A stretch of 64,000 nucleotides of DNA from Pseudomonas mandelii (GTDB taxonomy: Bacteria > Pseudomonadota > Gammaproteobacteria > Pseudomonadales > Pseudomonadaceae). Numbering within the stretch: position 1 is the stretch's first letter; each line of letters begins with the position of its first letter. Shown here piece by piece: positions 1 through 64,000 of the stretch. The notes below the pieces were generated by a model, which was given only the letters and a program-made list of their open reading frames with translations, did not search any database and had not been told where the DNA came from. The stretch is from contig NZ_JAMYDU010000009.1 in NCBI RefSeq assembly GCF_024138395.1, positions 1-64,000 on the forward strand, read 5' to 3'. Position numbers and translations under genes: made by a program.

Positions 1-74
<74 letters not shown>

Positions 75-80
75 AATTCA

Positions 81-112
81 AAAAAACGCCGCTCATTGAG
101 CGGCGTTTTTTT
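81..112 (+). terminator. Intrinsic terminator of tRNA-Gly
   Basis: An AACGCCGCTC/GAGCGGCGTT stem with a four-base loop is followed by a run of seven T. The matching A run upstream would allow it to work in both directions. Confidence 0.9.
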
Positions 113-193
113 ATGCGCGTTATTTGTCATTTTCATTGATTGGAATAAAAACCTTCGGGTAGTTCGTAGCTGCTGCCGAGCTGGTGTTTGGCG

Positions 194-340
194 TGTAGCA
201 GCTGTCGAGCTTGCGAGGCTGCGTTCGGCTGCGCAGCAGTCGTAAAATCAGCGCTCACGGTGCATCAGACAGACCACGTCAGCCCGATTCACGACTGCTG
301 CGCAGCCCAACGCAGCCTCGCAGGCTCGGCAGCTGCTACA
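194..340. repeat. REP doublet (REPIN-like), GTAGCAGCTG class
   Basis: Two arms of about 50 bases face each other (194-243 and 291-340). Each begins or ends in TGTAGCAGCTG and contains GCGAGGCTGCGTT and CTGCGCAGCAGTCGT or their complements. The same pair recurs at 55604-55743. A degenerate third arm lies just before, at about 164-190. It fills the space between the tRNA terminator and the end of the AraC-type gene. Confidence 0.85.
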
Positions 341-357
341 AGGCCTGCGTAACGGTC

Positions 358-1224
358 TCAACTTCCGAGGCTCTGCACCAGACTTTCGAGCACTTCAGCG
401 GTTGTATCCTCCAGCGCCGGTTGCGCCGCTACCGCTCTAAGCTGGCATGCCAAACGGTATTCGCTGGGCGTGCAGTTGACGAACTGCTTGAAGGCGCGAG
501 CGAAGTAGGACGGATCCTTGAAGCCGGCCTCGTAGCCGATGCTGGTAATAGGCATCTGGCTATTGTCGAGCAGTTGTTTGGCGAAGCTCATGCGCTTGTT
601 CAGAATGTAATCGGTGAAACCAACGCCATTGGCTTCCTTGAACAGGCGGCTGAAGCGAAAGGTCGTCATGCCGCAGCGCTTCGCCAACTCCCTCTGATCG
701 ATGCTGTCCCGAAAGTGCTGTTCGATGTACAGCATGACGTTGCTCAGCGCCTGGTGTTTTTGGTGCCCCGAGGTCAACCGGATGCTGTCCGGCAGGGTCG
801 GGGAGTGATCGATCAGCGATGTCTGGCCCTGGCCGTTGGCATTTCGGCGCAATTCGCACAGCTGCACCACGGCTGTCAGGTAACGCTTTCTCTCAGTGGA
901 TGAGAGCGGCAGCACCATGTATTCCCACACACTGGAGCGCATGGCCCAGACGGCCAGTTCTTCCGAGTGTTGCACTGTGAACATGGTGATCGGGATAGTG
1001 GGGGTGGTGCGTTTGATCTCCAGCAACAGCCTCAGGCCCGGTGTGTCGGGGCGATCAAAATGGATGCAGATCATGTCTGCCTGTTCCCCATGGGGCAATA
1101 CGGAGTTTTTTGCCAATTTGCAGTCGCAGGTCCCCTCGAACTGCGCGATGAGTTCCTTGGTGGAGCGATCGTGAGTCTGATCGAACCACAGTAGCGATGG
1201 CCTTCTGGTCAAATTGGACGTCAT
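358..1224 (-). CDS. AraC-family regulator with receiver-like N-terminal domain
   Basis: 288 aa. Residues from about 8 to 110 have the strand-helix pattern of a response-regulator receiver, with an acidic stretch (HFDRPD) where the phospho-acceptor strand should be. The conserved lysine-proline near the end of that fold reads LP (YMVLPLS), so phosphorylation is doubtful. Residues from about 160 to 265 form a two-helix-turn-helix AraC domain, with ELAKRCGMTTFRFSRLFKE and a second helix around ITSIGYEAGFKDPSYFARAFK. It is divergent from the flp pilin gene across about 400 bases, so control of the Tad locus is a reasonable inference but is not shown. The start ATG has only a weak purine-rich site. 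Confidence 0.85.
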   Translation of the reverse strand: MTSNLTRRPSLLWFDQTHDRSTKELIAQFEGTCDCKLAKNSVLPHGEQADMICIHFDRPDTPGLRLLLEIKRTTPTIPITMFTVQHSEELAVWAMRSSVWEYMVLPLSSTERKRYLTAVVQLCELRRNANGQGQTSLIDHSPTLPDSIRLTSGHQKHQALSNVMLYIEQHFRDSIDQRELAKRCGMTTFRFSRLFKEANGVGFTDYILNKRMSFAKQLLDNSQMPITSIGYEAGFKDPSYFARAFKQFVNCTPSEYRLACQLRAVAAQPALEDTTAEVLESLVQSLGS

Positions 1225-1631
1225 GTCTCTACTCTGGGGTTCTTAGCGCCGCTCTTCGCTGAGTAGTATTGCTAACGTTCGATCACTTTGCAGACTAAAT
1301 GCTTATAAGGAACGCATGCTTTAGTTCTATGCGCTCTATGTTTCGTTTGAAAATGGATCCTGCCCGATTGTTTGTTAGCGTGGAATCAATGTCCCAAGGT
1401 TCCACCGCTCGTCGCTTGTGAATCAACGACAATCGCATTCGCAAGTCATTTCCTTCCTGACTCCGCCATTCCTTTCAAAAGCCAACTGAACGGTAGTTGG
1501 CCCCCCGCAAAAAAGTCCTAGTGATGTGCAAAATCTTCCTAACGCCTATGCCTTGCCCCTGACTAGTGTTGCATCCAGGCAGAGCAAAACGCACTGCCTC
1601 CGAAAAACAACATTCGAGTGAGGTGGGCAAA
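1225..1631. other. Intergenic region between regulator and flp
   Basis: No convincing gene is present. It must hold the divergent promoters of the AraC-type gene and the Tad operon. I could not assign -35/-10 boxes or a sigma-54 site with confidence. A good ribosome-binding site (GTGAGG) lies at its right end, before the pilin start. Confidence 0.6.
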
Positions 1632-1823
1632 ATGATCATGCAAACAATCAAGGCTTCGGTAGTGAAGTTCGCCAAAGACGAAGACGGCCTGACCATTGTG
1701 GAATACGCAGTGGCTGGTGGTTTGATCACGGTAGCTGTTGTAGCGGCATTCACCCTTCTTGGTGGGGTGGTGGATACCAGAATCAGGGCAATTTGCAACG
1801 CCATCATTCCTGGTACCTGCTGA
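1632..1823 (+). CDS. flp: Flp-type pilin
   Basis: 63 aa prepilin of the Flp/Tad (type IVb) family. The leader is short and basic and ends at Gly19 in DEDGLTIVEYA. Cleavage after this Gly leaves a mature protein with the diagnostic Glu-Tyr pair at mature positions 5-6, followed by a long hydrophobic helix (about residues 26-47). I chose the ATG at 1632 because GAGTGAGG precedes it by about 8 bases; upstream in-frame codons give an unusual N-terminus. It is the first gene of the Tad operon, and the peptidase that should process it follows 29 bases later. The protein assembles into adhesive pili outside the cell. Confidence 0.93.
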   Translation: MIMQTIKASVVKFAKDEDGLTIVEYAVAGGLITVAVVAAFTLLGGVVDTRIRAICNAIIPGTC

Positions 1824-1852
1824 TAACAACAACTCTGTTAGGGAGATTCGTA

Positions 1853-2383
1853 ATGTCCATGGAACAGCTGGTTGCGACCGTTGTGCTGATAGGACTGCTG
1901 GGCGTGGCGGTGGTGAGCGACTTGCGTCGCCACCGCATTCCCAACCTGCTGATCCTGGTAGGTCTGGCCTTGGGATTGGCCGGCCAGACTTATTCAGGTG
2001 GGATTAGCGGGATGGGGGACGGCCTGACGGGCCTCCTGATCGGTTTTGCGCTGTTCCTGCCCATGTATGCCCTGGGCGGCATGGCGGCCGGCGACGTCAA
2101 GCTGATGGCCATGGTTGGCAGTTTTCTACCCCCCCATTTCGCCTTGTGGGCTGTGTTCTTCAGTCTGCTCTGGGGAGGCTTGTGCGGTTTCCTGATCGTG
2201 CTGGCGCGCGGTCAATTGTTGCAGACCCTGGGGCGCTATCGGCTGATGTTTCGGGCGCGGGCCTATATGGCACCGACCTCGAACGAAGTGGCCGGCAAGC
2301 CCTTTCCTTATTCGGTTGCGATCCTGCTCGGGACGTTGAACAGCGTCTACTGGCAACTCGTTGTCGGTGGATTTGGAGGTTAG
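1853..2383 (+). CDS. cpaA: Prepilin peptidase of the Tad system (TadV/CpaA)
   Basis: 176 aa, with about five or six hydrophobic segments. It belongs to the A24A aspartic peptidase family without the methylase domain. The two catalytic Asp are visible: SDLRRHRIPN near the N-terminus and the GD of AAGDVKLM near residue 83. It cleaves the leader of Flp and of the TadE-like pseudopilins in the inner membrane. The start at 1853 follows a GGGAG site; the longer frame into the pilin gene has no good site. It lies directly between flp and the ATPase gene. Confidence 0.92.
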   Translation: MSMEQLVATVVLIGLLGVAVVSDLRRHRIPNLLILVGLALGLAGQTYSGGISGMGDGLTGLLIGFALFLPMYALGGMAAGDVKLMAMVGSFLPPHFALWAVFFSLLWGGLCGFLIVLARGQLLQTLGRYRLMFRARAYMAPTSNEVAGKPFPYSVAILLGTLNSVYWQLVVGGFGG

Positions 2384-2385
2384 TC

Positions 2386-3714
2386 ATGCACGTCATCGTC
2401 GATAGTGATGCCTATCCCAGCGAACGTGAAGCGGTGCAACGACTGGCTCCTCAGCCGTGCACGATCAGCGAGACGGGTCTGACAGACAGCTTTCTCGGTG
2501 AGTTGGTGTGTAAGCACTTGCATGACGCCGGCGTGCTCGACATGCCGCGGCTGGTGGAGCGCCTGGCACTGACCGGCGCCGTACTGGAAGAAGTCCTGGC
2601 GTTTCTGCGCAAGGACGGCCGTGTCGAAGTGCTTGGCCAGATGGGGCAATCCAGTGGGCAGATGCTGCGTTATGGCCTGACCGAACGGGGTCGCAGCGCT
2701 GCCCGCGACGCCCTGTCGCGCAGTGGTTATATCGGCGCCGCACCTTTCCCGGTGAGTACTTACCGTTCCCTGATCAAACTCCAGACCATTCACCATGGTC
2801 GCATCAACGCCAACGATATGCATAACGCCCTGGCTGGCGTAGTGCTTACCGACGGCATGCTCGATCAGTTGGGTGTGGCGCTGAATTCCGGCCGCGCGAT
2901 CATGATTTATGGCCCGGCGGGTACCGGCAAAACCTATGTCAGCAGCCGGCTGATTCGTCTGTTCGCCGAGGCCATCTGGGTGCCTCACGCCATCGCCATC
3001 AACGAATCGGTGATCGAGATCTATGACCCGCAGGTGCATCAGCGTCTGGATGACAACAGCCAACAAAACAATCTGATGCTCAACGAAGGGATAGACCGTC
3101 GATTGCTGCGCTGCAAACGCCCGATTGTCATTACGGGCGGTGAGTTGAGCATGGAACAGCTTGACGTTCGCTATGACCCCTACACCCGTCAGTACCAGGC
3201 CGCCTTGCAGCTCAAGGCCAGCAATGGCCTGTTCATCATCGACGACATGGGACGCCAGCGCATGGCACCCGCCGAGCTGTTGAACCGCTGGATCGTACCG
3301 ATGGAAGAGAAGCGCGATTTCATCAATCTGGGCGGTGGTCGGCATTGCGAGCTGCCGTTCGATTTGATTCTGGTGTTCTCCACCAACCTCAATCCTCTGG
3401 AACTGGCCGATGAGGCCTTCCTTCGCCGGATTGGCTACAAGCTGCAATTCGGTTACCTGAAGCCTGAGGAGTACGAAAAGATCTGGCGTCAGGAAAGCGA
3501 GCGCCTGGGCATTCCTTTTGACCCGCTGCTGCTGCGTTATGTGCTGCAAAGGCTTTATGCAAGTGAAGGCATGCCCCTTGTGCCTTGCCATCCCCGCGAC
3601 CTCCTGAATATGGCCCTCGATCGTCAGCGTTACCTGGGCGGCTCCGGGTCTCTGTCACCGCAGGAATTGGAATGGGCCTGGCACAACTATTTCGTCCAGC
3701 TCGACTTTCTTTGA
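2386..3714 (+). CDS. AAA+ ATPase encoded within the tad operon, function unknown
   Basis: 442 aa. Residues about 30-115 resemble a winged-helix module. An AAA+ core follows, with Walker A GPAGTGKT (176-183), Walker B LFIIDD (282-287), a sensor-1-like FSTN (331-334) and an Arg pair near 347-348 (FLRRIG). The start ATG at 2386 follows GGAGG and lies just after the peptidase stop. The fold resembles MoxR-like or chaperone ATPases rather than the secretion ATPase, which is encoded separately at 8152. It is not one of the classical rcp/tad genes of P. aeruginosa. A chaperone or remodelling role in pilus assembly is inference from position only. Confidence 0.8.
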   Translation: MHVIVDSDAYPSEREAVQRLAPQPCTISETGLTDSFLGELVCKHLHDAGVLDMPRLVERLALTGAVLEEVLAFLRKDGRVEVLGQMGQSSGQMLRYGLTERGRSAARDALSRSGYIGAAPFPVSTYRSLIKLQTIHHGRINANDMHNALAGVVLTDGMLDQLGVALNSGRAIMIYGPAGTGKTYVSSRLIRLFAEAIWVPHAIAINESVIEIYDPQVHQRLDDNSQQNNLMLNEGIDRRLLRCKRPIVITGGELSMEQLDVRYDPYTRQYQAALQLKASNGLFIIDDMGRQRMAPAELLNRWIVPMEEKRDFINLGGGRHCELPFDLILVFSTNLNPLELADEAFLRRIGYKLQFGYLKPEEYEKIWRQESERLGIPFDPLLLRYVLQRLYASEGMPLVPCHPRDLLNMALDRQRYLGGSGSLSPQELEWAWHNYFVQLDFL

Positions 3715-3729
3715 TACGGAGATACTGAC

Positions 3730-4536
3730 ATGAGCTCTCGTACTCTTACCCTTGTAGGCGTTTCCCTGGTCATGGGCCTTGGTGCTGCATGGATGGCCGA
3801 CTCCTGGCTGAGCTCACGACTCAACGCCAGCCCGGATGATCACCTTCGAAGCGTGGTGGTCGCCACGGTAGAGATTCCATTCGGGCAGATGGTCGAGGCT
3901 CAACAAGTCACGACCATGCGCATGCCCATGGACACGATCCCGGACGATGCCTTCGACTCCACCGACAAAGCAGTAGGCAAGATCGCAACGTTCGACATTC
4001 TGAAGGGCGACATCATGCGCGGCGCACGCCTGAGCGAGCACTTGGGCGGCAGTACCCTGGCCTCTCTGATTGCGACAGACAAACGTGCCATATCAGTACG
4101 CGTGGACGATGTGGTCGGCGTGGGCGGATTCCTCTTGCCGGGTAACCGGGTCGATGTGCTGGCGACCAAACGCACTGATGGCGCCGGCAATAACGCCGTG
4201 TCCAAAACCATTCTCGAGAACTTGCGGGTATTGGCGGTAGACCAGACGGCGGGTACCGACAAGACCCAACCGGTGGTGGTGCGCGCAGTGACGCTGGAGA
4301 TGACGACCGCAGAGGCTGAAACCCTGGTCACGGCGCAAACGGAAGGGAAACTGCAACTGACCCTGCGCAACCCGCTGAACGACCAGAAAAAAATCGCGAC
4401 CGTTGCGCCTGCGGCACCGATCATGGCGATGGCCGCTGCCCCGGCGCCAAAACGCGTGGTGCGCCGCGGCAATGGCGAGGGTGGTGGGGTTCTCACCATT
4501 ATCCGTGGGACCCAAGCCAGTGTAATCAAACGTTGA
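3730..4536 (+). CDS. cpaB: Flp pilus assembly protein CpaB/RcpC
   Basis: 268 aa. An N-terminal membrane anchor (about residues 6-24) is followed by a SAF-type domain with VATVEIPFGQMVEAQQV, then the RcpC domain with the typical ISVRVDDVVGVGGFLLPGNRVDVL. Family knowledge places it in the periplasm, linking the inner-membrane machine to the secretin. The C-terminus is basic and Ala-rich. The ATG follows a GATACGGAGAT site. The secretin it should work with is encoded on the other strand at 12884, an unusual split. Confidence 0.92.
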   Translation: MSSRTLTLVGVSLVMGLGAAWMADSWLSSRLNASPDDHLRSVVVATVEIPFGQMVEAQQVTTMRMPMDTIPDDAFDSTDKAVGKIATFDILKGDIMRGARLSEHLGGSTLASLIATDKRAISVRVDDVVGVGGFLLPGNRVDVLATKRTDGAGNNAVSKTILENLRVLAVDQTAGTDKTQPVVVRAVTLEMTTAEAETLVTAQTEGKLQLTLRNPLNDQKKIATVAPAAPIMAMAAAPAPKRVVRRGNGEGGGVLTIIRGTQASVIKR

Positions 4537-4614
4537 CAGGGCGGTAGGGGTGCCAGGGCACCAAGGTATTGGCGGAGCCGATCCTGATCAGTTTCGGTAA
4601 ATGAGGGCTTGATG

Positions 4615-5952
4615 ATGAATCTTCGTATTCGGCAGCCGTTCACTGCGACGCCAAGGCGCCAGGAAGGATCGGTGAGCGTGTTGATGGTAATCGCGTTGGC
4701 GGCGATTTTAATGATGGCGGGTTTAACGCTCGACGTGGGCCACATGCTGTTGAACAAGACACGCCTGCAGAACGCTGTAGACGCTGCCGCCCTGAGTGGC
4801 GCCAAAACCCTGAGCCAGGTGGAAGGTGGTAGCAACCCTGCCAGCGTAACGCGCACTGCCGCGCTCAATACGCTGGCGCAAAATGCCAATGCCCTGGGTA
4901 ATAGCGAATTGGCCACGGCGATGGTTGGCGACGCAGGCTTCGCGGTAGTGGAACTGGCAAGCAGCGTCTATGGCCCATTTACCTATCCGGGGCCTGCGGA
5001 GGCCAAATATGTTCGGGTATCGGTACCGAACTATGGCCTGACAGGATTTTTCTGGAGCTTCGTCCAGACATTCGGCACTAGCGGCTTGGGGAACAAAGCA
5101 GTGTCGGCGATCGCCACCGCAGGCCCCAGCCCTACCAGCCCCTGTGATCTCGCACCTTTGATGGTCTGTGGCGATCCGGCTCAATACGACCCGGACGCCG
5201 GTATGTTCTGGGGCTTCCAATTTGGTGATTTGCAAGTATTGAAGTCGGCTGCCGGCAATTCGTCCCCCATTGGTCCAGGCAACTTTCAGTTGCTCGATTT
5301 TGGTTCGGGCGGCAGTTCGGTCAGGGCAGATATGGCCGGAGGCGGCTCGATCTGCCGCAACGTGGGGCAGAATGTCCAGACCAAACCCGGCAACACGGTG
5401 GGCCCTGCGTCGCAAGGTTTGAATACGCGCTTCGGCATGTATCAGGGGCCGGTCAATTCCTCGGACTATCCGCCGGACCTGGTGACCACCTCCAGCAACC
5501 CCGCGATCACTTACGACGACTCAGTTTCCCCACCACAAATGAAATACCAGGGGCAAACCGTCACCTCGAACAACGGCGATCTCACGGCGGGCGGCAACGC
5601 GATACAGGACTACAACGACTGGCGTGCGAGTGCTGCGGCCTGTGTGGCAGGGACCGGCAGTGGCTGTCAGAGCAATGGGGTGTTCGAGCGCCGGATGCTG
5701 AAAATCGTGGTGGGCAACTGCACCGGCCAACAGGGCGGTACCACCTCGATCCCCGTCCTGGGTTTTGGTTGCTATTTCGTGGTGCAGCCAATGAGTAACG
5801 GCGGCACGGAAGCGCAGATCTTCGGCCAGTTTGTGAAGGAGTGCGAAGGCGACAACGTGCCCGGTCCTAATCCGACGAACGATTCCGGCCCGCAGATCAT
5901 TCAGCTCTACAAAACCTATCTCGGCATCGGCACTCCGAGCACAGACTCGTAG
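4615..5952 (+). CDS. tadG: TadG-like pilus assembly protein
   Basis: 445 aa. The N-terminus has a class III prepilin-like hydrophobic segment (residues about 22-46) preceded by EGSV and followed by VDAAALSGAKTL, the usual TadG/TadE-type 'putative Flp pilus assembly' start. The remainder is a large Gly/Ser/Asn-rich periplasmic region with several Cys, and I see no MIDAS motif typical of the von Willebrand domain. The start could be either of two adjacent ATGs (4612, 4615); GAGGG at 4603-4607 fits 4615 better. It sits between cpaB and tadE. Confidence 0.8.
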   Translation: MNLRIRQPFTATPRRQEGSVSVLMVIALAAILMMAGLTLDVGHMLLNKTRLQNAVDAAALSGAKTLSQVEGGSNPASVTRTAALNTLAQNANALGNSELATAMVGDAGFAVVELASSVYGPFTYPGPAEAKYVRVSVPNYGLTGFFWSFVQTFGTSGLGNKAVSAIATAGPSPTSPCDLAPLMVCGDPAQYDPDAGMFWGFQFGDLQVLKSAAGNSSPIGPGNFQLLDFGSGGSSVRADMAGGGSICRNVGQNVQTKPGNTVGPASQGLNTRFGMYQGPVNSSDYPPDLVTTSSNPAITYDDSVSPPQMKYQGQTVTSNNGDLTAGGNAIQDYNDWRASAAACVAGTGSGCQSNGVFERRMLKIVVGNCTGQQGGTTSIPVLGFGCYFVVQPMSNGGTEAQIFGQFVKECEGDNVPGPNPTNDSGPQIIQLYKTYLGIGTPSTDS

Positions 5953-5960
5953 GAGGCGTC

Positions 5961-6440
5961 ATGAGACTTCATTCGTTTAAACATCCGCGGCGCCAGCAGG
6001 GCCTGGCCATGGTGGAATTCACCCTCGCTCTGCCGGTGCTGCTGTTGCTGTTGCTGGCTCTCGGTGAGTTCGGCCGCATGCTCTACCAGTACAACGTACT
6101 GCTGCAGGCCAGCCGTGATGCCGACCGTTTCGTTGCCAGCCAGGCCTGGAACTCGACGCTCGGCGCGGTCTCTCTGAGCAATACGCTGCAGACCCAGACG
6201 AAAAACGTCGCGGTTTATGGCGTGCCCAGCCAGACCGGCACCCCCGTGTTATCCGGGTTGACGACCAACGATGTGGTTGTCGCCGCCGTGGGCACAGACC
6301 ATGTGCGAGTGACCATCACTTTTACGTTCTGCCCGGTGATTGGCGGTGGCAATTGCACCGGATCGCTGCCTGGCTTTTTCGGCAATCCGATTGCGCTGAG
6401 CATTCCGCTGGTCGCCACCACCGTCATGAGGGCACTGTGA
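5961..6440 (+). CDS. tadE: TadE-family pseudopilin
   Basis: 159 aa. The N-terminus has a basic leader and QQGLAMVEF, where a TadV-type peptidase would cut after Gly. A Leu-rich hydrophobic helix (about residues 22-38) and GEFGRMLYQYNVLLQASRDADRF follow, typical of TadE. The C-terminal part has two Cys. The stop codon overlaps the next start (TGATG), implying translational coupling. Minor pilin-like proteins of this family are needed for pilus assembly in other Tad systems. Confidence 0.88.
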   Translation: MRLHSFKHPRRQQGLAMVEFTLALPVLLLLLLALGEFGRMLYQYNVLLQASRDADRFVASQAWNSTLGAVSLSNTLQTQTKNVAVYGVPSQTGTPVLSGLTTNDVVVAAVGTDHVRVTITFTFCPVIGGGNCTGSLPGFFGNPIALSIPLVATTVMRAL

Positions 6441-6934
6441 TGAATCGCAAACGCATGCGCGGCACCTATGTGGTGGAGTTCGCCATCATTGGTGCATTGA
6501 TATTCACACTATTATTCGGCGCGTTGGAAATCGGCCGCCTGTACTTCACGATCAATGCGCTGGATGAAGTCGTGCGCCGTGGTGTGCGCTTGGCGTCGGT
6601 GTGCGATATCAGCGATCCGGTGGTGTTGCGGCGGGCGATCTTCAATGCCGCGACCGATGCCGGTGCGAGCCAGATCATCACTGATTTGGCCACCACCAAC
6701 CTGACGTTGACCTATCTGGACGTAAATGGCGCTCAGGTGGGCAACCCCGCCGACACGAATGGGACCAATGGATTTCGTGCCATCCGCTACGTCCAGTTGA
6801 GTCTGCAAAATTTCGTTTTCAATCTGTTCATTCCCGGGATTGGCGTGCCTATTACCCTGCCTGTATTCAGGGCAACGTTGCCACGCGAAAGCCTCGGGCG
6901 TCATTCCGATTCCGGGGAGATCACGCCATGCTGA
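6440..6934 (+). CDS. tadF: Second TadE/TadF-like pseudopilin
   Basis: 164 aa. It starts with a basic leader and RGTYVVEFAIIGALIFTLLFGALEIGRLYF, shown here only as the pattern Gly-x-x-x-Val-Glu-Phe, which matches a prepilin-like cleavage site followed by a hydrophobic helix. ALDEVVRRGVRLASVC is a typical continuation. It overlaps tadE by one base and the following tadZ by seven. Assignment to TadF rather than a second TadE rests on order only. Confidence 0.82.
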   Translation: MNRKRMRGTYVVEFAIIGALIFTLLFGALEIGRLYFTINALDEVVRRGVRLASVCDISDPVVLRRAIFNAATDAGASQIITDLATTNLTLTYLDVNGAQVGNPADTNGTNGFRAIRYVQLSLQNFVFNLFIPGIGVPITLPVFRATLPRESLGRHSDSGEITPC

Positions 6935-8148
6935 ATACTAAAGAAACTCCAGTCGCCAGCTCGACCGGCAAAGCCGGGCTGCGGTTGCTGATCAGCAGCC
7001 GTGATGCCACCTCTTTGCGCGATCTGCAGAGCGTCTGCCAACGCATGCCCAGCCTGGAGGTGAGCACTCGCCTGGTGAGCAACGGGCATGTCGACCCGCT
7101 CTACGGTCTGGACCGGATGCCCGATCTGTTGCTGTTGCGCGTCAGCCACCTGTGGCGCGAGGAGCTGGCGGCGCTGTTGCTGCACCCGGCCCATGAGCGT
7201 CCGCCGATGTTGGTCTGCGGTCTGCTGAGCGAACAGGAAGGGATGCGTATGGCAATGCAGGCCGGCGCCCGTGACGTGCTGCCCGAACCCATCGCCGAGA
7301 CGGAATTGGTTGCCGCCTTGAATCGACTGGTCATGGAGGTTCGGACCGGCAGTGGGGCAGAAGGGAAATTGATCGCCGTGATGAGCGCCAAGGGCGGCTC
7401 CGGCGGAACCCTGGTGGCCTGCAACCTGGCTCAGCAGCTCAGTGCCAAGGGCGGCAGTACTCTGTTGCTGGACATGGATCTGCAATTTGGCAGCGTCACG
7501 CATTATCTGGATGTGGCGCAGACGCACAGCCATCTTGAGGTGTTGAACCAGATCGATGGCATGGACAGCGTCGCGTTACGCGGTTTTTGCAGTCACTTCA
7601 GCCCGACTTTGCATGTGCTGGGTGGACGGGCCGGTGAGCTGTGTCTGCCGCAAGATGCTCAACCCGAGCAACTTGACACCCTGTTGAAGTTGGCCCGCGC
7701 CAGCTACGACTGGGTGGTGATTGACCTGCCGCGGCAAATCGACCACCTCACCGGCTCCGTGCTGGAACAGGTTGATCGGGTGTACGTGGTGGTGCAGCAG
7801 AGCGTCAGCCATCTGCGCGATGCCAGTTCCCTGGTGCGGATTCTTCGTGATGACCTGGGCGTGCGCGGGGATCAATTGCAGATAGTGGTCAACCGCTTTG
7901 ACAAGGCAGCACCGATCAGCCTCAAAGATATCGGTGAGGCGCTGCGCTGCACCAATCTGTCGAAATTACCCAACGACTTCAACCTGGTCAGCCAGAGTCA
8001 GAACACTGGCGTGCCGTTGGGGCTGCATGCGCCGAGGGCAGCGATCACTGTTGCACTGCGCGACATGACCGAGGACCTGGTCGGTCAACAGGTAGCCGGG
8101 AACAAAGGCTTACTCAAACGCGCCTTCAACCATTTTTTCGGGGGATGA
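6928..8148 (+). CDS. tadZ: TadZ/CpaE-like localisation ATPase
   Basis: 406 aa. Residues about 17-135 form an atypical receiver-like domain (LLISSRDATSL through MQAGARDVLPEPIAE). Residues about 145-390 are a MinD/ParA-type ATPase. The deviant Walker A reads AKGGSGGT at 154-161: the first, signature lysine is kept but the second is replaced by Gly, a known feature of some TadZ proteins. A Walker-A'-like LLLDMDLQFG follows. In other species TadZ/CpaE places the pilus machine at a cell pole. The gene overlaps tadF and is followed after three bases by the secretion ATPase gene. Confidence 0.9.
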   Translation: MLNTKETPVASSTGKAGLRLLISSRDATSLRDLQSVCQRMPSLEVSTRLVSNGHVDPLYGLDRMPDLLLLRVSHLWREELAALLLHPAHERPPMLVCGLLSEQEGMRMAMQAGARDVLPEPIAETELVAALNRLVMEVRTGSGAEGKLIAVMSAKGGSGGTLVACNLAQQLSAKGGSTLLLDMDLQFGSVTHYLDVAQTHSHLEVLNQIDGMDSVALRGFCSHFSPTLHVLGGRAGELCLPQDAQPEQLDTLLKLARASYDWVVIDLPRQIDHLTGSVLEQVDRVYVVVQQSVSHLRDASSLVRILRDDLGVRGDQLQIVVNRFDKAAPISLKDIGEALRCTNLSKLPNDFNLVSQSQNTGVPLGLHAPRAAITVALRDMTEDLVGQQVAGNKGLLKRAFNHFFGG

Positions 8149-8151
8149 CCC

Positions 8152-9594
8152 ATGATCAGCGACTTTCGTAACCGCTTGCGCAAACAGTCTGGTAAATCCA
8201 CCTCATCGTCGGCTCCCCAGCAGGGTGATGAGCTGCTGGATCCGGCAGAGGAAATAATGGCGTGGGAGCGTGTAATACCGGACGTTCTTTACGAAACCAG
8301 AAGCCAGGTCACCCCGGTAGAGGCCGAGTGGCGGGAAAAGATCTACCAGCAGTTGCTCAAGGTCATGGACCTGTCCTTGCTGGACTCCCTTGAACAGGCC
8401 GAGGCCGCGCGACAGATTCGCGATATTTGCCAGCGCCTGCTCGATGAGCATTCGGCGCCGGTGAGTTCCTCCAGCCGCCAGTTGATCATCAAGCAGATCA
8501 CCGACGAGGTGCTTGGCTTGGGTCCCCTGGAACCGTTGCTGGCCGATCACAGCGTGTCTGACATTCTGGTCAACGGCCATGCCTCGGTCTATGTCGAGCG
8601 CTTCGGCAAACTGCAACGGACCGATGTGCGTTTTCGCGATGATCAGCATTTGCTGAATATTATCGACCGCATCGTGTCCAGCCTGGGGCGGCGTATCGAT
8701 GAGTCCTCGCCATTGGTGGATGCCCGGCTCAAGGACGGTTCGCGGGTCAACGCGATTATCCCGCCGCTGGCCATCGACGGTCCGAGCATATCCATTCGCC
8801 GTTTTGCGGTGGATCTGCTCAATACCGACAGCCTGATCTCGGTGGGGACATTGACCCCGGCCATTGCCCTGTTGCTCAAGGCGATTGTCCGTGGACGCTT
8901 GAACGTGTTGATTTCCGGCGGTACCGGCAGTGGCAAGACCACCATGCTCAATGTGCTGTCCAGTTTCATTCCGCAAAACGAGCGGATCGTCACCATCGAA
9001 GATTCGGCCGAACTGCAACTGCAACAGCCCCACGTGGTACGCCTGGAAACCCGGCCTTCGAATATCGAAGGGCGAGGCGAGGTGAGCCAACGCGAATTGG
9101 TGCGCAACAGTCTGCGGATGCGTCCGGACCGCATTGTCATCGGCGAAGTGCGCGGCGCGGAAGCGCTGGACATGCTGACGGCCATGAACACCGGCCACGA
9201 CGGCTCATTGACCACGATCCACGCCAACACCGCGCGCGATGCGTTGGGACGAATCGAAAACATGGTGTCGATGACCGGGGCGACCTTCCCGATCAAGGCC
9301 ATGCGGCAGCAGATCGCGTCGGCCATCGATGTGGTGATCCAGCTGGAACGTCAGGAGGATGGCAAGCGCCGCCTGGTCAGCGTGCAAGAGATCAACGGCA
9401 TGGAAGGCGAAATCATCACCATGACTGAAATCTTTTCCTTTGCGCGTCAAGGCATGGGCGAAAACGGCGAAGTGCTTGGCGATTATCGCCCCAGCGGCAT
9501 GATCCCGGCCTTCCGCGATGTGCTGGCCAAGCGCGGCATCGAGTTGCCGCTGACGATGTTCAGGCCTGAGTGGATGGAGGCACGGCAGTCATGA
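8152..9594 (+). CDS. cpaF: Tad secretion ATPase TadA/CpaF
   Basis: 480 aa, of the type II/IV secretion ATPase superfamily. An N-terminal helical region (1-120) leads to [21 protein letters not shown], typical of CpaF. Walker A is GGTGSGKT (256-263), the Asp/Glu boxes follow around [10 protein letters not shown] (281-290), Walker B is RIVIGEVRG (about 327-335), and the His box is TTIHANT (354-360). It powers pilin polymerisation from the cytoplasmic face, with TadB and TadC as membrane platform. Its stop overlaps the tadB start (ATGA). Confidence 0.95.
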
Positions 9595-10577
9595 ACAATA
9601 TTCCCAGTGAATTCATTCTGATGTTCCTCGGCATGGTGTTTATCGCCGTGTTCCTCCTGTCCCAGGGCGTGGTGGTGCCGGTGTTCGGCGAGGCCGGCAA
9701 GATGCGCAAACGCATCCGCGGCCGTTTGCATGTACTGGAGAAAGCCAACAATCTGCCCAACATGCAGACGGTGTTGCGGCAGAAATACCTGACGCGCTTG
9801 TCGCCACTGGAGGCCATGCTCGAGCAGTTGCCTTTTATGGCGAACCTGACACAGGTGATCGAGCAGGGCGGACACGAATACCGGGCGTATCGGGTGCTGT
9901 TGCTCGGGCTGTTTCTGGGCGTCTGTGCGGGTATCTCGATCTGGATGATCTCGGCAGTCTGGTGGATGGCGCTGCTGGTGGTCTTCGGCGTGTTCTGGTT
10001 ACCCGTGCTGAAAATTTTTCGTGACCGTGGCAAACGTTTCGCTGAATTTGAGGAAGGCCTGCCGGATGCACTGGATGCCATGTGTCGAGCCCTTCGTGCC
10101 GGACACCCGTTCAACGAAACCCTGCGCCTGGTCGCCGAGGAGCACAAAGGACCGGTCGCTCATGAGTTCGGTCTGACCTTCGCCGATATCAACTATGGCA
10201 ACGACGTACGCCGGGCCATGCTAGGCCTGTTGGAGCGCATGCCAAGCATGACGGTGATGATGCTGGTGACCTCGATCCTCATCCATCGCGAGACCGGCGG
10301 CAATCTGACCGAAGTGCTGGAGCGTCTGAGCCGGTTGATCCGTGGCCGCTTTCGCTTTCAGCGCAAGGTCAAGACCTTGTCGGCCGAAGGGCGGATGTCG
10401 GCCTGGATACTGGTGGCCATTCCTTTCGTGCTGGCGGCAGTGATCGTGTTCACCAGCCCTAACTACTTGCCGTTGCTGCTCAATGACCCGGTCGGCCATA
10501 AGCTGATATTCGGGGCGTTTGGTTGCATGTTGGTCGGGATCTTCTGGATTCGAAAAATCATCCGGATCCAGGTTTAA
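9591..10577 (+). CDS. tadB: Tad inner-membrane platform protein TadB
   Basis: 328 aa, T2SSF (GspF-like) fold. Hydrophobic segments lie at about residues 9-26, 100-140 and near the C-terminus (about 270-325). The cytoplasmic core has the typical [22 protein letters not shown] and [22 protein letters not shown] pattern. The ATG at 9591 overlaps the cpaF stop by four bases. It is expected to form the platform with TadC. Confidence 0.93.
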
Positions 10578-10606
10578 GCGTTATTCGCCATGTGGAGGTG
10601 CAGGTC

Positions 10607-11569
10607 ATGGACTATTTGCTCGGGTTGTTCAATCGAGTGACAGGCAATGAGGAGATGGCACGCCTGTTGTTTGTCGGTGCGATGAGTCTGAGTGCGGTAC
10701 TCGCGATTGTCACCGTGGTGTTATTGCTGTTAGGGCTGCAGGACCCCGTGCAGCGTCGTTTGGCGCTGATCAAACGCGGCCACTCAGGGAGTGCGGGACA
10801 AGACGCACCGGGTAATCTGCAGTTATTGCTGGAGCGGGTCGGCCAACGCTTTGGCTCGACTGAGGCCGCTCAGACGTCTGCCACCCAAACCCTGTTGATG
10901 CACGCCGGCTACCGCTCACAGTCGGCGGTCCAGATGTACTGGGCGGTGCGCTTGTTGTTGCCACTGGTGTTGGTTGGCATTGCGCTGTTGGTGTTGCCGA
11001 TAATCCCCAAGCTTTCTCTGATTACGGGGTTGTTGCTGGTGTTAGGGGCTGCTGCTGTCGGCTGGTTGGCTCCCGCGCTGTATGTCGGAAAACGCAAGAA
11101 GGCTAGACAGGGCAAGCTGCGTGCCGCCTTTCCGGATGCCCTGGACCTGATGGTGGTCTGCGTGGAGTCGGGCCTGGCCTTGCCTCTGACGATCGAGCGC
11201 GTGGCTGAAGAGATGTCAGTCAGTCAGATTGAGTTGGCTGAAGAACTGGCCCTGGTCAATGCGCAAATCCGCGCGGGCATTTCCAGTACCGAAGCGCTCA
11301 AACAACTCGCCGTACGCACCGGTCTGGATGACGTACAAGGGTTGGTCAGTCTGTTGGCGCAGAGTATCCGCTTTGGTACCAGCGTGGCCGACACCCTGCG
11401 CATCTATGCCGATGAGTTCCGTGACCGGCGTACTCAGGCCGCCGAAGAGGCGGGGGCGAAAATCGGCACCAAGCTGATATTCCCGCTGATTTTCTGTCTG
11501 TGGCCGAGCTTCTTTCTGATCGCCATTGGCCCCGCCATGATCGGAGTACTCAAGACATTCGGGAAGTGA
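10607..11569 (+). CDS. tadC: Tad inner-membrane platform protein TadC
   Basis: 320 aa, T2SSF fold. Membrane segments lie near residues 22-45, 110-160 and at the C-terminus. The core contains FPDALDLMVVCVESGLALPLTIERV and FGTSVADTLRIYADEFRDRR-type sequence typical of TadC. The start is the ATG at 10607, eight bases after GGAGG; the longer frame overlapping tadB lacks a site. It is the last plus-strand gene of the Tad operon and is followed by a long hairpin. Confidence 0.93.
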   Translation: MDYLLGLFNRVTGNEEMARLLFVGAMSLSAVLAIVTVVLLLLGLQDPVQRRLALIKRGHSGSAGQDAPGNLQLLLERVGQRFGSTEAAQTSATQTLLMHAGYRSQSAVQMYWAVRLLLPLVLVGIALLVLPIIPKLSLITGLLLVLGAAAVGWLAPALYVGKRKKARQGKLRAAFPDALDLMVVCVESGLALPLTIERVAEEMSVSQIELAEELALVNAQIRAGISSTEALKQLAVRTGLDDVQGLVSLLAQSIRFGTSVADTLRIYADEFRDRRTQAAEEAGAKIGTKLIFPLIFCLWPSFFLIAIGPAMIGVLKTFGK

Positions 11570-11608
11570 ACCGGGGTTGTTTGCTGTTGAACGGGATGGC
11601 TGTATTGC

Positions 11609-11677
11609 ATCAGTACGAGGTGGAGCAGGCGAGCGGAGGGTCATTCACTCCCATCGCCTGCTCCACTTCGTACTGAT
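11609..11677. terminator. Long hairpin between convergent tad operons
   Basis: A 24-base arm at 11609-11632 pairs with 11654-11677, with one mismatch and a loop of about 21 bases. ATTTTTC follows shortly after. It lies between the converging tadC and DUF3613 genes, so a bidirectional terminator is the simplest reading. The stem is much longer than the other terminators here. Confidence 0.6.
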
Positions 11678-11765
11678 TTGCATTTTTCTGCACACATGAT
11701 CAAGCCTGGCTTATTAGCCAGGCCACTCTGGACGACGCCAGAGGCTGATGACTCATTGACGTCCC

Positions 11766-12038
11766 TCAGTTGCTGCCGCTGGTGGCATCGCCGCCCGCAT
11801 CCTGGTCAAAAAACTCCGGAATCGGGTAGAGGAAGCTGTTCAGCCAACGCTGCATGGCCAGGTCACGTTCGGTGGCCGAAGCGGTTTGCAGTTTAGGGGA
11901 GGCAAATACACCGCGACTCTGTAACACCAACCACTGCTCGGTGCCTTTCTGCTCCTTCGAAGAGGGACCTGGTTCGATAGCCCAGGCACTGGTGGACAGG
12001 CAAGCCATGCACACTATCAACAGCCTCTTGGTATTCAT
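11766..12038 (-). CDS. DUF3613-like exported protein
   Basis: 90 aa. It has a signal peptide (MNTKRLLIVCMACLSTSAWA) followed by a short polar region with EQWLVLQSRGVFAS and ERDLAMQRWLNSF, resembling the DUF3613 family found beside tad loci. The biochemical role is unknown. It is last in the minus-strand group after the secretin and the TPR lipoprotein, 18 bases from the latter. An exported accessory of the outer-membrane part of the pilus machine is a fair guess from context. Confidence 0.8.
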   Translation of the reverse strand: MNTKRLLIVCMACLSTSAWAIEPGPSSKEQKGTEQWLVLQSRGVFASPKLQTASATERDLAMQRWLNSFLYPIPEFFDQDAGGDATSGSN

Positions 12039-12056
12039 CTCGACTCCTCGTACGTT

Positions 12057-12764
12057 TTACTTGGTCGCACTGGATGAGGCAGCGGCTACCTCAGTTTTGC
12101 GATTCCCCTCCGAAGCCGCCACTTTTTTTGCGGAGGCCTTGAGTTTTTCCGCGCGGCTTTGAGCCTCGGCGATTTGCTGGGGGCTCAAGCTGGCACGGTT
12201 CGCGAGTTCGGCAGCCGACTTCCAGTTATCCTGATAGATCAGCAGCGTCACCAAATTGAGTGCCGCCAATGAATTGGACTGTTTGAGCTCCATGGCGGTC
12301 ATGAACTCGAAGCGTGCTTCAGGGATACGTCGTTGATTGAGGTAGACCACCCCCAGGTCATTGCGCATCTTGTCGTCGGTGGGGGCCATCTTCACCGCAC
12401 GCTCAAGGTGCGTGGTCGCGGTGGCGTAATCATTTTTGGCCGCGGCCAACTGGCCCAAGCCATGTTCCCCGTCAGCGGCCATACAGGTGCCGAGCAAGCT
12501 TTGATACAACGGCCCCGCCTCATGACGCCCCATCAAGCGCAGCACCCGAGCCTTGCGCAGGCGAACCTGAACCAGGTTGTCGGGCAAACCTTCAAGATTC
12601 GCCAGGCTGGCATACAAACGGCCGTCGTTGGCCATGTTGTCGGCCAGACTCAGGGCCAACTCTTGATCCGAATCGGGCTTGGCGCAGATAGCCGGTCGCG
12701 ACAAACCATTAGTGGCACAACCTGCGAGCATTAATGTCGCCGTTATTGCAATGACTGCTTTCAT
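12057..12764 (-). CDS. tadD: TadD-like TPR lipoprotein
   Basis: 235 aa. The start at 12764 gives a clean lipoprotein signal, with TLMLAGCATN as lipobox, and is preceded by AAAGGAC; the upstream extension in the same frame overlaps the secretin gene and lacks a signal. Residues about 60-200 look like TPR repeats (HLERAVKMAPTDDKMRNDLGVVY, EARFEFMTAMELKQSNSLAALNL). The C-terminus is Ala/Lys/Ser-rich. In other Tad systems TadD is an outer-membrane lipoprotein that helps the secretin assemble. It lies 119 bases downstream of the secretin gene. Confidence 0.88.
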   Translation of the reverse strand: MKAVIAITATLMLAGCATNGLSRPAICAKPDSDQELALSLADNMANDGRLYASLANLEGLPDNLVQVRLRKARVLRLMGRHEAGPLYQSLLGTCMAADGEHGLGQLAAAKNDYATATTHLERAVKMAPTDDKMRNDLGVVYLNQRRIPEARFEFMTAMELKQSNSLAALNLVTLLIYQDNWKSAAELANRASLSPQQIAEAQSRAEKLKASAKKVAASEGNRKTEVAAASSSATK

Positions 12765-12883
12765 TGAATGTCCTTTGGCTACAACACGTTGAACGCCTGG
12801 CCAATGGCAGGAAAGCTGGCCCGGCAAGCGCTCAAGGTCACCGTTACGAATGAGGGCGAGGCCAGTCTGATTCAGGCTAAGGC

Positions 12884-14107
12884 TCATTGCGAAAGCCCGG
12901 AGCGGCTGTCGAAATCGCCATTTTCGAGGAAGAACATGCGGTAGAAGTTCGGGTCGTAATTGCGCAGCTGTTCGCCAGGCAATGACGGTAGTTGTGCATT
13001 GACAGCCAGTGGCTGGACCAAGTGGGGGGTAACGATCATCAGCAGTTCCCGCTCTTCACGGTTGACGCTGTTGTCGCGGAAGAATGCGCCCAGAATCGGG
13101 ATATCGCCCAACCCCGGAAATTTGTTCACCTGGGAATTGTTGCGGGTGCTGATCAGGCCGCTGATGACGAAGCTTTCGCCGTCGGCCAGGGAAATGCTGG
13201 TGTCGGTACGGCGCACGGTCAGCGCCGGAACTATTGTGCCGGCGATGCTCACGGCGTTGGTGAAGTCCAGTTCACTGACTTCCGGTGCCACCTTCAGCGC
13301 GATACGGTTTTTGCCGACGATGGTCGGCGTCAGGGTCAGGCGGATACCGAACTCCTTGTACTCAATGGATATATTATCGCTGCTTGAACTGGGCACCGGA
13401 ATTGGCACTTCACCACCGGCCAGAAAGCTCGCACTCTGCCCGCTGAGCGCTACCAGGCTCGGCCGTGCCAAGGTGTAGGCGAAACCGCTGCCTTCCAGTG
13501 CGTTGATCGACACTAGAGTATCGCTAGACGCAAAAGCGAAGTTGAACATGCCGTTGTTCACCGGCACCGACGGCGTGACAATGCCGTCGATGGTGGGGAA
13601 GGTTCTTGGCGAGCCGAACAGGAAGTTGCCTTGGCGGCCAAAAATCGAGGCATTGGCTTCCTTGAGTTTGGTCCGGCTGACTTCAACGAAGCGGATGTCG
13701 GTTTGCACCTGGATCGGCAATAGTGGGTCTTCGGAAGGCACTGTCGAGACGCTGGTCAGCGCCGCGGTGGCCTTACCCTTGACGAACACCATGCTTTGGC
13801 GCGGCGTTTTCGAACAGGCGGTCCAGACCATCAGGCTGGTGGCCCCCGGCGCGAGGCCCGTAAGTATGAAGGCGTTGCTGCCACTGGGTTGCACGTCGGC
13901 GATTTTCGGATCGCCGACTGCCAGCTGTGTCACCGGGACGGGGACGCGCAGTTCATTCTGGAGCCCCTGACCGACCTCGAACGTTGCCGGCAAATTTTCC
14001 AGTTGCGAACAATTGGCCGGCGCGGCCTGAGCCGCATTCACGCTGAGGCCCGTCCAGAACAGGCCATGGATAATTCGCTTGAAAGCGGGCACGGTACGAT
14101 AGCTCAT
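12884..14107 (-). CDS. rcpA: Tad secretin (RcpA/CpaC)
   Basis: 407 aa. A signal peptide precedes AAPANC. A BON-like/pilus-formation N-terminal region (QNELRVPVPVTQLAVGDPKIADV) comes next, then the secretin domain with ALSGQSASFLAGGEVPIPV and FPGLGDIPILGAFFRD, the conserved secretin signature, and ELLMIVTPHLV near the end. It forms the outer-membrane pilus channel. The ATG at 14107 has AGCGAGGA about eight bases upstream; two upstream ATGs in frame do not. It is encoded opposite to cpaB, with which it normally shares an operon. No rcpB-like gene was recognised. Confidence 0.93.
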   Translation of the reverse strand: MSYRTVPAFKRIIHGLFWTGLSVNAAQAAPANCSQLENLPATFEVGQGLQNELRVPVPVTQLAVGDPKIADVQPSGSNAFILTGLAPGATSLMVWTACSKTPRQSMVFVKGKATAALTSVSTVPSEDPLLPIQVQTDIRFVEVSRTKLKEANASIFGRQGNFLFGSPRTFPTIDGIVTPSVPVNNGMFNFAFASSDTLVSINALEGSGFAYTLARPSLVALSGQSASFLAGGEVPIPVPSSSSDNISIEYKEFGIRLTLTPTIVGKNRIALKVAPEVSELDFTNAVSIAGTIVPALTVRRTDTSISLADGESFVISGLISTRNNSQVNKFPGLGDIPILGAFFRDNSVNREERELLMIVTPHLVQPLAVNAQLPSLPGEQLRNYDPNFYRMFFLENGDFDSRSGLSQ

Positions 14108-14270
14108 TAAGTGCATCCTCGCTGAATAGGCCATCTTTGAGGCTAACTGGGTTGCCTCGGATCACTACAAGGGGCCTTGGTCGGCCCTCTACCCCGCCAG
14201 ACCCCTTAGTAATGGCCCCGGCAATATTCCTTGGTGCTACATGCAAGCAGCTGCAATACGCTGTTCTGAC

Positions 14271-14453
14271 TCAACAGCGAGCGCCTGCGCTAAAACGGTT
14301 TTTAGTGATCCAGATACCTGAGTTGTCGACCCGAGCGATATGCACAGGCTCGACAGCAACATCAGCTAAAGACGGCACTTTTCGCCGACCTGACTCCCCT
14401 AAAAAGCAACCGGCAATCAAAGCAAAGAGCCGGAAAACGCTTGCCAGGACCAT
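14271..14453 (-). CDS. Possible small lipoprotein upstream of the secretin gene
   Basis: 60 aa. The hydrophobic N-terminus contains FALIAGC, a fair lipobox with Cys16, giving a mature peptide of about 45 aa. A strong AAAGGAG lies 10 bases before the ATG. The n-region has few basic residues, and I recognise no family. It would be the gene just upstream of the secretin on the same strand. It could equally be a chance ORF. Confidence 0.35.
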   Translation of the reverse strand: MVLASVFRLFALIAGCFLGESGRRKVPSLADVAVEPVHIARVDNSGIWITKNRFSAGARC

Positions 14454-14569
14454 AGTGAGGTAACTCCTTTTGCCAATCCGCTATCTGATCGCTGAACCTA
14501 ACGTGGCATTTCAAACCGTTATGTCTTCTTCTTGTTTGAAAGGTAGTTCAACCAAGGCAAAGCGCCACG

Positions 14570-14597
14570 CTTTGAACGAAAACTTTCCGTTCAAAGG
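14570..14597. repeat. Short perfect dyad CTTTGAACG/CGTTCAAAG
   Basis: Nine-base arms are separated by 10 bases, in the gap upstream of the minus-strand secretin group. There is no T run of terminator type, so an operator or RNA hairpin is possible. Confidence 0.4.
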
Positions 14598-14680
14598 GTG
14601 GAGATAGGTAGGTTGCAGGAGATGGAACGGCACATGAGGCTGTGCGAGGAGGCGACTTCGGCGGCTCTCGAGCGACTGGG

Positions 14681-14998
14681 TCATCTGTCCTGCTTCTTGA
14701 CCACCGTGAACCAGACTATGCCAATGCCCCGGATAGTCGCCGTATTGCGGGCAACCTGGCCTTCAGCGTTGCAGCGCATCCCGCGAAACTCATGCCCAAA
14801 GTGACGGGACAGCAGGTCGAGGCTTTTGCAATCGACGAAAATAATGTTGTCCGAAAGCACTAAAGCCTTGATTGCAATTCCTGCGTCACGCATGTCGCGG
14901 GTCAGGCCGTTAAAGGCCGCCAACCTGGCCGGGAATTCCTCGGTAAGGATGCTCAGCGGCGGGGCTGACGGCGACGCTATGAGATACAGAACGGCCAT
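14681..14998 (-). CDS. Hypothetical protein
   Basis: 105 aa, not recognised. A good AAGGGAG lies six bases before the ATG, which supports translation. The N-terminal segment is mildly hydrophobic (MAVLYLIASPSAPPLSIL) and the rest is a mix of short strand-like segments (IKALVLSDNIIFVDCKSLDLL; GIGIVWFTVVKK). It lies between the AlaX-type gene and the secretin group, on the same strand as both. No function can be proposed. Confidence 0.6.
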   Translation of the reverse strand: MAVLYLIASPSAPPLSILTEEFPARLAAFNGLTRDMRDAGIAIKALVLSDNIIFVDCKSLDLLSRHFGHEFRGMRCNAEGQVARNTATIRGIGIVWFTVVKKQDR

Positions 14999-15094
14999 GT
15001 CGCACTCCCTTGGCCACGTCAGATAGTCAACAGAGCCCGCGAATGCAGGCTCCCACGGCGTCAGGCGATGACGGGGCCGACATCGCCAAAATGC

Positions 15095-15721
15095 TCAGTC
15101 CACGCTGTAGTGGACTGACAGCGTTCCCTTTTTCTGTGAAAGGGAGGCGATCGTGACCGTGCCCAAATCCTTCAGGCTCTGTACATGGGTGCCGCCGCAG
15201 CCGTAGGCGGGCAGTTCACCGAAACCGATTTCTCGGGCGCCTTCGCGCAACGACGTCAGGCGCGGGAGATCATGGGCGATCCATTGCTTGATGCCGTGCT
15301 CAATCGTCTGGGTATCGACCTCCTGCGCACCATCGCCCGGTTTGAACTGCACACGTCCTTCGTCTGGCCAGTGATGAGCCTTGGTCGGCATCCAGCCCAT
15401 CGCTTGGACGAAATGACCAATCAAGTGCCCCGCCGAATGCATGCGCGTATTGAACCGGCGGCGTTGCTCATCGACGCGAATCCGGGTCATGCCGAGTTTT
15501 ACCGGGTGGTCGACGAAATGAATGATCCGGTCCGGATCCTGAACCACGCGAAGTACCTGGCTTGCGCCGATCCAGCCGGTATCCCAAGGTTGCCCGCCGC
15601 CTTGGGGATGAAACAGGGTGGCGTGCAGCACCACGGCGAATTCGTTCTCGTGGGGCGTGCAATCCAGGACTTCCACATTGGCCTTGAGGTCATCACTATG
15701 GAAAAAGAGGCGAAACGTCAT
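15095..15721 (-). CDS. AlaX-type alanyl-tRNA editing protein
   Basis: 208 aa. This is a free-standing relative of the alanyl-tRNA synthetase editing domain, which hydrolyses mischarged Ser- or Gly-tRNA(Ala). The zinc/active-site motifs are present: HSAGHLIGH (HxxxH type) near residue 97 and CGGTH near residue 178. An N-terminal TLFHPQGGGQPWDTG, typical of the family, is also seen. It is divergent from a LysR gene 90 bases away, suggesting local control. A weak inverted repeat follows the stop. Confidence 0.88.
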   Translation of the reverse strand: MTFRLFFHSDDLKANVEVLDCTPHENEFAVVLHATLFHPQGGGQPWDTGWIGASQVLRVVQDPDRIIHFVDHPVKLGMTRIRVDEQRRRFNTRMHSAGHLIGHFVQAMGWMPTKAHHWPDEGRVQFKPGDGAQEVDTQTIEHGIKQWIAHDLPRLTSLREGAREIGFGELPAYGCGGTHVQSLKDLGTVTIASLSQKKGTLSVHYSVD

Positions 15722-15811
15722 ATTTCATGCCCTTATTAAAGTTTCTCTCTTTATTATATGAATCATGAAGTTGCGTGATAATCCGTTCAACCATCAAAGG
15801 ACTGTTGCGCT

Positions 15812-16810
15812 GTGAGCATAAATCTTCCCCTGCCACTGCTCGGTGAAATGGCAATTTTTGTCAAGGTGGTCGAAACCGGCAGCTTCTCCGAAGTAGCGCG
15901 CCAGTCAGGTTCTTCACCCTCGGCGGTGAGTCGCAGCATTTCGCGGCTGGAGAAGGCGCTCGCCATGCGCCTTCTGCAACGAACCACGCGCAAGCTCCGT
16001 CTGAGCGACGGTGGCGAAGAGGTGTTCAAGCGTTGCCAGGAGATGGTCAGCGCGGCGAAGTCGGTGATGGAAATCAGCGGTCAATTCACCGATGAAGCAG
16101 AAGGGCTGGTGCGTGTCAGTGTGCCCAAAGCCGTCGGGCGATTCGTGATTCATCCGCACATGCCGGAATTTCTGCGGCGTTACCCCAAAGTGAATGTGGA
16201 GTTGTTGCTCGAGGACCGTCAGATGGATTTGATCGACGACCACGTCGACCTGGCGATCCGTATTACCGATCGCCCGCCCGCAGGGCTGGTGGGACGGCAG
16301 TTGCTGACCATCGATCATTTACTCTGTGCAACGCCGCAGTATCTGGCCGAACACGGCACGCCGACTCATCCCCACGACCTGCTCAACCACAGCTGCATCT
16401 ATTTGGGCGAAACCCCGAGCGATGCGCGCTGGAAATTCAAGAAAGGCAGCAAAGCCGTGACCGTCGGCGTGCGCGGACGTTATGCCGCCAATCACACGGG
16501 CGTGCGACTGGGCGCGGTATTGCAACACATCGGAATCGGCAGCCTGCCGTACTTCACCGCCCGTTATGCGTTGGAACAGGGCCTGATTGTGCAAGTACTG
16601 CCAGACTGGACTTTTCTGGCGTCCTACCACGGAGGCGCCTGGCTGCTGCATTCGCCAACCCGTTATCTACCGCCCAAGTTACGGGTGTTTATCGACTATC
16701 TGGTGGAATGCCTGGAGAAGGAGCCAACGTTGAGCAGGCCGGGCAAGCCGGGTGCGTTGGGCAAGGTCGCGGTGGCGTATGAGTTGCCGGAGAGTGATGG
16801 GTTGCTTTGA
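15812..16810 (+). CDS. LysR-family transcriptional regulator
   Basis: 332 aa. An N-terminal winged HTH (VVETGSFSEVARQSGSSPSAVSRSISRLEKAL) precedes a LysR substrate domain of the CrgA/DsdC-like type. The chosen start is GTG at 15812, with AAGGA about 10 bases upstream; a shorter start at MAIFVKVV is also possible and lacks a better site. Divergent from the alaX gene. The effector is unknown. Confidence 0.9.
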   Translation: MSINLPLPLLGEMAIFVKVVETGSFSEVARQSGSSPSAVSRSISRLEKALAMRLLQRTTRKLRLSDGGEEVFKRCQEMVSAAKSVMEISGQFTDEAEGLVRVSVPKAVGRFVIHPHMPEFLRRYPKVNVELLLEDRQMDLIDDHVDLAIRITDRPPAGLVGRQLLTIDHLLCATPQYLAEHGTPTHPHDLLNHSCIYLGETPSDARWKFKKGSKAVTVGVRGRYAANHTGVRLGAVLQHIGIGSLPYFTARYALEQGLIVQVLPDWTFLASYHGGAWLLHSPTRYLPPKLRVFIDYLVECLEKEPTLSRPGKPGALGKVAVAYELPESDGLL

Positions 16811-16817
16811 CGGGCCT

Positions 16818-16923
16818 CTTCGCGGGCAAGTCGGATCGCCGCACCGCTCGCTCCTACAGGTTTATGTCGTTCGCGCCATTACGTATGACACCAACCTGTA
16901 GGAGCGAGGCTTGCCCGCGAAGA
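16818..16923. repeat. REP doublet, CTCCTACAGGT class, one arm interrupted
   Basis: The right arm (16894-16923) is intact: ACCTGTAGGAGCGAGG then CTTGCCCGCGAAGA. The left arm (16818-16861) has the complement but is interrupted by about 15 extra bases after CGCGGGCAAG. It lies between the LysR gene and the convergent PA2817-like gene. Confidence 0.8.
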
Positions 16924-16957
16924 CTGACTACGAACCACCAAGTCACTCGGTAATGCC

Positions 16958-16994
16958 AAAAAAAGGCCCGCATGTTCAACCATGCGGGCCTTTT
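16958..16994 (-). terminator. Intrinsic terminator of the PA2817-like gene
   Basis: AAAAGGCCCGCATG pairs with CATGCGGGCCTTTT. On the minus strand the hairpin is followed by seven T and lies about 20 bases after the stop. Confidence 0.85.
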
Positions 16995-17011
16995 ACATAA
17001 CTGATTGGGGA

Positions 17012-17419
17012 TCAGTGCTTGCTGTCCTGGCTCGACATCGCCAGCAGCTGCTTTTCCTGATTCCAGTCGAACGGTTCATCGTTCTGTTCGGCTTCGAAGC
17101 GACGCTCTTCAAGGGCCTGGTACAGGTCGATTTCTTCATCCGACAGGTAGTGCAGGCAGTCGCCGGCGAAGAACCACAGCAGATCCCGCGGGATCAGATG
17201 GGCGATTTGCGGATAACGGGAAATCACTTGAGTCAGGATGTCCTGGCCCAGGTATTGGCTTTCGATCGGCTCGATCGGCAGTGACGCCAGCAGTTCATCG
17301 AAGCGCTCCAGGAACAAGGCATGGCTTTCTTCGGGAACCTGTTCGGCCTCACCTACGGCGACCAGGATACTGCGCAGGTGGTCGAGCAAGACAAGATGAT
17401 CGGCAACGACGTTGGACAC
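17012..17419 (-). CDS. PA2817-like conserved hypothetical protein
   Basis: 135 aa, acidic. GTG at 17419 is chosen as start (VSNVVADHLVLLDHLRSILVAVG) because GAGGA precedes it by about eight bases. The sequence contains ISRYPQIAHLIPRDLLWFFAGDCLHYLSDEEI, given here only in outline, and fits the small PA2817 family next to fadE in other Pseudomonas. Function unknown. Same strand as fadE, 130 bases downstream of it. Confidence 0.8.
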   Translation of the reverse strand: MSNVVADHLVLLDHLRSILVAVGEAEQVPEESHALFLERFDELLASLPIEPIESQYLGQDILTQVISRYPQIAHLIPRDLLWFFAGDCLHYLSDEEIDLYQALEERRFEAEQNDEPFDWNQEKQLLAMSSQDSKH

Positions 17420-17478
17420 GAGATAAGTCCTCAAGAGCAAAACAGGCGCAGGAGTATAAAGCTCCTGCGCCGCTTTTT

Positions 17479-17523
17479 CACTTGGTAAAGAGCCACTTGG
17501 TAAAGAGCCACATGGTAAACAGC
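17479..17523. repeat. Three tandem copies of a 15-bp unit
   Basis: CACTTGGTAAAGAGC occurs twice exactly (17479-17508) and a third time with two changes (17509-17523). The repeat lies between fadE and the PA2817-like gene. Confidence 0.85.
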
Positions 17524-17549
17524 CACATGAGGGCACACGGTCCGTCGGA

Positions 17550-19997
17550 TCAGCGGACCATGCCTTCTGTCAGTACCAGCTCCTGTTTGTCGAAATCATC
17601 GACATCGATCACCTTGCGTCGCGCCACTTCTGCTTCACGCAAGCTCTGGGCCTCAACCGGTTGCAAGACGCCAGCCTCCAGGGCGGCGTCGATGGCAGTT
17701 TCTCCGACAGTGGGTTTGACCTGACGACTTTTCAGCGCCGTATTGAGTTTTTTCTGTAGTGGTTTGGCGGCGTTCAACAAGTCGCAGGCGTGCTGCAGGG
17801 CGCCGACCGAATCCTCTGGCGATTGTGGGCGATAGCAACCGCCCAGTAACTCCTCCAGCGTTGGATCGCCCTTGGGACGACCGATGACGGCTGCGACGCT
17901 GGCCGCCAGTTTGTCCGATGGGCCTCTGTGGCGACGACCGAATGGAAACACCAACACCCGCAACACGCATCCGAGTACCTTGTTCGGGAAGTTGGTCAGC
18001 AGTTCGTCCAGCGCACGTTCGGACTGGCCGAGGCTCTCCTCCATGGCCCAGGCGAACAGTGGGTGCATATGCTCGGGCGAGTCGAGATCGTGATAACGCT
18101 TGAGTGCGCCGGAGGCTAGATACAGGTAGCTGAGCACATCACCCAAACGCGCGGACAACCGTTCGCGGCGCTTTAGATCGCCGCCCAACAGCATCATGCT
18201 CTGGTCGGCCAGCATGGCAAAGGCTGCGGCCTGACGGTTGAGGGCGCGAAAATAGCCTTGGCTGAGCCTGTCCCCGGGCATGTGTTCGAAATGCCCGAGG
18301 CCGAGGTTCAGCACCAGCGTGCTGGCGGCGTTGCACACGGCAAAACCAATGTGGTCGAGCAGCAATGCATCGAACTCGATCAGTGCCTGTTGTTTGTCTT
18401 CGCGGTGGGCGAGGGCCATTTCCTTGAGGACGAACGGATGGCAGCGAATAGCGCCCTGGCCGAAGATCATCAAGTTGCGTGTGAGGATGTTCGCACCTTC
18501 GACCGTGACGGAAATGGGCGCACCTTGCCAGCTACGCGCCAAGTAGTTGTTCGGGCCCATGATGATGGCCCTGCCGCCGTGAACATCCATGGCGTGGCTG
18601 ATGCATTCGCGGCCGCGTTCGGAGAGGTGGTATTTGATAATGGCCGACGGTACCGATGGTTTTTCGCCGAGATCGACCGCGTTGGCGGTAAGCATCCGTG
18701 CGCTGTCCATCAGCCAGGTGCTGCCGCCGATCCGCGCCAGTGCTTCCTGAATCCCTTCGAAGGCTGACAGCGGTGCATTGAATTGTTCGCGAACCTGCGC
18801 GTATTGGCCTGTCACCAGGCTGGTGAACTTGCCCGCAGCGGTACCGATGGCAGGTAGCGAAATGGAACGCCCGACCGACAGGCAATTCATCAGCATCATC
18901 CAGCCTTCGCCGAGCATCTCTTGACCGCCGATGATGAATTCCAGCGGTACAAACACATCCTTGCCGGAGTTCGGGCCGTTCATGAATGAGGCGCCCAGCG
19001 GCAGGTGACGGCGACCGATTTCTACGCCGGGGGTCTGGCTCGGAATCAAGGCGAGACTGATCCCCAGGTCGACTTTGTCGCCCAGCAGATGGTCCGGGTC
19101 ATAGGCCTTGAACGCCAGACCGATCAAGGTCGCCACCGGGCCGAGGGTGATGTAGCGTTTTTCCCAGTTCAGACGCAGGCCGAGGGTTTCCTTGCCTTCC
19201 CATTCACCTTTGCAAATCACCCCGGTGTCGGTCATGCCGCCGACGTTGGAGCCCGCCATCGGACCCGTCAGGGCAAAGCAGGGGATATCGTCGCCGCGGG
19301 CCAGCCGTGGCAGGTAATGATTGCGTTGTTCGTCGGTGCCGTAATGCAGCAGCAGCTCCGCCGGGCCGAGGGAATTGGGCACCATGACGGTCGACGCCAG
19401 GTCGCCGCTGCGGGTGGCCAGTTTCATCGCCACTTGGGAGTGGGCATAGGCCGAGAAGCCTTTGCCACCGTACTCTTTGGGGATGATCAGGGCAAAAAAG
19501 CCATGTTGTTTGATGTGATCCCAAGCCTGGGGCGGCAGATCCAGCAACTGGCCGATCTGCCAATCGCTGACCATGGCGCAGAGCTCTTCGGTTGGGCCAT
19601 CGATAAATGCTTGTTCCTCTTCGCTCAGTTGCGCCTTTGGATAGGACAGCAGCTTGTTCCAGTCCGGGCGACCGCTGAACAGCTCGCCGTCCCACCAGAC
19701 CGTGCCCGCTTCGATGGCTTCACGCTCGGTTTGCGACATCGGTGGCAAGTTTTTTTGAAACCAGCTGAACATCGGGGCCGTGAAGAGTTTTCGGCGCAGA
19801 TCCGGCAGCAACAGGAAAGCGGCCACGGCTGCGAGCATCACCCAGAAAATCAGCATTAGCCAGACGGGGGCATGGCTGAAGATGCCCATCGCCAGCAGAT
19901 AGACAGCGATGATGCCCAAGGCGGGCAGAGGCGCAGTGCGGCGATGTGCCAGGTAGGCAATCCCGACCACCAGAACCAGTATCCACAACAGCAACAT
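17550..19997 (-). CDS. fadE: Acyl-CoA dehydrogenase FadE
   Basis: 815 aa, the length of E. coli-type FadE. Two hydrophobic N-terminal segments (about residues 3-18 and 25-60) indicate membrane attachment. The acyl-CoA dehydrogenase core spans about 120-520, with FALTGPMAGSNVGG, DVHGGRAIIMGPNN and TVEGANILTRNLMIFGQGA. The FadE-specific C-terminal domain follows. It carries out the first step of fatty-acid beta-oxidation using FAD. ATG 19997 is chosen because GGAG lies about eight bases upstream; the alternative is a TTG two codons earlier. Confidence 0.95.
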   Translation of the reverse strand: MLLLWILVLVVGIAYLAHRRTAPLPALGIIAVYLLAMGIFSHAPVWLMLIFWVMLAAVAAFLLLPDLRRKLFTAPMFSWFQKNLPPMSQTEREAIEAGTVWWDGELFSGRPDWNKLLSYPKAQLSEEEQAFIDGPTEELCAMVSDWQIGQLLDLPPQAWDHIKQHGFFALIIPKEYGGKGFSAYAHSQVAMKLATRSGDLASTVMVPNSLGPAELLLHYGTDEQRNHYLPRLARGDDIPCFALTGPMAGSNVGGMTDTGVICKGEWEGKETLGLRLNWEKRYITLGPVATLIGLAFKAYDPDHLLGDKVDLGISLALIPSQTPGVEIGRRHLPLGASFMNGPNSGKDVFVPLEFIIGGQEMLGEGWMMLMNCLSVGRSISLPAIGTAAGKFTSLVTGQYAQVREQFNAPLSAFEGIQEALARIGGSTWLMDSARMLTANAVDLGEKPSVPSAIIKYHLSERGRECISHAMDVHGGRAIIMGPNNYLARSWQGAPISVTVEGANILTRNLMIFGQGAIRCHPFVLKEMALAHREDKQQALIEFDALLLDHIGFAVCNAASTLVLNLGLGHFEHMPGDRLSQGYFRALNRQAAAFAMLADQSMMLLGGDLKRRERLSARLGDVLSYLYLASGALKRYHDLDSPEHMHPLFAWAMEESLGQSERALDELLTNFPNKVLGCVLRVLVFPFGRRHRGPSDKLAASVAAVIGRPKGDPTLEELLGGCYRPQSPEDSVGALQHACDLLNAAKPLQKKLNTALKSRQVKPTVGETAIDAALEAGVLQPVEAQSLREAEVARRKVIDVDDFDKQELVLTEGMVR

Positions 19998-20245
19998 ATT
20001 CAATTCTCCATGAAGCCAAGGGCAAAACCACTTTCAGAGCTTAGACGGCATCCATAAAAGTGGAGGTCAGAGCGATAGGTCTGAGTTTGTAGGAAGCAAC
20101 GGCTGAAACTTGTCAGTTATTTCGAGGGCAGACGGTTAACCGCTGTTATCGACAGGGCGGCAAACGCTGATATTTGGCCGAAACGTCGTTATCTCTGTGC
20201 TGAAGGTGTCGCTAGACTCGTGGCTTCCCCCAGGAGATTGTTCCC

Positions 20246-20905
20246 ATGCACGCATGTCTGAGCCCCGGCCGCTTCATCGATAGTGATCACCCCTCGGTGG
20301 TGGAGTTCGCGGAAAAACATCGTGGCGTCGGGCGCGATCCGCTTGAACAGGCGATCAATCTCTATTACGCGGTGCGCGAGGCCGTGCGCTACAACCCTTA
20401 CACCTTCAGCCGCGATCCAGAGACCTTGCGCGGCAGCTATGCGCTGGCGGCAGGGGAGAGTTATTGCGTGCCCAAAGCCACGCTGCTGGCCGGTGCGGCC
20501 AGGCATTGCGGGATCCCGGCGCGTATCGGTCTGGCAGATGTGCGCAATCACCTGTCGACGCCGCGTCTGCTCGAATTGCTCAAGAGCGATGTGTTCGCCA
20601 TGCACGGCTACACCGAGTTGTACCTGAACGATCGCTGGGTCAAAGCCACCCCGGCTTTCAATCAACAACTCTGCGAACTGTTCAATGTCGCGCCGCTGGA
20701 ATTCGACGGGATCAACGACAGCGTGTTCCATCCCTTCAACCGTGACGGCGAGCAGTTAATGGAATACCTGATCGATCACGGCCAGTTCACCGATGTGCCT
20801 GAAGCGTTCTTTTTCGAACACCTGGAAAAGTGCTATCCGCATCTGTTCGACAAGCAACTGCCGGTGTTGCTGGGTGACATGCAGAGCGATTTGAGTCGCG
20901 CCTGA
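20246..20905 (+). CDS. Transglutaminase-like cysteine protease-fold protein
   Basis: 219 aa. The core has SYCVPKATLLAGAARHCGIPAR with the nucleophile Cys near residue 76, HGYTELYL with the His near residue 119 and WVKATPAFN with the third position near 135. This is the bacterial transglutaminase-like pattern. The ATG has AGGAG about 10 bases upstream. Divergent from fadE across 250 bases. Substrate unknown. Confidence 0.85.
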   Translation: MHACLSPGRFIDSDHPSVVEFAEKHRGVGRDPLEQAINLYYAVREAVRYNPYTFSRDPETLRGSYALAAGESYCVPKATLLAGAARHCGIPARIGLADVRNHLSTPRLLELLKSDVFAMHGYTELYLNDRWVKATPAFNQQLCELFNVAPLEFDGINDSVFHPFNRDGEQLMEYLIDHGQFTDVPEAFFFEHLEKCYPHLFDKQLPVLLGDMQSDLSRA

Positions 20906-20948
20906 TCCGGCGTATGCTGCCTGCGCATTCATCCAAAAAGGGGCGGTC

Positions 20949-21572
20949 ATGCTGAAGATCTGGGGTCGGAAAAATTCGTCGAATGTCAGGAAGCCATTGT
21001 GGGCAGCCGAAGAACTGGGCCTGACCTATGAAGCCATCGATGCCGGCGGCGCCTTTGGCGTGGTCGACACGCCCGAGTACCGCGCGATGAATCCCAACGG
21101 CCGCGTGCCGGTGATCGAAGACGACGGTTTCGTGCTGTGGGAATCCAACACCATCGTCCGTTATCTGATGGCCCGTCATGCCAGCGATACGGCGTGGTAT
21201 CCGACAGATCTGCAGGCCCGAGCTTCCGCCGAAAAGTGGATGGACTGGACCACCTCAAGTTTTGCCGCCCCGTTTCGCACGGTGTTCTGGGGCGTACTGC
21301 GCACCCCGGCAGACCAGCAGGATTGGCCGGCCATCAAGGCCGCGATCAAGGAGTGCGACGATCTGCTGTCGATGGTCGATCAAGCGCTGGCGGCTAAACC
21401 GTACCTGTCGGGCGATGAGATCGGCATGGGCGACATTCCCTTGGGCAGTTTCATTTATGCCTGGTTCGAGATGCCGATCGAGCGTGCGCCGCAGCCTCAT
21501 CTCCAGGCCTGGTATGCGCGATTGAAACAGCGTCCGGCCTATCAGAAGGCGGTCATGACCGCGTTGACTTAA
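20949..21572 (+). CDS. Glutathione S-transferase family protein
   Basis: 207 aa. A thioredoxin-like N-terminal domain (MLKIWGRKNSSNVRKPLWA; NPNGRVPVIEDDGFVLWESNTIVRYL with the conserved cis-Pro and Glu-Ser) precedes an alpha-helical C-terminal domain (LSGDEIGMGDIPLGSFIYAW). An excellent AAAGGGG ribosome site lies upstream. It follows the transglutaminase-like gene by 43 bases. Substrate unknown. Confidence 0.92.
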   Translation: MLKIWGRKNSSNVRKPLWAAEELGLTYEAIDAGGAFGVVDTPEYRAMNPNGRVPVIEDDGFVLWESNTIVRYLMARHASDTAWYPTDLQARASAEKWMDWTTSSFAAPFRTVFWGVLRTPADQQDWPAIKAAIKECDDLLSMVDQALAAKPYLSGDEIGMGDIPLGSFIYAWFEMPIERAPQPHLQAWYARLKQRPAYQKAVMTALT

Positions 21573-21705
21573 TACTCACTATCGACACGCTTGACTGTAC
21601 TTGTGCGGCAGCGACAAGCACCATTGCGCTCGTGCGCCGCGGTTGCATTGCTCGCCGCCTGCCCTTATTTATTCCTTTCTTCCCTTCTTGGTGCGTAAAT
21701 CCGAT

Positions 21706-22638
21706 ATGAGTTCCGCTCTGTCCATCCGGCAGCTAACCAAAACCTACGGCAACGGTTTCCAGGCCTTGAGTGGTATCGATCTGGATGTCGCCGAAGGTGA
21801 CTTTTTCGCCTTGCTCGGCCCTAACGGCGCCGGCAAATCCACAACTATCGGCATTCTCTCGACCCTGGTGAACAAGACCAGCGGAACGGTGAATATCTTC
21901 GGTCATGACTTGGACAAGAATCCTGCGCAGCTCAAGCGCTCCATCGGCGTGGTGCCCCAGGAATTCAACTTCAACCAGTTCGAAAAAACCTTCGACATCG
22001 TCGTGACCCAGGCCGGTTACTACGGCATTCCGCCGAAAATCGCCAAGGAACGCGCCGAGCAGTACCTGACCCAACTGGGCCTGTGGGACAAGCGCGATGT
22101 GCCGTCGCGCTCCCTGTCCGGCGGCATGAAGCGCCGACTGATGATCGCCCGTGCGCTGGTTCACGAACCGCGCCTGCTGATCCTCGACGAACCGACGGCG
22201 GGGGTGGACATCGAATTGCGTCGTTCGATGTGGACATTCCTCACCGAACTGAACAAGAAAGGCATCACCATCATCCTCACCACCCACTACCTGGAAGAGG
22301 CTGAGCAGTTGTGCCGCAACATCGGCATCATCGACCACGGCACCATTGTCGAGAACACCAGCATGAAGCAGTTGCTCAGCCAATTGCATGTCGAAACCTT
22401 CCTGCTGGACATGAAGAACACTTTGCAGGTGGCACCGCAGTTGCTCGGTTACCCGGCCAGACTGATCGACAGTCACACCCTGGAAGTCCAGGTCGACAAG
22501 GCCATGGGCATTACCGCGCTGTTTACCCAATTGGCGCAGCAGAACATCGAAGTGTTGAGTCTGCGTAACAAAACCAATCGCCTCGAGGAGTTGTTCGTGT
22601 CCCTGGTGGAGAAGAATCTGTCGAAGGTGGCGGTATGA
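21706..22638 (+). CDS. ABC transporter ATP-binding protein (ABC-2 type exporter)
   Basis: 310 aa. Walker A GPNGAGKST, signature LSGGMKRRLMIARAL, Walker B LLILDEPTAG and the H-loop LTTHYLEEAEQ are all present. The start ATG at 21706 (MSSALSIRQLTKTYG) begins the typical domain; the ribosome site is weak. The stop overlaps the permease start by four bases. With the permease it forms a NodI/DrrA-like exporter; the cargo is unknown. Confidence 0.93.
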   Translation: MSSALSIRQLTKTYGNGFQALSGIDLDVAEGDFFALLGPNGAGKSTTIGILSTLVNKTSGTVNIFGHDLDKNPAQLKRSIGVVPQEFNFNQFEKTFDIVVTQAGYYGIPPKIAKERAEQYLTQLGLWDKRDVPSRSLSGGMKRRLMIARALVHEPRLLILDEPTAGVDIELRRSMWTFLTELNKKGITIILTTHYLEEAEQLCRNIGIIDHGTIVENTSMKQLLSQLHVETFLLDMKNTLQVAPQLLGYPARLIDSHTLEVQVDKAMGITALFTQLAQQNIEVLSLRNKTNRLEELFVSLVEKNLSKVAV

Positions 22639-23414
22639 GTTCCGAGCTGCAACCCAACCTCGTTGCCCTCAATACCATTGTCTATCGTGAGGTCAAGCGC
22701 TTCACCCGGATCTGGCCACAGACCTTGCTGCCGCCGGCAATCACCATGGTTCTGTACTTCGTGATCTTCGGCAACCTGATCGGCCGGCAGATCGGCGACA
22801 TGGGTGGTTTCACCTACATGGAGTACATCGTGCCGGGGCTGATCATGATGTCGGTGATCACCAACTCCTACGGCAATGTGGTGTCGAGTTTCTTTGGTAG
22901 CAAATTCCAGCGCTCCATCGAAGAGTTGATGGTGTCGCCGGTGTCGCCCCATACGATTCTGATCGGCTACACCTTGGGCGGCGTGCTGCGCGGGTTGATG
23001 GTCGGGATCATCGTGACCCTGCTGTCGCTGTTCTTCACTCAATTGCAGGTGCATCACCTGGGCGTGACCGTTCTGGTGGTGGTGCTGACGGCGACGATCT
23101 TCTCGCTGCTGGGTTTCATCAACGCGGTATTTGCGCGCAACTTCGATGATATCTCGATCATCCCGACGTTTGTGCTGACGCCGTTGACCTACTTGGGCGG
23201 GGTGTTCTATTCGATCAGTTTGCTGCCACCGTTTTGGCAGACTGTGTCGCTGGCCAACCCGGTGCTGCACATGGTCAACGCTTTCCGTTACGGCATTCTC
23301 GGTGTGTCGGATATCAAGATCAGTATTGCGATTACCTTCATGCTGGTGGCGACTGTTGTGCTGTATATCGGTTGTGCGCGGTTGCTGGTGAGTGGGCGCG
23401 GGATGCGTACCTAA
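22635..23414 (+). CDS. ABC-2 type transporter permease
   Basis: 259 aa with six predicted membrane segments. Typical ABC-2 membrane features include IGRQIGDMGGFTYMEYIVPGL and the C-terminal LTYLGGVFYSISLLPPFWQ, resembling NodJ/YadH-type permeases. It is translationally coupled to the ATPase gene. Confidence 0.93.
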   Translation: MSSELQPNLVALNTIVYREVKRFTRIWPQTLLPPAITMVLYFVIFGNLIGRQIGDMGGFTYMEYIVPGLIMMSVITNSYGNVVSSFFGSKFQRSIEELMVSPVSPHTILIGYTLGGVLRGLMVGIIVTLLSLFFTQLQVHHLGVTVLVVVLTATIFSLLGFINAVFARNFDDISIIPTFVLTPLTYLGGVFYSISLLPPFWQTVSLANPVLHMVNAFRYGILGVSDIKISIAITFMLVATVVLYIGCARLLVSGRGMRT

Positions 23415-23432
23415 GGAAGACCGAGTCGCCTT

Positions 23433-23527
23433 CATCGCGGGCAAGCCCGCTCCCACAGTGAATTGGCGTTGGCCACATATTTTGTGATCAACACAGAACC
23501 CATGTGGGAGCGGGCTTGCCCGCGATG
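23433..23527. repeat. REPIN, GCGGGCAAGCCCGCTCCCACA class
   Basis: The arms are perfect 25-base inverted copies at 23433-23457 and 23503-23527, with a spacer of about 45 bases. It lies between the ABC permease gene and the convergent DUF2062 gene. Confidence 0.92.
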
Positions 23528-23546
23528 GCGTCAGCCCAGACACCGC

Positions 23547-23580
23547 AAAAAAAACGGCCTCCACATTGGAGGCCGTTTTA
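23547..23580 (-). terminator. Intrinsic terminator of the DUF2062 gene
   Basis: AAAACGGCCTCC pairs with GGAGGCCGTTTT. On the minus strand the hairpin is followed by eight T. Confidence 0.85.
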
Positions 23581-23585
23581 CATTC

Positions 23586-24101
23586 TCACATTCGACTTTT
23601 CTTGCGCCGTTTCCACTGCCGACTCACCCACCAGCGCCAATACATCATCACCAGGCAATAGGCGAGGGCACCCAGCACCAGCCCCATGACCACCGATCCG
23701 AGCAAAAACGGTTGCCACAGCGTCGAGAGTTCCCCGCTGATCCATTCCCAAGTGAGTTCATTCGGCAGGCTGCGGGCGGGAACATCCATCAACCAGGCGC
23801 CGGTCTGGTAAGTGCAGAAGAACACCGCCGGCATGGTGATCGGGTTAGTCAACCAGACCAGGCTGACGGCAATCGGCAAGTTCCCCCGCGCGATGATGGC
23901 CAGGAACGCCGCCACCAGCATCTGCAATGGAATCGGCAGGAACGCCGCGAACAGTCCGACCGCCATCGCCCGCGCGACGGAGTGGCGATTGAGGTGCCAG
24001 AGGTTCGGGTCATGCAGCAGAGTGCCGAGAAAGCGTAAGGATTTGTGTTCCCTGATGCTGGTCGGGTCTGGCATGTAACGTTTGAATAAGCGCCGGGGCA
24101 T
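23586..24101 (-). CDS. DUF2062 membrane protein
   Basis: 171 aa. The start at 24101 (MPRRLFKRYMPDPTSIREHK) matches the usual N-terminus of this family; the longer frame does not. HLNRHSVARAMAVGLFAAFLPIP and WLTNPITMPAVFF are typical of DUF2062, with three or four membrane segments and a strongly basic C-terminus. Function unknown. Divergent from comEC. Confidence 0.9.
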   Translation of the reverse strand: MPRRLFKRYMPDPTSIREHKSLRFLGTLLHDPNLWHLNRHSVARAMAVGLFAAFLPIPLQMLVAAFLAIIARGNLPIAVSLVWLTNPITMPAVFFCTYQTGAWLMDVPARSLPNELTWEWISGELSTLWQPFLLGSVVMGLVLGALAYCLVMMYWRWWVSRQWKRRKKSRM

Positions 24102-24236
24102 AAGGCTTCTCGGTCGGTTCAGGCGGCAAGTATGTCTGGATTCTACGAACCGCCCATTCAGACTTTGTGACAATTGATAACGACGGACGTGCGGCGGACC
24201 AGCTAAGCCTAGTCGGGGACTCTCAAGGACGGGCTT

Positions 24237-26471
24237 ATGCGCACAGGGATGATGGCGCTGGCGTTGGGTCTGCTGGCCTTGCGTTTTTTACCAGTATTAC
24301 CGCCGGCGGGGTTGTGGCTGTTATTGCCGGTAGTGGGATTGATGTTGCTGCCGTTTCGCACCTTTCCGGTGGCATTTTTGCTGTTCGGTTTCAGTTGGGC
24401 GGGCGCGAATGCACAGTGGGCACTGGATGATCGCCTGGCGCTGAATCTCGATGGTGAGACGCGTTGGATCGAAGGTCGTGTGACCGGATTGCCGCAGCAG
24501 GCCGACGGCGTGGTGCGTTTCGAGCTGACGGATAGTCAGTCGCGTCGCGCCAAGCTGCCTGAGCACTTGCGCCTGGCCTGGTATGGCGGGCCTCCCGTCA
24601 ACAGCGGCGAATATTGGCGGCTGGCCGTCAAATTGAAGCGTCCTGCCGGGTTGCTTAACCCGCATGCGTTCGACTACGACGCTTGGTTACTGGCCCGGCA
24701 CATCGGCGCCACCGGGACCGTCAAAGATGGCCAGCGACTGATGGAGGCGCAGTGGGCCTGGCGTGACGGCATCCGTCAGCGTTTGCAGGCCGTGGATGCC
24801 CAAGGGCGAACGGGCGCGCTGACGGCGTTGGTGCTGGGGGATGGCGCCGGGCTAAGTCGTGAGGACTGGCAGGTGCTGCAAGACACCGGCACCATGCATC
24901 TGTTGGTGATTTCCGGGCAGCACATCGGCTTGCTGGCGGGAGTGGTGTATCTGCTGATTACCGGATTGGCTCGTTATGGTGTGTGGCCCACGCGCTTGCC
25001 GTGGCTGCCATGGGCGTGCGGGCTGGCGTTCGCGGCGGCGCTCGGTTATGGGTTGCTGGCCGGCTTCGAGGTGCCGGTGCGGCGGGCCTGCCTGATGATC
25101 GGTCTGGTGCTGGTGTGGCGATTAAAGTTTCTTCACCTCGGCGCATGGTGGCCGCTGTTGCTGGCGCTTGACGGTGTTTTGCTGCTGGACCCGCTGGCGA
25201 GCCTGCAACCGGGTTTCTGGTTGTCCTTTGCGGCGGTGGCGGTGCTGATTTTCACCTTTGGCGGGCGATTGGGTCCGTGGCGCTGGTGGCAAACCTGGAC
25301 TCGCGCCCAATGGCTGATCGCGATCGGTCTGTGCCCGCTGCTGTTGGTGCTGGGGTTGCCGATCAGTCTCAGCGGGCCGCTGGCCAATTTGCTGGCGGTG
25401 CCCTGGGTCAGTCTGGTGATCCTGCCGCCGGCCTTGCTTGGGACGATGTTGCTGCCCGTTCCTTATGTGGGCGAAGGATTGCTGTGGTTGGCCGGCGGTT
25501 TGATCGATCTGTTGTTCAAGGGGTTGGCGTTGATCTCCGGGCAGTTGCCCGCGTGGGTGCCGGTGGCGGTCCCGTTGTGGGTATGGGCGCTCGGCACGCT
25601 GGGCGCTTGTTTGCTGCTGTTGCCGCGAGGCGTGCCGTTGCGCCCGTTGGGCTGGCCGATGTTGCTGTTACTGGTTTTTCCGCCCCGGCATACATTGCCT
25701 GAAGGCATGGCCGAGGTTTGGCAGCTGGATGTCGGTCAGGGTTTGGCGATCCTGGTGCGTACCCGCCATCACACCTTGCTGTATGACGCCGGGCCACGGT
25801 TCGGCGATATCGACCTGGGTGAGCGGGTGGTGCTGCCGTCATTGCGCAAACTGGGGGTGAACGGCCTCGACCTGATGCTGATCAGCCATGCAGATGCCGA
25901 TCACGCCGGTGGTGCGCGAGCCATTGCCAATGGAATACCGGTGAAGCAAGTACTGAGTGGCGATCATTTGGCCCTGCCAGACGAATTGCATGCCGAGGGC
26001 TGCGAGAGCGGTCAGCAATGGACTTGGGACGCGGTGAAGTTTCAGCTCTGGCAGTGGCCGTCTGCCAGCGACCGCAATCAGAAATCCTGCGTGTTGCAGA
26101 TCGAAGCCAACGGCGAGCGGTTGCTGCTGACCGGCGACATCGACGCCGAAGCCGAGCGGGCGCTGCTCGACGGTCCATTGGCGGTGCCGACGGATTGGTT
26201 GCAGGCCCCGCACCATGGCAGTCGCAGTTCGTCTTCGATGGCGTTGCTCAGCGCCTTGCAACCCAAAGCGGTGCTGATCTCCCGGGGTAACGGCAATTCT
26301 TTCGGCCATCCCCATCCCACGGTTGTGGCGCGGTATCAAAAGCGCGGTGTGGCAATCTACGACAGCGCCGAGCAAGGTGCCATTCGTCTGCAACTGGGAC
26401 GCTTCAAGCCGCCGTGGACGATGCTTCAAGAACGGCGCTTCTGGCGCGATCCGCCACTATCCAGCCAGTAA
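24237..26471 (+). CDS. comEC: ComEC/Rec2 DNA-uptake channel protein
   Basis: 744 aa. An N-terminal membrane and DUF4131 region comes first, then the competence domain with VLGDGAGLSREDWQVLQDTG and LLVISGQHIGLLAG. A C-terminal metallo-beta-lactamase domain has ISHADADHAGGARAI, the HxDxDHxG motif, and LLTGDID, HHGSRSSSS. In transformable bacteria the protein carries single-stranded DNA across the inner membrane. An AAGGAC site lies seven bases before the ATG. The position upstream of exbB-exbD-lpxK is conserved in Pseudomonas. Confidence 0.93.
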   Translation: MRTGMMALALGLLALRFLPVLPPAGLWLLLPVVGLMLLPFRTFPVAFLLFGFSWAGANAQWALDDRLALNLDGETRWIEGRVTGLPQQADGVVRFELTDSQSRRAKLPEHLRLAWYGGPPVNSGEYWRLAVKLKRPAGLLNPHAFDYDAWLLARHIGATGTVKDGQRLMEAQWAWRDGIRQRLQAVDAQGRTGALTALVLGDGAGLSREDWQVLQDTGTMHLLVISGQHIGLLAGVVYLLITGLARYGVWPTRLPWLPWACGLAFAAALGYGLLAGFEVPVRRACLMIGLVLVWRLKFLHLGAWWPLLLALDGVLLLDPLASLQPGFWLSFAAVAVLIFTFGGRLGPWRWWQTWTRAQWLIAIGLCPLLLVLGLPISLSGPLANLLAVPWVSLVILPPALLGTMLLPVPYVGEGLLWLAGGLIDLLFKGLALISGQLPAWVPVAVPLWVWALGTLGACLLLLPRGVPLRPLGWPMLLLLVFPPRHTLPEGMAEVWQLDVGQGLAILVRTRHHTLLYDAGPRFGDIDLGERVVLPSLRKLGVNGLDLMLISHADADHAGGARAIANGIPVKQVLSGDHLALPDELHAEGCESGQQWTWDAVKFQLWQWPSASDRNQKSCVLQIEANGERLLLTGDIDAEAERALLDGPLAVPTDWLQAPHHGSRSSSSMALLSALQPKAVLISRGNGNSFGHPHPTVVARYQKRGVAIYDSAEQGAIRLQLGRFKPPWTMLQERRFWRDPPLSSQ

Positions 26472-26568
26472 CCCGAACTATCGAAGCCCGACCGGATGCG
26501 ACATCGCGGTCTTCGGTGCGTCCACCCCCTATGTTAGAGTGGCGCACTTTTTCGAGGGGACTGTCACT

Positions 26569-27204
26569 GTGTGGGAATTGGTCAAATCCGGCGGCTGGAT
26601 GATGCTGCCGATCATTCTGAGTTCCATCGCGGCCATGGCGATCGTCGCCGAGCGTCTGTGGACCCTGCGTGCCAGCCGCGTGACCCCGGAGTATTTGCTC
26701 GGGCAGGTCTGGGTCTGGATCAAGGACAAACAACTCAATAAAGAAAAGCTCAAGGAACTGCGCGCCAACTCTCCGTTGGGCGAGATCCTGGCCGCTGGTC
26801 TGGCGAACTCCAGGCATGGTCGCGAGATCATGAAAGAGTGCATCGAAGAAGCCGCTGCGCGGGTGATTCACGAGCTCGAACGCTACATCAACGCCCTCGG
26901 CACCATCGCCGCCATGGCCCCGCTGCTGGGTCTGCTGGGGACGGTGCTGGGCATGATCGATATTTTCAGTGCATTCATGGGCACGGGCATGGGCACCAAC
27001 GCCTCAGTGCTGGCCGGCGGTATTTCCAAAGCGCTGATCACCACCGCCGCAGGCCTGATGGTCGGTATTCCGGCCGTGTTCTTCCACCGCTTCCTGCAAC
27101 GCCGCATAGATGAACTGGTGGTGGGCATGGAGCAGGAAGCGATCAAGCTGGTCGAGGTAGTGCAGGGTGACCGCGACGTGGATCTGGCTGAGGGCAAAGC
27201 GTGA
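26569..27204 (+). CDS. MotA/TolQ/ExbB proton-channel family protein
   Basis: 211 aa. GTG at 26569 is chosen because GAGGGGA precedes it by eight bases and translation then starts VWELVKSGGW, a typical start of this family. There are three membrane segments (about residues 12-30, 110-135 and 150-175). The pore segments have GTIAAMAPLLGLLGTVLGMI and ITTAAGLMVGIPAVFFH. It works with the following ExbD/TolR-like protein (four-base overlap). Its partner and cargo here are not known. Confidence 0.92.
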   Translation: MWELVKSGGWMMLPIILSSIAAMAIVAERLWTLRASRVTPEYLLGQVWVWIKDKQLNKEKLKELRANSPLGEILAAGLANSRHGREIMKECIEEAAARVIHELERYINALGTIAAMAPLLGLLGTVLGMIDIFSAFMGTGMGTNASVLAGGISKALITTAAGLMVGIPAVFFHRFLQRRIDELVVGMEQEAIKLVEVVQGDRDVDLAEGKA

Positions 27205-27629
27205 AATTCCGTCGTAAACCGCGGGAAACGATAGACATCAACCTCGCGTCGTTGATCGACGTGGTGTTTATCCTGCTGCTGTTTTTCGTTGTGACCACTA
27301 CCTTCACCCGTGAAACCCAGTTGCGCGTCGACTTGCCCGAAGCAGTCAGCGGTTCCCCGGCCGAAGACCAGCAGCCCAAGCAACTGGATATCGCCATCAG
27401 CGCCGAAGGTGTGTTCTCGGTCAACAACCAGTTGTTGCCCAAGAACGACCTGACCAGCCTGATGGAAGCGCTGCAGAAAGAATCCAATGGCGATACCAAC
27501 CTGCCACTGTCCATCAGCGCCGACGGCAAGACCCCCCATCAGTCCGTCATCACCGCGATGGACGCTGCCGGCAAGCTTGGTTTCAGTCACTTGCGCATGA
27601 CCACTGTCGAGGCGGCGCCGGCGTCCTGA
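27201..27629 (+). CDS. ExbD/TolR family protein
   Basis: 142 aa. It has a short basic N-terminus, one membrane helix with the conserved proton-carrying Asp ([19 protein letters not shown]) and a periplasmic domain. It overlaps the ExbB-like gene by four bases and lpxK by one base (TGATG), so the proton channel and lipid A kinase are co-translated. Confidence 0.93.
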
Positions 27630-28639
27630 TGGCCATGTCCGATCGATTGCTCGCTGCGTGGTACGAAGGCCATCCGGCGTTGAAACTGTTGCAGCCTCTG
27701 GAATGGCTCTATCGGCGCGTGGTCATCGGTAAGCGCGAGCGCTTTCTGGCGGGTGAAGGCGAGATCTATCAGCCGCCAGTGCCGCTGATTGTGGTCGGCA
27801 ACATCACGGTGGGCGGCACCGGCAAGACACCGCTGATTTTGTGGATGATTCAGCACTGCCAGCGCAACGGTCTGCGGGTCGGTGTGGTCAGCCGTGGTTA
27901 CGGCGCCAAACCTGCGCACTTGCCGTGGCGGGTCGAGGCGGATCAAGGCGCGGACGTGGCGGGTGATGAACCGTTGTTGATCGTCCAGCGCACCGGCGTG
28001 CCGCTGATGATCGACCCGGATCGCAGCCGCGCGGTCCAAGCCTTGCTGGCGAGTGAGCCGCTGGACCTGATCCTCTCCGACGACGGTATGCAGCATTATC
28101 GGCTGGCCCGGCACCTGGAACTGGTGCTGATCGATGCCGCCAGGGGGCTGGGCAACCAGCGTTGCCTGCCGGCCGGGCCGTTGCGCGAACCGATCGAGCG
28201 CCTGCAAAGCGTCGATGCGGTGCTTTACAACGGCGCCACGGCCGACCGCATCGACGGTTTTGCCTTCCAGCTGCAACCCACCGTGCTGGTCAACCTGCAA
28301 AGCGGCGAACGCCGGCCCCTTGACCACTTCCCTTCAGGCCAGGCCATTCACGCCGTGGCCGGGATCGGCAATCCCCAGCGTTTCTTCACGACCCTCGAAA
28401 CGCTACACTGGCAGCCAGTGCCACATGCATTTGCCGACCACGCCGAGTACAGCGTGCAGGCCTTGAATTTCACACCGTCATTGCCCGTGGTGATGACGGA
28501 AAAGGACGCGGTGAAGTGCCGTGCCTTCGCCGCCGCCGATTGGTGGTACCTGGCGGTCGATGCTGCGCCATCGCCGGCCTTCGTGGCCTGGTTCGATACG
28601 CAGCTGATACGCCTGTTGCCGGCTGGTCTTTTGCCTTAA
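27629..28639 (+). CDS. lpxK: Tetraacyldisaccharide 4'-kinase LpxK
   Basis: 336 aa. The P-loop [15 protein letters not shown] and [20 protein letters not shown] (in outline) are the LpxK hallmarks. It phosphorylates the lipid A disaccharide at 4' on the inner-membrane surface. A second ATG two codons later is possible. It overlaps exbD by one base and is followed by a Trm112-like gene and kdsB, a typical gammaproteobacterial arrangement. Confidence 0.96.
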
Positions 28640-28664
28640 CTCCGTTTCTATCCAGGGAATGTTC

Positions 28665-28850
28665 ATGGACACCAAATTGCTCGATATTCTCGCTTGCCCG
28701 GTCTGCAAAGGTCCGCTCAAGCTCAGCGCCGACAAAACCGAGCTGATCAGCAAGGGTGCCGGCCTGGCGTACCCGATTCGCGACGGCATCCCGGTGATGC
28801 TCGAAAGCGAAGCGCGCACCCTGACCACCGACGAGCGTCTGGATAAATGA
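28665..28850 (+). CDS. Trm112/YcaR family small protein
   Basis: 61 aa: [20 protein letters not shown] then [12 protein letters not shown]. It has the Trm112p-like fold with one CPVC pair; the second metal-ligand pair is missing, as usual in bacterial YcaR. The ATG at 28665 has AGGGA at seven bases; an ATG two codons upstream is too close to it. The gene is conserved between lpxK and kdsB, and its role is unclear. Confidence 0.93.
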
Positions 28851-29611
28851 CCACAGCCTTTACTGTCGTCATCCCATCGCGCTATGCCTCCACCCGTCTG
28901 CCGGGCAAACCCCTGCTGCTGATCGCCGGCAAGCCGATGATCCAGCACGTCTGGGAACAGGCGAGCAAAAGCAGTGCCCAGCGTGTGGTCGTGGCCACTG
29001 ACGATGCGCGCATTGTCGAGGCCTGCAAAAGCTTCGGTGCCGAGGTGGTGCTGACTCGCGAAGACCACAATTCCGGCACCGACCGACTGGCTGAAGTCGC
29101 GGCGAAACTGGGCCTGGCCCCGGACGCCATCGTGGTCAACGTTCAGGGCGACGAGCCGTTGATTCCGCCGAGCGTGATCGATCAGGTCGCCGCCAACCTG
29201 GCCGCCCACACCGAAGCGCGCATGGCCACCCTGGCCGAGCCGATCGAAGACGTGGAAACCCTGTTCAACCCCAATGTGGTCAAGGTGGTCAGCGACCTCA
29301 ATGGCCTGGCGCTGACGTTCAGCCGTGCCACTTTGCCGTGGGCGCGCGACGCGTTTGCCAAAAGCCGCGAGCAATTGCCGGAAGGTGTGCCTTATCGCCG
29401 TCACATCGGCATTTATGCCTATCGCGCCGGTTTTCTGCATGACTTCGTCACCTGGGGCCCGTGCTGGCTGGAAAACACCGAAGCGCTGGAGCAACTGCGG
29501 GCGCTCTGGCACGGCGTGCGGATTCATGTGGCCGATGCGCTGATCGCACCGCCTACCGGCGTCGATACCATTGAAGACCTCGAGCGCGTTCGTCGCTTGC
29601 TGGAGGCCTGA
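28847..29611 (+). CDS. kdsB: CMP-KDO synthetase KdsB
   Basis: 254 aa. The N-terminus [19 protein letters not shown] is the nucleotidyltransferase signature; [11 protein letters not shown] and [15 protein letters not shown] are typical of KdsB. It activates KDO with CTP for lipopolysaccharide core synthesis in the cytoplasm. It overlaps the Trm112-like gene (ATGA) and the phosphatase gene (one base). Confidence 0.96.
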
Positions 29612-30075
29612 TGCGGGTTCTGTTCGTCTGCCTTGGCAATATCTGCCGTTCCCCCACGGCTGAAGGCGTATTGCGGCACAAACTGCGTGAGGCGGGGCTG
29701 GCCGATCAAGTCGAAGTGGCTTCCGCCGGCACCGGCGACTGGCACGTCGGCAAGGCCCCGGACAAGCGCAGCCAGGCCGCGGCCAAGTTGCGCGGCTACG
29801 ACCTGTCCGCCCAGCGCGCGCAGCAAATCAGCCGTGCCGATTTCGCCACCTACGACCTGATTCTGGCGATGGACAACAGCAACCTGCGCCATCTCAAGGC
29901 CCTGCAACCGGCCAAGGGCAAGGCCGAACTGGACCTGTTCCTGCGTCGCTTCCAGTCGGAAATCGATGAAGTGCCGGATCCTTATCACGACAGTGATCAG
30001 GGGTTCGAAAAGGTACTGGACCTGATCGAGCGCGCCAGCGATTTGCTGGTAATCGAATTGAAGGGCCGGTTATGA
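29611..30075 (+). CDS. Low-molecular-weight protein-tyrosine phosphatase
   Basis: 154 aa. The active-site loop VCLGNICRSPTAEG (CxxxxxRS) lies at residues about 6-19, and the general acid is in VPDPYHD near residue 125. It overlaps kdsB and murB. The family may act on bacterial tyrosine kinases; the substrate here is unknown. Confidence 0.93.
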   Translation: MRVLFVCLGNICRSPTAEGVLRHKLREAGLADQVEVASAGTGDWHVGKAPDKRSQAAAKLRGYDLSAQRAQQISRADFATYDLILAMDNSNLRHLKALQPAKGKAELDLFLRRFQSEIDEVPDPYHDSDQGFEKVLDLIERASDLLVIELKGRL

Positions 30076-31091
30076 GTTTGCAGGTACAAGCTCAGGTATC
30101 GCTCAAGCCGTTCAACAGCTTTGGCGTGGATGTACAGGCCCGGCTGTTTGCCGAGGCCCATAGCGATGCCGACGTACGCGAAGCCCTGGCCTATGGGCTG
30201 GAGCATGATGTGCCCGTATTGGTGATCGGTGGCGGCAGCAATTTGCTGCTGACCGCTGATGTGCAGGCGCTGGTGCTGCGCATGGCCACGCGGGGAATTC
30301 GCCTGCTGACCGATGATGGCAACCAGGTGGTGATCGAAGCCGAGGCGGGCGAGCCTTGGCATCCTTTTGTGCAACATACGCTGGCGCAAGGGTTGGCGGG
30401 GCTGGAAAACCTCAGCCTGATTCCCGGCACCGTGGGCGCGGCACCGATGCAGAACATCGGCGCTTATGGCGTCGAGATAAAAGACGTTTTTGCCGGCCTG
30501 ACCGCCCTCGATCGTCAGACCGGCGAACTGCGGGACTTCACGCTGGCCGAATGCAACTTCGCCTACCGTGACAGCCTGTTCAAACAGGAACCGGGGCGCT
30601 GGTTGATCCTGCGGGTGCGTTTCACCCTTACGCGCACCGCGCACCTGCACCTGGAATACGGCCCGGTTCGCCAGCGCCTGACGTCGCTGGGCATCGATCA
30701 CCCGACGCCTACAGACGTCAGTCAGGCCATTTGCAGCATTCGCAACGAAAAGCTCCCGGACCCGGCGGTGCTCGGCAATGCCGGCAGCTTCTTCAAGAAC
30801 CCCTTGGTGCCGGCGACATTGGTGGCGCAACTCAAGGAGCAATACCCGGAGCTGGTGGCCTATGCGCAGCCCGACGGGCAAATGAAACTGGCGGCGGGCT
30901 GGCTGATCGAACGGGCCGGCTGGAAAGGCTTTCGCGACGGTGATGCCGGTGTCCATAAATTACAGGCGCTGGTGCTGGTTAACTACGGTGCCGCAACGGG
31001 CCTGCAATTGCTGAACCTGGCGCAGCGTATTCAGAAAGACATATCAGAGCGTTTCAAGGTCGACCTGGAAATGGAACCCAATCGGTATTGA
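30072..31091 (+). CDS. murB: UDP-N-acetylenolpyruvoylglucosamine reductase MurB
   Basis: 339 aa, type I MurB. The FAD-binding part has VLVIGGGSNLLLTADV and GLENLSLIPGTVGAAPMQNIGAYG (in outline). The catalytic region has KLPDPAVLGNAGSFFKNP. It reduces enolpyruvyl-UDP-GlcNAc to UDP-MurNAc. It is the last gene of this overlapping operon and is followed by a terminator. Confidence 0.96.
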   Translation: MSLQVQAQVSLKPFNSFGVDVQARLFAEAHSDADVREALAYGLEHDVPVLVIGGGSNLLLTADVQALVLRMATRGIRLLTDDGNQVVIEAEAGEPWHPFVQHTLAQGLAGLENLSLIPGTVGAAPMQNIGAYGVEIKDVFAGLTALDRQTGELRDFTLAECNFAYRDSLFKQEPGRWLILRVRFTLTRTAHLHLEYGPVRQRLTSLGIDHPTPTDVSQAICSIRNEKLPDPAVLGNAGSFFKNPLVPATLVAQLKEQYPELVAYAQPDGQMKLAAGWLIERAGWKGFRDGDAGVHKLQALVLVNYGAATGLQLLNLAQRIQKDISERFKVDLEMEPNRY

Positions 31092-31115
31092 GGCTACGCT
31101 TTCACGGCTGATTCC

Positions 31116-31152
31116 AAAGCCCTGCACATCTTCAAGTGTGCAGGGCTTTTTT
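31116..31152 (+). terminator. Intrinsic terminator after murB
   Basis: AAAGCCCTGCAC pairs with GTGCAGGGCTTT and is followed by TTTTTG. Confidence 0.9.
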
Positions 31153-31325
31153 GTTAATGCTGGGTTAACTTAGCTACCTAACGATGCAAGCATTTGCTCC
31201 ACCAAAGGCCCGGTGCAGACATCGCGTCCGCATAAGAGAGCCTATTAGCCTGAGTCGATCTGCGCGAAGGAACCACGTTGCAGATTGCTCGACCCCATAA
31301 CCTCTATAACTATGCGGGCGTGCCC

Positions 31326-31796
31326 ATGATTACCCTGAAACTCAATGGTCAAGATCATCAACTCGATGTCACCGAGGACATGCCGCTGCTCTGGGCGATC
31401 CGTGACGTGGCCGGTTACAACGGCACCAAATTCGGCTGCGGCATGGGCCTGTGTGGCGCCTGCACCATTCATATCGACGGTGCGCCCGCGCGCAGTTGCA
31501 TCATGCCGATTGGCTCGGTAGTCGGCCAGAACGTCACCACCATCGATAACCTGCACGCTGACCCGGTTGGCAAAGTCGTCCAGCAAGCCTGGCTCGACAG
31601 CGCCGTGGCTCAGTGCGGTTACTGCCAGGGCGGGCAGATCATGTCGGCCACCGCATTGCTGAAAACCAATCCGAACCCCAGCGACGAGCAGATTGAAGAG
31701 GCGATGGTCGGCAATATTTGCCGTTGTGGCACCTACAACCGGATCAAGACTGCCATCCGGCAGGCATCCACTCACCTGAAGGAGGCCAAGGCATGA
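31326..31796 (+). CDS. [2Fe-2S] subunit of molybdenum hydroxylase (IorA-like)
   Basis: 156 aa. The plant-type ferredoxin cluster is seen in GCGMGLCGACTIHIDG, and the second cluster in CGYCQGGQ with ICRCGTY. It transfers electrons from the molybdenum subunit. The start is uncertain: ATG 31326 matches the usual family N-terminus (MITLKLNGQ), but an in-frame TTG at 31278 has a better ribosome site (AAGGAA). There is no signal peptide. It overlaps the large-subunit gene by four bases. Confidence 0.92.
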   Translation: MITLKLNGQDHQLDVTEDMPLLWAIRDVAGYNGTKFGCGMGLCGACTIHIDGAPARSCIMPIGSVVGQNVTTIDNLHADPVGKVVQQAWLDSAVAQCGYCQGGQIMSATALLKTNPNPSDEQIEEAMVGNICRCGTYNRIKTAIRQASTHLKEAKA

Positions 31797-34114
31797 GCCA
31801 GTTACCGAATGACTTTGCGCTGAGCAACCTCAGCCGTCGTGGCTTCCTCAAAGGCGTGGGCGCCACCAGTGCGCTGGTGCTGGCAGCCAGTTGGGGTTGG
31901 CAGGACGCGCTCGCTGCCGAAAAAGACAAAAAGTTCGGCGCCGACGGCATGCCCAACGGCTGGATCGATGATCCCAAGGTTTATGTCAGCATCGCCGCCG
32001 ATGGCAGCGTGACCGTGGTCTGCAACCGCTCGGAAATGGGCCAGGGCGTGCGCACCAGTCTGACCATGGTAGTAGCTGATGAACTGGACGCCGACTGGGC
32101 GCTGGTAAAGGTGCAACAGGCGCCGGGGGACGAAGTGCGTTTCGGTAACCAGGACACCGACGGTTCGCGCAGCATGCGTCACTGGTACGAGCCGATGCGC
32201 CGTTGCGGTGCTGCCGCGCGGACCATGCTTGAGCAAGCCGCCGCCGCGCAGTGGAAAGTGCCGGTCAGCGAGTGCCGTGCGCAACTGCATAAAGTCATAC
32301 ACCAACCGACCGGTCGTGAACTGGGCTACGGCGCGTTGGCCGCCGCGGCCAGTGCGCTGGCGGTGCCGGCCCGCGACAGCCTGCGGCTCAAGCAGCCGTC
32401 GGAATTCCGTTATATCGGCAAGGAAGGCACCAAGGCCATCGACGGTGCGGACATCGTCAATGGTCGCGCGGTTTATGGCGCCGATGTGCATTTCGACGGC
32501 ATGCTCTTCGCCACCATCGCGCGTCCAGCGGTGTACGGCGGCAAAGTCAAATCCTTCGATGCCAGCGCTGTGATGAAAGTCCCGGGGGTGATCAAGGTTC
32601 TGCAAATCGAAAGCCGTCCATTGCCGTCCGAGTTTCAACCTCTGGGCGGTGTGGCCGTAGTGGCCAGCAATACCTGGGCGGCGATCAAGGGCCGCGAGGC
32701 GCTGAAAATCGAGTGGGATGACGGCCCCAACGCCAGTTACGACTCGATCGCCTACCGCAAGGAAATCGAAGCCGCGTCCCTCAAACCCGGCAAAGTGGTG
32801 CGCAATACTGGCAGCATCGACCAGGCCATGAGCAGCGCCGACAGTACCCTCGAAGCCTCTTACTACCTGCCGCACCTGGCGCAATCGCCCATGGAGCCGA
32901 TGGTCGCCGTCGCCCGTTTCAAGGACGGCGTGTGCGAAGCCTGGGCCCCAAGCCAGGCACCGCAAGTCACCCGTGAACGGATCGGCGAGCGCCTCGGTAT
33001 TCCATTCGATAATGTCACCCTCAACGTCACCTTGCTCGGCGGCGGTTTTGGCCGCAAGTCCAAGCCGGACTTCGTCATTGAAGCGGCGATCCTGGCCAAG
33101 GAGTTCCCGGGCAAGGCCGTACGGGTGCAATGGACCCGTGAAGACGACATCCATAACTCTTATTTCCACACCGTGTCGGCCGAATACCTGAAAGCCAGCC
33201 TGAACAAGGATGGCCTGCCGTCCGGCTGGCTGCACCGCACGGTGGCGCCAAGCATCACCGCGCTGTTCGCGCCGGGCATGAACCATGAGGCGGCTTTCGA
33301 GCTGGGCATGGGCTTTACCAACATGGCTTACGCGATCCCCAACGTGCGCCTGGAAAACCCTGAAGCGATGGTCCATACGCGGGTCGGCTGGTATCGCTCG
33401 GTGTCGAACATTCCCCACGGCTTTGCGATTCAGAGCTTTGTCGATGAGCTGGCCCACAAGGCTGGTCAGGATCCGCTCAAGTACCAGATCAAACTGCTCG
33501 GCCCGGACCGTCAGATCGATCCGCGCACTCTGAGCGAGGAGTGGAACTACGGTGAATCCCCCGAGCGTTACCCGATTGATACCGCTCGGATGCGCATCGT
33601 GCTGGAAACCGCCGCCAAAGCGGCCGGTTGGGGGCGTGAGTTGCCCAAGGGCCGAGGCTTGGGCCTGGCGGTGCATTATAGTTTTGTCACTTATGTGGCG
33701 GCGGTGATCGAGGTGGAAGTCAAAGACGATGGTACGTTGATCGTGCACAAGGCCGACATCGCCGTGGATTGCGGTCCGCAGATCAACCCCGAGCGGATTC
33801 GCTCGCAGTTCGAAGGTGCCTGCGTCATGGGCCTGGGCAACGCGGTGCTGGGGGAAATCAGCTTCAAGGACGGCAAGGTTCAGCAGGACAATTTCCACAT
33901 GTACGAAGTGGCGCGCATGTCTCTGGCACCGAAAGAAATCGCCGTGCATCTGGTCACGCCACCGGGCGATGTGCCGTTGGGCGGGGTCGGTGAGCCAGGC
34001 GTGCCGCCGATCGCGCCAGCGCTGTGCAACGCGATCTTCGCCGCCACCGGCAAGCGCATCCGTGACCTGCCGGTACGTTATCAGCTGCAAGGCTGGCAGA
34101 AGGCGCAAGCCTGA
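31793..34114 (+). CDS. Molybdopterin-binding subunit of aldehyde/xanthine-type hydroxylase (IorB-like)
   Basis: 773 aa. The N-terminus has a twin-arginine signal ([10 protein letters not shown]), so the folded enzyme is expected in the periplasm. Molybdenum-site features include [23 protein letters not shown] and the catalytic Glu region [14 protein letters not shown] near the C-terminus. The architecture is that of isoquinoline 1-oxidoreductase or related membrane or periplasmic aldehyde dehydrogenases, and the substrate cannot be told from sequence. It is followed by XdhC- and MocA-like maturation genes. Confidence 0.92.
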
Positions 34115-35097
34115 TGGACAGCGTCGATCTGAATGTCCTGCGCAGCGTGCTGGAATGGCGCCGCGCCGGTCAGCGGGTGATGTTGTACAGCGTGGTCCAG
34201 ACCTGGGGCACCGCGCCCCGGGCACCTGGCGCCATGCTGGCCTTGCGTGAAGATGGTGTGGTGATTGGCTCGGTGTCCGGTGGCTGCATCGAGGATGACC
34301 TGATTGCCCGGCTGCACGATGGCCGTATCCCGGCCGATGGGCCGCCGGTGCAGTTGATTACCTATGGCGTCACCCGTGAGGAGGCCGCACGGTTTGGTTT
34401 GCCGTGCGGCGGCACATTGCGCCTGACCGAAGAGCGCGTCGGTGACCCGGTGTGGGTCGCCGAATTGTTGGCACGCTGCGAGGCGCATGAAATCGTTGCG
34501 CGTGAGCTGAATCTGGCGACCGGTGAAGTGGTTTTGCAGCAAGCGAGCAAGACCGATGCGCTGGTGTTTGACGGGCAGACCTTGCGCGCCATTTATGGTC
34601 CACGCTGGCGGCTGTTGCTGATCGGTGCCGGCCAACTGTCGCGCTACGTTGCCGAGATGGCGCGGCTGCTGGATTTCGAAGTGCTGATCTGCGATCCGCG
34701 CACCGAGTTCGTCTACGGCTGGGAGGAGCAACAGGGTCGCTTCGTCCCGGGCATGCCCGATGAAGCGGTGCTGACCATCCAGACCGACGAGCGCACGGCC
34801 ATTGTCGCGCTGACCCACGATCCGCGCCTGGATGACATGGCGCTGCTTACCGCGCTGGACTCCAAGGCGTTTTATGTCGGTGCGCTGGGTTCGCGGGTCA
34901 ACAGCCAGAAGCGCCGGGACAACCTGGCTCAGCTAGGCTTGTCTCAACAGGCCATCGAGCGCTTGCACGGCCCGATCGGTTTGCACATCGGCAGCCATAC
35001 ACCGGCGGAAATCGCCTTGTCGCTGCTGGCCGAAATTGTGGCGATCAAGAACGGCGTCGAGCTGAAACAGAAGAAGCCGTTGCAGGAGGGCGTATGA
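34114..35097 (+). CDS. XdhC/CoxI family maturation protein
   Basis: 327 aa. An N-terminal XdhC domain has GSVSGGCIEDDL, and a C-terminal Rossmann domain has LLIGAGQLSRYVAEMA and YVGALGSRVNSQKRR. Family members insert or sulfurate molybdenum cofactor for the adjacent hydroxylase. It overlaps the large-subunit stop by one base and the next gene by four. Confidence 0.92.
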   Translation: MDSVDLNVLRSVLEWRRAGQRVMLYSVVQTWGTAPRAPGAMLALREDGVVIGSVSGGCIEDDLIARLHDGRIPADGPPVQLITYGVTREEAARFGLPCGGTLRLTEERVGDPVWVAELLARCEAHEIVARELNLATGEVVLQQASKTDALVFDGQTLRAIYGPRWRLLLIGAGQLSRYVAEMARLLDFEVLICDPRTEFVYGWEEQQGRFVPGMPDEAVLTIQTDERTAIVALTHDPRLDDMALLTALDSKAFYVGALGSRVNSQKRRDNLAQLGLSQQAIERLHGPIGLHIGSHTPAEIALSLLAEIVAIKNGVELKQKKPLQEGV

Positions 35098-35687
35098 GCG
35101 ACCCCATCGGCGTTATCGTAGTGGCCGCGGGGCAGGGCAGTCGGTTCCGACAAGTAGCGGGTGACGATAAGGACAAGCTGCTGGTGGACTGCACCGGTCG
35201 TGACGGCGTCAGCGTGCATTCGATGATCGAGCAGGTGCTGGTAAATCTGCCGGCCACGCTTGAAAAGCGCGTGCTGGTGACCACGGCGGATCGCCCGCAA
35301 GTGATTCGTATGGCTCAGGCCTATGGGTGCGAGATTGTGCGGATCGAGTCGACCGGTCTGGGCGACAGCATTGCGGCGGGAGTGGCGGCGTGTTCGCAGC
35401 TCGGTGGCTGGCTGATCGTGCTGGGGGATATGCCGTTTATCCTGCCGTCCAGCATTGAGCAGGTTGTTGCGAATATTGCCGATGATGCGATCAGCGTGCC
35501 GGTGTATGAAGGGCAATATGGGCATCCGGTGGGGTTCGGGCGAAGTTTTGGTCCGGGATTGATGGCGTTGACCGGTGATCAGGGCGCCAAGTTGCTGTTC
35601 GCACAGGCGAGGGTGGTCGAGGTGGCGGTGGAGGATCCCGGCGTGTTGTGGGATGTGGATACCCCAGAGGGACTGGTCTTCGCCTGA
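35094..35687 (+). CDS. MocA/MobA-like molybdenum cofactor nucleotidyltransferase
   Basis: 197 aa. The N-terminal VVAAGQGSRFRQ and LGDMPFILPSS are typical of the NTP-transferase fold that adds CMP or GMP to molybdopterin. It has only 'VAAGQGSR', a variant of the usual LAAGxSxRxG. Together with the XdhC-like protein it probably serves the hydroxylase upstream (four-base overlap). A REPIN follows the stop. Confidence 0.88.
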   Translation: MSDPIGVIVVAAGQGSRFRQVAGDDKDKLLVDCTGRDGVSVHSMIEQVLVNLPATLEKRVLVTTADRPQVIRMAQAYGCEIVRIESTGLGDSIAAGVAACSQLGGWLIVLGDMPFILPSSIEQVVANIADDAISVPVYEGQYGHPVGFGRSFGPGLMALTGDQGAKLLFAQARVVEVAVEDPGVLWDVDTPEGLVFA

Positions 35688-35695
35688 CTCACCGC

Positions 35696-35789
35696 CATCG
35701 CGGGCAAGCCACGCTCCCACAGGTTTTGCGTCGAGCATAATTTCTCCTGAGCGACACAAAACCTGTGGGGGCGTGGCTTGCCCGCGATG
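35696..35789. repeat. REPIN, GCGGGCAAGCCACGCTCCCACAGG class
   Basis: 33-base arms (35696-35728 and 35757-35789) with a single mismatch. It lies between the convergent MocA-like gene and rne. Confidence 0.92.
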
Positions 35790-35824
35790 AACGGTAACGC
35801 GGTTTTCCTGCGTTACAACGGGCA

Positions 35825-35865
35825 TAAAAAAAGCCCCGCCTGGCTTTACCATGCGGGGCTTTTTA
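35825..35865 (-). terminator. Intrinsic terminator of rne
   Basis: AAAAAGCCCCGC pairs with GCGGGGCTTTTT around a 13-base loop. On the minus strand a T run follows. It lies 14 bases after the rne stop. Confidence 0.9.
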
Positions 35866-35878
35866 GTGGCCAATGGAA

Positions 35879-38800
35879 TCAGGCGAGGGGTTTAGGCTCG
35901 TGCTCTTTTTCCTGGGCTTGCTCGTGTTGCTCTACCGCTTCCTGAACGGAACGCGGTGCTTCGTCGATCGCGGATTCAACCGGCTCGGCAGGGGCTTCAA
36001 CGGCCGGGGCAGGGGCAGCCTCGACGACTTCAGCAACAACCGGTGCTGGCTCGGCAGCGGCCGGAGCAGCAGCGGCAGCCAGTTCGGCTTCCTTCTGCAG
36101 ACGCTCTTCTTCGCGCTTGCGACGACGCACTTCACGCGGGTCGTTCGGTGCGCGGCCACTTGGGGTCAGAGCGCTGACAGGGGCGGCCTCGGCCACCGGT
36201 GCAGACTCTTCGGCAACAACCGGCGCTTCAACAACCGCTGGAGCAGGCTCGGCAGCAGCAACCACTGGCTCGGAGACCATCGCTTCAGCAACCGGGGCTT
36301 CAGCGGCTGGCGCTGGAGCTTCGGCAGCTACGGGTGGCTCGGCAACCCAGTTGAACGCGGTTTGTTCTTCGCGAACTTCACGTACCGGTTCAGCTGGCGC
36401 TTCAACCACAGGCTCAGCGGAAGCAGCAAGCTCGGCAGCAACGGCCGGTTCAGCCGCAGCTTCAACTTCAGGCTGGGCTTCACGAAGCTGTGCTTCACGA
36501 ACCGGTGCCACTTCGATTTCCGGAGAGGCAGTGACTTCTACCGGCGTGGTCGCTTCAACGACTGGCGCTTCAACCGGAGCGGTTTCCTGCGTGGCGGCAG
36601 TGGCGCGTTCAGCTTGCTCATTGGCTTGTGCTTCAGCAGGTGCGCTGATCACAGAACTGGCAACGGCTGCGGTAACAGCCAGGCCAGCAGCCAGATCGGC
36701 AGCGCTTGGCGCTTCGGCGTTTTCAGCCGACTCGGACTCTTCCGAACCTTCGATCACGTTGCCGTTCGCATCGCGTTGACGTTCACGACGGTTGCTGCGA
36801 CGACGCTGGCCACGGGAACGGCGGCGAGGACGATCGCCTTCGGCGTGTTCCTGGCCGTCTTCCTGCAGTTGCTCTTCGTTGGTAGTCAACTCTTCTTCAG
36901 CAACGGCAGCAGCGGCTTGCTCGGTACGTGGCTGACGTTCTTCACGCGGTGGGCGTGGAGCGCGTTCTTCACGTGGCTGACGGGCCGGGCGCTCTTCAGC
37001 GCTGGCAGCGGCGGCCGGAGCGGCATCCAGAGGCTCGCGCAGTTCACGAACCGGACGTTCTTCACGCTCGCCACGTGGCTTGCGATCTTCACGCGGGGCG
37101 CGCGGTGCACGTTCTTCACGAGGGGCGCGTGGGGCGCGCTCTTCACGCGGAGCGCGTTCCTGGGCAACGGCTGGAGCTTCTTCGCGGGCTTCACGGGGCT
37201 CACGTGGTGCGCGTTCTTCACGCGGTGCACGTTCCTCACGAGGCTTGCGCTCTTCATCGCGGCGACCGTTACGGTTGCGGCTCTGCTGACGGCCGTTACG
37301 GCGCTCTTCGTTGCGAGCAGGGCGTTCGGTGGCTGGCTTTTCAACCACAACCGGCGCAGCAGGCTCTTCCTTGGTGGCGAACAGGCTGACCAGCGACTTC
37401 ACCAGGCCTTTGAACAGGCTTGGCTCTGGCGCTACGGCGGCTGGTGCAGCCATCGGAGCAGCGGCAACTTCGGTCGGAACCGGAGCATTGGCGCGGGCCG
37501 GAGCGGTCTTGACCGCGGCTTCCTGGCGAACCAGGGTGCGGGTCGCGGCGGCTGGCTGGACTTCTTCGACTTCGGCAGCAGCAGCGGCGATTTCGTAGCT
37601 GGACTGGTTGATGCTGGCTTCCGGGCTGTCATCGCGCAGACGCTGAACTTCGAAGTGCGGCGTTTCGAGGTGATCGTTCGGCAGAATGACGATGCGGGCA
37701 CGGGTGCGCAGTTCGATCTTGGTGATCGAGTTGCGTTTTTCGTTGAGCAGGAAAGCTGCAACCGGAATCGGCACTTGGGCGCGAACTTCGGCGGTGCGGT
37801 CTTTCAGGGCTTCTTCTTCGATCAGGCGCAGGATCGCCAGCGACAGCGATTCAACGTCACGGATGATGCCGGTGCCGTTGCAACGCGGGCAGACGATGCC
37901 GCTGCTTTCGCCAAGCGATGGACGCAGGCGCTGACGGGACATTTCCAGCAGACCGAAGCGCGAGATGCGACCGACTTGCACGCGAGCGCGGTCGGCTTCC
38001 AGGCATTCGCGGACTTTCTCTTCCACGGCGCGCTGGTTCTTGGCAGGGGTCATGTCGATGAAGTCGATGACGATCAGACCGCCGATGTCGCGCAAGCGCA
38101 ACTGACGGGCGATTTCTTCGGCGGCTTCAAGGTTGGTCTGCAGTGCGGTTTCTTCGATGTCGCTGCCTTTGGTGGCGCGCGCCGAGTTGATGTCGATGGA
38201 CACCAGGGCTTCGGTCGGATCGATAACGATAGAGCCGCCGGAAGGCAGTTCGACAACGCGCTGGAAGGCGGTTTCGATCTGGCTTTCAATCTGGAAACGG
38301 TTGAACAGCGGAACGCTGTCTTCGTACAGCTTGATCTTGCTGGCGTACTGCGGCATCACCTGGCGAATGAAGGTCAGGGCTTCGTCCTGGGCTTCAACGC
38401 TGTCGATCAGCACTTCGCCGATGTCCTGGCGCAGGTAATCGCGGATGGCGCGGATGATCACGTTGCTTTCCTGATAGATCAGGAACGGCGCGGAACGATC
38501 CAGCGAAGCTTCTTTGATGGCGGTCCAGAGTTGCAGCAGGTAATCGAGGTCCCACTGCATTTCTTCGCTGCTGCGGCCAAGGCCGGCAGTGCGAACGATC
38601 AGACCCATGTCGGCCGGGGCAACCAGACCGTTCAGGGCTTCACGCAGTTCGTTGCGCTCTTCACCTTCGATGCGACGGGAGATACCGCCGGCACGCGGGT
38701 TGTTCGGCATCAGCACCAGGTAACGACCGGCCAGGCTGATGAAAGTGGTCAGGGCGGCGCCCTTGTTGCCACGTTCTTCTTTTTCGACCTGAACGATGAC

Positions 38801-39091
38801 TTCCTGGCCTTCGCTCAGGACGTCCTTGATGTTGACGCGGCCTTCGGGGGCTTTCTTGAAGTATTCGCGGGAGATTTCTTTGAGGGGCAGGAAGCCGTGG
38901 CGCTCAGAGCCGAAATCGACAAAGGCAGCCTCAAGGCTTGGTTCGATGCGAGTAATCCGGCCTTTATAGATGTTGGCCTTCTTCTGCTCGCGTGCACCGG
39001 ATTCGATGTCCAGGTCGTAGAGGCGCTGGCCATCTACCAGTGCAACACGCAACTCTTCGGGTTGAGTTGCGTTAATCAGCATTCTTTTCAT
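35879..39091 (-). CDS. rne: Ribonuclease E
   Basis: 1070 aa. The start [21 protein letters not shown] (in outline) is the standard RNase E N-terminus; the longer frame is rejected. The catalytic half has the S1 domain (about 35-120), the metal-binding Asp in [12 protein letters not shown] and [12 protein letters not shown], and the Zn-link CPRCNGTG. From about residue 530 the protein is a disordered scaffold. It has an Arg/Glu-rich part with many copies of REERAPR-like units and a long Ala/Pro/Glu/Val-rich tail. It initiates mRNA decay and processes rRNA at the inner membrane. The stop is followed by a terminator, and the gene is divergent from rluC across 700 bases, fitting the known long autoregulatory 5' leader. 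Confidence 0.96.
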
Positions 39092-39791
39092 GTAGTACCG
39101 TCGGTTTCCGGGCTGCCGGAAACGGCGTTCGGCACACACGACTTCTCACGGTCGGTGTCAGGTGCGTCAGGAGTGGTTGGCCACTCCAGTGTCTAGCGAA
39201 CCCCGGCCAATTGGGCCGGTGTTGCGACGTACGCGTCCTGCTTGCTGTGGCTACTTAAGCACTCAGTCAGGAGGAGGAATCAACCGGCGGCTGTGGACGA
39301 GATGAAGCGTCTTGATAAAGCCTATTGCTACACAGTCCAGCGGTTGTGCATCTCCACCCTACACGTATCCCTGATAATTCGGGTGCTGCCGCGCGCAGAA
39401 TCCGCAGCGGGTTGGCATTTACCGTGAGCTCCGAAAGGGGAGGTCACGCATCATGGCTAATTTAGGCGGTGTTTCCGAAGCGTTCGCTCGGGGTCGTTCG
39501 CAGCTGACTGCACTTTGTGAACTGGCCGTGAATATTTGCTCGGAAGGCGAGTGAAAACTCTGCTTTGCGGCATGATTCAGGCCTTATGTCACCTGCGCTC
39601 GTTACAACTGCAAACTCTGCCGTTACGTAGCGAAAGCCCCGTAGGACGGCCTCTCGTCCTCGTGAATTGCGTTGGTCAGGGCCGGTTTTTGACCGTTAGT
39701 CCGCTGTCCAGGCCACTTTTGGCGGCGTTCGCGACTATAGCAGCAATGATTAAGTGCTTCAATTCCATAAAAAATTGTTATCATCCGCGCC
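39092..39791. promoter_or_regulatory. 700-bp rne/rluC intergenic region (rne 5' leader)
   Basis: There is no clear large gene. RNase E genes are known to have a long 5' untranslated region through which the enzyme controls its own mRNA, and the space on the rne side fits this. The promoter of rluC must also be here. One small plus-strand ORF (39453-39554) is listed separately. I could not assign promoter boxes. Confidence 0.6.
39453..39554 (+). CDS. Possible 33-residue ORF in the rne/rluC gap
   Basis: It reads ATG GCT AAT through GAG TGA. The peptide begins MANLGGVSEAFARGR and ends VNICSEGE. A strong GGGGAGG lies about 10 bases upstream. No family is recognised. It is antisense to the presumed rne leader, so it may be fortuitous. 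Confidence 0.25.
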   Translation: MANLGGVSEAFARGRSQLTALCELAVNICSEGE

Positions 39792-40754
39792 ATGACGACT
39801 ACTGCCCCTTCGACCCCAGCCGTACAACTGCTGGAGGTCTCGCCGGAATATGCCGGCCAACGTATTGACAACTTCCTTCTCGCTCGGCTCAAAGGCGTGC
39901 CCAAGACCTTGATTTACCGCATTTTGCGCAAGGGCGAAGTGCGGGTGAACAAAGGTCGGATCAAGCCCGAATACAAGCTGCAGGCGGGCGATATCGTGCG
40001 CGTGCCGCCGGTTCGCGTGCCTGAGCGCGATGAGCCTGTGCCATTGGCCCAGGGTCTGTTGCAGCGGCTCGAGGCCTCGATTGTCTACGAAGACAAGGCG
40101 CTGATTGTGGTTAACAAGCCTTGCGGCATTGCGGTCCATGGTGGCAGTGGCTTGACCTTCGGCGTGATTGAAGCCTTTCGTCAGTTACGTCCGGATTGCA
40201 AAGAGCTCGAGCTGGTTCATCGTCTCGATCGTGATACCTCCGGCCTGCTGATGATTGCCAAAAAGCGCAGCATGTTGCGCCACTTGCACACGGCATTGCG
40301 CGGCGATGGCGTCGATAAGCGCTATATGGCGCTGGTGCGCGGCAACTGGGCATCCTCGATCAAGCAAGTCCGTGCGTCGCTGGGCAAGAGCAATCTGCGC
40401 TCCGGCGAGCGCATGGTCGAGGTGGACGAGGAGGAGGGCAAGGAGTCTGTGACCGTGTTCAAGGTCCTGCGTCGTTTTGGCGACTTCGCTACCCTGATCG
40501 AAGCCAAGCCGATCACGGGTCGCACTCACCAGATTCGCGTCCATACTCTGCATGCGGGACATTGCATTGCGGGTGATACCAAGTACGGCGATGAGGGTTT
40601 CAGCAAAGAGATTCGTGATCTGGGCGGCAAACGTCTGTTTCTTCACGCCTACATGCTGACTGTGCCGCTGCCTGATGGTGGCGAGCTCAAGTTGCAGGCG
40701 CCGGTCGACGAGATGTGGGCCAAAACCGTGGAGCGCTTGAGTGCACCCTACTGA
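39792..40754 (+). CDS. rluC: 23S rRNA pseudouridine synthase RluC
   Basis: 320 aa. An S4 domain (about residues 15-75) has [22 protein letters not shown] (in outline) and [10 protein letters not shown]. The catalytic motif [16 protein letters not shown] carries the nucleophilic Asp near residue 144. It modifies 23S rRNA uridines (E. coli sites 955, 2504 and 2580). Its 3' end overlaps the next gene by 14 bases. Divergent from rne, as in other gammaproteobacteria. Confidence 0.95.
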
Positions 40755-41403
40755 TTACAAGCTGCTGATTTTCGATTGGGACGGCACGCTCGCTGACTCC
40801 ATTGGTCGGATTGTCGAGGCGATGCATGTCGCATCCGAGCGGTCCGGTTTTCAGTTGCGCGATGATTTTGCCGTCAAAGGCATTATCGGTCTGGGCATGC
40901 CGGAAGCGATTCGCACCCTGTATCCCGAGATTGGCGACGCCGAGCTGGTGGCATTCCGTCAGCACTATGCCGATCACTATATTGCGGCGGAGGCCGTGCC
41001 TTCCCCGCTGTTTGATGGTGTTATCGAGTCGCTCGAAGCGTTTCGTGTCGAGGGGTATCATCTGGCAGTAGCGACCGGCAAGGCTCGTCGCGGGCTGGAT
41101 CGGGTGCTGAAGTCTCACGGCTGGGAAGATTATTTCGATATCACCCGTGCTGCTGACGAAACCGCCAGCAAGCCCCATCCGCTGATGCTCGAGCAGATTC
41201 TCGCCCATTGCGAGGTTCGCCCGGAGCAGGCGCTGATGGTCGGCGATTCGTCGTTCGACCTGCAGATGGCGCGCAATGCGGGCATGGATTCGGTGGCGGT
41301 CAGCTATGGCGCTCAATCGATCGACGCATTGAAGCTATTTGAGCCGAGACTGGCCATAGATCGTTTTTCAGAGTTGCACGCCTGGCTGAATCAGCGGGTT
41401 TAA
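40741..41403 (+). CDS. HAD-superfamily hydrolase (Gph-like)
   Basis: 220 aa. Motif [11 protein letters not shown] is at residues 10-19. The later motifs are [10 protein letters not shown] (II), [11 protein letters not shown] (III) and [16 protein letters not shown] (IV). The start is GTG 40741, seven bases after GTGGAG and inside the rluC end. It is a subfamily IA phosphatase, often named phosphoglycolate phosphatase-like. The substrate is not determined by sequence. Confidence 0.92.
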
Positions 41404-41429
41404 TTGGTTTTTTTGCTGGGGTACATGGC

Positions 41430-42419
41430 ATGGCCGACGAATGGAAAGCACCCGCCAAGACGAGTGCGGAAAGCGCTGACGAGAAAAGCTGGAAGCTGCT
41501 GGAAAAAACCTTGCTGGCTGGCGTACAGGAACAGCGCCGGTCCCGTCGCTGGGGAATTTTCTTCAAGTCGCTGACCTTTCTGTACCTGCTCGGCGCGTTG
41601 TTTTTGTTATCGCCGTTGGTAGGCATGGAGAAAGGCGCGAGCCTTGGCTCCGGCTACACGGCGCTGATCGATGTAACGGGCATGATTGCCGACAAAGAGC
41701 CGGCGAGTGCCGACAATATCGTCGGCAGTCTGCGTGCAGCCTTCGAGGACAAGAAGGTCAAAGGTGTGATTCTGCGGATCAACAGCCCGGGCGGCAGTCC
41801 GGTGCAGTCGGGTTATGTTTACGACGAGATCCGTCGTTTGCGCGGCCTGCATCCGGATACCAAAGTTTATGCAGTGATCTCGGATCTGGGCGCTTCGGGT
41901 GCCTATTACATCGCTAGCGCCGCGGATCAGATCTACGCCGACAAGGCGAGCCTGGTGGGTTCCATCGGTGTCACAGCGGCCGGTTACGGTTTTGTCGGAA
42001 CCATGGAAAAGTTGGGTGTAGAGCGTCGTACCTACACCTCCGGCGAGCACAAATCTTTCCTCGATCCGTTCCAGCCGCAGAAACCTGCGGAAACCCAGTT
42101 CTGGCAGAGCGTGCTCGATACCACTCATCAGCAGTTCATCAGCAGCGTCAAGAAGGGTCGGGGTGATCGTCTGAAGGACAAAGAGCATCCAGAGTTGTTC
42201 TCCGGGCTGGTCTGGTCCGGCGAGCAGGCCCTGTCGCTGGGCTTGATCGATGGTCTGGGTAATGCGAGTTCCGTTGCCCGTGATGTGATCGGCGAGAAAG
42301 AGCTGGTGGATTTCACGGTTGAGGAATCGCCGTTCGATCGCTTCTCGAAAAAGCTCGGCGCCAGCGTGGCTGAGCATTTGGCGATGTGGATGGGCTTTCA
42401 AGGTCCTTCGCTGCGCTGA
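41430..42419 (+). CDS. sppA: Signal peptide peptidase SppA (S49 family)
   Basis: 329 aa. One membrane anchor (about residues 47-66) precedes a single S49 domain (short SppA). VILRINSPGGSPVQSG and SDLGASGAYYIASAADQIYA contain the nucleophile Ser, and a conserved Lys lies before it in the first half. It cleaves leftover signal peptides in the inner membrane. It is followed by a terminator and a REPIN. Confidence 0.93.
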   Translation: MADEWKAPAKTSAESADEKSWKLLEKTLLAGVQEQRRSRRWGIFFKSLTFLYLLGALFLLSPLVGMEKGASLGSGYTALIDVTGMIADKEPASADNIVGSLRAAFEDKKVKGVILRINSPGGSPVQSGYVYDEIRRLRGLHPDTKVYAVISDLGASGAYYIASAADQIYADKASLVGSIGVTAAGYGFVGTMEKLGVERRTYTSGEHKSFLDPFQPQKPAETQFWQSVLDTTHQQFISSVKKGRGDRLKDKEHPELFSGLVWSGEQALSLGLIDGLGNASSVARDVIGEKELVDFTVEESPFDRFSKKLGASVAEHLAMWMGFQGPSLR

Positions 42420-42435
42420 TCTTCTTGCTGCATAA

Positions 42436-42463
42436 AAAAAACCGGCTTTTTGCCGGTTTTTTT
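42436..42463 (+). terminator. Intrinsic terminator after sppA
   Basis: AAAAACCGGC pairs with GCCGGTTTTT and continues TTT. The flanking A and T runs make it potentially bidirectional. Confidence 0.9.
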
Positions 42464-42469
42464 ACAGTC

Positions 42470-42562
42470 AAAAGATCGCAGCCTCGTTTCACTCGACAGC
42501 TCCTACATTGAAATGCGTATCCCTTGTAGGAGCTGTCGAGTGAAACGAGGCTGCGATCTTTT
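42470..42562. repeat. REPIN, GATCGCAGCCTCGTTTC class, perfect 38-bp arms
   Basis: 42470-42507 is the exact reverse complement of 42525-42562, with a 17-base spacer. The arms end TCCTACA and TGTAGGA at the loop side. A lone copy of the outer 14 bases (AAAAGATCGCAGCC) occurs at about 53472-53485. It separates the convergent sppA and maf genes. Confidence 0.93.
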
Positions 42563-42567
42563 GACCT

Positions 42568-43146
42568 TTAAGGTATCTGCACACCTTCAGCCAGCAGCAT
42601 ATCGATCAGGCGAATCAACGGCAGACCGATCAGGCTGGTGGCGTCAGGGCCTTCGGTGCTTTGAAACAGGCTCACCCCCAAACCTTCGGCCTTGAAGCTG
42701 CCAGCGCAGTCATAGGGCTGTTCAGCGCGCAGGTAGCGTTCGATGCGCGCTGCGTCGAGTGTGCGCATGTGTACGGTAAAGGGCACGCAATCGACCTGGC
42801 AGTGGCCGGTCTGGCTATTGAGCAGTGCCAGGCCGGTCAGGAAGGTCACGCTGGCGCCGCTGGATGCCAGCAGTTGTTCGCGGGCCTTTTCGAAGGTGTG
42901 AGGTTTGCCGATAATCCGCTCGCCGAGTACCGCGACCTGATCCGAGCCGATGATCAGATGGTCAGGATGACTGCCTGCAAGTGCGCGGGCTTTTTCTTCG
43001 GCGAGGCGCTTTACCAGTTCGACGGCCGACTCGTCCGGACGATGGCTTTCGTCGATATCCGGCGAGCCGCACGTGAACGGCAACTGCAAGCGGGCCAGCA
43101 GTTCCCGGCGATAGGACGAGCTTGAAGCGAGTAATAAAGGCAGCAT
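42568..43146 (-). CDS. Maf-family nucleotide pyrophosphatase (YceF type)
   Basis: 192 aa. The start MLPLLLASSSSYRRELL has TTTGGAG at six bases. The family motifs SSSSYRRELLARL, DESHRPDES and IIGSDQVAV are present, as is DCAGSFKAEGLG near the C-terminus. YceF proteins hydrolyse m7GTP. It is divergent from yceD, and this pairing with yceD-rpmF-plsX is conserved. Confidence 0.93.
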   Translation of the reverse strand: MLPLLLASSSSYRRELLARLQLPFTCGSPDIDESHRPDESAVELVKRLAEEKARALAGSHPDHLIIGSDQVAVLGERIIGKPHTFEKAREQLLASSGASVTFLTGLALLNSQTGHCQVDCVPFTVHMRTLDAARIERYLRAEQPYDCAGSFKAEGLGVSLFQSTEGPDATSLIGLPLIRLIDMLLAEGVQIP

Positions 43147-43251
43147 GCGCATCTCCAAAGGGCAGGGGTCGAATTCTAGCGCAGGCTCAAGTGACGGACA
43201 GGGCTGAATTTCCTTTGACATGGCTGGGGGCATCCCTATAATGCTGCGCCT

Positions 43252-43779
43252 ATGTTGAATGACCCGATTCCACCTCACGTTGACCCGCGCAAATTGGCTG
43301 ACCGTGGCACCACCCTTCAAGGTGAACTGCTGCTGGCCGATTTGGAGAGACTCTGCGACCCGCTTTCCGATACTGTCGGTACGGTGCAGGCTAAATTCGT
43401 TTTTGAACGAGATGAACGTAAATCTGTGGTAATTCACAGCTTTATCGACACCGAAGTCAAAATGGTTTGCCAGCGTTGTCTTGAGCTGGTCACCCTGCCG
43501 ATCCATAGCGAATGCAGTTATGCTGTGGTGAAGGAGGGTGCGAATACCCAGTCGTTGCCGAAAGGTTATGACGTGCTGGAACTGGGCGAAGATCCTTTGG
43601 ATCTGCAGTCACTGATCGAGGAGGAGCTTCTGCTCGCCTTGCCCATTGTGCCTGCTCATCATCCGGAAGAATGCCAGCAGCCGGCGGGTCTCGATGAGCC
43701 CGAACCGAGCGAGGACGAGGTAACGCGGTCCAACCCGTTCAGTGTATTGGCGCAGTTAAAGCGTGACCCAAACGTTTAG
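43252..43779 (+). CDS. yceD: YceD/DUF177 protein
   Basis: 175 aa. It has CQRCLELVTLPI and, further on, LPIVPAHHPEEC, the two-part Cys pattern typical of the DUF177/YceD family, which is linked to 23S rRNA or large-subunit assembly. It ends 13 bases before rpmF, with the rpmF ribosome site overlapping its stop codon (TTTAGGAG). Confidence 0.93.
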   Translation: MLNDPIPPHVDPRKLADRGTTLQGELLLADLERLCDPLSDTVGTVQAKFVFERDERKSVVIHSFIDTEVKMVCQRCLELVTLPIHSECSYAVVKEGANTQSLPKGYDVLELGEDPLDLQSLIEEELLLALPIVPAHHPEECQQPAGLDEPEPSEDEVTRSNPFSVLAQLKRDPNV

Positions 43780-43792
43780 GAGTTAATCAATT

Positions 43793-43975
43793 ATGGCTGT
43801 TCAGCAGAACAAAAAATCCCGCTCCGCCCGTGACATGCGTCGTTCGCACGACGCTCTCGAGGCTAGCACCCTGTCTGTAGAAAAAACCACCGGTGAAGTT
43901 CACCTGCGTCACCACGTATCGCCAGAAGGCGTATACCGTGGTCGTAAAGTGATCGACAAGGGCGCTGACGAGTAA
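43793..43975 (+). CDS. rpmF: 50S ribosomal protein L32
   Basis: 60 aa: [20 protein letters not shown], then [18 protein letters not shown]. It is the Cys-free (zinc-independent) form typical of gammaproteobacteria. The preceding GGAG is eight bases away and shares TTAGGAGT with the acpP site that pairs with the small RNA described below. Confidence 0.97.
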
Positions 43976-43978
43976 TCC

Positions 43979-44989
43979 TTGTCTGCTCAAGTCATCGCGA
44001 TTGACGCAATGGGCGGGGACTTCGGTCCCCGCAGCATTGTTCAGGCCAGCCTTGCTTGTCTGTCTGCTACACCCTCGCTGCACCTGACCCTCGTCGGTCA
44101 ACCCTCCCTTCTTGAAGAACTGCTCGCCAGCCAATCGGCTGTGGATCGCGCGCGCCTGTCGATTGCGTCGGCGTCCGAAGTCATCACCATGGACGAAAAG
44201 CCTGCCCAGGCCTTGCGCGGCAAGCCCGATTCGTCGATGCGCGTGGCGCTGGAGTTGCTGCGCGATGGCAAGGCCCAGGCCTGCGTCAGTGCGGGTAACA
44301 CCGGTGCGCTGATGGCGTTGTCACGGTTTGTGCTCAAGACCTTGCCCGGCATCGATCGGCCGGCAATGATCGCTGCCATTCCGACGCAAAAGGGCTACTG
44401 TCAGTTGCTCGATCTGGGTGCCAACGTCGATTGCAGCGCTGAGCACTTATTGCAATTTGCCGTGATGGGCTCGGTCGCAGCAGAAACCCTGGGTATCGTT
44501 CGTCCAAGGGTCGCCTTGCTGAACATCGGCACCGAAGACATCAAGGGCAATCAGCAGGTCAAACTGGCGGCCACCTTGTTGCAGAGTGCTCGTGGCATCA
44601 ACTACATCGGGTTTGTCGAAGGTGATGGCTTGTACCGTGGCGAGGCGGATGTAGTGGTGTGTGACGGCTTTGTCGGCAATATCCTGCTCAAGTCCAGCGA
44701 AGGCCTGGCGACCATGATTGCCGGGCGCATCGAGGCGTTGTTCAAGAAAAATTTCGCGTCGAAAGTGGTGGGCGCACTGGCGCTGCCGCTGATGAAACGC
44801 TTGCAGGCCGAACTGACGCCGGCGCGACATAACGGTGCAAGTTTCCTCGGTTTGCAGGGAATTGTCGTGAAAAGCCATGGTTCGGCGGGGGTGCAGGGTT
44901 TTCAGAGTGCAATTCAACGCGCGTTGATCGAGATCCAGGAAAACTTGCCGGAGCGGCTTCATGGGCGCCTGGAAGATTTGTTGCCTTAG
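43979..44989 (+). CDS. plsX: Phosphate acyltransferase PlsX
   Basis: 336 aa. It begins [20 protein letters not shown] with a TTG start at 43979, three bases after the rpmF stop. Other motifs are [14 protein letters not shown] and [17 protein letters not shown]. It makes acyl-phosphate from acyl-ACP for phospholipid synthesis. The rare TTG start and tight spacing suggest translation coupled to rpmF. Confidence 0.95.
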
Positions 44990-45115
44990 GCGTTTTCGTC
45001 GGACAATGCTTAAATGTGACCGGCCAGTTCAATGGGCCATCCAACTGTGAGTTTTCTTGCGTTCCAGAAACGGGACGTCATTCTCCGACGACAAGATCAT
45101 TAGGGGCTTGTTTAC

Positions 45116-46054
45116 ATGTCTGCTTCCCTCGCATTCGTCTTTCCAGGACAGGGCTCGCAGTCCCTCGGCATGCTGGCCGAGTTGGGCGCGCAACATCCGG
45201 TGGTCCTCGAAACATTCAAAGAAGCTTCCGAAGCTCTGGGTTACGACCTGTGGGCACTGACCCAGCAAGGGCCGGAAGAACAACTCAATCAAACCGATAA
45301 AACCCAGCCGGCCATTCTGACCGCCTCGATCGCCTTGTGGCGTCTGTGGCTGGCTGAAGGCGGTGCGCGCCCGGCTTACGTTGCCGGTCACAGCCTGGGC
45401 GAATACAGCGCTCTGGTGGCCGCAGGCAGTCTGAGCCTGGGCGACGCAGTGAAACTGGTAGAGCGTCGCGGTCAGTTGATGCAAGAGGCCGTTCCGGCCG
45501 GGCAGGGCGGGATGGCTGCCATTCTCGGTCTGGACGATGCTGACGTACTGGCAGCCTGTGCCGAAGCGGCGCAAGGCGAAGTAGTGAGCGCGATCAACTT
45601 CAACTCCCCGGGCCAGGTCGTCATCGCTGGCGCCAAGGCTGCGGTCGAGCGCGCCATCGAAGGCTGCAAGGCACGTGGCGCCAAGCGCGCCATGCCATTG
45701 CCAGTCAGCGTGCCTTCCCACTGCGAATTGATGCGCCCGGCCGCCGAGCGGTTCGCCGAATCGATCGCCGCGATCAACTGGCAGGCACCGCAGATCCCGG
45801 TGGTACAGAACGTCAGCGCTAGCGTGCCGGCGGACCTGGAAACCCTCAAGCGCGATCTGCTTGAGCAGCTCTACAAGCCTGTACGCTGGGTCGAGTCGGT
45901 CCAGGCGCTGGCTGCCAAGGGCGCGACCGAACTGGTCGAATGCGGCCCTGGCAAAGTACTCGCCGGTTTGAACAAACGTTGCGCCGAAGGCGTGTCGACG
46001 TCTAACCTCAATACCCCAGACGCTTTCGCTGCCGCCCGCGCAGCGCTGGCTTAA
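45116..46054 (+). CDS. fabD: Malonyl-CoA:ACP transacylase FabD
   Basis: 312 aa. FVFPGQGSQSLGML opens the protein, the nucleophile Ser is in VAGHSLGEYSAL near residue 92, and the conserved His is in VPSHCELM near residue 201. It transfers malonyl from CoA to ACP. It follows plsX by 126 bases with no visible terminator and precedes fabG. Confidence 0.96.
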   Translation: MSASLAFVFPGQGSQSLGMLAELGAQHPVVLETFKEASEALGYDLWALTQQGPEEQLNQTDKTQPAILTASIALWRLWLAEGGARPAYVAGHSLGEYSALVAAGSLSLGDAVKLVERRGQLMQEAVPAGQGGMAAILGLDDADVLAACAEAAQGEVVSAINFNSPGQVVIAGAKAAVERAIEGCKARGAKRAMPLPVSVPSHCELMRPAAERFAESIAAINWQAPQIPVVQNVSASVPADLETLKRDLLEQLYKPVRWVESVQALAAKGATELVECGPGKVLAGLNKRCAEGVSTSNLNTPDAFAAARAALA

Positions 46055-46069
46055 CAAGGAGAAGCTTGC

Positions 46070-46813
46070 ATGAGTCTGCAAGGTAAAGTTGCATTGGTCA
46101 CCGGTGCCAGCCGTGGTATCGGCCAGGCTATCGCTCTGGAATTGGGTCGTCAGGGTGCCATTGTTATCGGCACCGCGACTTCCGCTTCGGGGGCCGAGCG
46201 TATCGCTGCGACCCTGAAAGAAAATGGTGTTCAGGGCACTGGCCTGGAACTCAATGTCACCAGCGACGAGTCCGTAGCGGCCGTACTGGCGAGCATTCAG
46301 GAGCAATTCGGTGCGCCGGCGATCCTGGTCAATAATGCCGGTATCACCCGCGATAACCTGATGATGCGCATGAAAGATGACGAATGGCATGACGTCGTCG
46401 ATACCAATCTGAACAGTCTGTTCCGCCTGTCCAAGGGCGTTTTGCGCGGCATGACCAAAGCCCGTTGGGGACGAATTATCAGTATTGGCTCGGTTGTGGG
46501 TGCCATGGGCAACGCAGGCCAAGTAAACTACGCTGCCGCCAAGGCCGGTCTGGAAGGTTTCAGCCGTGCACTGGCGCGTGAAGTCGGTTCGCGTTCGATT
46601 ACGGTAAACTCGGTGGCCCCTGGGTTCATCGACACCGATATGACCCGTGAACTGCCCGAGGCGCAGCGTGAAGCCTTGCAGACGCAGATTCCGCTGGGTC
46701 GTCTGGGGCAAGCTCAAGAGATCGCGTCTGTGGTCGCTTTTCTTGCATCGGACGGTGCGGCTTACGTTACTGGGGCTACAATCCCGGTGAACGGCGGGAT
46801 GTACATGAGTTAA
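46070..46813 (+). CDS. fabG: 3-oxoacyl-ACP reductase FabG
   Basis: 247 aa SDR. VTGASRGIGQAIALELG is the cofactor loop, VNNAGITRDNLMMRMK is typical of FabG, and the catalytic YAAAK lies near residue 151. It performs NADPH reduction of 3-oxoacyl-ACP. AAGGAG precedes the start. About 190 bases separate it from acpP, where a separate promoter is likely. Confidence 0.96.
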   Translation: MSLQGKVALVTGASRGIGQAIALELGRQGAIVIGTATSASGAERIAATLKENGVQGTGLELNVTSDESVAAVLASIQEQFGAPAILVNNAGITRDNLMMRMKDDEWHDVVDTNLNSLFRLSKGVLRGMTKARWGRIISIGSVVGAMGNAGQVNYAAAKAGLEGFSRALAREVGSRSITVNSVAPGFIDTDMTRELPEAQREALQTQIPLGRLGQAQEIASVVAFLASDGAAYVTGATIPVNGGMYMS

Positions 46814-46918
46814 ATGTGACGGGTTGCTTCAAAAAAATGTCATACGAGCTGTCTAAAATCCGTTATAAAGCTGCATTCTATTTATAGACAGAGGGCCGCC
46901 GGGTTTGAGGAGTGAAGC

Positions 46919-46938
46919 TTTCAGTTGAAAAACTGAAA
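46919..46938 (+). promoter_or_regulatory. Hairpin with GAAA loop in the acpP leader
   Basis: TTTCAGTT pairs exactly with AACTGAAA around the tetraloop GAAA. It lies about 67 bases before the acpP start. A short, AT-rich stem without a long T run is more likely an mRNA stability or processing element than a terminator. Confidence 0.45.
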
Positions 46939-46982
46939 AGTCTTTCTATACACTTACCCACCGGCCAGCTGCCTGAATTTGT

Positions 46983-47001
46983 CCATTAGGAGTGAAAACA
47001 A
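46983..47001 (+). promoter_or_regulatory. acpP ribosome-binding segment complementary to the small RNA
   Basis: CCATTAGGAGTGAAAACAA contains the GGAG ribosome-binding site of acpP. The plus-strand copy in the small RNA locus (53556-53573) reads CCATTAGGAGTAAAACAA, so the minus-strand RNA can pair with 18 of these 19 bases, leaving one G bulged. Pairing would cover the ribosome site. Confidence 0.75.
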
Positions 47002-47004
47002 GGT

Positions 47005-47241
47005 ATGAGCACCATCGAAGAGCGCGTCAAGAAAATCGTTGCTGAGCAACTGGGCGTTAAAGAAGAAGAAGTGGTCAACACTGCTTCCTTCGTTGAAGAC
47101 CTGGGTGCCGACTCCCTTGACACTGTTGAGCTGGTGATGGCTCTGGAAGAGGAATTCGAGACCGAAATCCCTGACGAAGAAGCTGAGAAGATCACTACTG
47201 TACAAGCAGCAATCGACTACGTTACCAGCCATCAGGCGTAA
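47005..47241 (+). CDS. acpP: Acyl carrier protein
   Basis: 78 aa, acidic. The phosphopantetheine attachment Ser is in [19 protein letters not shown] near residue 37. It carries the growing acyl chain for fatty-acid, lipid A and quorum-signal synthesis. GGAG lies 14 bases before the ATG and a nearer AAGG is adjacent. A terminator follows, although fabF continues the gene order. Confidence 0.98.
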
Positions 47242-47270
47242 TAGTTTTTAGTCGTCGCTCGCTGTCATGG

Positions 47271-47306
47271 AAAAACCGCACTGCCATCATGGCGTGCGGT
47301 TTTTTC
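47271..47306 (+). terminator. Intrinsic terminator after acpP
   Basis: AAAAACCGCAC pairs with GTGCGGTTTTTT, enclosing an inner GCCATCATGGC hairpin. It would allow high, separate expression of acpP. Confidence 0.88.
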
Positions 47307-47350
47307 TTTAGGCCTGATGCAAAGTCGTCATTTGAAAAAAGGAGAGTGCT

Positions 47351-48595
47351 GTGTCGCGTAGACGCGTCGTAGTCACCGGTATGGGTATGTTGTCGCCACT
47401 GGGCACGGATGTGCCGAGCAGCTGGCAGGGCATTCTGGCTGGCCGCAGTGGCATTGGTCTGATCGAACACACCGACCTTTCTGCCTATTCCACCCGTTTT
47501 GGCGGCTCGGTAAAGGGCTTCAATGTCGAGGAATACCTGTCGGTCAAGGAAGCTCGCAAACTCGACCTGTTCATTCAATACGGTCTGGCTGCAGGTTTTC
47601 AAGCCGTGCGTAACGCAGGTCTTGAGGTCACCGACGCTAATCGCGAGCGGATCGGCGTGGCCATGGGTTCGGGTATTGGCGGTCTGACCAATATCGAAGA
47701 AACCAGCCGCACACTGCATGATTCCGGCCCACGACGGATTTCTCCGTTTTTCGTGCCTGGCTCGATCATCAATATGATTTCCGGTTTCCTGTCCATCCAC
47801 TTGGGCGCACAGGGACCTAACTACGCCATCGCCACGGCGTGTACCACCGGTACGCACTGCATTGGCATGGCGGCACGCAACATCATGTACGACGAAGCCG
47901 ACGTAATGATCGCTGGTGGCGCCGAGATGGCCGCGTGTGGTCTGGGTATGGGCGGCTTCGGTGCCTCCCGCGCACTGTCGACCCGCAATGACGAGCCAAC
48001 TCGTGCCAGTCGTCCATGGGACAAGGGCCGTGATGGCTTCGTGCTGTCCGACGGCGCCGGCGCACTGGTTCTCGAAGAACTGGAGCACGCCAAGGCCCGT
48101 GGCGCGACCATCTACGCCGAGCTGATCGGTTTCGGCACCAGTGGCGATGCTTACCACATGACCTCGCCACCGGCCGATGGGGCGGGTGCTGCGCGTTGCA
48201 TTACCAATGCCTTGCGCGATGCGAAGATCAATAGCGATCAGGTTCAGTACATCAACGCCCACGGCACTTCGACCTCGGCTGGCGACCTCGCCGAAGCCTG
48301 TGCGATCAAATCCGTGTTCGGTGATCACGCCTACAAGCTGGCGGTCAGTTCGACCAAGTCCATGACCGGTCACCTGTTGGGTGCGGCGGGCGCGGTCGAG
48401 GCGATTTTCAGCGTATTGGCAATCAACAGCCAGGTGGCACCGCCGACCATCAACCTCGATGAGCCGGACGAAGGCTGCGACCTCGACTTCGTACCCCACA
48501 CCGCGCGTGGCATGGATATCGACGTGGTGCTGTCCAACTCCTTCGGATTTGGCGGTACCAATGGCTCGCTGGTGTTCCGCCGGTTCGCTGACTGA
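47351..48595 (+). CDS. fabF: 3-oxoacyl-ACP synthase II FabF
   Basis: 414 aa. The nucleophile Cys is in [13 protein letters not shown] near residue 164, and the two His are in [11 protein letters not shown] and [13 protein letters not shown]. It condenses malonyl-ACP with acyl-ACP, including the elongation that sets unsaturated fatty-acid content. The start is GTG 47351, six bases after GGAG. The last base of its stop is shared with the pabC start region (CTGATGG). Confidence 0.96.
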
Positions 48596-49410
48596 TGGAC
48601 AGCTGGGTCGACGGTCAACCGGCTGACGCTTTGTCGCTGAAGGATCGCGGCCTGGCTTACGGCGATGGTCTGTTCGAGACCATTGCGGTCAAGGGCGGAC
48701 AGCCGCTGCTGCTGGATCGACATTTGTCGCGTCTGGTGGAGGGGTGTTCGCGCTTGGCGATTGCCGCCGATCATCAACTGATCCGCGCAGAGTTGCTGGC
48801 CTATGCCGCCGCGCTGGGCGAGGGCGTGCTCAAACTCATCCTGACCCGCGGCGACAGCCTGCGCGGTTACGCCGCCGATCCCTCGGCTCAGGCTCGACGC
48901 ATCCTGCAAGGCAATCCTTCTGCTGCTTATCCGGCTGTTTATGCGGAGCAGGGGGTTCGTCTGTTTCCTTGTGCGACACGGCTTTCCAAACAGCCATTGC
49001 TCGCCGGCCTCAAGCATTTGAATCGTCTGGAGCAGGTTATCGCCCGTTCCGAATGGCAGGACAGCGAACATGCCGAAGGCTTGATGCTGGATCAGGTCGG
49101 GCGGGTGATTGAAGGCGTGTTCAGTAATCTGTTCCTGGTGCGCGATGGCGTGCTGGTGACCGCCAATCTCAAACGCTGCGGCGTGGCGGGTGTGATGCGC
49201 GCCGAATTATTGTTTCAAGCCAAGTCATTGGGGATTCCCACGCAAATCACCGATATCACCCTCGAGCAGCTGCAATGGGCTGACGAGGTCTTTGTCTGCA
49301 ACAGCGTGTATGGCGTTTGGCCGGTGCGCGCCTATGCCGCACTGAGCTGGCCGGTTGGGCCGCTCACCCGTAAACTCCAAACCATTGCCCGTGCGCTACT
49401 GGATGCTTGA
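48595..49410 (+). CDS. pabC: Aminodeoxychorismate lyase PabC
   Basis: 271 aa, PLP class IV. It begins [20 protein letters not shown], and DRGLAYGDGLFETI is the family start. The PLP Lys is in LKHLNRLEQV near residue 140, and the phosphate-binding region is GVIEGVFSNLFLV-like. It releases p-aminobenzoate for folate synthesis. It overlaps fabF by one base and precedes mltG by three. Confidence 0.94.
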   Translation: MDSWVDGQPADALSLKDRGLAYGDGLFETIAVKGGQPLLLDRHLSRLVEGCSRLAIAADHQLIRAELLAYAAALGEGVLKLILTRGDSLRGYAADPSAQARRILQGNPSAAYPAVYAEQGVRLFPCATRLSKQPLLAGLKHLNRLEQVIARSEWQDSEHAEGLMLDQVGRVIEGVFSNLFLVRDGVLVTANLKRCGVAGVMRAELLFQAKSLGIPTQITDITLEQLQWADEVFVCNSVYGVWPVRAYAALSWPVGPLTRKLQTIARALLDA

Positions 49411-49413
49411 TTC

Positions 49414-50628
49414 GTGAGACGTAAATTCTTGCTGCTGCTGGAAACCGGATTGGTTCTGGCGGGGCTGTTGGCAGGCGCTTGCGCCTGGAAAATCGATTCG
49501 GCGCTGGAACAACCGCTGAACATCGCCCAGGAAGAGCTGTTGGAAGTGCCCAAAGGCACTACGCCAAACCGCACTTTGCTGCGACTTGAAGCCGATGGCG
49601 TCATCAAAGACGCTTTCTGGCTGCGCGTATATTGGCGCTTCAATCTGGCAAGACAACCGCTGCATAGCGGCGAATACCGCATGGTGCCCGGGATGACAGT
49701 CAACGGGCTGATCGACCTGTGGAAGCGCGGGGAAATGGTGCAATACAGCCTGACGCTGGTCGAAGGCTGGAATTTTCATCAGGTTCGCGCGGCCCTGGCC
49801 AAGGATGAAAAACTCGAACAGACCCTCAACGGTCTGAGCGACAGCCAAGTGATGGACAAGCTCGGGCACAGCGGGATTTTTCCGGAAGGACGATTCTTCC
49901 CCGACACCTATCGTTTCGTGCGGGGCATGACCGACGTTGATCTGCTCAAGAAAGCTTACGACCGCCTCGACGAGGTCCTCGCCAAGGAATGGAGCCAGCG
50001 TTCTGCCGACGTCCCCTACACTGAGCCCTATCAGGCGCTGATCATGGCCTCGCTGGTGGAAAAGGAAACCGGTGTGCCGCATGAGCGCCGGCAGATCGCC
50101 GGCGTGTTCGTGCGTCGCATGGAAATGGGCATGCTGTTGCAGACCGATCCAACGGTGATTTATGGTCTGGGTGATCGTTACAACGGCAAGTTGACCCGCG
50201 CTCATCTCAAGGAGCCGACGCCCTATAACACCTACATGATTGCTGGTCTGCCGCCGACGCCGATTGCGATGGTGGGCCGCGAAGCGATCCATGCAGCGTT
50301 GAATCCGGCCGACGGCAACAGCCTGTATTTTGTCGCGCGCGGTGATGGCAGCCACGTGTTCTCCGATGATCTGGATGCCCACAATAATGCGGTGCGCGAG
50401 TACCAGATCAATCGACGTGCCGATTACCGGTCCAGCCCTGCGCCGACTGTTACACCGCCGACCGAGGAGGCTGAGGCGCCAATCCCGGCGGCTTCGCCCA
50501 ATATCGCGCCCGAAGACCTGCCGCCGGTAACGCCGCAAGTCTCTGAGCAAAGCTCTGCACAAGAGCCTGCACAAGAACCTGCGCCAGCACCCGAAGCGGA
50601 TGCGCTCGCGCCGCAAAGCCCGCAATGA
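49414..50628 (+). CDS. mltG: Endolytic murein transglycosylase MltG
   Basis: 404 aa. The N-terminal membrane anchor (about 5-25) is followed by a LysM-like part and the YceG domain. The catalytic Glu is in MASLVEKETGVPHERR near residue 217. It cuts nascent glycan strands in the periplasm. The GTG start is three bases after pabC. The last 55-60 residues are a Pro/Ala/Glu/Gln-rich, probably disordered tail not found in short relatives such as E. coli MltG (about 340 aa). Confidence 0.94.
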   Translation: MRRKFLLLLETGLVLAGLLAGACAWKIDSALEQPLNIAQEELLEVPKGTTPNRTLLRLEADGVIKDAFWLRVYWRFNLARQPLHSGEYRMVPGMTVNGLIDLWKRGEMVQYSLTLVEGWNFHQVRAALAKDEKLEQTLNGLSDSQVMDKLGHSGIFPEGRFFPDTYRFVRGMTDVDLLKKAYDRLDEVLAKEWSQRSADVPYTEPYQALIMASLVEKETGVPHERRQIAGVFVRRMEMGMLLQTDPTVIYGLGDRYNGKLTRAHLKEPTPYNTYMIAGLPPTPIAMVGREAIHAALNPADGNSLYFVARGDGSHVFSDDLDAHNNAVREYQINRRADYRSSPAPTVTPPTEEAEAPIPAASPNIAPEDLPPVTPQVSEQSSAQEPAQEPAPAPEADALAPQSPQ

Positions 50629-50638
50629 CTCTGATTAA

Positions 50639-52259
<1,621 letters not shown>

Positions 52260-52302
52260 CCGTCTGACACTAGACTCTGATCATCAGACAGTGGAGGTCA
52301 GC

Positions 52303-52659
52303 ATGAACGAACCCATCAGTCCGGGGCCGCGAAATGGCATTTTGTCCTTGACCATCAAGGACAGGGCCGTGCTCTACGCGGCCTACATGCCATTCATCAA
52401 GAACGGTGGCCTGTTTATCCCGACCAACAAAAATTACAAGTTGGGCGATGAGGTCTTCATGCTGCTGCACCTGATGGATGAACCGGAAAAGATTCCGGTC
52501 GCCGGCAAAGTCACCTGGATCACCCCCAAAGGGGCCCAGGGCAATCGCGCCGCCGGAGTTGGCGTGCAATTCAATGAAGGCGACAACACCGCGCGCAGTC
52601 GAATCGAAACCCATCTGGCCGGAGCCCTGAAGTCCGACCGTCCCACTCATACGATGTAA
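52303..52659 (+). CDS. pilZ: Type IV pilus protein PilZ
   Basis: 118 aa, the length of P. aeruginosa PilZ. LYAAYMPFIKNGGLFIPTNK and GKVTWITPKGAQGNRAAGVGVQF (in outline) define it. The RxxxR and DxSxxG c-di-GMP motifs are absent, as in the original PilZ, which binds the pilus ATPase PilB and FimX rather than c-di-GMP. ATG 52303 has GGAGG at six bases. The holB-pilZ-tatD order is conserved in Pseudomonas. Confidence 0.94.
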   Translation: MNEPISPGPRNGILSLTIKDRAVLYAAYMPFIKNGGLFIPTNKNYKLGDEVFMLLHLMDEPEKIPVAGKVTWITPKGAQGNRAAGVGVQFNEGDNTARSRIETHLAGALKSDRPTHTM

Positions 52660-52673
52660 GTTGCAGCCCTTTT

Positions 52674-53465
52674 ATGCTCGTAGATTCCCATTGCCACCTT
52701 GATCGCCTCGACCTTACCGCCCACGACGGCTCCCTGGATGCTGCACTCGATGCGGCCCGTGAGCGCGGGGTAGGGCACTTTCTGTGCATTGGCGTCAGCG
52801 CCGATAATGCTGCCGACGTCAAAGCCCTGGCCGAACGTTACGACGATGTCGACTGTTCGGTCGGGGTGCATCCACTCGATGTGCAGCCAGGTGCCGCTCC
52901 GGCGCTGGATTGGCTGTTGCGCGAACTCAATCATCCGCGGGTGGTGGCGATCGGTGAAACCGGTCTGGATTATCACTACGAGCCGGAAGCGGCAGCGTTG
53001 CAGCAGGAGTCATTCCGTCTGCACCTGCAAGCGGCGCAACAGACCGGCAAGCCGGTGATCATCCATACCCGTGGCGCGCGGGCCGATACCCTTGAGCTGC
53101 TACGCGAGGCGGCACTGCCTCAGGCGGGCGTGCTGCATTGCTTCACCGAAGACTGGGAGATGGCCAAGGCTGCGCTGGACATGGGGTATTACATTTCCTT
53201 GTCCGGTATTGTCACTTTTCGCAATGCCGATGCCCTGCGGGATGTGGCCAGCAAGGTGCCGGCTGACCGGTTGCTGGTGGAAACCGACTCGCCGTACCTG
53301 GCGCCGATCCCTTATCGCGGCAAACCGAACCTGCCGCAGTACGTGCGTGAAGTGGCGGAATTTCTGGCAATGTTGCGAGGGGAGTCCTACGAGCGATTTG
53401 CCCGGCAGACCACCGAGAATTTCAAGCGTTTATTCCCGTTGGCGCACGTCAGGGTAACAGTGTAA
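52674..53465 (+). CDS. TatD-family metal-dependent hydrolase (YcfH type)
   Basis: 263 aa TIM-barrel. The metal ligands are seen in DSHCHLDRLDL (HxH), IGETGLDYHYE, IHTRGA, LHCFTEDW and LVETDSPYLAP. Family members are 3'-5' DNA/RNA exonucleases or D-aminoacyl-tRNA deacylases. It is the last gene of the conserved run; the small RNA locus follows. Confidence 0.93.
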   Translation: MLVDSHCHLDRLDLTAHDGSLDAALDAARERGVGHFLCIGVSADNAADVKALAERYDDVDCSVGVHPLDVQPGAAPALDWLLRELNHPRVVAIGETGLDYHYEPEAAALQQESFRLHLQAAQQTGKPVIIHTRGARADTLELLREAALPQAGVLHCFTEDWEMAKAALDMGYYISLSGIVTFRNADALRDVASKVPADRLLVETDSPYLAPIPYRGKPNLPQYVREVAEFLAMLRGESYERFARQTTENFKRLFPLAHVRVTV

Positions 53466-53515
53466 CGTTAGAAAAGATCGCAGCCTGTGGGGTTTTTGGC
53501 CGCTGAATCGCAGGC

Positions 53516-53551
53516 AAAAAAAACCCGGGTTCTGGGGGGTGAATCCGGGTT
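53516..53551 (-). terminator. Strong minus-strand terminator (end of small RNA)
   Basis: On the minus strand, AACCCGGATTC pairs with GAACCCGGGTT (one mismatch), with a C-rich loop, and is followed by eight T. No minus-strand protein gene lies upstream, so it must end another transcript. This is the main reason for assigning the small RNA to this strand. Confidence 0.85.
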
Positions 53552-53633
53552 AAGACCATTAGGAGTAAAACAAAGGCACACAATCCTTTGGTACCTTCAT
53601 CGGCGCGACACTTGGGGGAGATGCCTCGCCGAC
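53517..53633 (-). ncRNA. rgsA: Small RNA, probably RgsA
   Basis: The proposed transcript of about 117 nt starts just after an RpoS-like -10 box and ends in the terminator at 53516-53551. It would fold into three hairpins: TCGGCG with CGCCGA near the 5' end, CAAAGG with CCTTTG in the middle, and the terminator. The unpaired segment between the last two, TTTTACTCCTAATGG, is complementary to the acpP ribosome site. The location beside tatD and a TetR gene corresponds, from memory, to P. aeruginosa PA2958.1 (RgsA), an RpoS-dependent, Hfq-binding RNA reported to repress acpP and fis. The exact 5' end is inferred. A weaker plus-strand terminator nearby leaves some doubt about strand. Confidence 0.75.
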
Positions 53634-53639
53634 AGTTGA

Positions 53640-53646
53640 AGTATTG
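53640..53646 (-). promoter_or_regulatory. RpoS-like -10 element of the small RNA
   Basis: The minus strand reads TCAATACTTCAA, close to the RpoS extended -10 consensus CTATACTTAA. A second CAATACT lies 10 bases upstream. No clear GacA upstream element was seen. Confidence 0.45.
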
Positions 53647-53658
53647 ATCAGTATTGCG

Positions 53659-53687
53659 CCGAGTCCAGTTTAGCTGGTCGGGTTTTT
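53659..53687 (+). terminator. Possible plus-strand terminator
   Basis: CCGAGTCCAG can pair with CTGGTCGG, with a two-base bulge, and TTTTT follows. It could stop read-through from tatD. Confidence 0.35.
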
Positions 53688-53848
53688 AAACAAATTTGGA
53701 ATACGCGCGCTTCGGTTGAGTTCTCATCAACCCGCGAGATGGCGCGAATTCATCAAGAAACACATATATGGTCGGATGATCCGTGCATTTTGGCGTAAGT
53801 TAGGCATAATACGCGGCTTCGAATTTTGACCCCTACAGACCTTTTCTT

Positions 53849-54487
53849 ATGCATAAAGAACCTCGTAAGGTCCGTGAGTTTCGTCGCCGCGAGCAAGAAA
53901 TTCTCGATACCGCGCTCAAGCTGTTCCTCGAACAAGGTGAAGACAGTGTCACCGTCGAGATGATTGCTGATGCCGTCGGTATCGGCAAAGGCACGATCTA
54001 CAAGCACTTCAAATCCAAGGCGGAGATCTATCTGCGCCTGATGCTCGATTACGAGCGCGATTTGAACGAGCTCTTGCATTCCGCCGATGTCGATAAGGAC
54101 AAGGAAGCCCTGTCCCGGGCCTACTTCGAATTCCGCATGCGCGATCCGCAACGCTATCGGTTGTTCGATCGCCTGGAAGAAAAGGTGGTCAAGGGCAACC
54201 AGGTGCCGGAGATGGTCGAGGAACTGCACAAGATTCGCGCCTCGAACTTCGAACGCCTGACCCTGCTGATCAAGGGCCGGATCAGCGAAGGCAAGCTCGA
54301 AGACGTGCCGCCTTACTTCCATTACTGCGCCGCCTGGGCGCTGGTGCACGGCGCCGTGGCGCTGTATCACTCGCCATTCTGGAGCAATGTGCTGGAAGAT
54401 CAGGAAGGTTTCTTCCAGTTCCTGATGGACATCGGCGTGCGCATGGGCAACAAGCGCAAGCGCGACACCGACACGCCAAGCAGCTGA
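53849..54487 (+). CDS. TetR-family regulator (PA2957-like)
   Basis: 212 aa. The N-terminal HTH is VEMIADAVGIGKGTIYKHFKSK, with a highly charged segment before it. The ligand-binding part is not distinctive. The position after tatD and the small RNA matches PA2957 of P. aeruginosa. There is no strong ribosome site; the ATG at 53849 follows CCTTTTCTT. Target genes are unknown. Confidence 0.9.
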   Translation: MHKEPRKVREFRRREQEILDTALKLFLEQGEDSVTVEMIADAVGIGKGTIYKHFKSKAEIYLRLMLDYERDLNELLHSADVDKDKEALSRAYFEFRMRDPQRYRLFDRLEEKVVKGNQVPEMVEELHKIRASNFERLTLLIKGRISEGKLEDVPPYFHYCAAWALVHGAVALYHSPFWSNVLEDQEGFFQFLMDIGVRMGNKRKRDTDTPSS

Positions 54488-54505
54488 ACCATTCAGTTGC
54501 CTTAT

Positions 54506-54532
54506 TGCGCCATGATTTAGCAACATGGCGCA
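54506..54532. repeat. Perfect dyad TGCGCCATG/CATGGCGCA
   Basis: Nine-base arms with a nine-base spacer lie 20 bases after the TetR stop. There is no T run. It could be a weak terminator or the operator of a regulator. Confidence 0.45.
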
Positions 54533-54626
54533 GTACCTCAGGAATATACTCAGGCATAGGGCTTGCTAAAACTTGATTTGTGAGTCAAGTTTTGCGCGTT
54601 CGAATCTTCTTTCGCCGGAGTGATCC

Positions 54627-55595
54627 ATGATCGTTGACCGTCAAGGCAGGCGTTTTCGCAATTTGCGGATCAGTCTGACCTCAGCCTGTAACTACGCTTG
54701 TACCTACTGCGTGCCCAACGGCAAGCGGCTGGTGGCTGCGCAGGATGAGTTGTCGGCGGAGGCTATGGCACGCGGCGTGGCCTATCTGATCGAAGCCGCG
54801 GGCATCGAGCGTTTGCGCATTACCGGTGGCGAGCCACTGGTCAGTCCCAAACTCGAAGCCTTCATGACTGCCGTCGGGCAGATGGGTCTGGCGGACATCA
54901 GCCTGACCACCAATGGTCAGTTACTGGCGAAGAAACTGCCGTTGCTGGTGGATGCCGGCATTCGGCGCATCAATGTTTCCCTCGATACCCTGGATGCCAG
55001 CGCTTTTCGCAGCATTGCGCGCGGCGGTGATCTGGCGACCGTCCTCGATGGCATGGACCAGGCCGCCGCGGCTGGCATGAAGATCAAGGTCAATATGGTG
55101 CCGCTGCGCGGGCAGAACCTCGATCAGGTAATGCCCTTGCTCGACTACTGCCTGGAGCGCGGCTACGAGTTGCGCTTCATCGAGTTGATGCGCATGGGTC
55201 ACTTGGCCAGCGATTCCAACGCCTTTCTGCAGCAGTTCGTCAGCCTTCAGCAGTTGCTGAGCCTGATCGGCGAGCGCTACGAGTACCTTCAGGCCGATGC
55301 GCCGGTTGATGCCACGGCGGTGCGTTACCAGATTCCAGGGCTGGGCCACTTCGGCGTGATCGCCAACGAAAGCGTTCCGTTTTGCCGCACCTGTTCGCGC
55401 CTGCGTTTGTCGTCCACTGGTTGGCTGCATGGTTGCCTGTCGTCGAGCAATCGTCACTACGTCGGCGACCTGCTGGACAAGCCTCGTCATCAGGCGCTGC
55501 CGGCGTTGCAGCGACTGCTGGTCAAAGCCTTGGGGGATAAGCAGGAAGTGGCGTTCTCCGGTGGCGCGACCATCATGAAGATTATTGGCGGCTAA
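54627..55595 (+). CDS. moaA: GTP 3',8-cyclase MoaA
   Basis: 322 aa radical-SAM enzyme. The SAM-cluster motif is CNYACTYC (residues about 21-28), ITGGEPLVSP is the GGE motif, and the second cluster is CRTCSRLRLSSTGWLHGC (CxxC...C) near residues 253-270. The C-terminus ends in Gly-Gly, as in true MoaA. It makes the first intermediate of molybdopterin, which the hydroxylase at 31.8 kb would need. No other moa gene is adjacent. Confidence 0.92.
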   Translation: MIVDRQGRRFRNLRISLTSACNYACTYCVPNGKRLVAAQDELSAEAMARGVAYLIEAAGIERLRITGGEPLVSPKLEAFMTAVGQMGLADISLTTNGQLLAKKLPLLVDAGIRRINVSLDTLDASAFRSIARGGDLATVLDGMDQAAAAGMKIKVNMVPLRGQNLDQVMPLLDYCLERGYELRFIELMRMGHLASDSNAFLQQFVSLQQLLSLIGERYEYLQADAPVDATAVRYQIPGLGHFGVIANESVPFCRTCSRLRLSSTGWLHGCLSSSNRHYVGDLLDKPRHQALPALQRLLVKALGDKQEVAFSGGATIMKIIGG

Positions 55596-55603
55596 ACGCG
55601 ACC

Positions 55604-55743
55604 TGTAGCAGCTGCCGAGCCCGCGAGGCTGCGTTCGGCTGCGCAGCAGTCGTCACTCACACTTCCCCGATTTTCCTGAAAAACCGCAGCGCCTGATTTT
55701 ACGACTGCTGCGCAGTCGAACGCAGCCTTCGGCAGCTGCTACA
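55604..55743. repeat. REP doublet, GTAGCAGCTG class (second copy)
   Basis: The left arm 55604-55653 is nearly identical to the left arm at 194-243. The right arm (55701-55743) lacks about eight bases, so the pair is asymmetric. It lies between moaA and the DUF4823 lipoprotein gene. Confidence 0.85.
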
Positions 55744-55827
55744 AAGAAGAACCACTCATGAGCTGGCGCGGAAGCTGCATCCCATGGCCATTCGCCGGTT
55801 TTCCGTCACCGGCCTCTGGAGGGTAGG

Positions 55828-56433
55828 ATGCGTAGCCTGGTTTTGCTGCTGGCCGTTTTGGCGCTTGGTGGCTGCATGAATGTCAGCGATATGGCCGAAG
55901 GGACTCGCTACCACATGAGCGACGCGGGGCTGCTGGACCACAGCGACAGCCGTCGCGTGAATAACTTCCGCATTCAGCCGGACTCGTTCATCTACATCGC
56001 CCAGGGTGCCTTCGCGCCGCCGGGCAGTGCTTATCCGCGACCCAACGTGGTGGCCGAAGAAGCCTTCAATGGCTTTATCGAATATTTCCCAATGGTCCGC
56101 CGCGCCCGCGCGCCGGAAGGCCTCGACACTGCCATGGGCGAAGCCCGTGCCGCCGGCGCGCATTACCTGCTTTACACCCGTTTCGCCAAGGCCGACGACC
56201 GCATCGGCAACTCGGACGAATGGCTCGATCAGGAACACGTGGATCGCCTCGGAATCGATAATGGCGTGATTCAAATCATGTTGATCGAGACCAGCACCCA
56301 GTATTTGATTGATACTGCACGTATCAAAAGTCGTGGCGGTTTACTGACGTTCCACGACAACAAGCCAGAAGACTTGCTGGGCCCGCCGCTGGAGCAATAT
56401 GCTCGTAGCCTGCTGGGGCTCAGCGACCAGTAA
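55828..56433 (+). CDS. DUF4823 lipoprotein
   Basis: 201 aa. The lipoprotein signal [16 protein letters not shown] has Cys16. [18 protein letters not shown] and EYARSLLGL-like C-terminal features fit the DUF4823 (YajI-like) lipoproteins. GGAGGG precedes the start. Function unknown. It is followed 16 bases later by the DUF1285 gene, probably in one transcript. Confidence 0.88.
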
Positions 56434-56449
56434 TTCAAAGGAGAACGCC

Positions 56450-57010
56450 ATGAGTGGCCCGCAAAAAGCCAACGACCTGTTGGGGCAAATCCCCAAAACC
56501 AAAGGCTTGCCGCCGGTCCACTTGTGGAACCCCGACTTCTGCGGCGACATCGACATGCGCATCGCCCGCGACGGTACCTGGTATTACCTGGGCACACCGA
56601 TCGGGCGCAAGCCGATGGTCAAACTGTTCTCCACCATCATTCGCCGCGACGGCGATGATTACTTTCTGATTACCCCGGTCGAAAAGGTTGGCATCAAGGT
56701 CGACGACGCACCGTTCGTGGCGATTGCCGTGGAGGTCGAAGGCGAGGGTGAAGCCCAGCTCTTGCGCTTTACCACCAACGTCGATGAAACGGCTGAGGCC
56801 GGCGCCGAGCACCCTATGCGCGTGGTGATCGATCCGGTCACTCAGGAGCCTGCGCCGTACGTGCATGTACGCACCAACCTTGAAGCACTGATTCACCGCA
56901 ATGTGTTCTACCAACTGGTGGAGCTGGCGGTCAGTCGTGAAATCGACGGGCAGCGTTGGCTGGGCGTGTGGAGCGGTGGCGAATTTTTCCCTATCGGGCT
57001 TGAGCCGTAA
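56450..57010 (+). CDS. DUF1285 protein
   Basis: 186 aa. [23 protein letters not shown] (outline), [19 protein letters not shown] and the C-terminal [14 protein letters not shown] are characteristic of this conserved soluble family. ATG 56450 has AAAGGAG at six bases. Function unknown. Confidence 0.9.
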
Positions 57011-57030
57011 CGCGCTGTGCTCTTTTACCG

Positions 57031-57067
57031 TAAAAAACGGCCCGTTATTTCAACGGGCCGTTTTTTT
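57031..57067. terminator. Bidirectional terminator between DUF1285 and lipase genes
   Basis: AAAACGGCCCGTT pairs with AACGGGCCGTTTT, with A and T runs on both sides. It serves the two convergent genes. Confidence 0.92.
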
Positions 57068-57073
57068 ATGGGC

Positions 57074-57952
57074 TTACAAACCCTTGCTCTTGAGTCGCGC
57101 AGCATGTTCCAGGTAGAGCCTGACCGGGCTCACGTTCCAGCTGTTGATCCCGGCCATCTGATTGACCGCGTCAAAATGGTCCATCGGGTAATCCGAGCGA
57201 ATCACTTTCCCCAGATGCGAGCTGTAGCGGCCGACCAGCCCATCATTGGCGTTTTCCTCTTTATAAAACAGCTTCGATAGCACGATACAATTCAAATGAC
57301 TCGGGTCGAGTGGCTGCAGGCTTTGGAACTTCTGCACGATCCCGCTCCAGGAGTAGTAATACACGCCGTTTTCAACTTCGTTGCCTTCCCCGCCCCAAAC
57401 CTTTGGTATCCCTTGCGGGTACTTGCGATTGAAGGCGGCCAATCCTGCGCTGGTCAGCGATTCGAATGCTGCCTCAGGGTCAATCGGGTTTTCCGGATGG
57501 CCGCTAATCAGCGAAATGAAGGTGCCGACCGCGCCCAACAGGGCCAGTACGAACGCTTCGGGTAGCTCTCCAGGCGTCAGCGCCTTGTGCAATTGGTCGG
57601 CAATCTCCGAGCCGTGATTGGGGCAACTGACCGAGGTGACCGACGCAACCTTTTCCGGGTGCAACGCTGCTACGTAGCGTGCGGCCAAGGGACCTTGGCT
57701 ATGACCGATCAGATTGACCTTGGCGGCTCCTGTTTCCAGCAAAATGCGGTTGACGTGTTCGAGCAGTTTTTCTCCGCGTTCCTCATTACCGTTGACGGCT
57801 GGAATATTGACGGCAAACACCTGAGCGCCAGCGCGTTCCAGGGCTTCCTCGATTTCAAAGAAGTAGGGATAACCGGCGATCCTATCGAAGCCGAAAAGAC
57901 CGTGAACCAACACAATGGGGTATTTCGTAGACGCATCCATGTCCATGTTCAT
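57074..57952 (-). CDS. Triacylglycerol lipase, P. fragi-like family I.1
   Basis: 292 aa. [21 protein letters not shown] holds the oxyanion region. The nucleophile is in [20 protein letters not shown] (Ser in GHSQG near residue 85), the acid is in [21 protein letters not shown], and the His is in [11 protein letters not shown]. Recalled P. fragi lipase shares these segments closely. There is no signal peptide, as in that enzyme, so export without a Sec signal or an intracellular role remains open. The start is uncertain among three in-frame ATGs (57952, 57946, 57940). Divergent from the GntR gene. Confidence 0.9.
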
Positions 57953-58115
57953 ACCTATCGATAGGGGTTTGAAGGGAAACAGATCGCCGACTGCCCGATC
58001 TGCTGCGGCTAACCGTAGTTTACAAAGTGGATGGAATCAAAGCGCTTCAGGCAGGATTCGGACGAACAGCCATGTCCATATTTAGCGGGGCAGCTGAAAA
58101 TCCAATTGACACCCA

Positions 58116-58125
58116 ATCATATGAT
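58116..58125. promoter_or_regulatory. Putative operator ATCATATGAT upstream of gntR-type gene
   Basis: A perfect 10-base palindrome with context CAATCATATGATGATT. A near copy (ATCATACGAT, context CAATCATCATACGATATG) lies upstream of the sugar-binding protein gene at 61146. A GntR/FCD regulator commonly binds such short AT-rich palindromes. Confidence 0.55.
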
Positions 58126-58194
58126 GATTAGCGTGGACATCCATCGCGAACGGCTTTGTGTCGTTTGTTTTAATCACCGGTCGACGAGGTACCC

Positions 58195-58911
58195 ATGTCC
58201 AGCAGTTTTCATGCGTCGACGGTCGACTGGCTGGGGTGCTGGATTGCTGCCGGCCAAGTAAAGCCCGGCGAAACCATCAAGGTCGAAGCCGATCTGGGCG
58301 AGCAGCTCGGTGTCAGTCGTACGGTCATCCGCGAAGCCATCAAAACCCTGGTGGCCAAAGGCATGCTTGAAGTCGGACCGAAGGTCGGCACACGCGTATT
58401 ACCAGTGCGGCGCTGGAATCTCTTCGATCCGCAAGTTGTCGGCTGGCTATCGCGCAGCGGCTTGCCGGAAAACTTCGTCGACGACTTGCTCGACCTGCGC
58501 CGCACCATCGAACCCATGGCGGTGCGCTGGGCCTGCGAGCGGGCGACGGTGGAACAAGTTCAAGCCGTGCTCCAGGCCTATAACGCGCTGGAACGGGCAG
58601 TGGACAGCGGCATCGATTACAACCGCGCCGACCAGTTCTTCCACGAGTGCATTCTCGCCGCCAGCCACAATCAATTCATCGAACAAATGGTCCCGGCCCT
58701 CGGCGCATTGTTGGCAGTGTCTTTCGAAGTGTCTGCCGCCGACCCGGACGAACTGCGCCGAACCTTGCCAATCCACAAAGACATGGCCGACGCCATCGCC
58801 GCCCGGGATTCCGCGCGGGGTGTGTGGGCCTGCATGACCCTAATCGATAACGCCGACCTGGCGATCAAACGCTTCTACCCCCAGGTCATGGCCGACAAGA
58901 AGGCTAGCTGA
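58195..58911 (+). CDS. GntR-family (FCD) regulator of the sugar locus
   Basis: 238 aa. The winged HTH is EADLGEQLGVSRTVIREAIKTL, with VGTRVLPVRRWNLFDPQVVGWL (outline) after it. The FCD domain has the metal/ligand-type residues in DQFFHECILAASHN and HKDMADAIAARD. Its best relatives by memory are DgoR/GguR-type regulators of hexose or pentose catabolism. It is encoded upstream of a lactonase, an SDR dehydrogenase and an AraFGH transporter, and is probably autoregulated through the palindrome 70 bases upstream. Confidence 0.88.
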   Translation: MSSSFHASTVDWLGCWIAAGQVKPGETIKVEADLGEQLGVSRTVIREAIKTLVAKGMLEVGPKVGTRVLPVRRWNLFDPQVVGWLSRSGLPENFVDDLLDLRRTIEPMAVRWACERATVEQVQAVLQAYNALERAVDSGIDYNRADQFFHECILAASHNQFIEQMVPALGALLAVSFEVSAADPDELRRTLPIHKDMADAIAARDSARGVWACMTLIDNADLAIKRFYPQVMADKKAS

Positions 58912-58980
58912 CAATAAAGCATCCTTGGTGGGAACGGGCTGTGTGGCGCCGGTAAGTAAGAAATTTGAGCGACGAAAATC

Positions 58981-59072
58981 CTGTGGGAGCGTGGCTTGCC
59001 CGCGAAGAACGATAACGCGTAATACCTGAAAAACCGCGGTGCATTTTTCGCGGGCAAGCCACGCTACCACAG
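58981..59072. repeat. REPIN, GTGGGAGCGTGGCTTGCCCGCG class
   Basis: 26-base arms (58981-59006 and 59047-59072) with one mismatch. It is inserted between the GntR gene and the lactonase gene of the same locus. Confidence 0.9.
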
Positions 59073-59134
59073 GGTTCTGCGTTTTGACTTATACAGGATC
59101 GCTCCCACATAAAAGCCAAAAGACAGGAGGTTTC

Positions 59135-60010
59135 ATGACGTGGACTGCGGTTACCGGACACCGTGCGCAACTCGGCGAATGCCCGTTCTGGGATGCTCCG
59201 ACCCAAGCGCTGTATTGGGTAGATATCGCCGGTAAACAAGCGCTCCGGCTGATCGGCGACAATGTGCAAATCTGGCAGATGCCGGAGCACGTGTCCGCAT
59301 TCATCCCCTGCGAAAGCGGCGATGCCCTGGTGACATTGAGTAGTGGGGTTTATCGGCTGGATCTGGATTCCCCAGGCCTTGAACCTCGACTGACCTTGTT
59401 CTGCGTCGCCGATCCGCAACCCGGCAATCGCCCCAACGAAGCCCGCTGCGATGCCCAGGGTCAGCTCTGGCTGGGCACTATGCAAAACAATATCGGCGAA
59501 CAGGGCGAAGATTTGCCCGTCGTGCGCCGCTCCGGTGGCCTGTTTCGCATCGACCGCGAGGCTCGGGTTACGCCGCTGCTTCGGGGATTGGGCATTCCCA
59601 ATACGTTGCTGTGGAGCGACGACGGCACAACCCTGTATTTCGCCGACAGCCTCGACAAAACGCTTTATCGGCATTTCATCCATGCCGACGGCAACCTGGA
59701 CACCGCCTATGTCTGGTTTGGCCCCCACGAACGTGGCGGCCCCGACGGCTCGGCGATGGATGCCGAAGGCTACATATGGAATGCCCGTTGGAATGGCGGT
59801 TGTCTGCTCAGGCTGAACCCGGAAGGACATGTGGATCGGGTGATCGAACTGCCGGTCAGCCGTCCCACCAGTTGTGTGTTCGGTGGCGAAGACTTCAAAA
59901 CCCTGTACATCACCAGCGCCGCAAGCCCGCTCAATCACCCATTGGACGGCGCGCTGTTATCGATTCGGGTGGATGTGCGCGGGAAACCCTGTCAACGTTT
60001 TGCTGGATAA
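59135..60010 (+). CDS. SMP-30/gluconolactonase family sugar lactonase
   Basis: 291 aa beta-propeller. The metal ligands are visible: LGECPFWDAPTQALYWVDI (Glu), NRPNEARCDAQGQLWLGTM (Asn), IPNTLLWSDDGTTLYFADS (Asn) and GPDGSAMDAEGYIWNARW (Asp). It would open the lactone made by the SDR enzyme downstream. ATG 59135 follows AGGAGG. It is followed by a promoter and leader region. Confidence 0.92.
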   Translation: MTWTAVTGHRAQLGECPFWDAPTQALYWVDIAGKQALRLIGDNVQIWQMPEHVSAFIPCESGDALVTLSSGVYRLDLDSPGLEPRLTLFCVADPQPGNRPNEARCDAQGQLWLGTMQNNIGEQGEDLPVVRRSGGLFRIDREARVTPLLRGLGIPNTLLWSDDGTTLYFADSLDKTLYRHFIHADGNLDTAYVWFGPHERGGPDGSAMDAEGYIWNARWNGGCLLRLNPEGHVDRVIELPVSRPTSCVFGGEDFKTLYITSAASPLNHPLDGALLSIRVDVRGKPCQRFAG

Positions 60011-60040
60011 ATCCCTAAATATGGGATGTAAAATTATATA

Positions 60041-60070
60041 TTGAGATTATTTGGCGGCCGGGTTTATAGT
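60041..60070 (+). promoter_or_regulatory. Sigma-70-like promoter for the SDR-araFGH transcript
   Basis: TTGAGA (60041-60046), an 18-base spacer and TATAGT (60065-60070). It lies 55-85 bases before the leader ORF. Confidence 0.45.
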
Positions 60071-60102
60071 CGGCTCCATCGGTTAGACGCACTCACACTT
60101 AA

Positions 60103-60110
60103 AAAAACAA
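60103..60110 (+). promoter_or_regulatory. A-rich Hfq/Crc-like motif before the leader ORF
   Basis: AAAAACAA fits the AANAANAA pattern bound by Hfq/Crc in Pseudomonas. It lies within AAAAAAACAAAACAGGTG, just before the leader ORF's ribosome site. Confidence 0.45.
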
Positions 60111-60123
60111 AACAGGTGAAGTG

Positions 60124-60291
60124 ATGCAGCGATATTCCACCGCACTCCCTGACGGAGTCAGTGCCTCAGGCCGCCTCGGCGCCCGGGCGTTTTCGCGCCT
60201 GCCTGCCTATTCCCAACAGCTTTTTGACCGGACATCGATAGATGTCCGGTTTTCGTCGTGCCTTCGAACAGGAGTGTTGATCCATGGCTGA
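60124..60291 (+). CDS. Possible 55-codon leader ORF
   Basis: It starts at ATG 60124 (MQRYSTALPDGVSASGR) with AGGTG upstream, runs through the hairpin below and stops inside the first codons of the SDR gene (TGA 60289-60291), so it overlaps that start in another frame. The product is not recognised. The layout fits a regulatory upstream ORF, but it could be chance. Confidence 0.35.
   Translation: MQRYSTALPDGVSASGRLGARAFSRLPAYSQQLFDRTSIDVRFSSCLRTGVLIHG
60227..60254 (+). terminator. Terminator-like hairpin in the SDR leader (possible attenuator)
   Basis: ACCGGACATC pairs exactly with GATGTCCGGT around a GATA loop, and TTTCG follows. It lies between the promoter and the SDR start, not after a gene end. 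Earlier in the leader, CTGAC-GGA-GTCAG and ACTCC-CTGAC-GGAGT form mutually exclusive small hairpins. Confidence 0.6.
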
Positions 60292-61102
60292 ACCTCTTTC
60301 CTTGCCACCGGTGCCCGAACCACCCAAGGGTGAGCGCCTAAAGAACAAGGTCGTGCTGTTGACCGGTGCTGCTCAGGGTATCGGCGAGGCGATTGTCGCA
60401 ACCTTCGCCTCTCAGCAGGCCAAGCTGATCATCAGTGATATCAAGGCTGAGAAAGTCGAAAAAGTCGCGGCGCATTGGCGTGAACAAGGCGCGGATGTCG
60501 TAGCGATCAAGGCCGACGTGTCGCGCCAGCACGACCTGCACGCCATGGCCAGATTGGCTATCGAACTTCACGGCCGGATCGACGTGCTGGTCAACTGCGC
60601 CGGGGTTAACGTGTTCCGCGATCCGCTGCAAATGACCGAGGACGACTGGCATCGTTGCTTCGCCATCGACCTGGACGGCGCCTGGTATGGCTGCAAAGCG
60701 GTGTTGCCGCAAATGATCGAGCAGGGCATCGGCAGCATCATCAACATTGCCTCCACCCATTCCACTCACATCATTCCCGGCTGCTTCCCGTACCCGGTGG
60801 CCAAGCATGGCTTGCTCGGACTGACCCGCGCCTTGGGCATCGAATACGCACCCAAAGGCATTCGCGTCAACGCCATTGCGCCGGGCTATATCGAAACCCA
60901 ACTGAACGTCGATTACTGGAACGGTTTTGCCGACCCCCATGCCGAACGTCAGCGGGCCTTCGACCTGCATCCACCGCGGCGCATCGGTCAACCGATTGAA
61001 GTGGCAATGACCGCCGTGTTCCTGGCCAGCGATGAAGCGCCGTTCATTAACGCTTCATGCATCACCATCGATGGTGGGCGTTCGGTGATGTACCACGACT
61101 GA
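60284..61102 (+). CDS. SDR-family sugar 1-dehydrogenase (probably L-arabinose/galactose)
   Basis: 272 aa. The cofactor loop is LLTGAAQGIGEAIV (Gly-rich), NCAGVNVF is the NAG-like motif, and the catalytic YPVAKHGLLG gives Tyr and Lys near residues 168 and 172. IDVLVNCAG and the C-terminal ITIDGGRSVM are typical SDR. Together with the lactonase and the arabinose transporter, it should oxidise the sugar at C1 to its lactone. AGGAG lies nine bases before the ATG. It is followed by araF after about 120 bases. Confidence 0.88.
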   Translation: MAEPLSLPPVPEPPKGERLKNKVVLLTGAAQGIGEAIVATFASQQAKLIISDIKAEKVEKVAAHWREQGADVVAIKADVSRQHDLHAMARLAIELHGRIDVLVNCAGVNVFRDPLQMTEDDWHRCFAIDLDGAWYGCKAVLPQMIEQGIGSIINIASTHSTHIIPGCFPYPVAKHGLLGLTRALGIEYAPKGIRVNAIAPGYIETQLNVDYWNGFADPHAERQRAFDLHPPRRIGQPIEVAMTAVFLASDEAPFINASCITIDGGRSVMYHD

Positions 61103-61145
61103 GCAGCACGGGTTTAATAGGCGAAACTACGCCTGGAATCCAATC

Positions 61146-61155
61146 ATCATACGAT
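61146..61155. promoter_or_regulatory. Putative operator ATCATACGAT upstream of araF
   Basis: It differs by one base from the palindrome upstream of the GntR gene, and both are preceded by CAATC-type sequence. It lies 69 bases before the araF start, where a repressor could block an internal promoter. Confidence 0.5.
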
Positions 61156-61204
61156 ATGACTATTGGCTGCATGCTTTGAAGGCTTTCAAATAACGCTCAA
61201 AAAA

Positions 61205-61212
61205 AATAACAA
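61205..61212 (+). promoter_or_regulatory. Hfq/Crc motif overlapping the araF ribosome site
   Basis: AATAACAA is an exact AANAANAA motif and runs straight into AAGGAG at 61211-61216. Such a site is expected to be bound by Hfq with Crc during carbon catabolite repression, blocking translation. Confidence 0.6.
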
Positions 61213-61223
61213 GGAGTTAGCTT

Positions 61224-62228
61224 ATGAAACGTCGTCGTGGGATCCGTTCCCTGTGCTGTGCCGCTTTGGCGGTTACCGCGGTCAGCCTGAGCAGTACGTT
61301 GTTGGCGGCCGAGGAAGTGAAGATCGGTTTTCTGGTCAAGCAAGCGGAAGAGCCCTGGTTCCAGACCGAATGGGCCTTCGCCGAAAAGGCCGGCAAGGAC
61401 AAGGGCTTCACCGTCATCAAGATCGCCGTGCCTGACGGCGAGAAAACCCTCTCGGCCATCGACAGCCTGGCGGCCAACGGTGCCAAGGGCTTCGTGATCT
61501 GCCCGCCGGACGTCTCCCTTGGCCCGGCAATCATGGCCAAGGCCAAGCTCAACGGTTTGAAAGTGATCGCCGTCGATGACCGTTTCGTCGATGCCGGCGG
61601 CAAGTTCATGGAGGACGTGCCGTACCTCGGCATGGCAGCCTTCGAAGTCGGTCAGAAGCAGGGCGCCGCCATGGCCGCCGAAGCGAAAAAACGCGGCTGG
61701 GATTGGAAAGACACCTACGCGGTGATCAATACCTTTAACGAACTCGACACCGGTAAGAAACGCACTGACGGTTCTGTCAAAGCGCTGGAAGACTCCGGTA
61801 TGCCGAAAGACCACATTCTCTTCTCGGCGCTGAAAACCCTCGACGTACCGGGCAGCATGGACGCCACCAACTCGGCCTTGGTGAAGCTACCGGGCGCGGC
61901 GAAAAACCTGATCATCGGCGGCATGAACGACAACACCGTGCTGGGCGGCGTGCGCGCCACCGAAAGCGCCGGTTTTGCCGCGGCCAACGTGATCGGCATC
62001 GGCATCAACGGTACCGATGCCATCGGCGAATTGAAGAAACCCAACAGCGGCTTCTTCGGCTCGATGCTGCCGAGCCCGCACATCGAGGGCTACAACACCG
62101 CGAGCATGATGTACGAGTGGGTCACCACCGGCAAAGAACCCCCGAAATACACCGCGATGGACGACGTTACGCTGATCACGCGCGACAACTTCAAGCAGGA
62201 ACTGGAAAAGATCGGCCTGTGGAACTGA
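61224..62228 (+). CDS. araF: L-arabinose-binding periplasmic protein AraF
   Basis: 334 aa. The signal peptide ends around LLAAEE. The mature part resembles E. coli AraF closely by memory: KIGFLVKQAEEPWFQTEW, VIKIAVPDGEKTL, AIDSLAANGAKGFVIC, GMNDNTVLGGVRATE, GIGINGTDAI and TLITRDNFKQELEKIGL. It binds arabinose, and in such proteins often galactose too, in the periplasm. The start has AAGGAG at seven bases. First gene of araFGH. Confidence 0.94.
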   Translation: MKRRRGIRSLCCAALAVTAVSLSSTLLAAEEVKIGFLVKQAEEPWFQTEWAFAEKAGKDKGFTVIKIAVPDGEKTLSAIDSLAANGAKGFVICPPDVSLGPAIMAKAKLNGLKVIAVDDRFVDAGGKFMEDVPYLGMAAFEVGQKQGAAMAAEAKKRGWDWKDTYAVINTFNELDTGKKRTDGSVKALEDSGMPKDHILFSALKTLDVPGSMDATNSALVKLPGAAKNLIIGGMNDNTVLGGVRATESAGFAAANVIGIGINGTDAIGELKKPNSGFFGSMLPSPHIEGYNTASMMYEWVTTGKEPPKYTAMDDVTLITRDNFKQELEKIGLWN

Positions 62229-62289
62229 GGTTGATTTCATTGGCGGCTCTGGCAACAGAGCTGCCTGACCGGTGTGATGAGGTGGGTTT

Positions 62290-63834
62290 ATGCACGCACA
62301 AATACAGACAGACCAACAGAGCATTGGCGGCAGCCTGCGTTTCAACGGGATCGGCAAGATATTTCCCGGGGTGAAGGCGCTGGACGGCATCAGCTTCGTC
62401 GCCCATCCGGGTCAGGTTCACGCCTTGATGGGCGAGAACGGCGCCGGTAAATCCACGCTGCTGAAAATCCTTGGCGGCGCTTACACGCCGAGCAGCGGCG
62501 ATCTGCAGATCGGCGAGCAGACGAGGGTCTTCAAGTCCACCGCCGACAGCATTGGCAGCGGGGTCGCGGTGATCCATCAGGAGCTGCACCTGGTGCCGGA
62601 AATGACCGTCGCCGAGAACCTGTTTCTCGGGCATCTGCCGGCGAGTTTCGGCCTGATCAATCGCGGCGTTTTGCGGCAACAGGCATTGGCCTGCCTGAAA
62701 GGCCTGGCCGATGAAATCGACCCGCAAGAGAAAGTCGGGCGCCTGTCCCTCGGCCAGCGGCAACTGGTGGAAATCGCCAAGGCGTTGTCCCGTGGCGCGC
62801 ATGTGATTGCATTCGACGAACCCACTAGCAGCCTGTCGGCACGGGAAATCGATCGCTTGATGGCGATCATCGGGCGCCTGCGCGACGAAGGCAAAGTGGT
62901 GCTCTACGTCTCCCATCGCATGGAAGAAGTCTTCCGCATCTGCAACGCGGTGACGGTGTTCAAGGACGGTCGCTTCGTGCGCACCTTCGAGGACATGAGC
63001 GCGCTGACCCATGACCAATTAGTGACGTGCATGGTCGGTCGCGACATTCAGGATATCTACGATTATCGCAGTCGTCCGCGTGGCGCAGTGGCGCTCAAGG
63101 TCGACAAATTGCTGGGGCCCGGCTTGCGTGAGCCGGTGAGTTTCGAGGTGCACAAGGGTGAAGTCCTCGGGCTGTTCGGCCTGGTCGGCGCCGGGCGCAC
63201 CGAGCTGTTCCGGATGCTCAGCGGGCTGACGCGCAACACCGCCGGGCGCCTGGAGTTGCGCGGTCATGAACTGAAACTGCGTTCGCCGCGCGATGCCATT
63301 GCGGCGGGGATTCTGTTGTGTCCCGAGGACCGCAAGAAGGAGGGCATCCTGCCGCTCGCCAGCGTCGCCGAGAACATCAACATCAGCGCTCGTGGCGCCC
63401 ATTCCACCTTCGGCTGCCTGTTGCGCGGCCTGTGGGAAAAGGACAATGCCGACAAGCAGATCAAGGCGCTGAAGGTGAAGACGCCCAACGCGGCGCAGAA
63501 AATCATGTACCTGTCTGGCGGCAATCAGCAGAAGGCGATTCTCGGTCGCTGGCTGTCGATGCCGATGAAAGTCCTGCTGCTCGACGAGCCCACTCGCGGC
63601 ATCGACATCGGAGCAAAAGCCGAGATCTACCAGATCATCCATAACCTGGCCGCCAGCGGCATCGCGGTAATTGTGGTGTCCAGCGACCTGATGGAGGTCA
63701 TGGGCATTTCCGACCGCATCCTGGTGCTTTGCGAAGGCGCGATGCGCGGCGAACTGACCCGCGAACAAGCCAATGAATCCAACCTGCTGCAACTGGCGTT
63801 GCCACGCCAACGCGCTGCCGACGTGGCGAACTGA
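62290..63834 (+). CDS. araG: L-arabinose ABC transporter ATP-binding protein AraG
   Basis: 514 aa with two ABC domains. The first has GENGAGKST, LSLGQRQLVEIAKAL and IAFDEPTSSL. The second has LFGLVGAGRTELFRML (degenerate P-loop without Lys-Thr, as usual), LSGGNQQKAILGRWL and LLLDEPTRGIDIGAK. VHALMGENGAGKSTLLKILGG and HQELHLVPEMTVAENLFLG (in outline) match AraG. It energises sugar import with AraH. Confidence 0.95.
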   Translation: MHAQIQTDQQSIGGSLRFNGIGKIFPGVKALDGISFVAHPGQVHALMGENGAGKSTLLKILGGAYTPSSGDLQIGEQTRVFKSTADSIGSGVAVIHQELHLVPEMTVAENLFLGHLPASFGLINRGVLRQQALACLKGLADEIDPQEKVGRLSLGQRQLVEIAKALSRGAHVIAFDEPTSSLSAREIDRLMAIIGRLRDEGKVVLYVSHRMEEVFRICNAVTVFKDGRFVRTFEDMSALTHDQLVTCMVGRDIQDIYDYRSRPRGAVALKVDKLLGPGLREPVSFEVHKGEVLGLFGLVGAGRTELFRMLSGLTRNTAGRLELRGHELKLRSPRDAIAAGILLCPEDRKKEGILPLASVAENINISARGAHSTFGCLLRGLWEKDNADKQIKALKVKTPNAAQKIMYLSGGNQQKAILGRWLSMPMKVLLLDEPTRGIDIGAKAEIYQIIHNLAASGIAVIVVSSDLMEVMGISDRILVLCEGAMRGELTREQANESNLLQLALPRQRAADVAN

Positions 63835-63843
63835 GAGGTGACT

Positions 63844-64000
63844 ATGACCATCCAAAACAACGCTTTGCCAACCCCGCGCAAACCGCTGGACTTGCGGCGC
63901 TTTCTCGATGACTGGGTGATGCTGCTGGCGGCCGTCGGGATCTTTGTGCTCTGCACCTTGCTGATCGATAACTTCCTGTCGCCGCTGAACATGCGCGGTC
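63844..64000 (+). CDS. araH: L-arabinose ABC transporter permease AraH (partial, cut by window end)
   Basis: The first 52 codons are visible: a polar N-terminus (MTIQNNALPTPRKPLDLRR) and the first membrane helix (VMLLAAVGIFVLCTLLI), followed by DNFLSPLNMRG, typical of the AraH/RbsC permease family. GAGGTG precedes the ATG. It continues beyond the window. Confidence 0.9.
   Translation, partial: MTIQNNALPTPRKPLDLRRFLDDWVMLLAAVGIFVLCTLLIDNFLSPLNMRG

Follow-up and report, generated by a model that had tools for sequence, protein, structure and literature searches.

We report here that the minus-strand element at 53517 to 53633 of a 64,000-nt stretch of the Pseudomonas mandelii genome (the window) is very probably rgsA, the gene of an RpoS-driven small RNA that pairs, with Hfq, with the Shine-Dalgarno region of acpP and with codons 5 to 13 of fis. 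The central claim of an earlier sequence-only reading of this DNA, that RgsA pairs with acpP, is real, correctly located and already published. What is added to the literature is the age of the RgsA core, the patchiness of the acpP match and a possible second site at fabD. The RgsA-acpP link couples the general stress response to fatty-acid synthesis and was published in 2016. The spread of the core beyond Pseudomonas and the predicted fabD site, with which RgsA would possibly strike the fatty-acid cluster twice (fabD and acpP), are the parts that specialists might not know.

In P. aeruginosa, Lu et al. 2016 reported that RgsA represses Fis and AcpP via Hfq-dependent base pairing, and its RpoS dependence is likewise in print (PMC9308961, PMC8395346, PMC5686131), which covers what the earlier reading had stated on regulation and targets. 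The pairing with fis and acpP mRNA is direct, involves Hfq and requires conserved nt 71 to 77 (PMC9308961). RgsA is an RpoS-dependent stationary-phase transcript in P. aeruginosa, P. fluorescens and P. syringae (PMC2375449, PMC3709562) and is bound by Hfq (PMC3709562, PMC6890931), with a CLIP peak at its 3′ end (PMC6890931). The rpoS mRNA is a further reported pairing partner (Lu 2018, cited in PMC9308961). The window RNA and RgsA/P16 of Pseudomonas (RF00628; Gonzalez 2008, Park 2013, Lu 2016, Lu 2018) have the same sequence, length, position next to tatD, RpoS-type −10, terminator, pairing segment, and acpP and fis targets; there is no difference of substance, and the window RNA is the orthologue in another pseudomonad.

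The RgsA gene and its pairing segment

The Rfam model RF00628 (RgsA) matches the window over all of its 194 positions at 192.3 bits (gathering score 88.4), which bears out the identification of the minus-strand RNA as RgsA. The Rfam entry is described as extending 87 nt upstream beyond the transcript (PMC3709562). The +1 position was set at 53633 because GTCGGCGAGG in the window corresponds to the 5′ end of RgsA in P. fluorescens CHA0, GTCGGCGGG (PMC2375449). The features of the locus are as follows.

53517 to 53633, minus strand: RgsA small RNA, about 117 to 120 nt (RF00628, CHA0 5′ end, 3′ T run)
53525 to 53718, minus strand: full RF00628 match, model positions 1 to 194, the first 85 of which are promoter DNA here, not RNA
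53683 to 53704, minus strand: conserved upstream sequence GTATTCCAAATTTGTTTAAAAA (Rfam match and comparison with homologues)
53640 to 53646, minus strand: RpoS-type −10 element CAATACT (read from the sequence)
53556 to 53573, minus strand: pairing segment UUGUUUUACUCCUAAUGG, RgsA nt 61 to 78 (sequence, genome pattern search, energies)
53552 to 53566, minus strand: core ACUCCUAAUGGUCUU, RgsA nt 68 to 82 (alignment of 113 sequences)
53516 to 53551, minus strand: rho-independent terminator and T run (fold and sequence)

An RpoS −10 element and an upstream sequence (“URS”) have been described for RgsA (PMC2375449), and the block GTATTCCAAATTTGTTTAAAAA is probably that URS. Upstream, 79 of the 81 family homologues and 28 of the 32 from other families have ATACT. 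A simple promoter and terminator scanner listed no sigma-70-type promoter for RgsA, and did not list the terminator, which is visible from the fold and the T run. The plus-strand open reading frame at 52674 to 53465 is tatD; it lies on the strand opposite to RgsA, with some 50 nt between its end and the 3′ end of the small RNA. This neighbourhood has been described (PMC2375449). Elsewhere in the window, an rne-II leader element (RF01756, 275.9 bits), presumed to be an RNase E 5′ UTR element, lies at 39101 to 39368 on the minus strand.

In the predicted fold, hairpin 2 takes up nt 36 to 62, the terminator stem begins at nt 83, and nt 63 to 82 are mostly open between them. The seed thus lies just before the terminator, as had been proposed. 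Its description as unpaired between two hairpins holds for most of its length but not for U61 and U62, which are in the stem of hairpin 2, nor fully for C71-C72, which pair weakly with G77-G78. The published nt 71 to 77 fall in the same segment, since ACUCCUA is nt 68 to 74 and CCUAAUG is nt 71 to 77 in the numbering of this RNA, from which that of P. aeruginosa may differ. Hfq-dependent small RNAs that block Shine-Dalgarno sequences, such as RyhB on sodB (PMC2375449), resemble RgsA in having an open seed before the terminator and pairing over the ribosome site; RgsA differs in being under RpoS.

Pairing with acpP and fis, and a predicted site at fabD

The sites discussed for the targets of RgsA are the following.

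46983 to 47001, plus strand: acpP target site covering the Shine-Dalgarno GGAG (sequence, pattern search, energies)
47005 to 47241, plus strand: acpP coding sequence, 78 aa (open reading frame list)
45092 to 45107, plus strand: candidate second RgsA site CAAGATCATTAGGGGC, predicted, 9 to 24 bases before the fabD start at 45116
Contig C2, 100600 to 100609, minus strand: third copy of CATTAGGAGT, at the pal (oprL) ribosome site (genome-wide search)

The plus strand reads CCATTAGGAGTAAAACAA at 53556 to 53573 and CCATTAGGAGTGAAAACAA at 46983 to 47001, exactly as the earlier reading gave them, so that RgsA nt 61 to 78 can pair with the acpP ribosome site through 18 base pairs and one bulge. The target site ends three bases ahead of the acpP start. 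The pattern CCATTAGGAGTN{0,1}AAAACAA has two matches in the 6.3-Mb genome, the acpP and rgsA sites only, and its reversed control has none. The 18-nt seed pairs with the acpP leader at −22.6 kcal/mol, a value matched by none of 5,000 mononucleotide-shuffled seeds, and among 6,394 overlapping 65-nt segments covering both strands of the window only the rgsA locus itself does better. The match is far beyond chance. With the opening costs of both partners included, the acpP total is −12.7 kcal/mol (RgsA nt 61 to 84; mRNA −25 to −3). In 70 seed-bearing family loci, with 5 to 8 neighbouring gene starts compared in each, acpP came out best in 62 and second in 8; with 6 to 10 starts compared in each of 74 named loci, it was best in 66. 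It is therefore a genuine best local match. Another predicted site, ahead of acpP (within 46881 to 46960, −21.3 kcal/mol), was dropped: its GGAGTGA occurs in 2 of 25 rows from the genus and 0 of 52 other family rows, and it probably lies outside the mRNA since it is upstream of a conserved TATACA-like element.

The match could be a by-product of an anti-Shine-Dalgarno-like CUCCU core that fits many UAGGAG sites, leaving the acpP pairing without function. The core resembles the 16S anti-Shine-Dalgarno sequence, starts with TTAGGAGT are not enriched in the genome (10 matches, several of them unrelated genes, against 16 for the reversed control), and RgsA and acpP do not covary (see below). We nevertheless consider this very unlikely: the match runs far past the Shine-Dalgarno sequence to 18 base pairs found genome-wide at acpP and rgsA only, acpP beats Shine-Dalgarno-matched starts after opening costs, and direct repression of acpP is published (PMC9308961, PMC8395346, PMC5686131). 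Five other TTAGGAGT starts of the genome, rpmF included, have totals of −3.6 to +12.3 kcal/mol.

For fis, the total with opening costs is −12.6 kcal/mol (RgsA nt 61 to 84; mRNA +15 to +38, codons 5 to 13). Both published targets are therefore predicted to use one open segment of RgsA, at the ribosome site in acpP and inside the coding start in fis. A fis site near +11 to +15 reaches −16 kcal/mol or lower in 13 of 27 seed-bearing family genomes and −19 or lower in 11 (counted by eye).

As an unselected background we took the starts of 154 window reading frames, on either strand, that code for at least 100 aa; of these only fabD reaches −12.6 kcal/mol, and the next stands at −6.8. The fabD leader offers 14 contiguous pairs, G-U included, to RgsA nt 69 to 82 (raw −20.0, total −12.6 kcal/mol), a predicted pairing as strong after opening costs as those of acpP and fis. 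The predicted site takes up the whole of nt 69 to 82, including GGUCUU, which acpP does not use. Within the window's genus it reaches −17 or lower in 11 of 24 rows; the remaining seed-bearing rows all fall short of this value (best −14.9). In 30 of 74 named loci, fabD comes first or second among the starts compared. The fabD sites do not covary with RgsA (70 pairs in 16 groups, with 40% of the swapped duplexes at least as good as the cognate mean), none of 10 rows scored from distant families, several with uncertain start codons, was better than −13.0, and a literature search for RgsA with fabD found no report of such a site. fabD is thus a possible second RgsA site in acpP's cluster, predicted in part of the genus only.

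The 10-mer CATTAGGAGT has three genomic copies: one at acpP, one in rgsA and one at the pal ribosome site. Among 26 pal leaders extracted from 30 family genomes, 12 have it exactly and two more match at 9 of 10 positions (by eye); it was absent from the distant-family pal leaders inspected, one of which (L357) keeps TTAGGAGT. The pal total is −5.9 kcal/mol with opening costs (raw −19.0). pal is only a weak candidate because the reversed control of the 10-mer has 7 copies and, of the 154 unselected starts, 4 reach −5.9 and 2 reach the raw −19.0. A literature search on RgsA with oprL found nothing. rpmF was dropped as a target, its total being +1.2 kcal/mol after opening costs. Its ribosome site TTTAGGAGTT (window 43776 to 43795) overlaps a TAG triplet, seemingly the stop codon of the preceding frame. 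TTTAGGAGTT is present at the rpmF ribosome site in 76 of 80 named loci, the other four having a misplaced tblastn start or no rpmF; its conservation is explained by this overlap of Shine-Dalgarno sequence and stop codon.

On this reading, RNA polymerase containing RpoS would start at about 53633 on the minus strand and stop at the terminator near 53517. Between hairpin 2 and the terminator, at whose end Hfq would bind, RgsA nt 61 to 83 would then stay largely single-stranded. With Hfq, this stretch would pair across the acpP Shine-Dalgarno region (−25 to −3), presumably blocking 30S loading, and the same segment would pair within codons 5 to 13 of fis mRNA. By analogy with P. aeruginosa, which is absent from the named loci, we infer that the same regulation operates in this species, and that stationary-phase fatty-acid synthesis would fall through RgsA-acpP pairing, as the earlier reading had suggested. 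SdsR is an enterobacterial RpoS-dependent (sigma-S) stationary-phase small RNA with several mRNA targets. RgsA is like it in these respects.

Conservation, synteny and covariation

Within the genus, 295 of 298 genomes contain an RF00628 match. The family sample comprises 119 genomes from 19 genera; 93 of them, in 14 genera, have a match, and 80 of the 119 exceed the Rfam cut-off. The family comparison used 80 loci chosen across genera plus the window (81 in all). ACTCCTAA is present in 73 of these and ACTCCTAATGGTC in 68; ACTCCTAATG occurs in 74 of 80 named loci, five of the six misses being short or cut loci and the sixth L171. In 77 of the 81 family loci acpP is within the fetched stretch, always on the strand opposite RgsA and about 6.0 to 8.3 kb away; in the remaining four it is outside that stretch yet present in the genome.

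In genus g6 the seed is missing from seven genomes and kept by a further member; in genus g3 it is missing from one. The seven g6 genomes (L081 to L087) retain the upstream block, the −10 and the terminator without the ACUCCUAA core, a natural loss. They also retain a closely similar acpP ribosome site (TTTAGGAGTGAGAACACGG), so the acpP site is not kept for RgsA's sake. In nine named loci, including P. alliivorans and some P. viridiflava, acpP has CCACTAGG while RgsA retains CCTAATGG, so the two are not tightly co-maintained.

Covariation was examined by swapping RgsA and acpP leaders among 100 pairs from 27 groups. These pairs are what is left of 113 rows once 9 without the seed and 4 without an acpP leader are removed. 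Cognate duplexes average −19.06 kcal/mol against −18.59 for swapped ones among family genera (19% of swaps reach the cognate mean), −13.63 against −12.93 in other families (8%), and −16.25 against −15.89 overall (19%). For fis and pal, too, cognate duplexes with RgsA are no better than swapped ones. Covariation was therefore discarded as proof of function for acpP, fis, pal and fabD, and the conserved pairing cannot be claimed as co-evolution. This lack of a cognate advantage counts against the identification of the locus as rgsA with acpP pairing, as do the variation of the 5′ seed part (nt 61 to 67) between genera, the nine mismatched named loci and the persistence of the acpP site in the seven seedless genomes.

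The sequence-only reading had called the RNA an antisense copy of the acpP site and had given weight to the shared neighbourhood. The first description fails, as the flanks are unrelated and families that lack the long acpP match still keep the core. The second fares no better: rgsA and acpP are linked in 77 of 81 family loci and also in 14 of 32 loci of other families, including the seven seedless genomes and families without the long match. The 6.5-kb proximity is retained synteny. That the element arose by inverted duplication of the acpP leader, or that it acts in cis through proximity, is accordingly most improbable: the two sites are 6.5 kb apart on opposite strands and linked in the family, but their flanks are dissimilar, and the core is present both where the long acpP match is missing and where acpP was not seen close to rgsA. 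As the transcripts are separate, RgsA and acpP pair in trans.

The RgsA core beyond the family

Across the order, RF00628 was found at E ≤ 0.001 in 55 of 194 genomes; 10 are above the Rfam cut-off, 7 of these in the window's family. Homologues are present in 47 genomes of other families, 3 above and 44 below the cut-off. Of these 47 matches, 32 were inspected (L299 to L330), mostly better-scoring ones. They contain ACTCCTA in 31 cases, ACTCCTAATGGTC in 24 and TTTCACTCCTAATGGTC in 23, and a run of five or more T follows the match in all 32. The core, the terminator and mostly the promoter layout are thus found in RgsA homologues of other families. Mean column identity over 113 sequences is 0.95 for nt 68 to 82 and 0.71 for nt 1 to 112 overall, with 0.68 for nt 61 to 67, 0.66 for nt 1 to 35 and 0.54 for nt 36 to 60. 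The RgsA-acpP duplex is strongest in the window's genus (mean −24.8 kcal/mol); group means of other families range from −7.5 to −19.1.

By these data, acpP alone does not keep the RgsA seed. Most simply, RgsA would have an old core serving several targets, with the U-rich nt 61 to 67 adding strength for acpP and fis in some genera. On balance we favour the view that the core is kept mainly for partners besides acpP (fis, fabD, rpoS or an ancestral mRNA), acpP having become strong in this genus. This agrees with the presence of ACUCCUA in nearly all homologues inspected in other families, in which acpP pairs more weakly, with the higher identity of the core than of the acpP-specific extension, with the lack of RgsA-acpP covariation, and with the GGUCUU that the predicted fabD site uses and acpP does not. 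However, acpP is a published direct target, the core could partly serve Hfq binding or structure, and the search for a better ancestral partner was without result: in distant families, none of fis, pal, fabD and the ATTAGGAGTG starts gave a recurrent match. The ATTAGGAGTG starts gave 17 matches in 22 distant genomes, one of them rgsA, with no recurring gene and 15 matches for the reversed control. As an ancestral target fis was set aside: 13 of 28 distant genomes were scored, none convincing against shuffles (lowest fraction 0.047), and 15 were dropped because the start-codon rule was unusable.

Conservation of the core outside Pseudomonas implies an older partner. We hold in even balance the broader view that RgsA is an old RpoS-type stress RNA of the Pseudomonadales with a near-invariant 15-nt anti-Shine-Dalgarno-like core, whose ancestral partner was not acpP; pseudomonads would have gained ribosome-site targets lineage by lineage (acpP, predicted fabD) along with the fis coding site, and one lineage would have lost the core while keeping the gene, promoter and terminator. 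The literature searched, which leaves out most subscription journals and is thus weak evidence of absence, held no paper on RgsA outside Pseudomonas. Separately, ACTCCTAA recurs about 1.75 kb beyond the seed, oriented like RgsA, in P. alliivorans (L185), Pseudomonas sp. v388 (L196) and P. viridiflava (L208), where this second copy is likely inside another gene.
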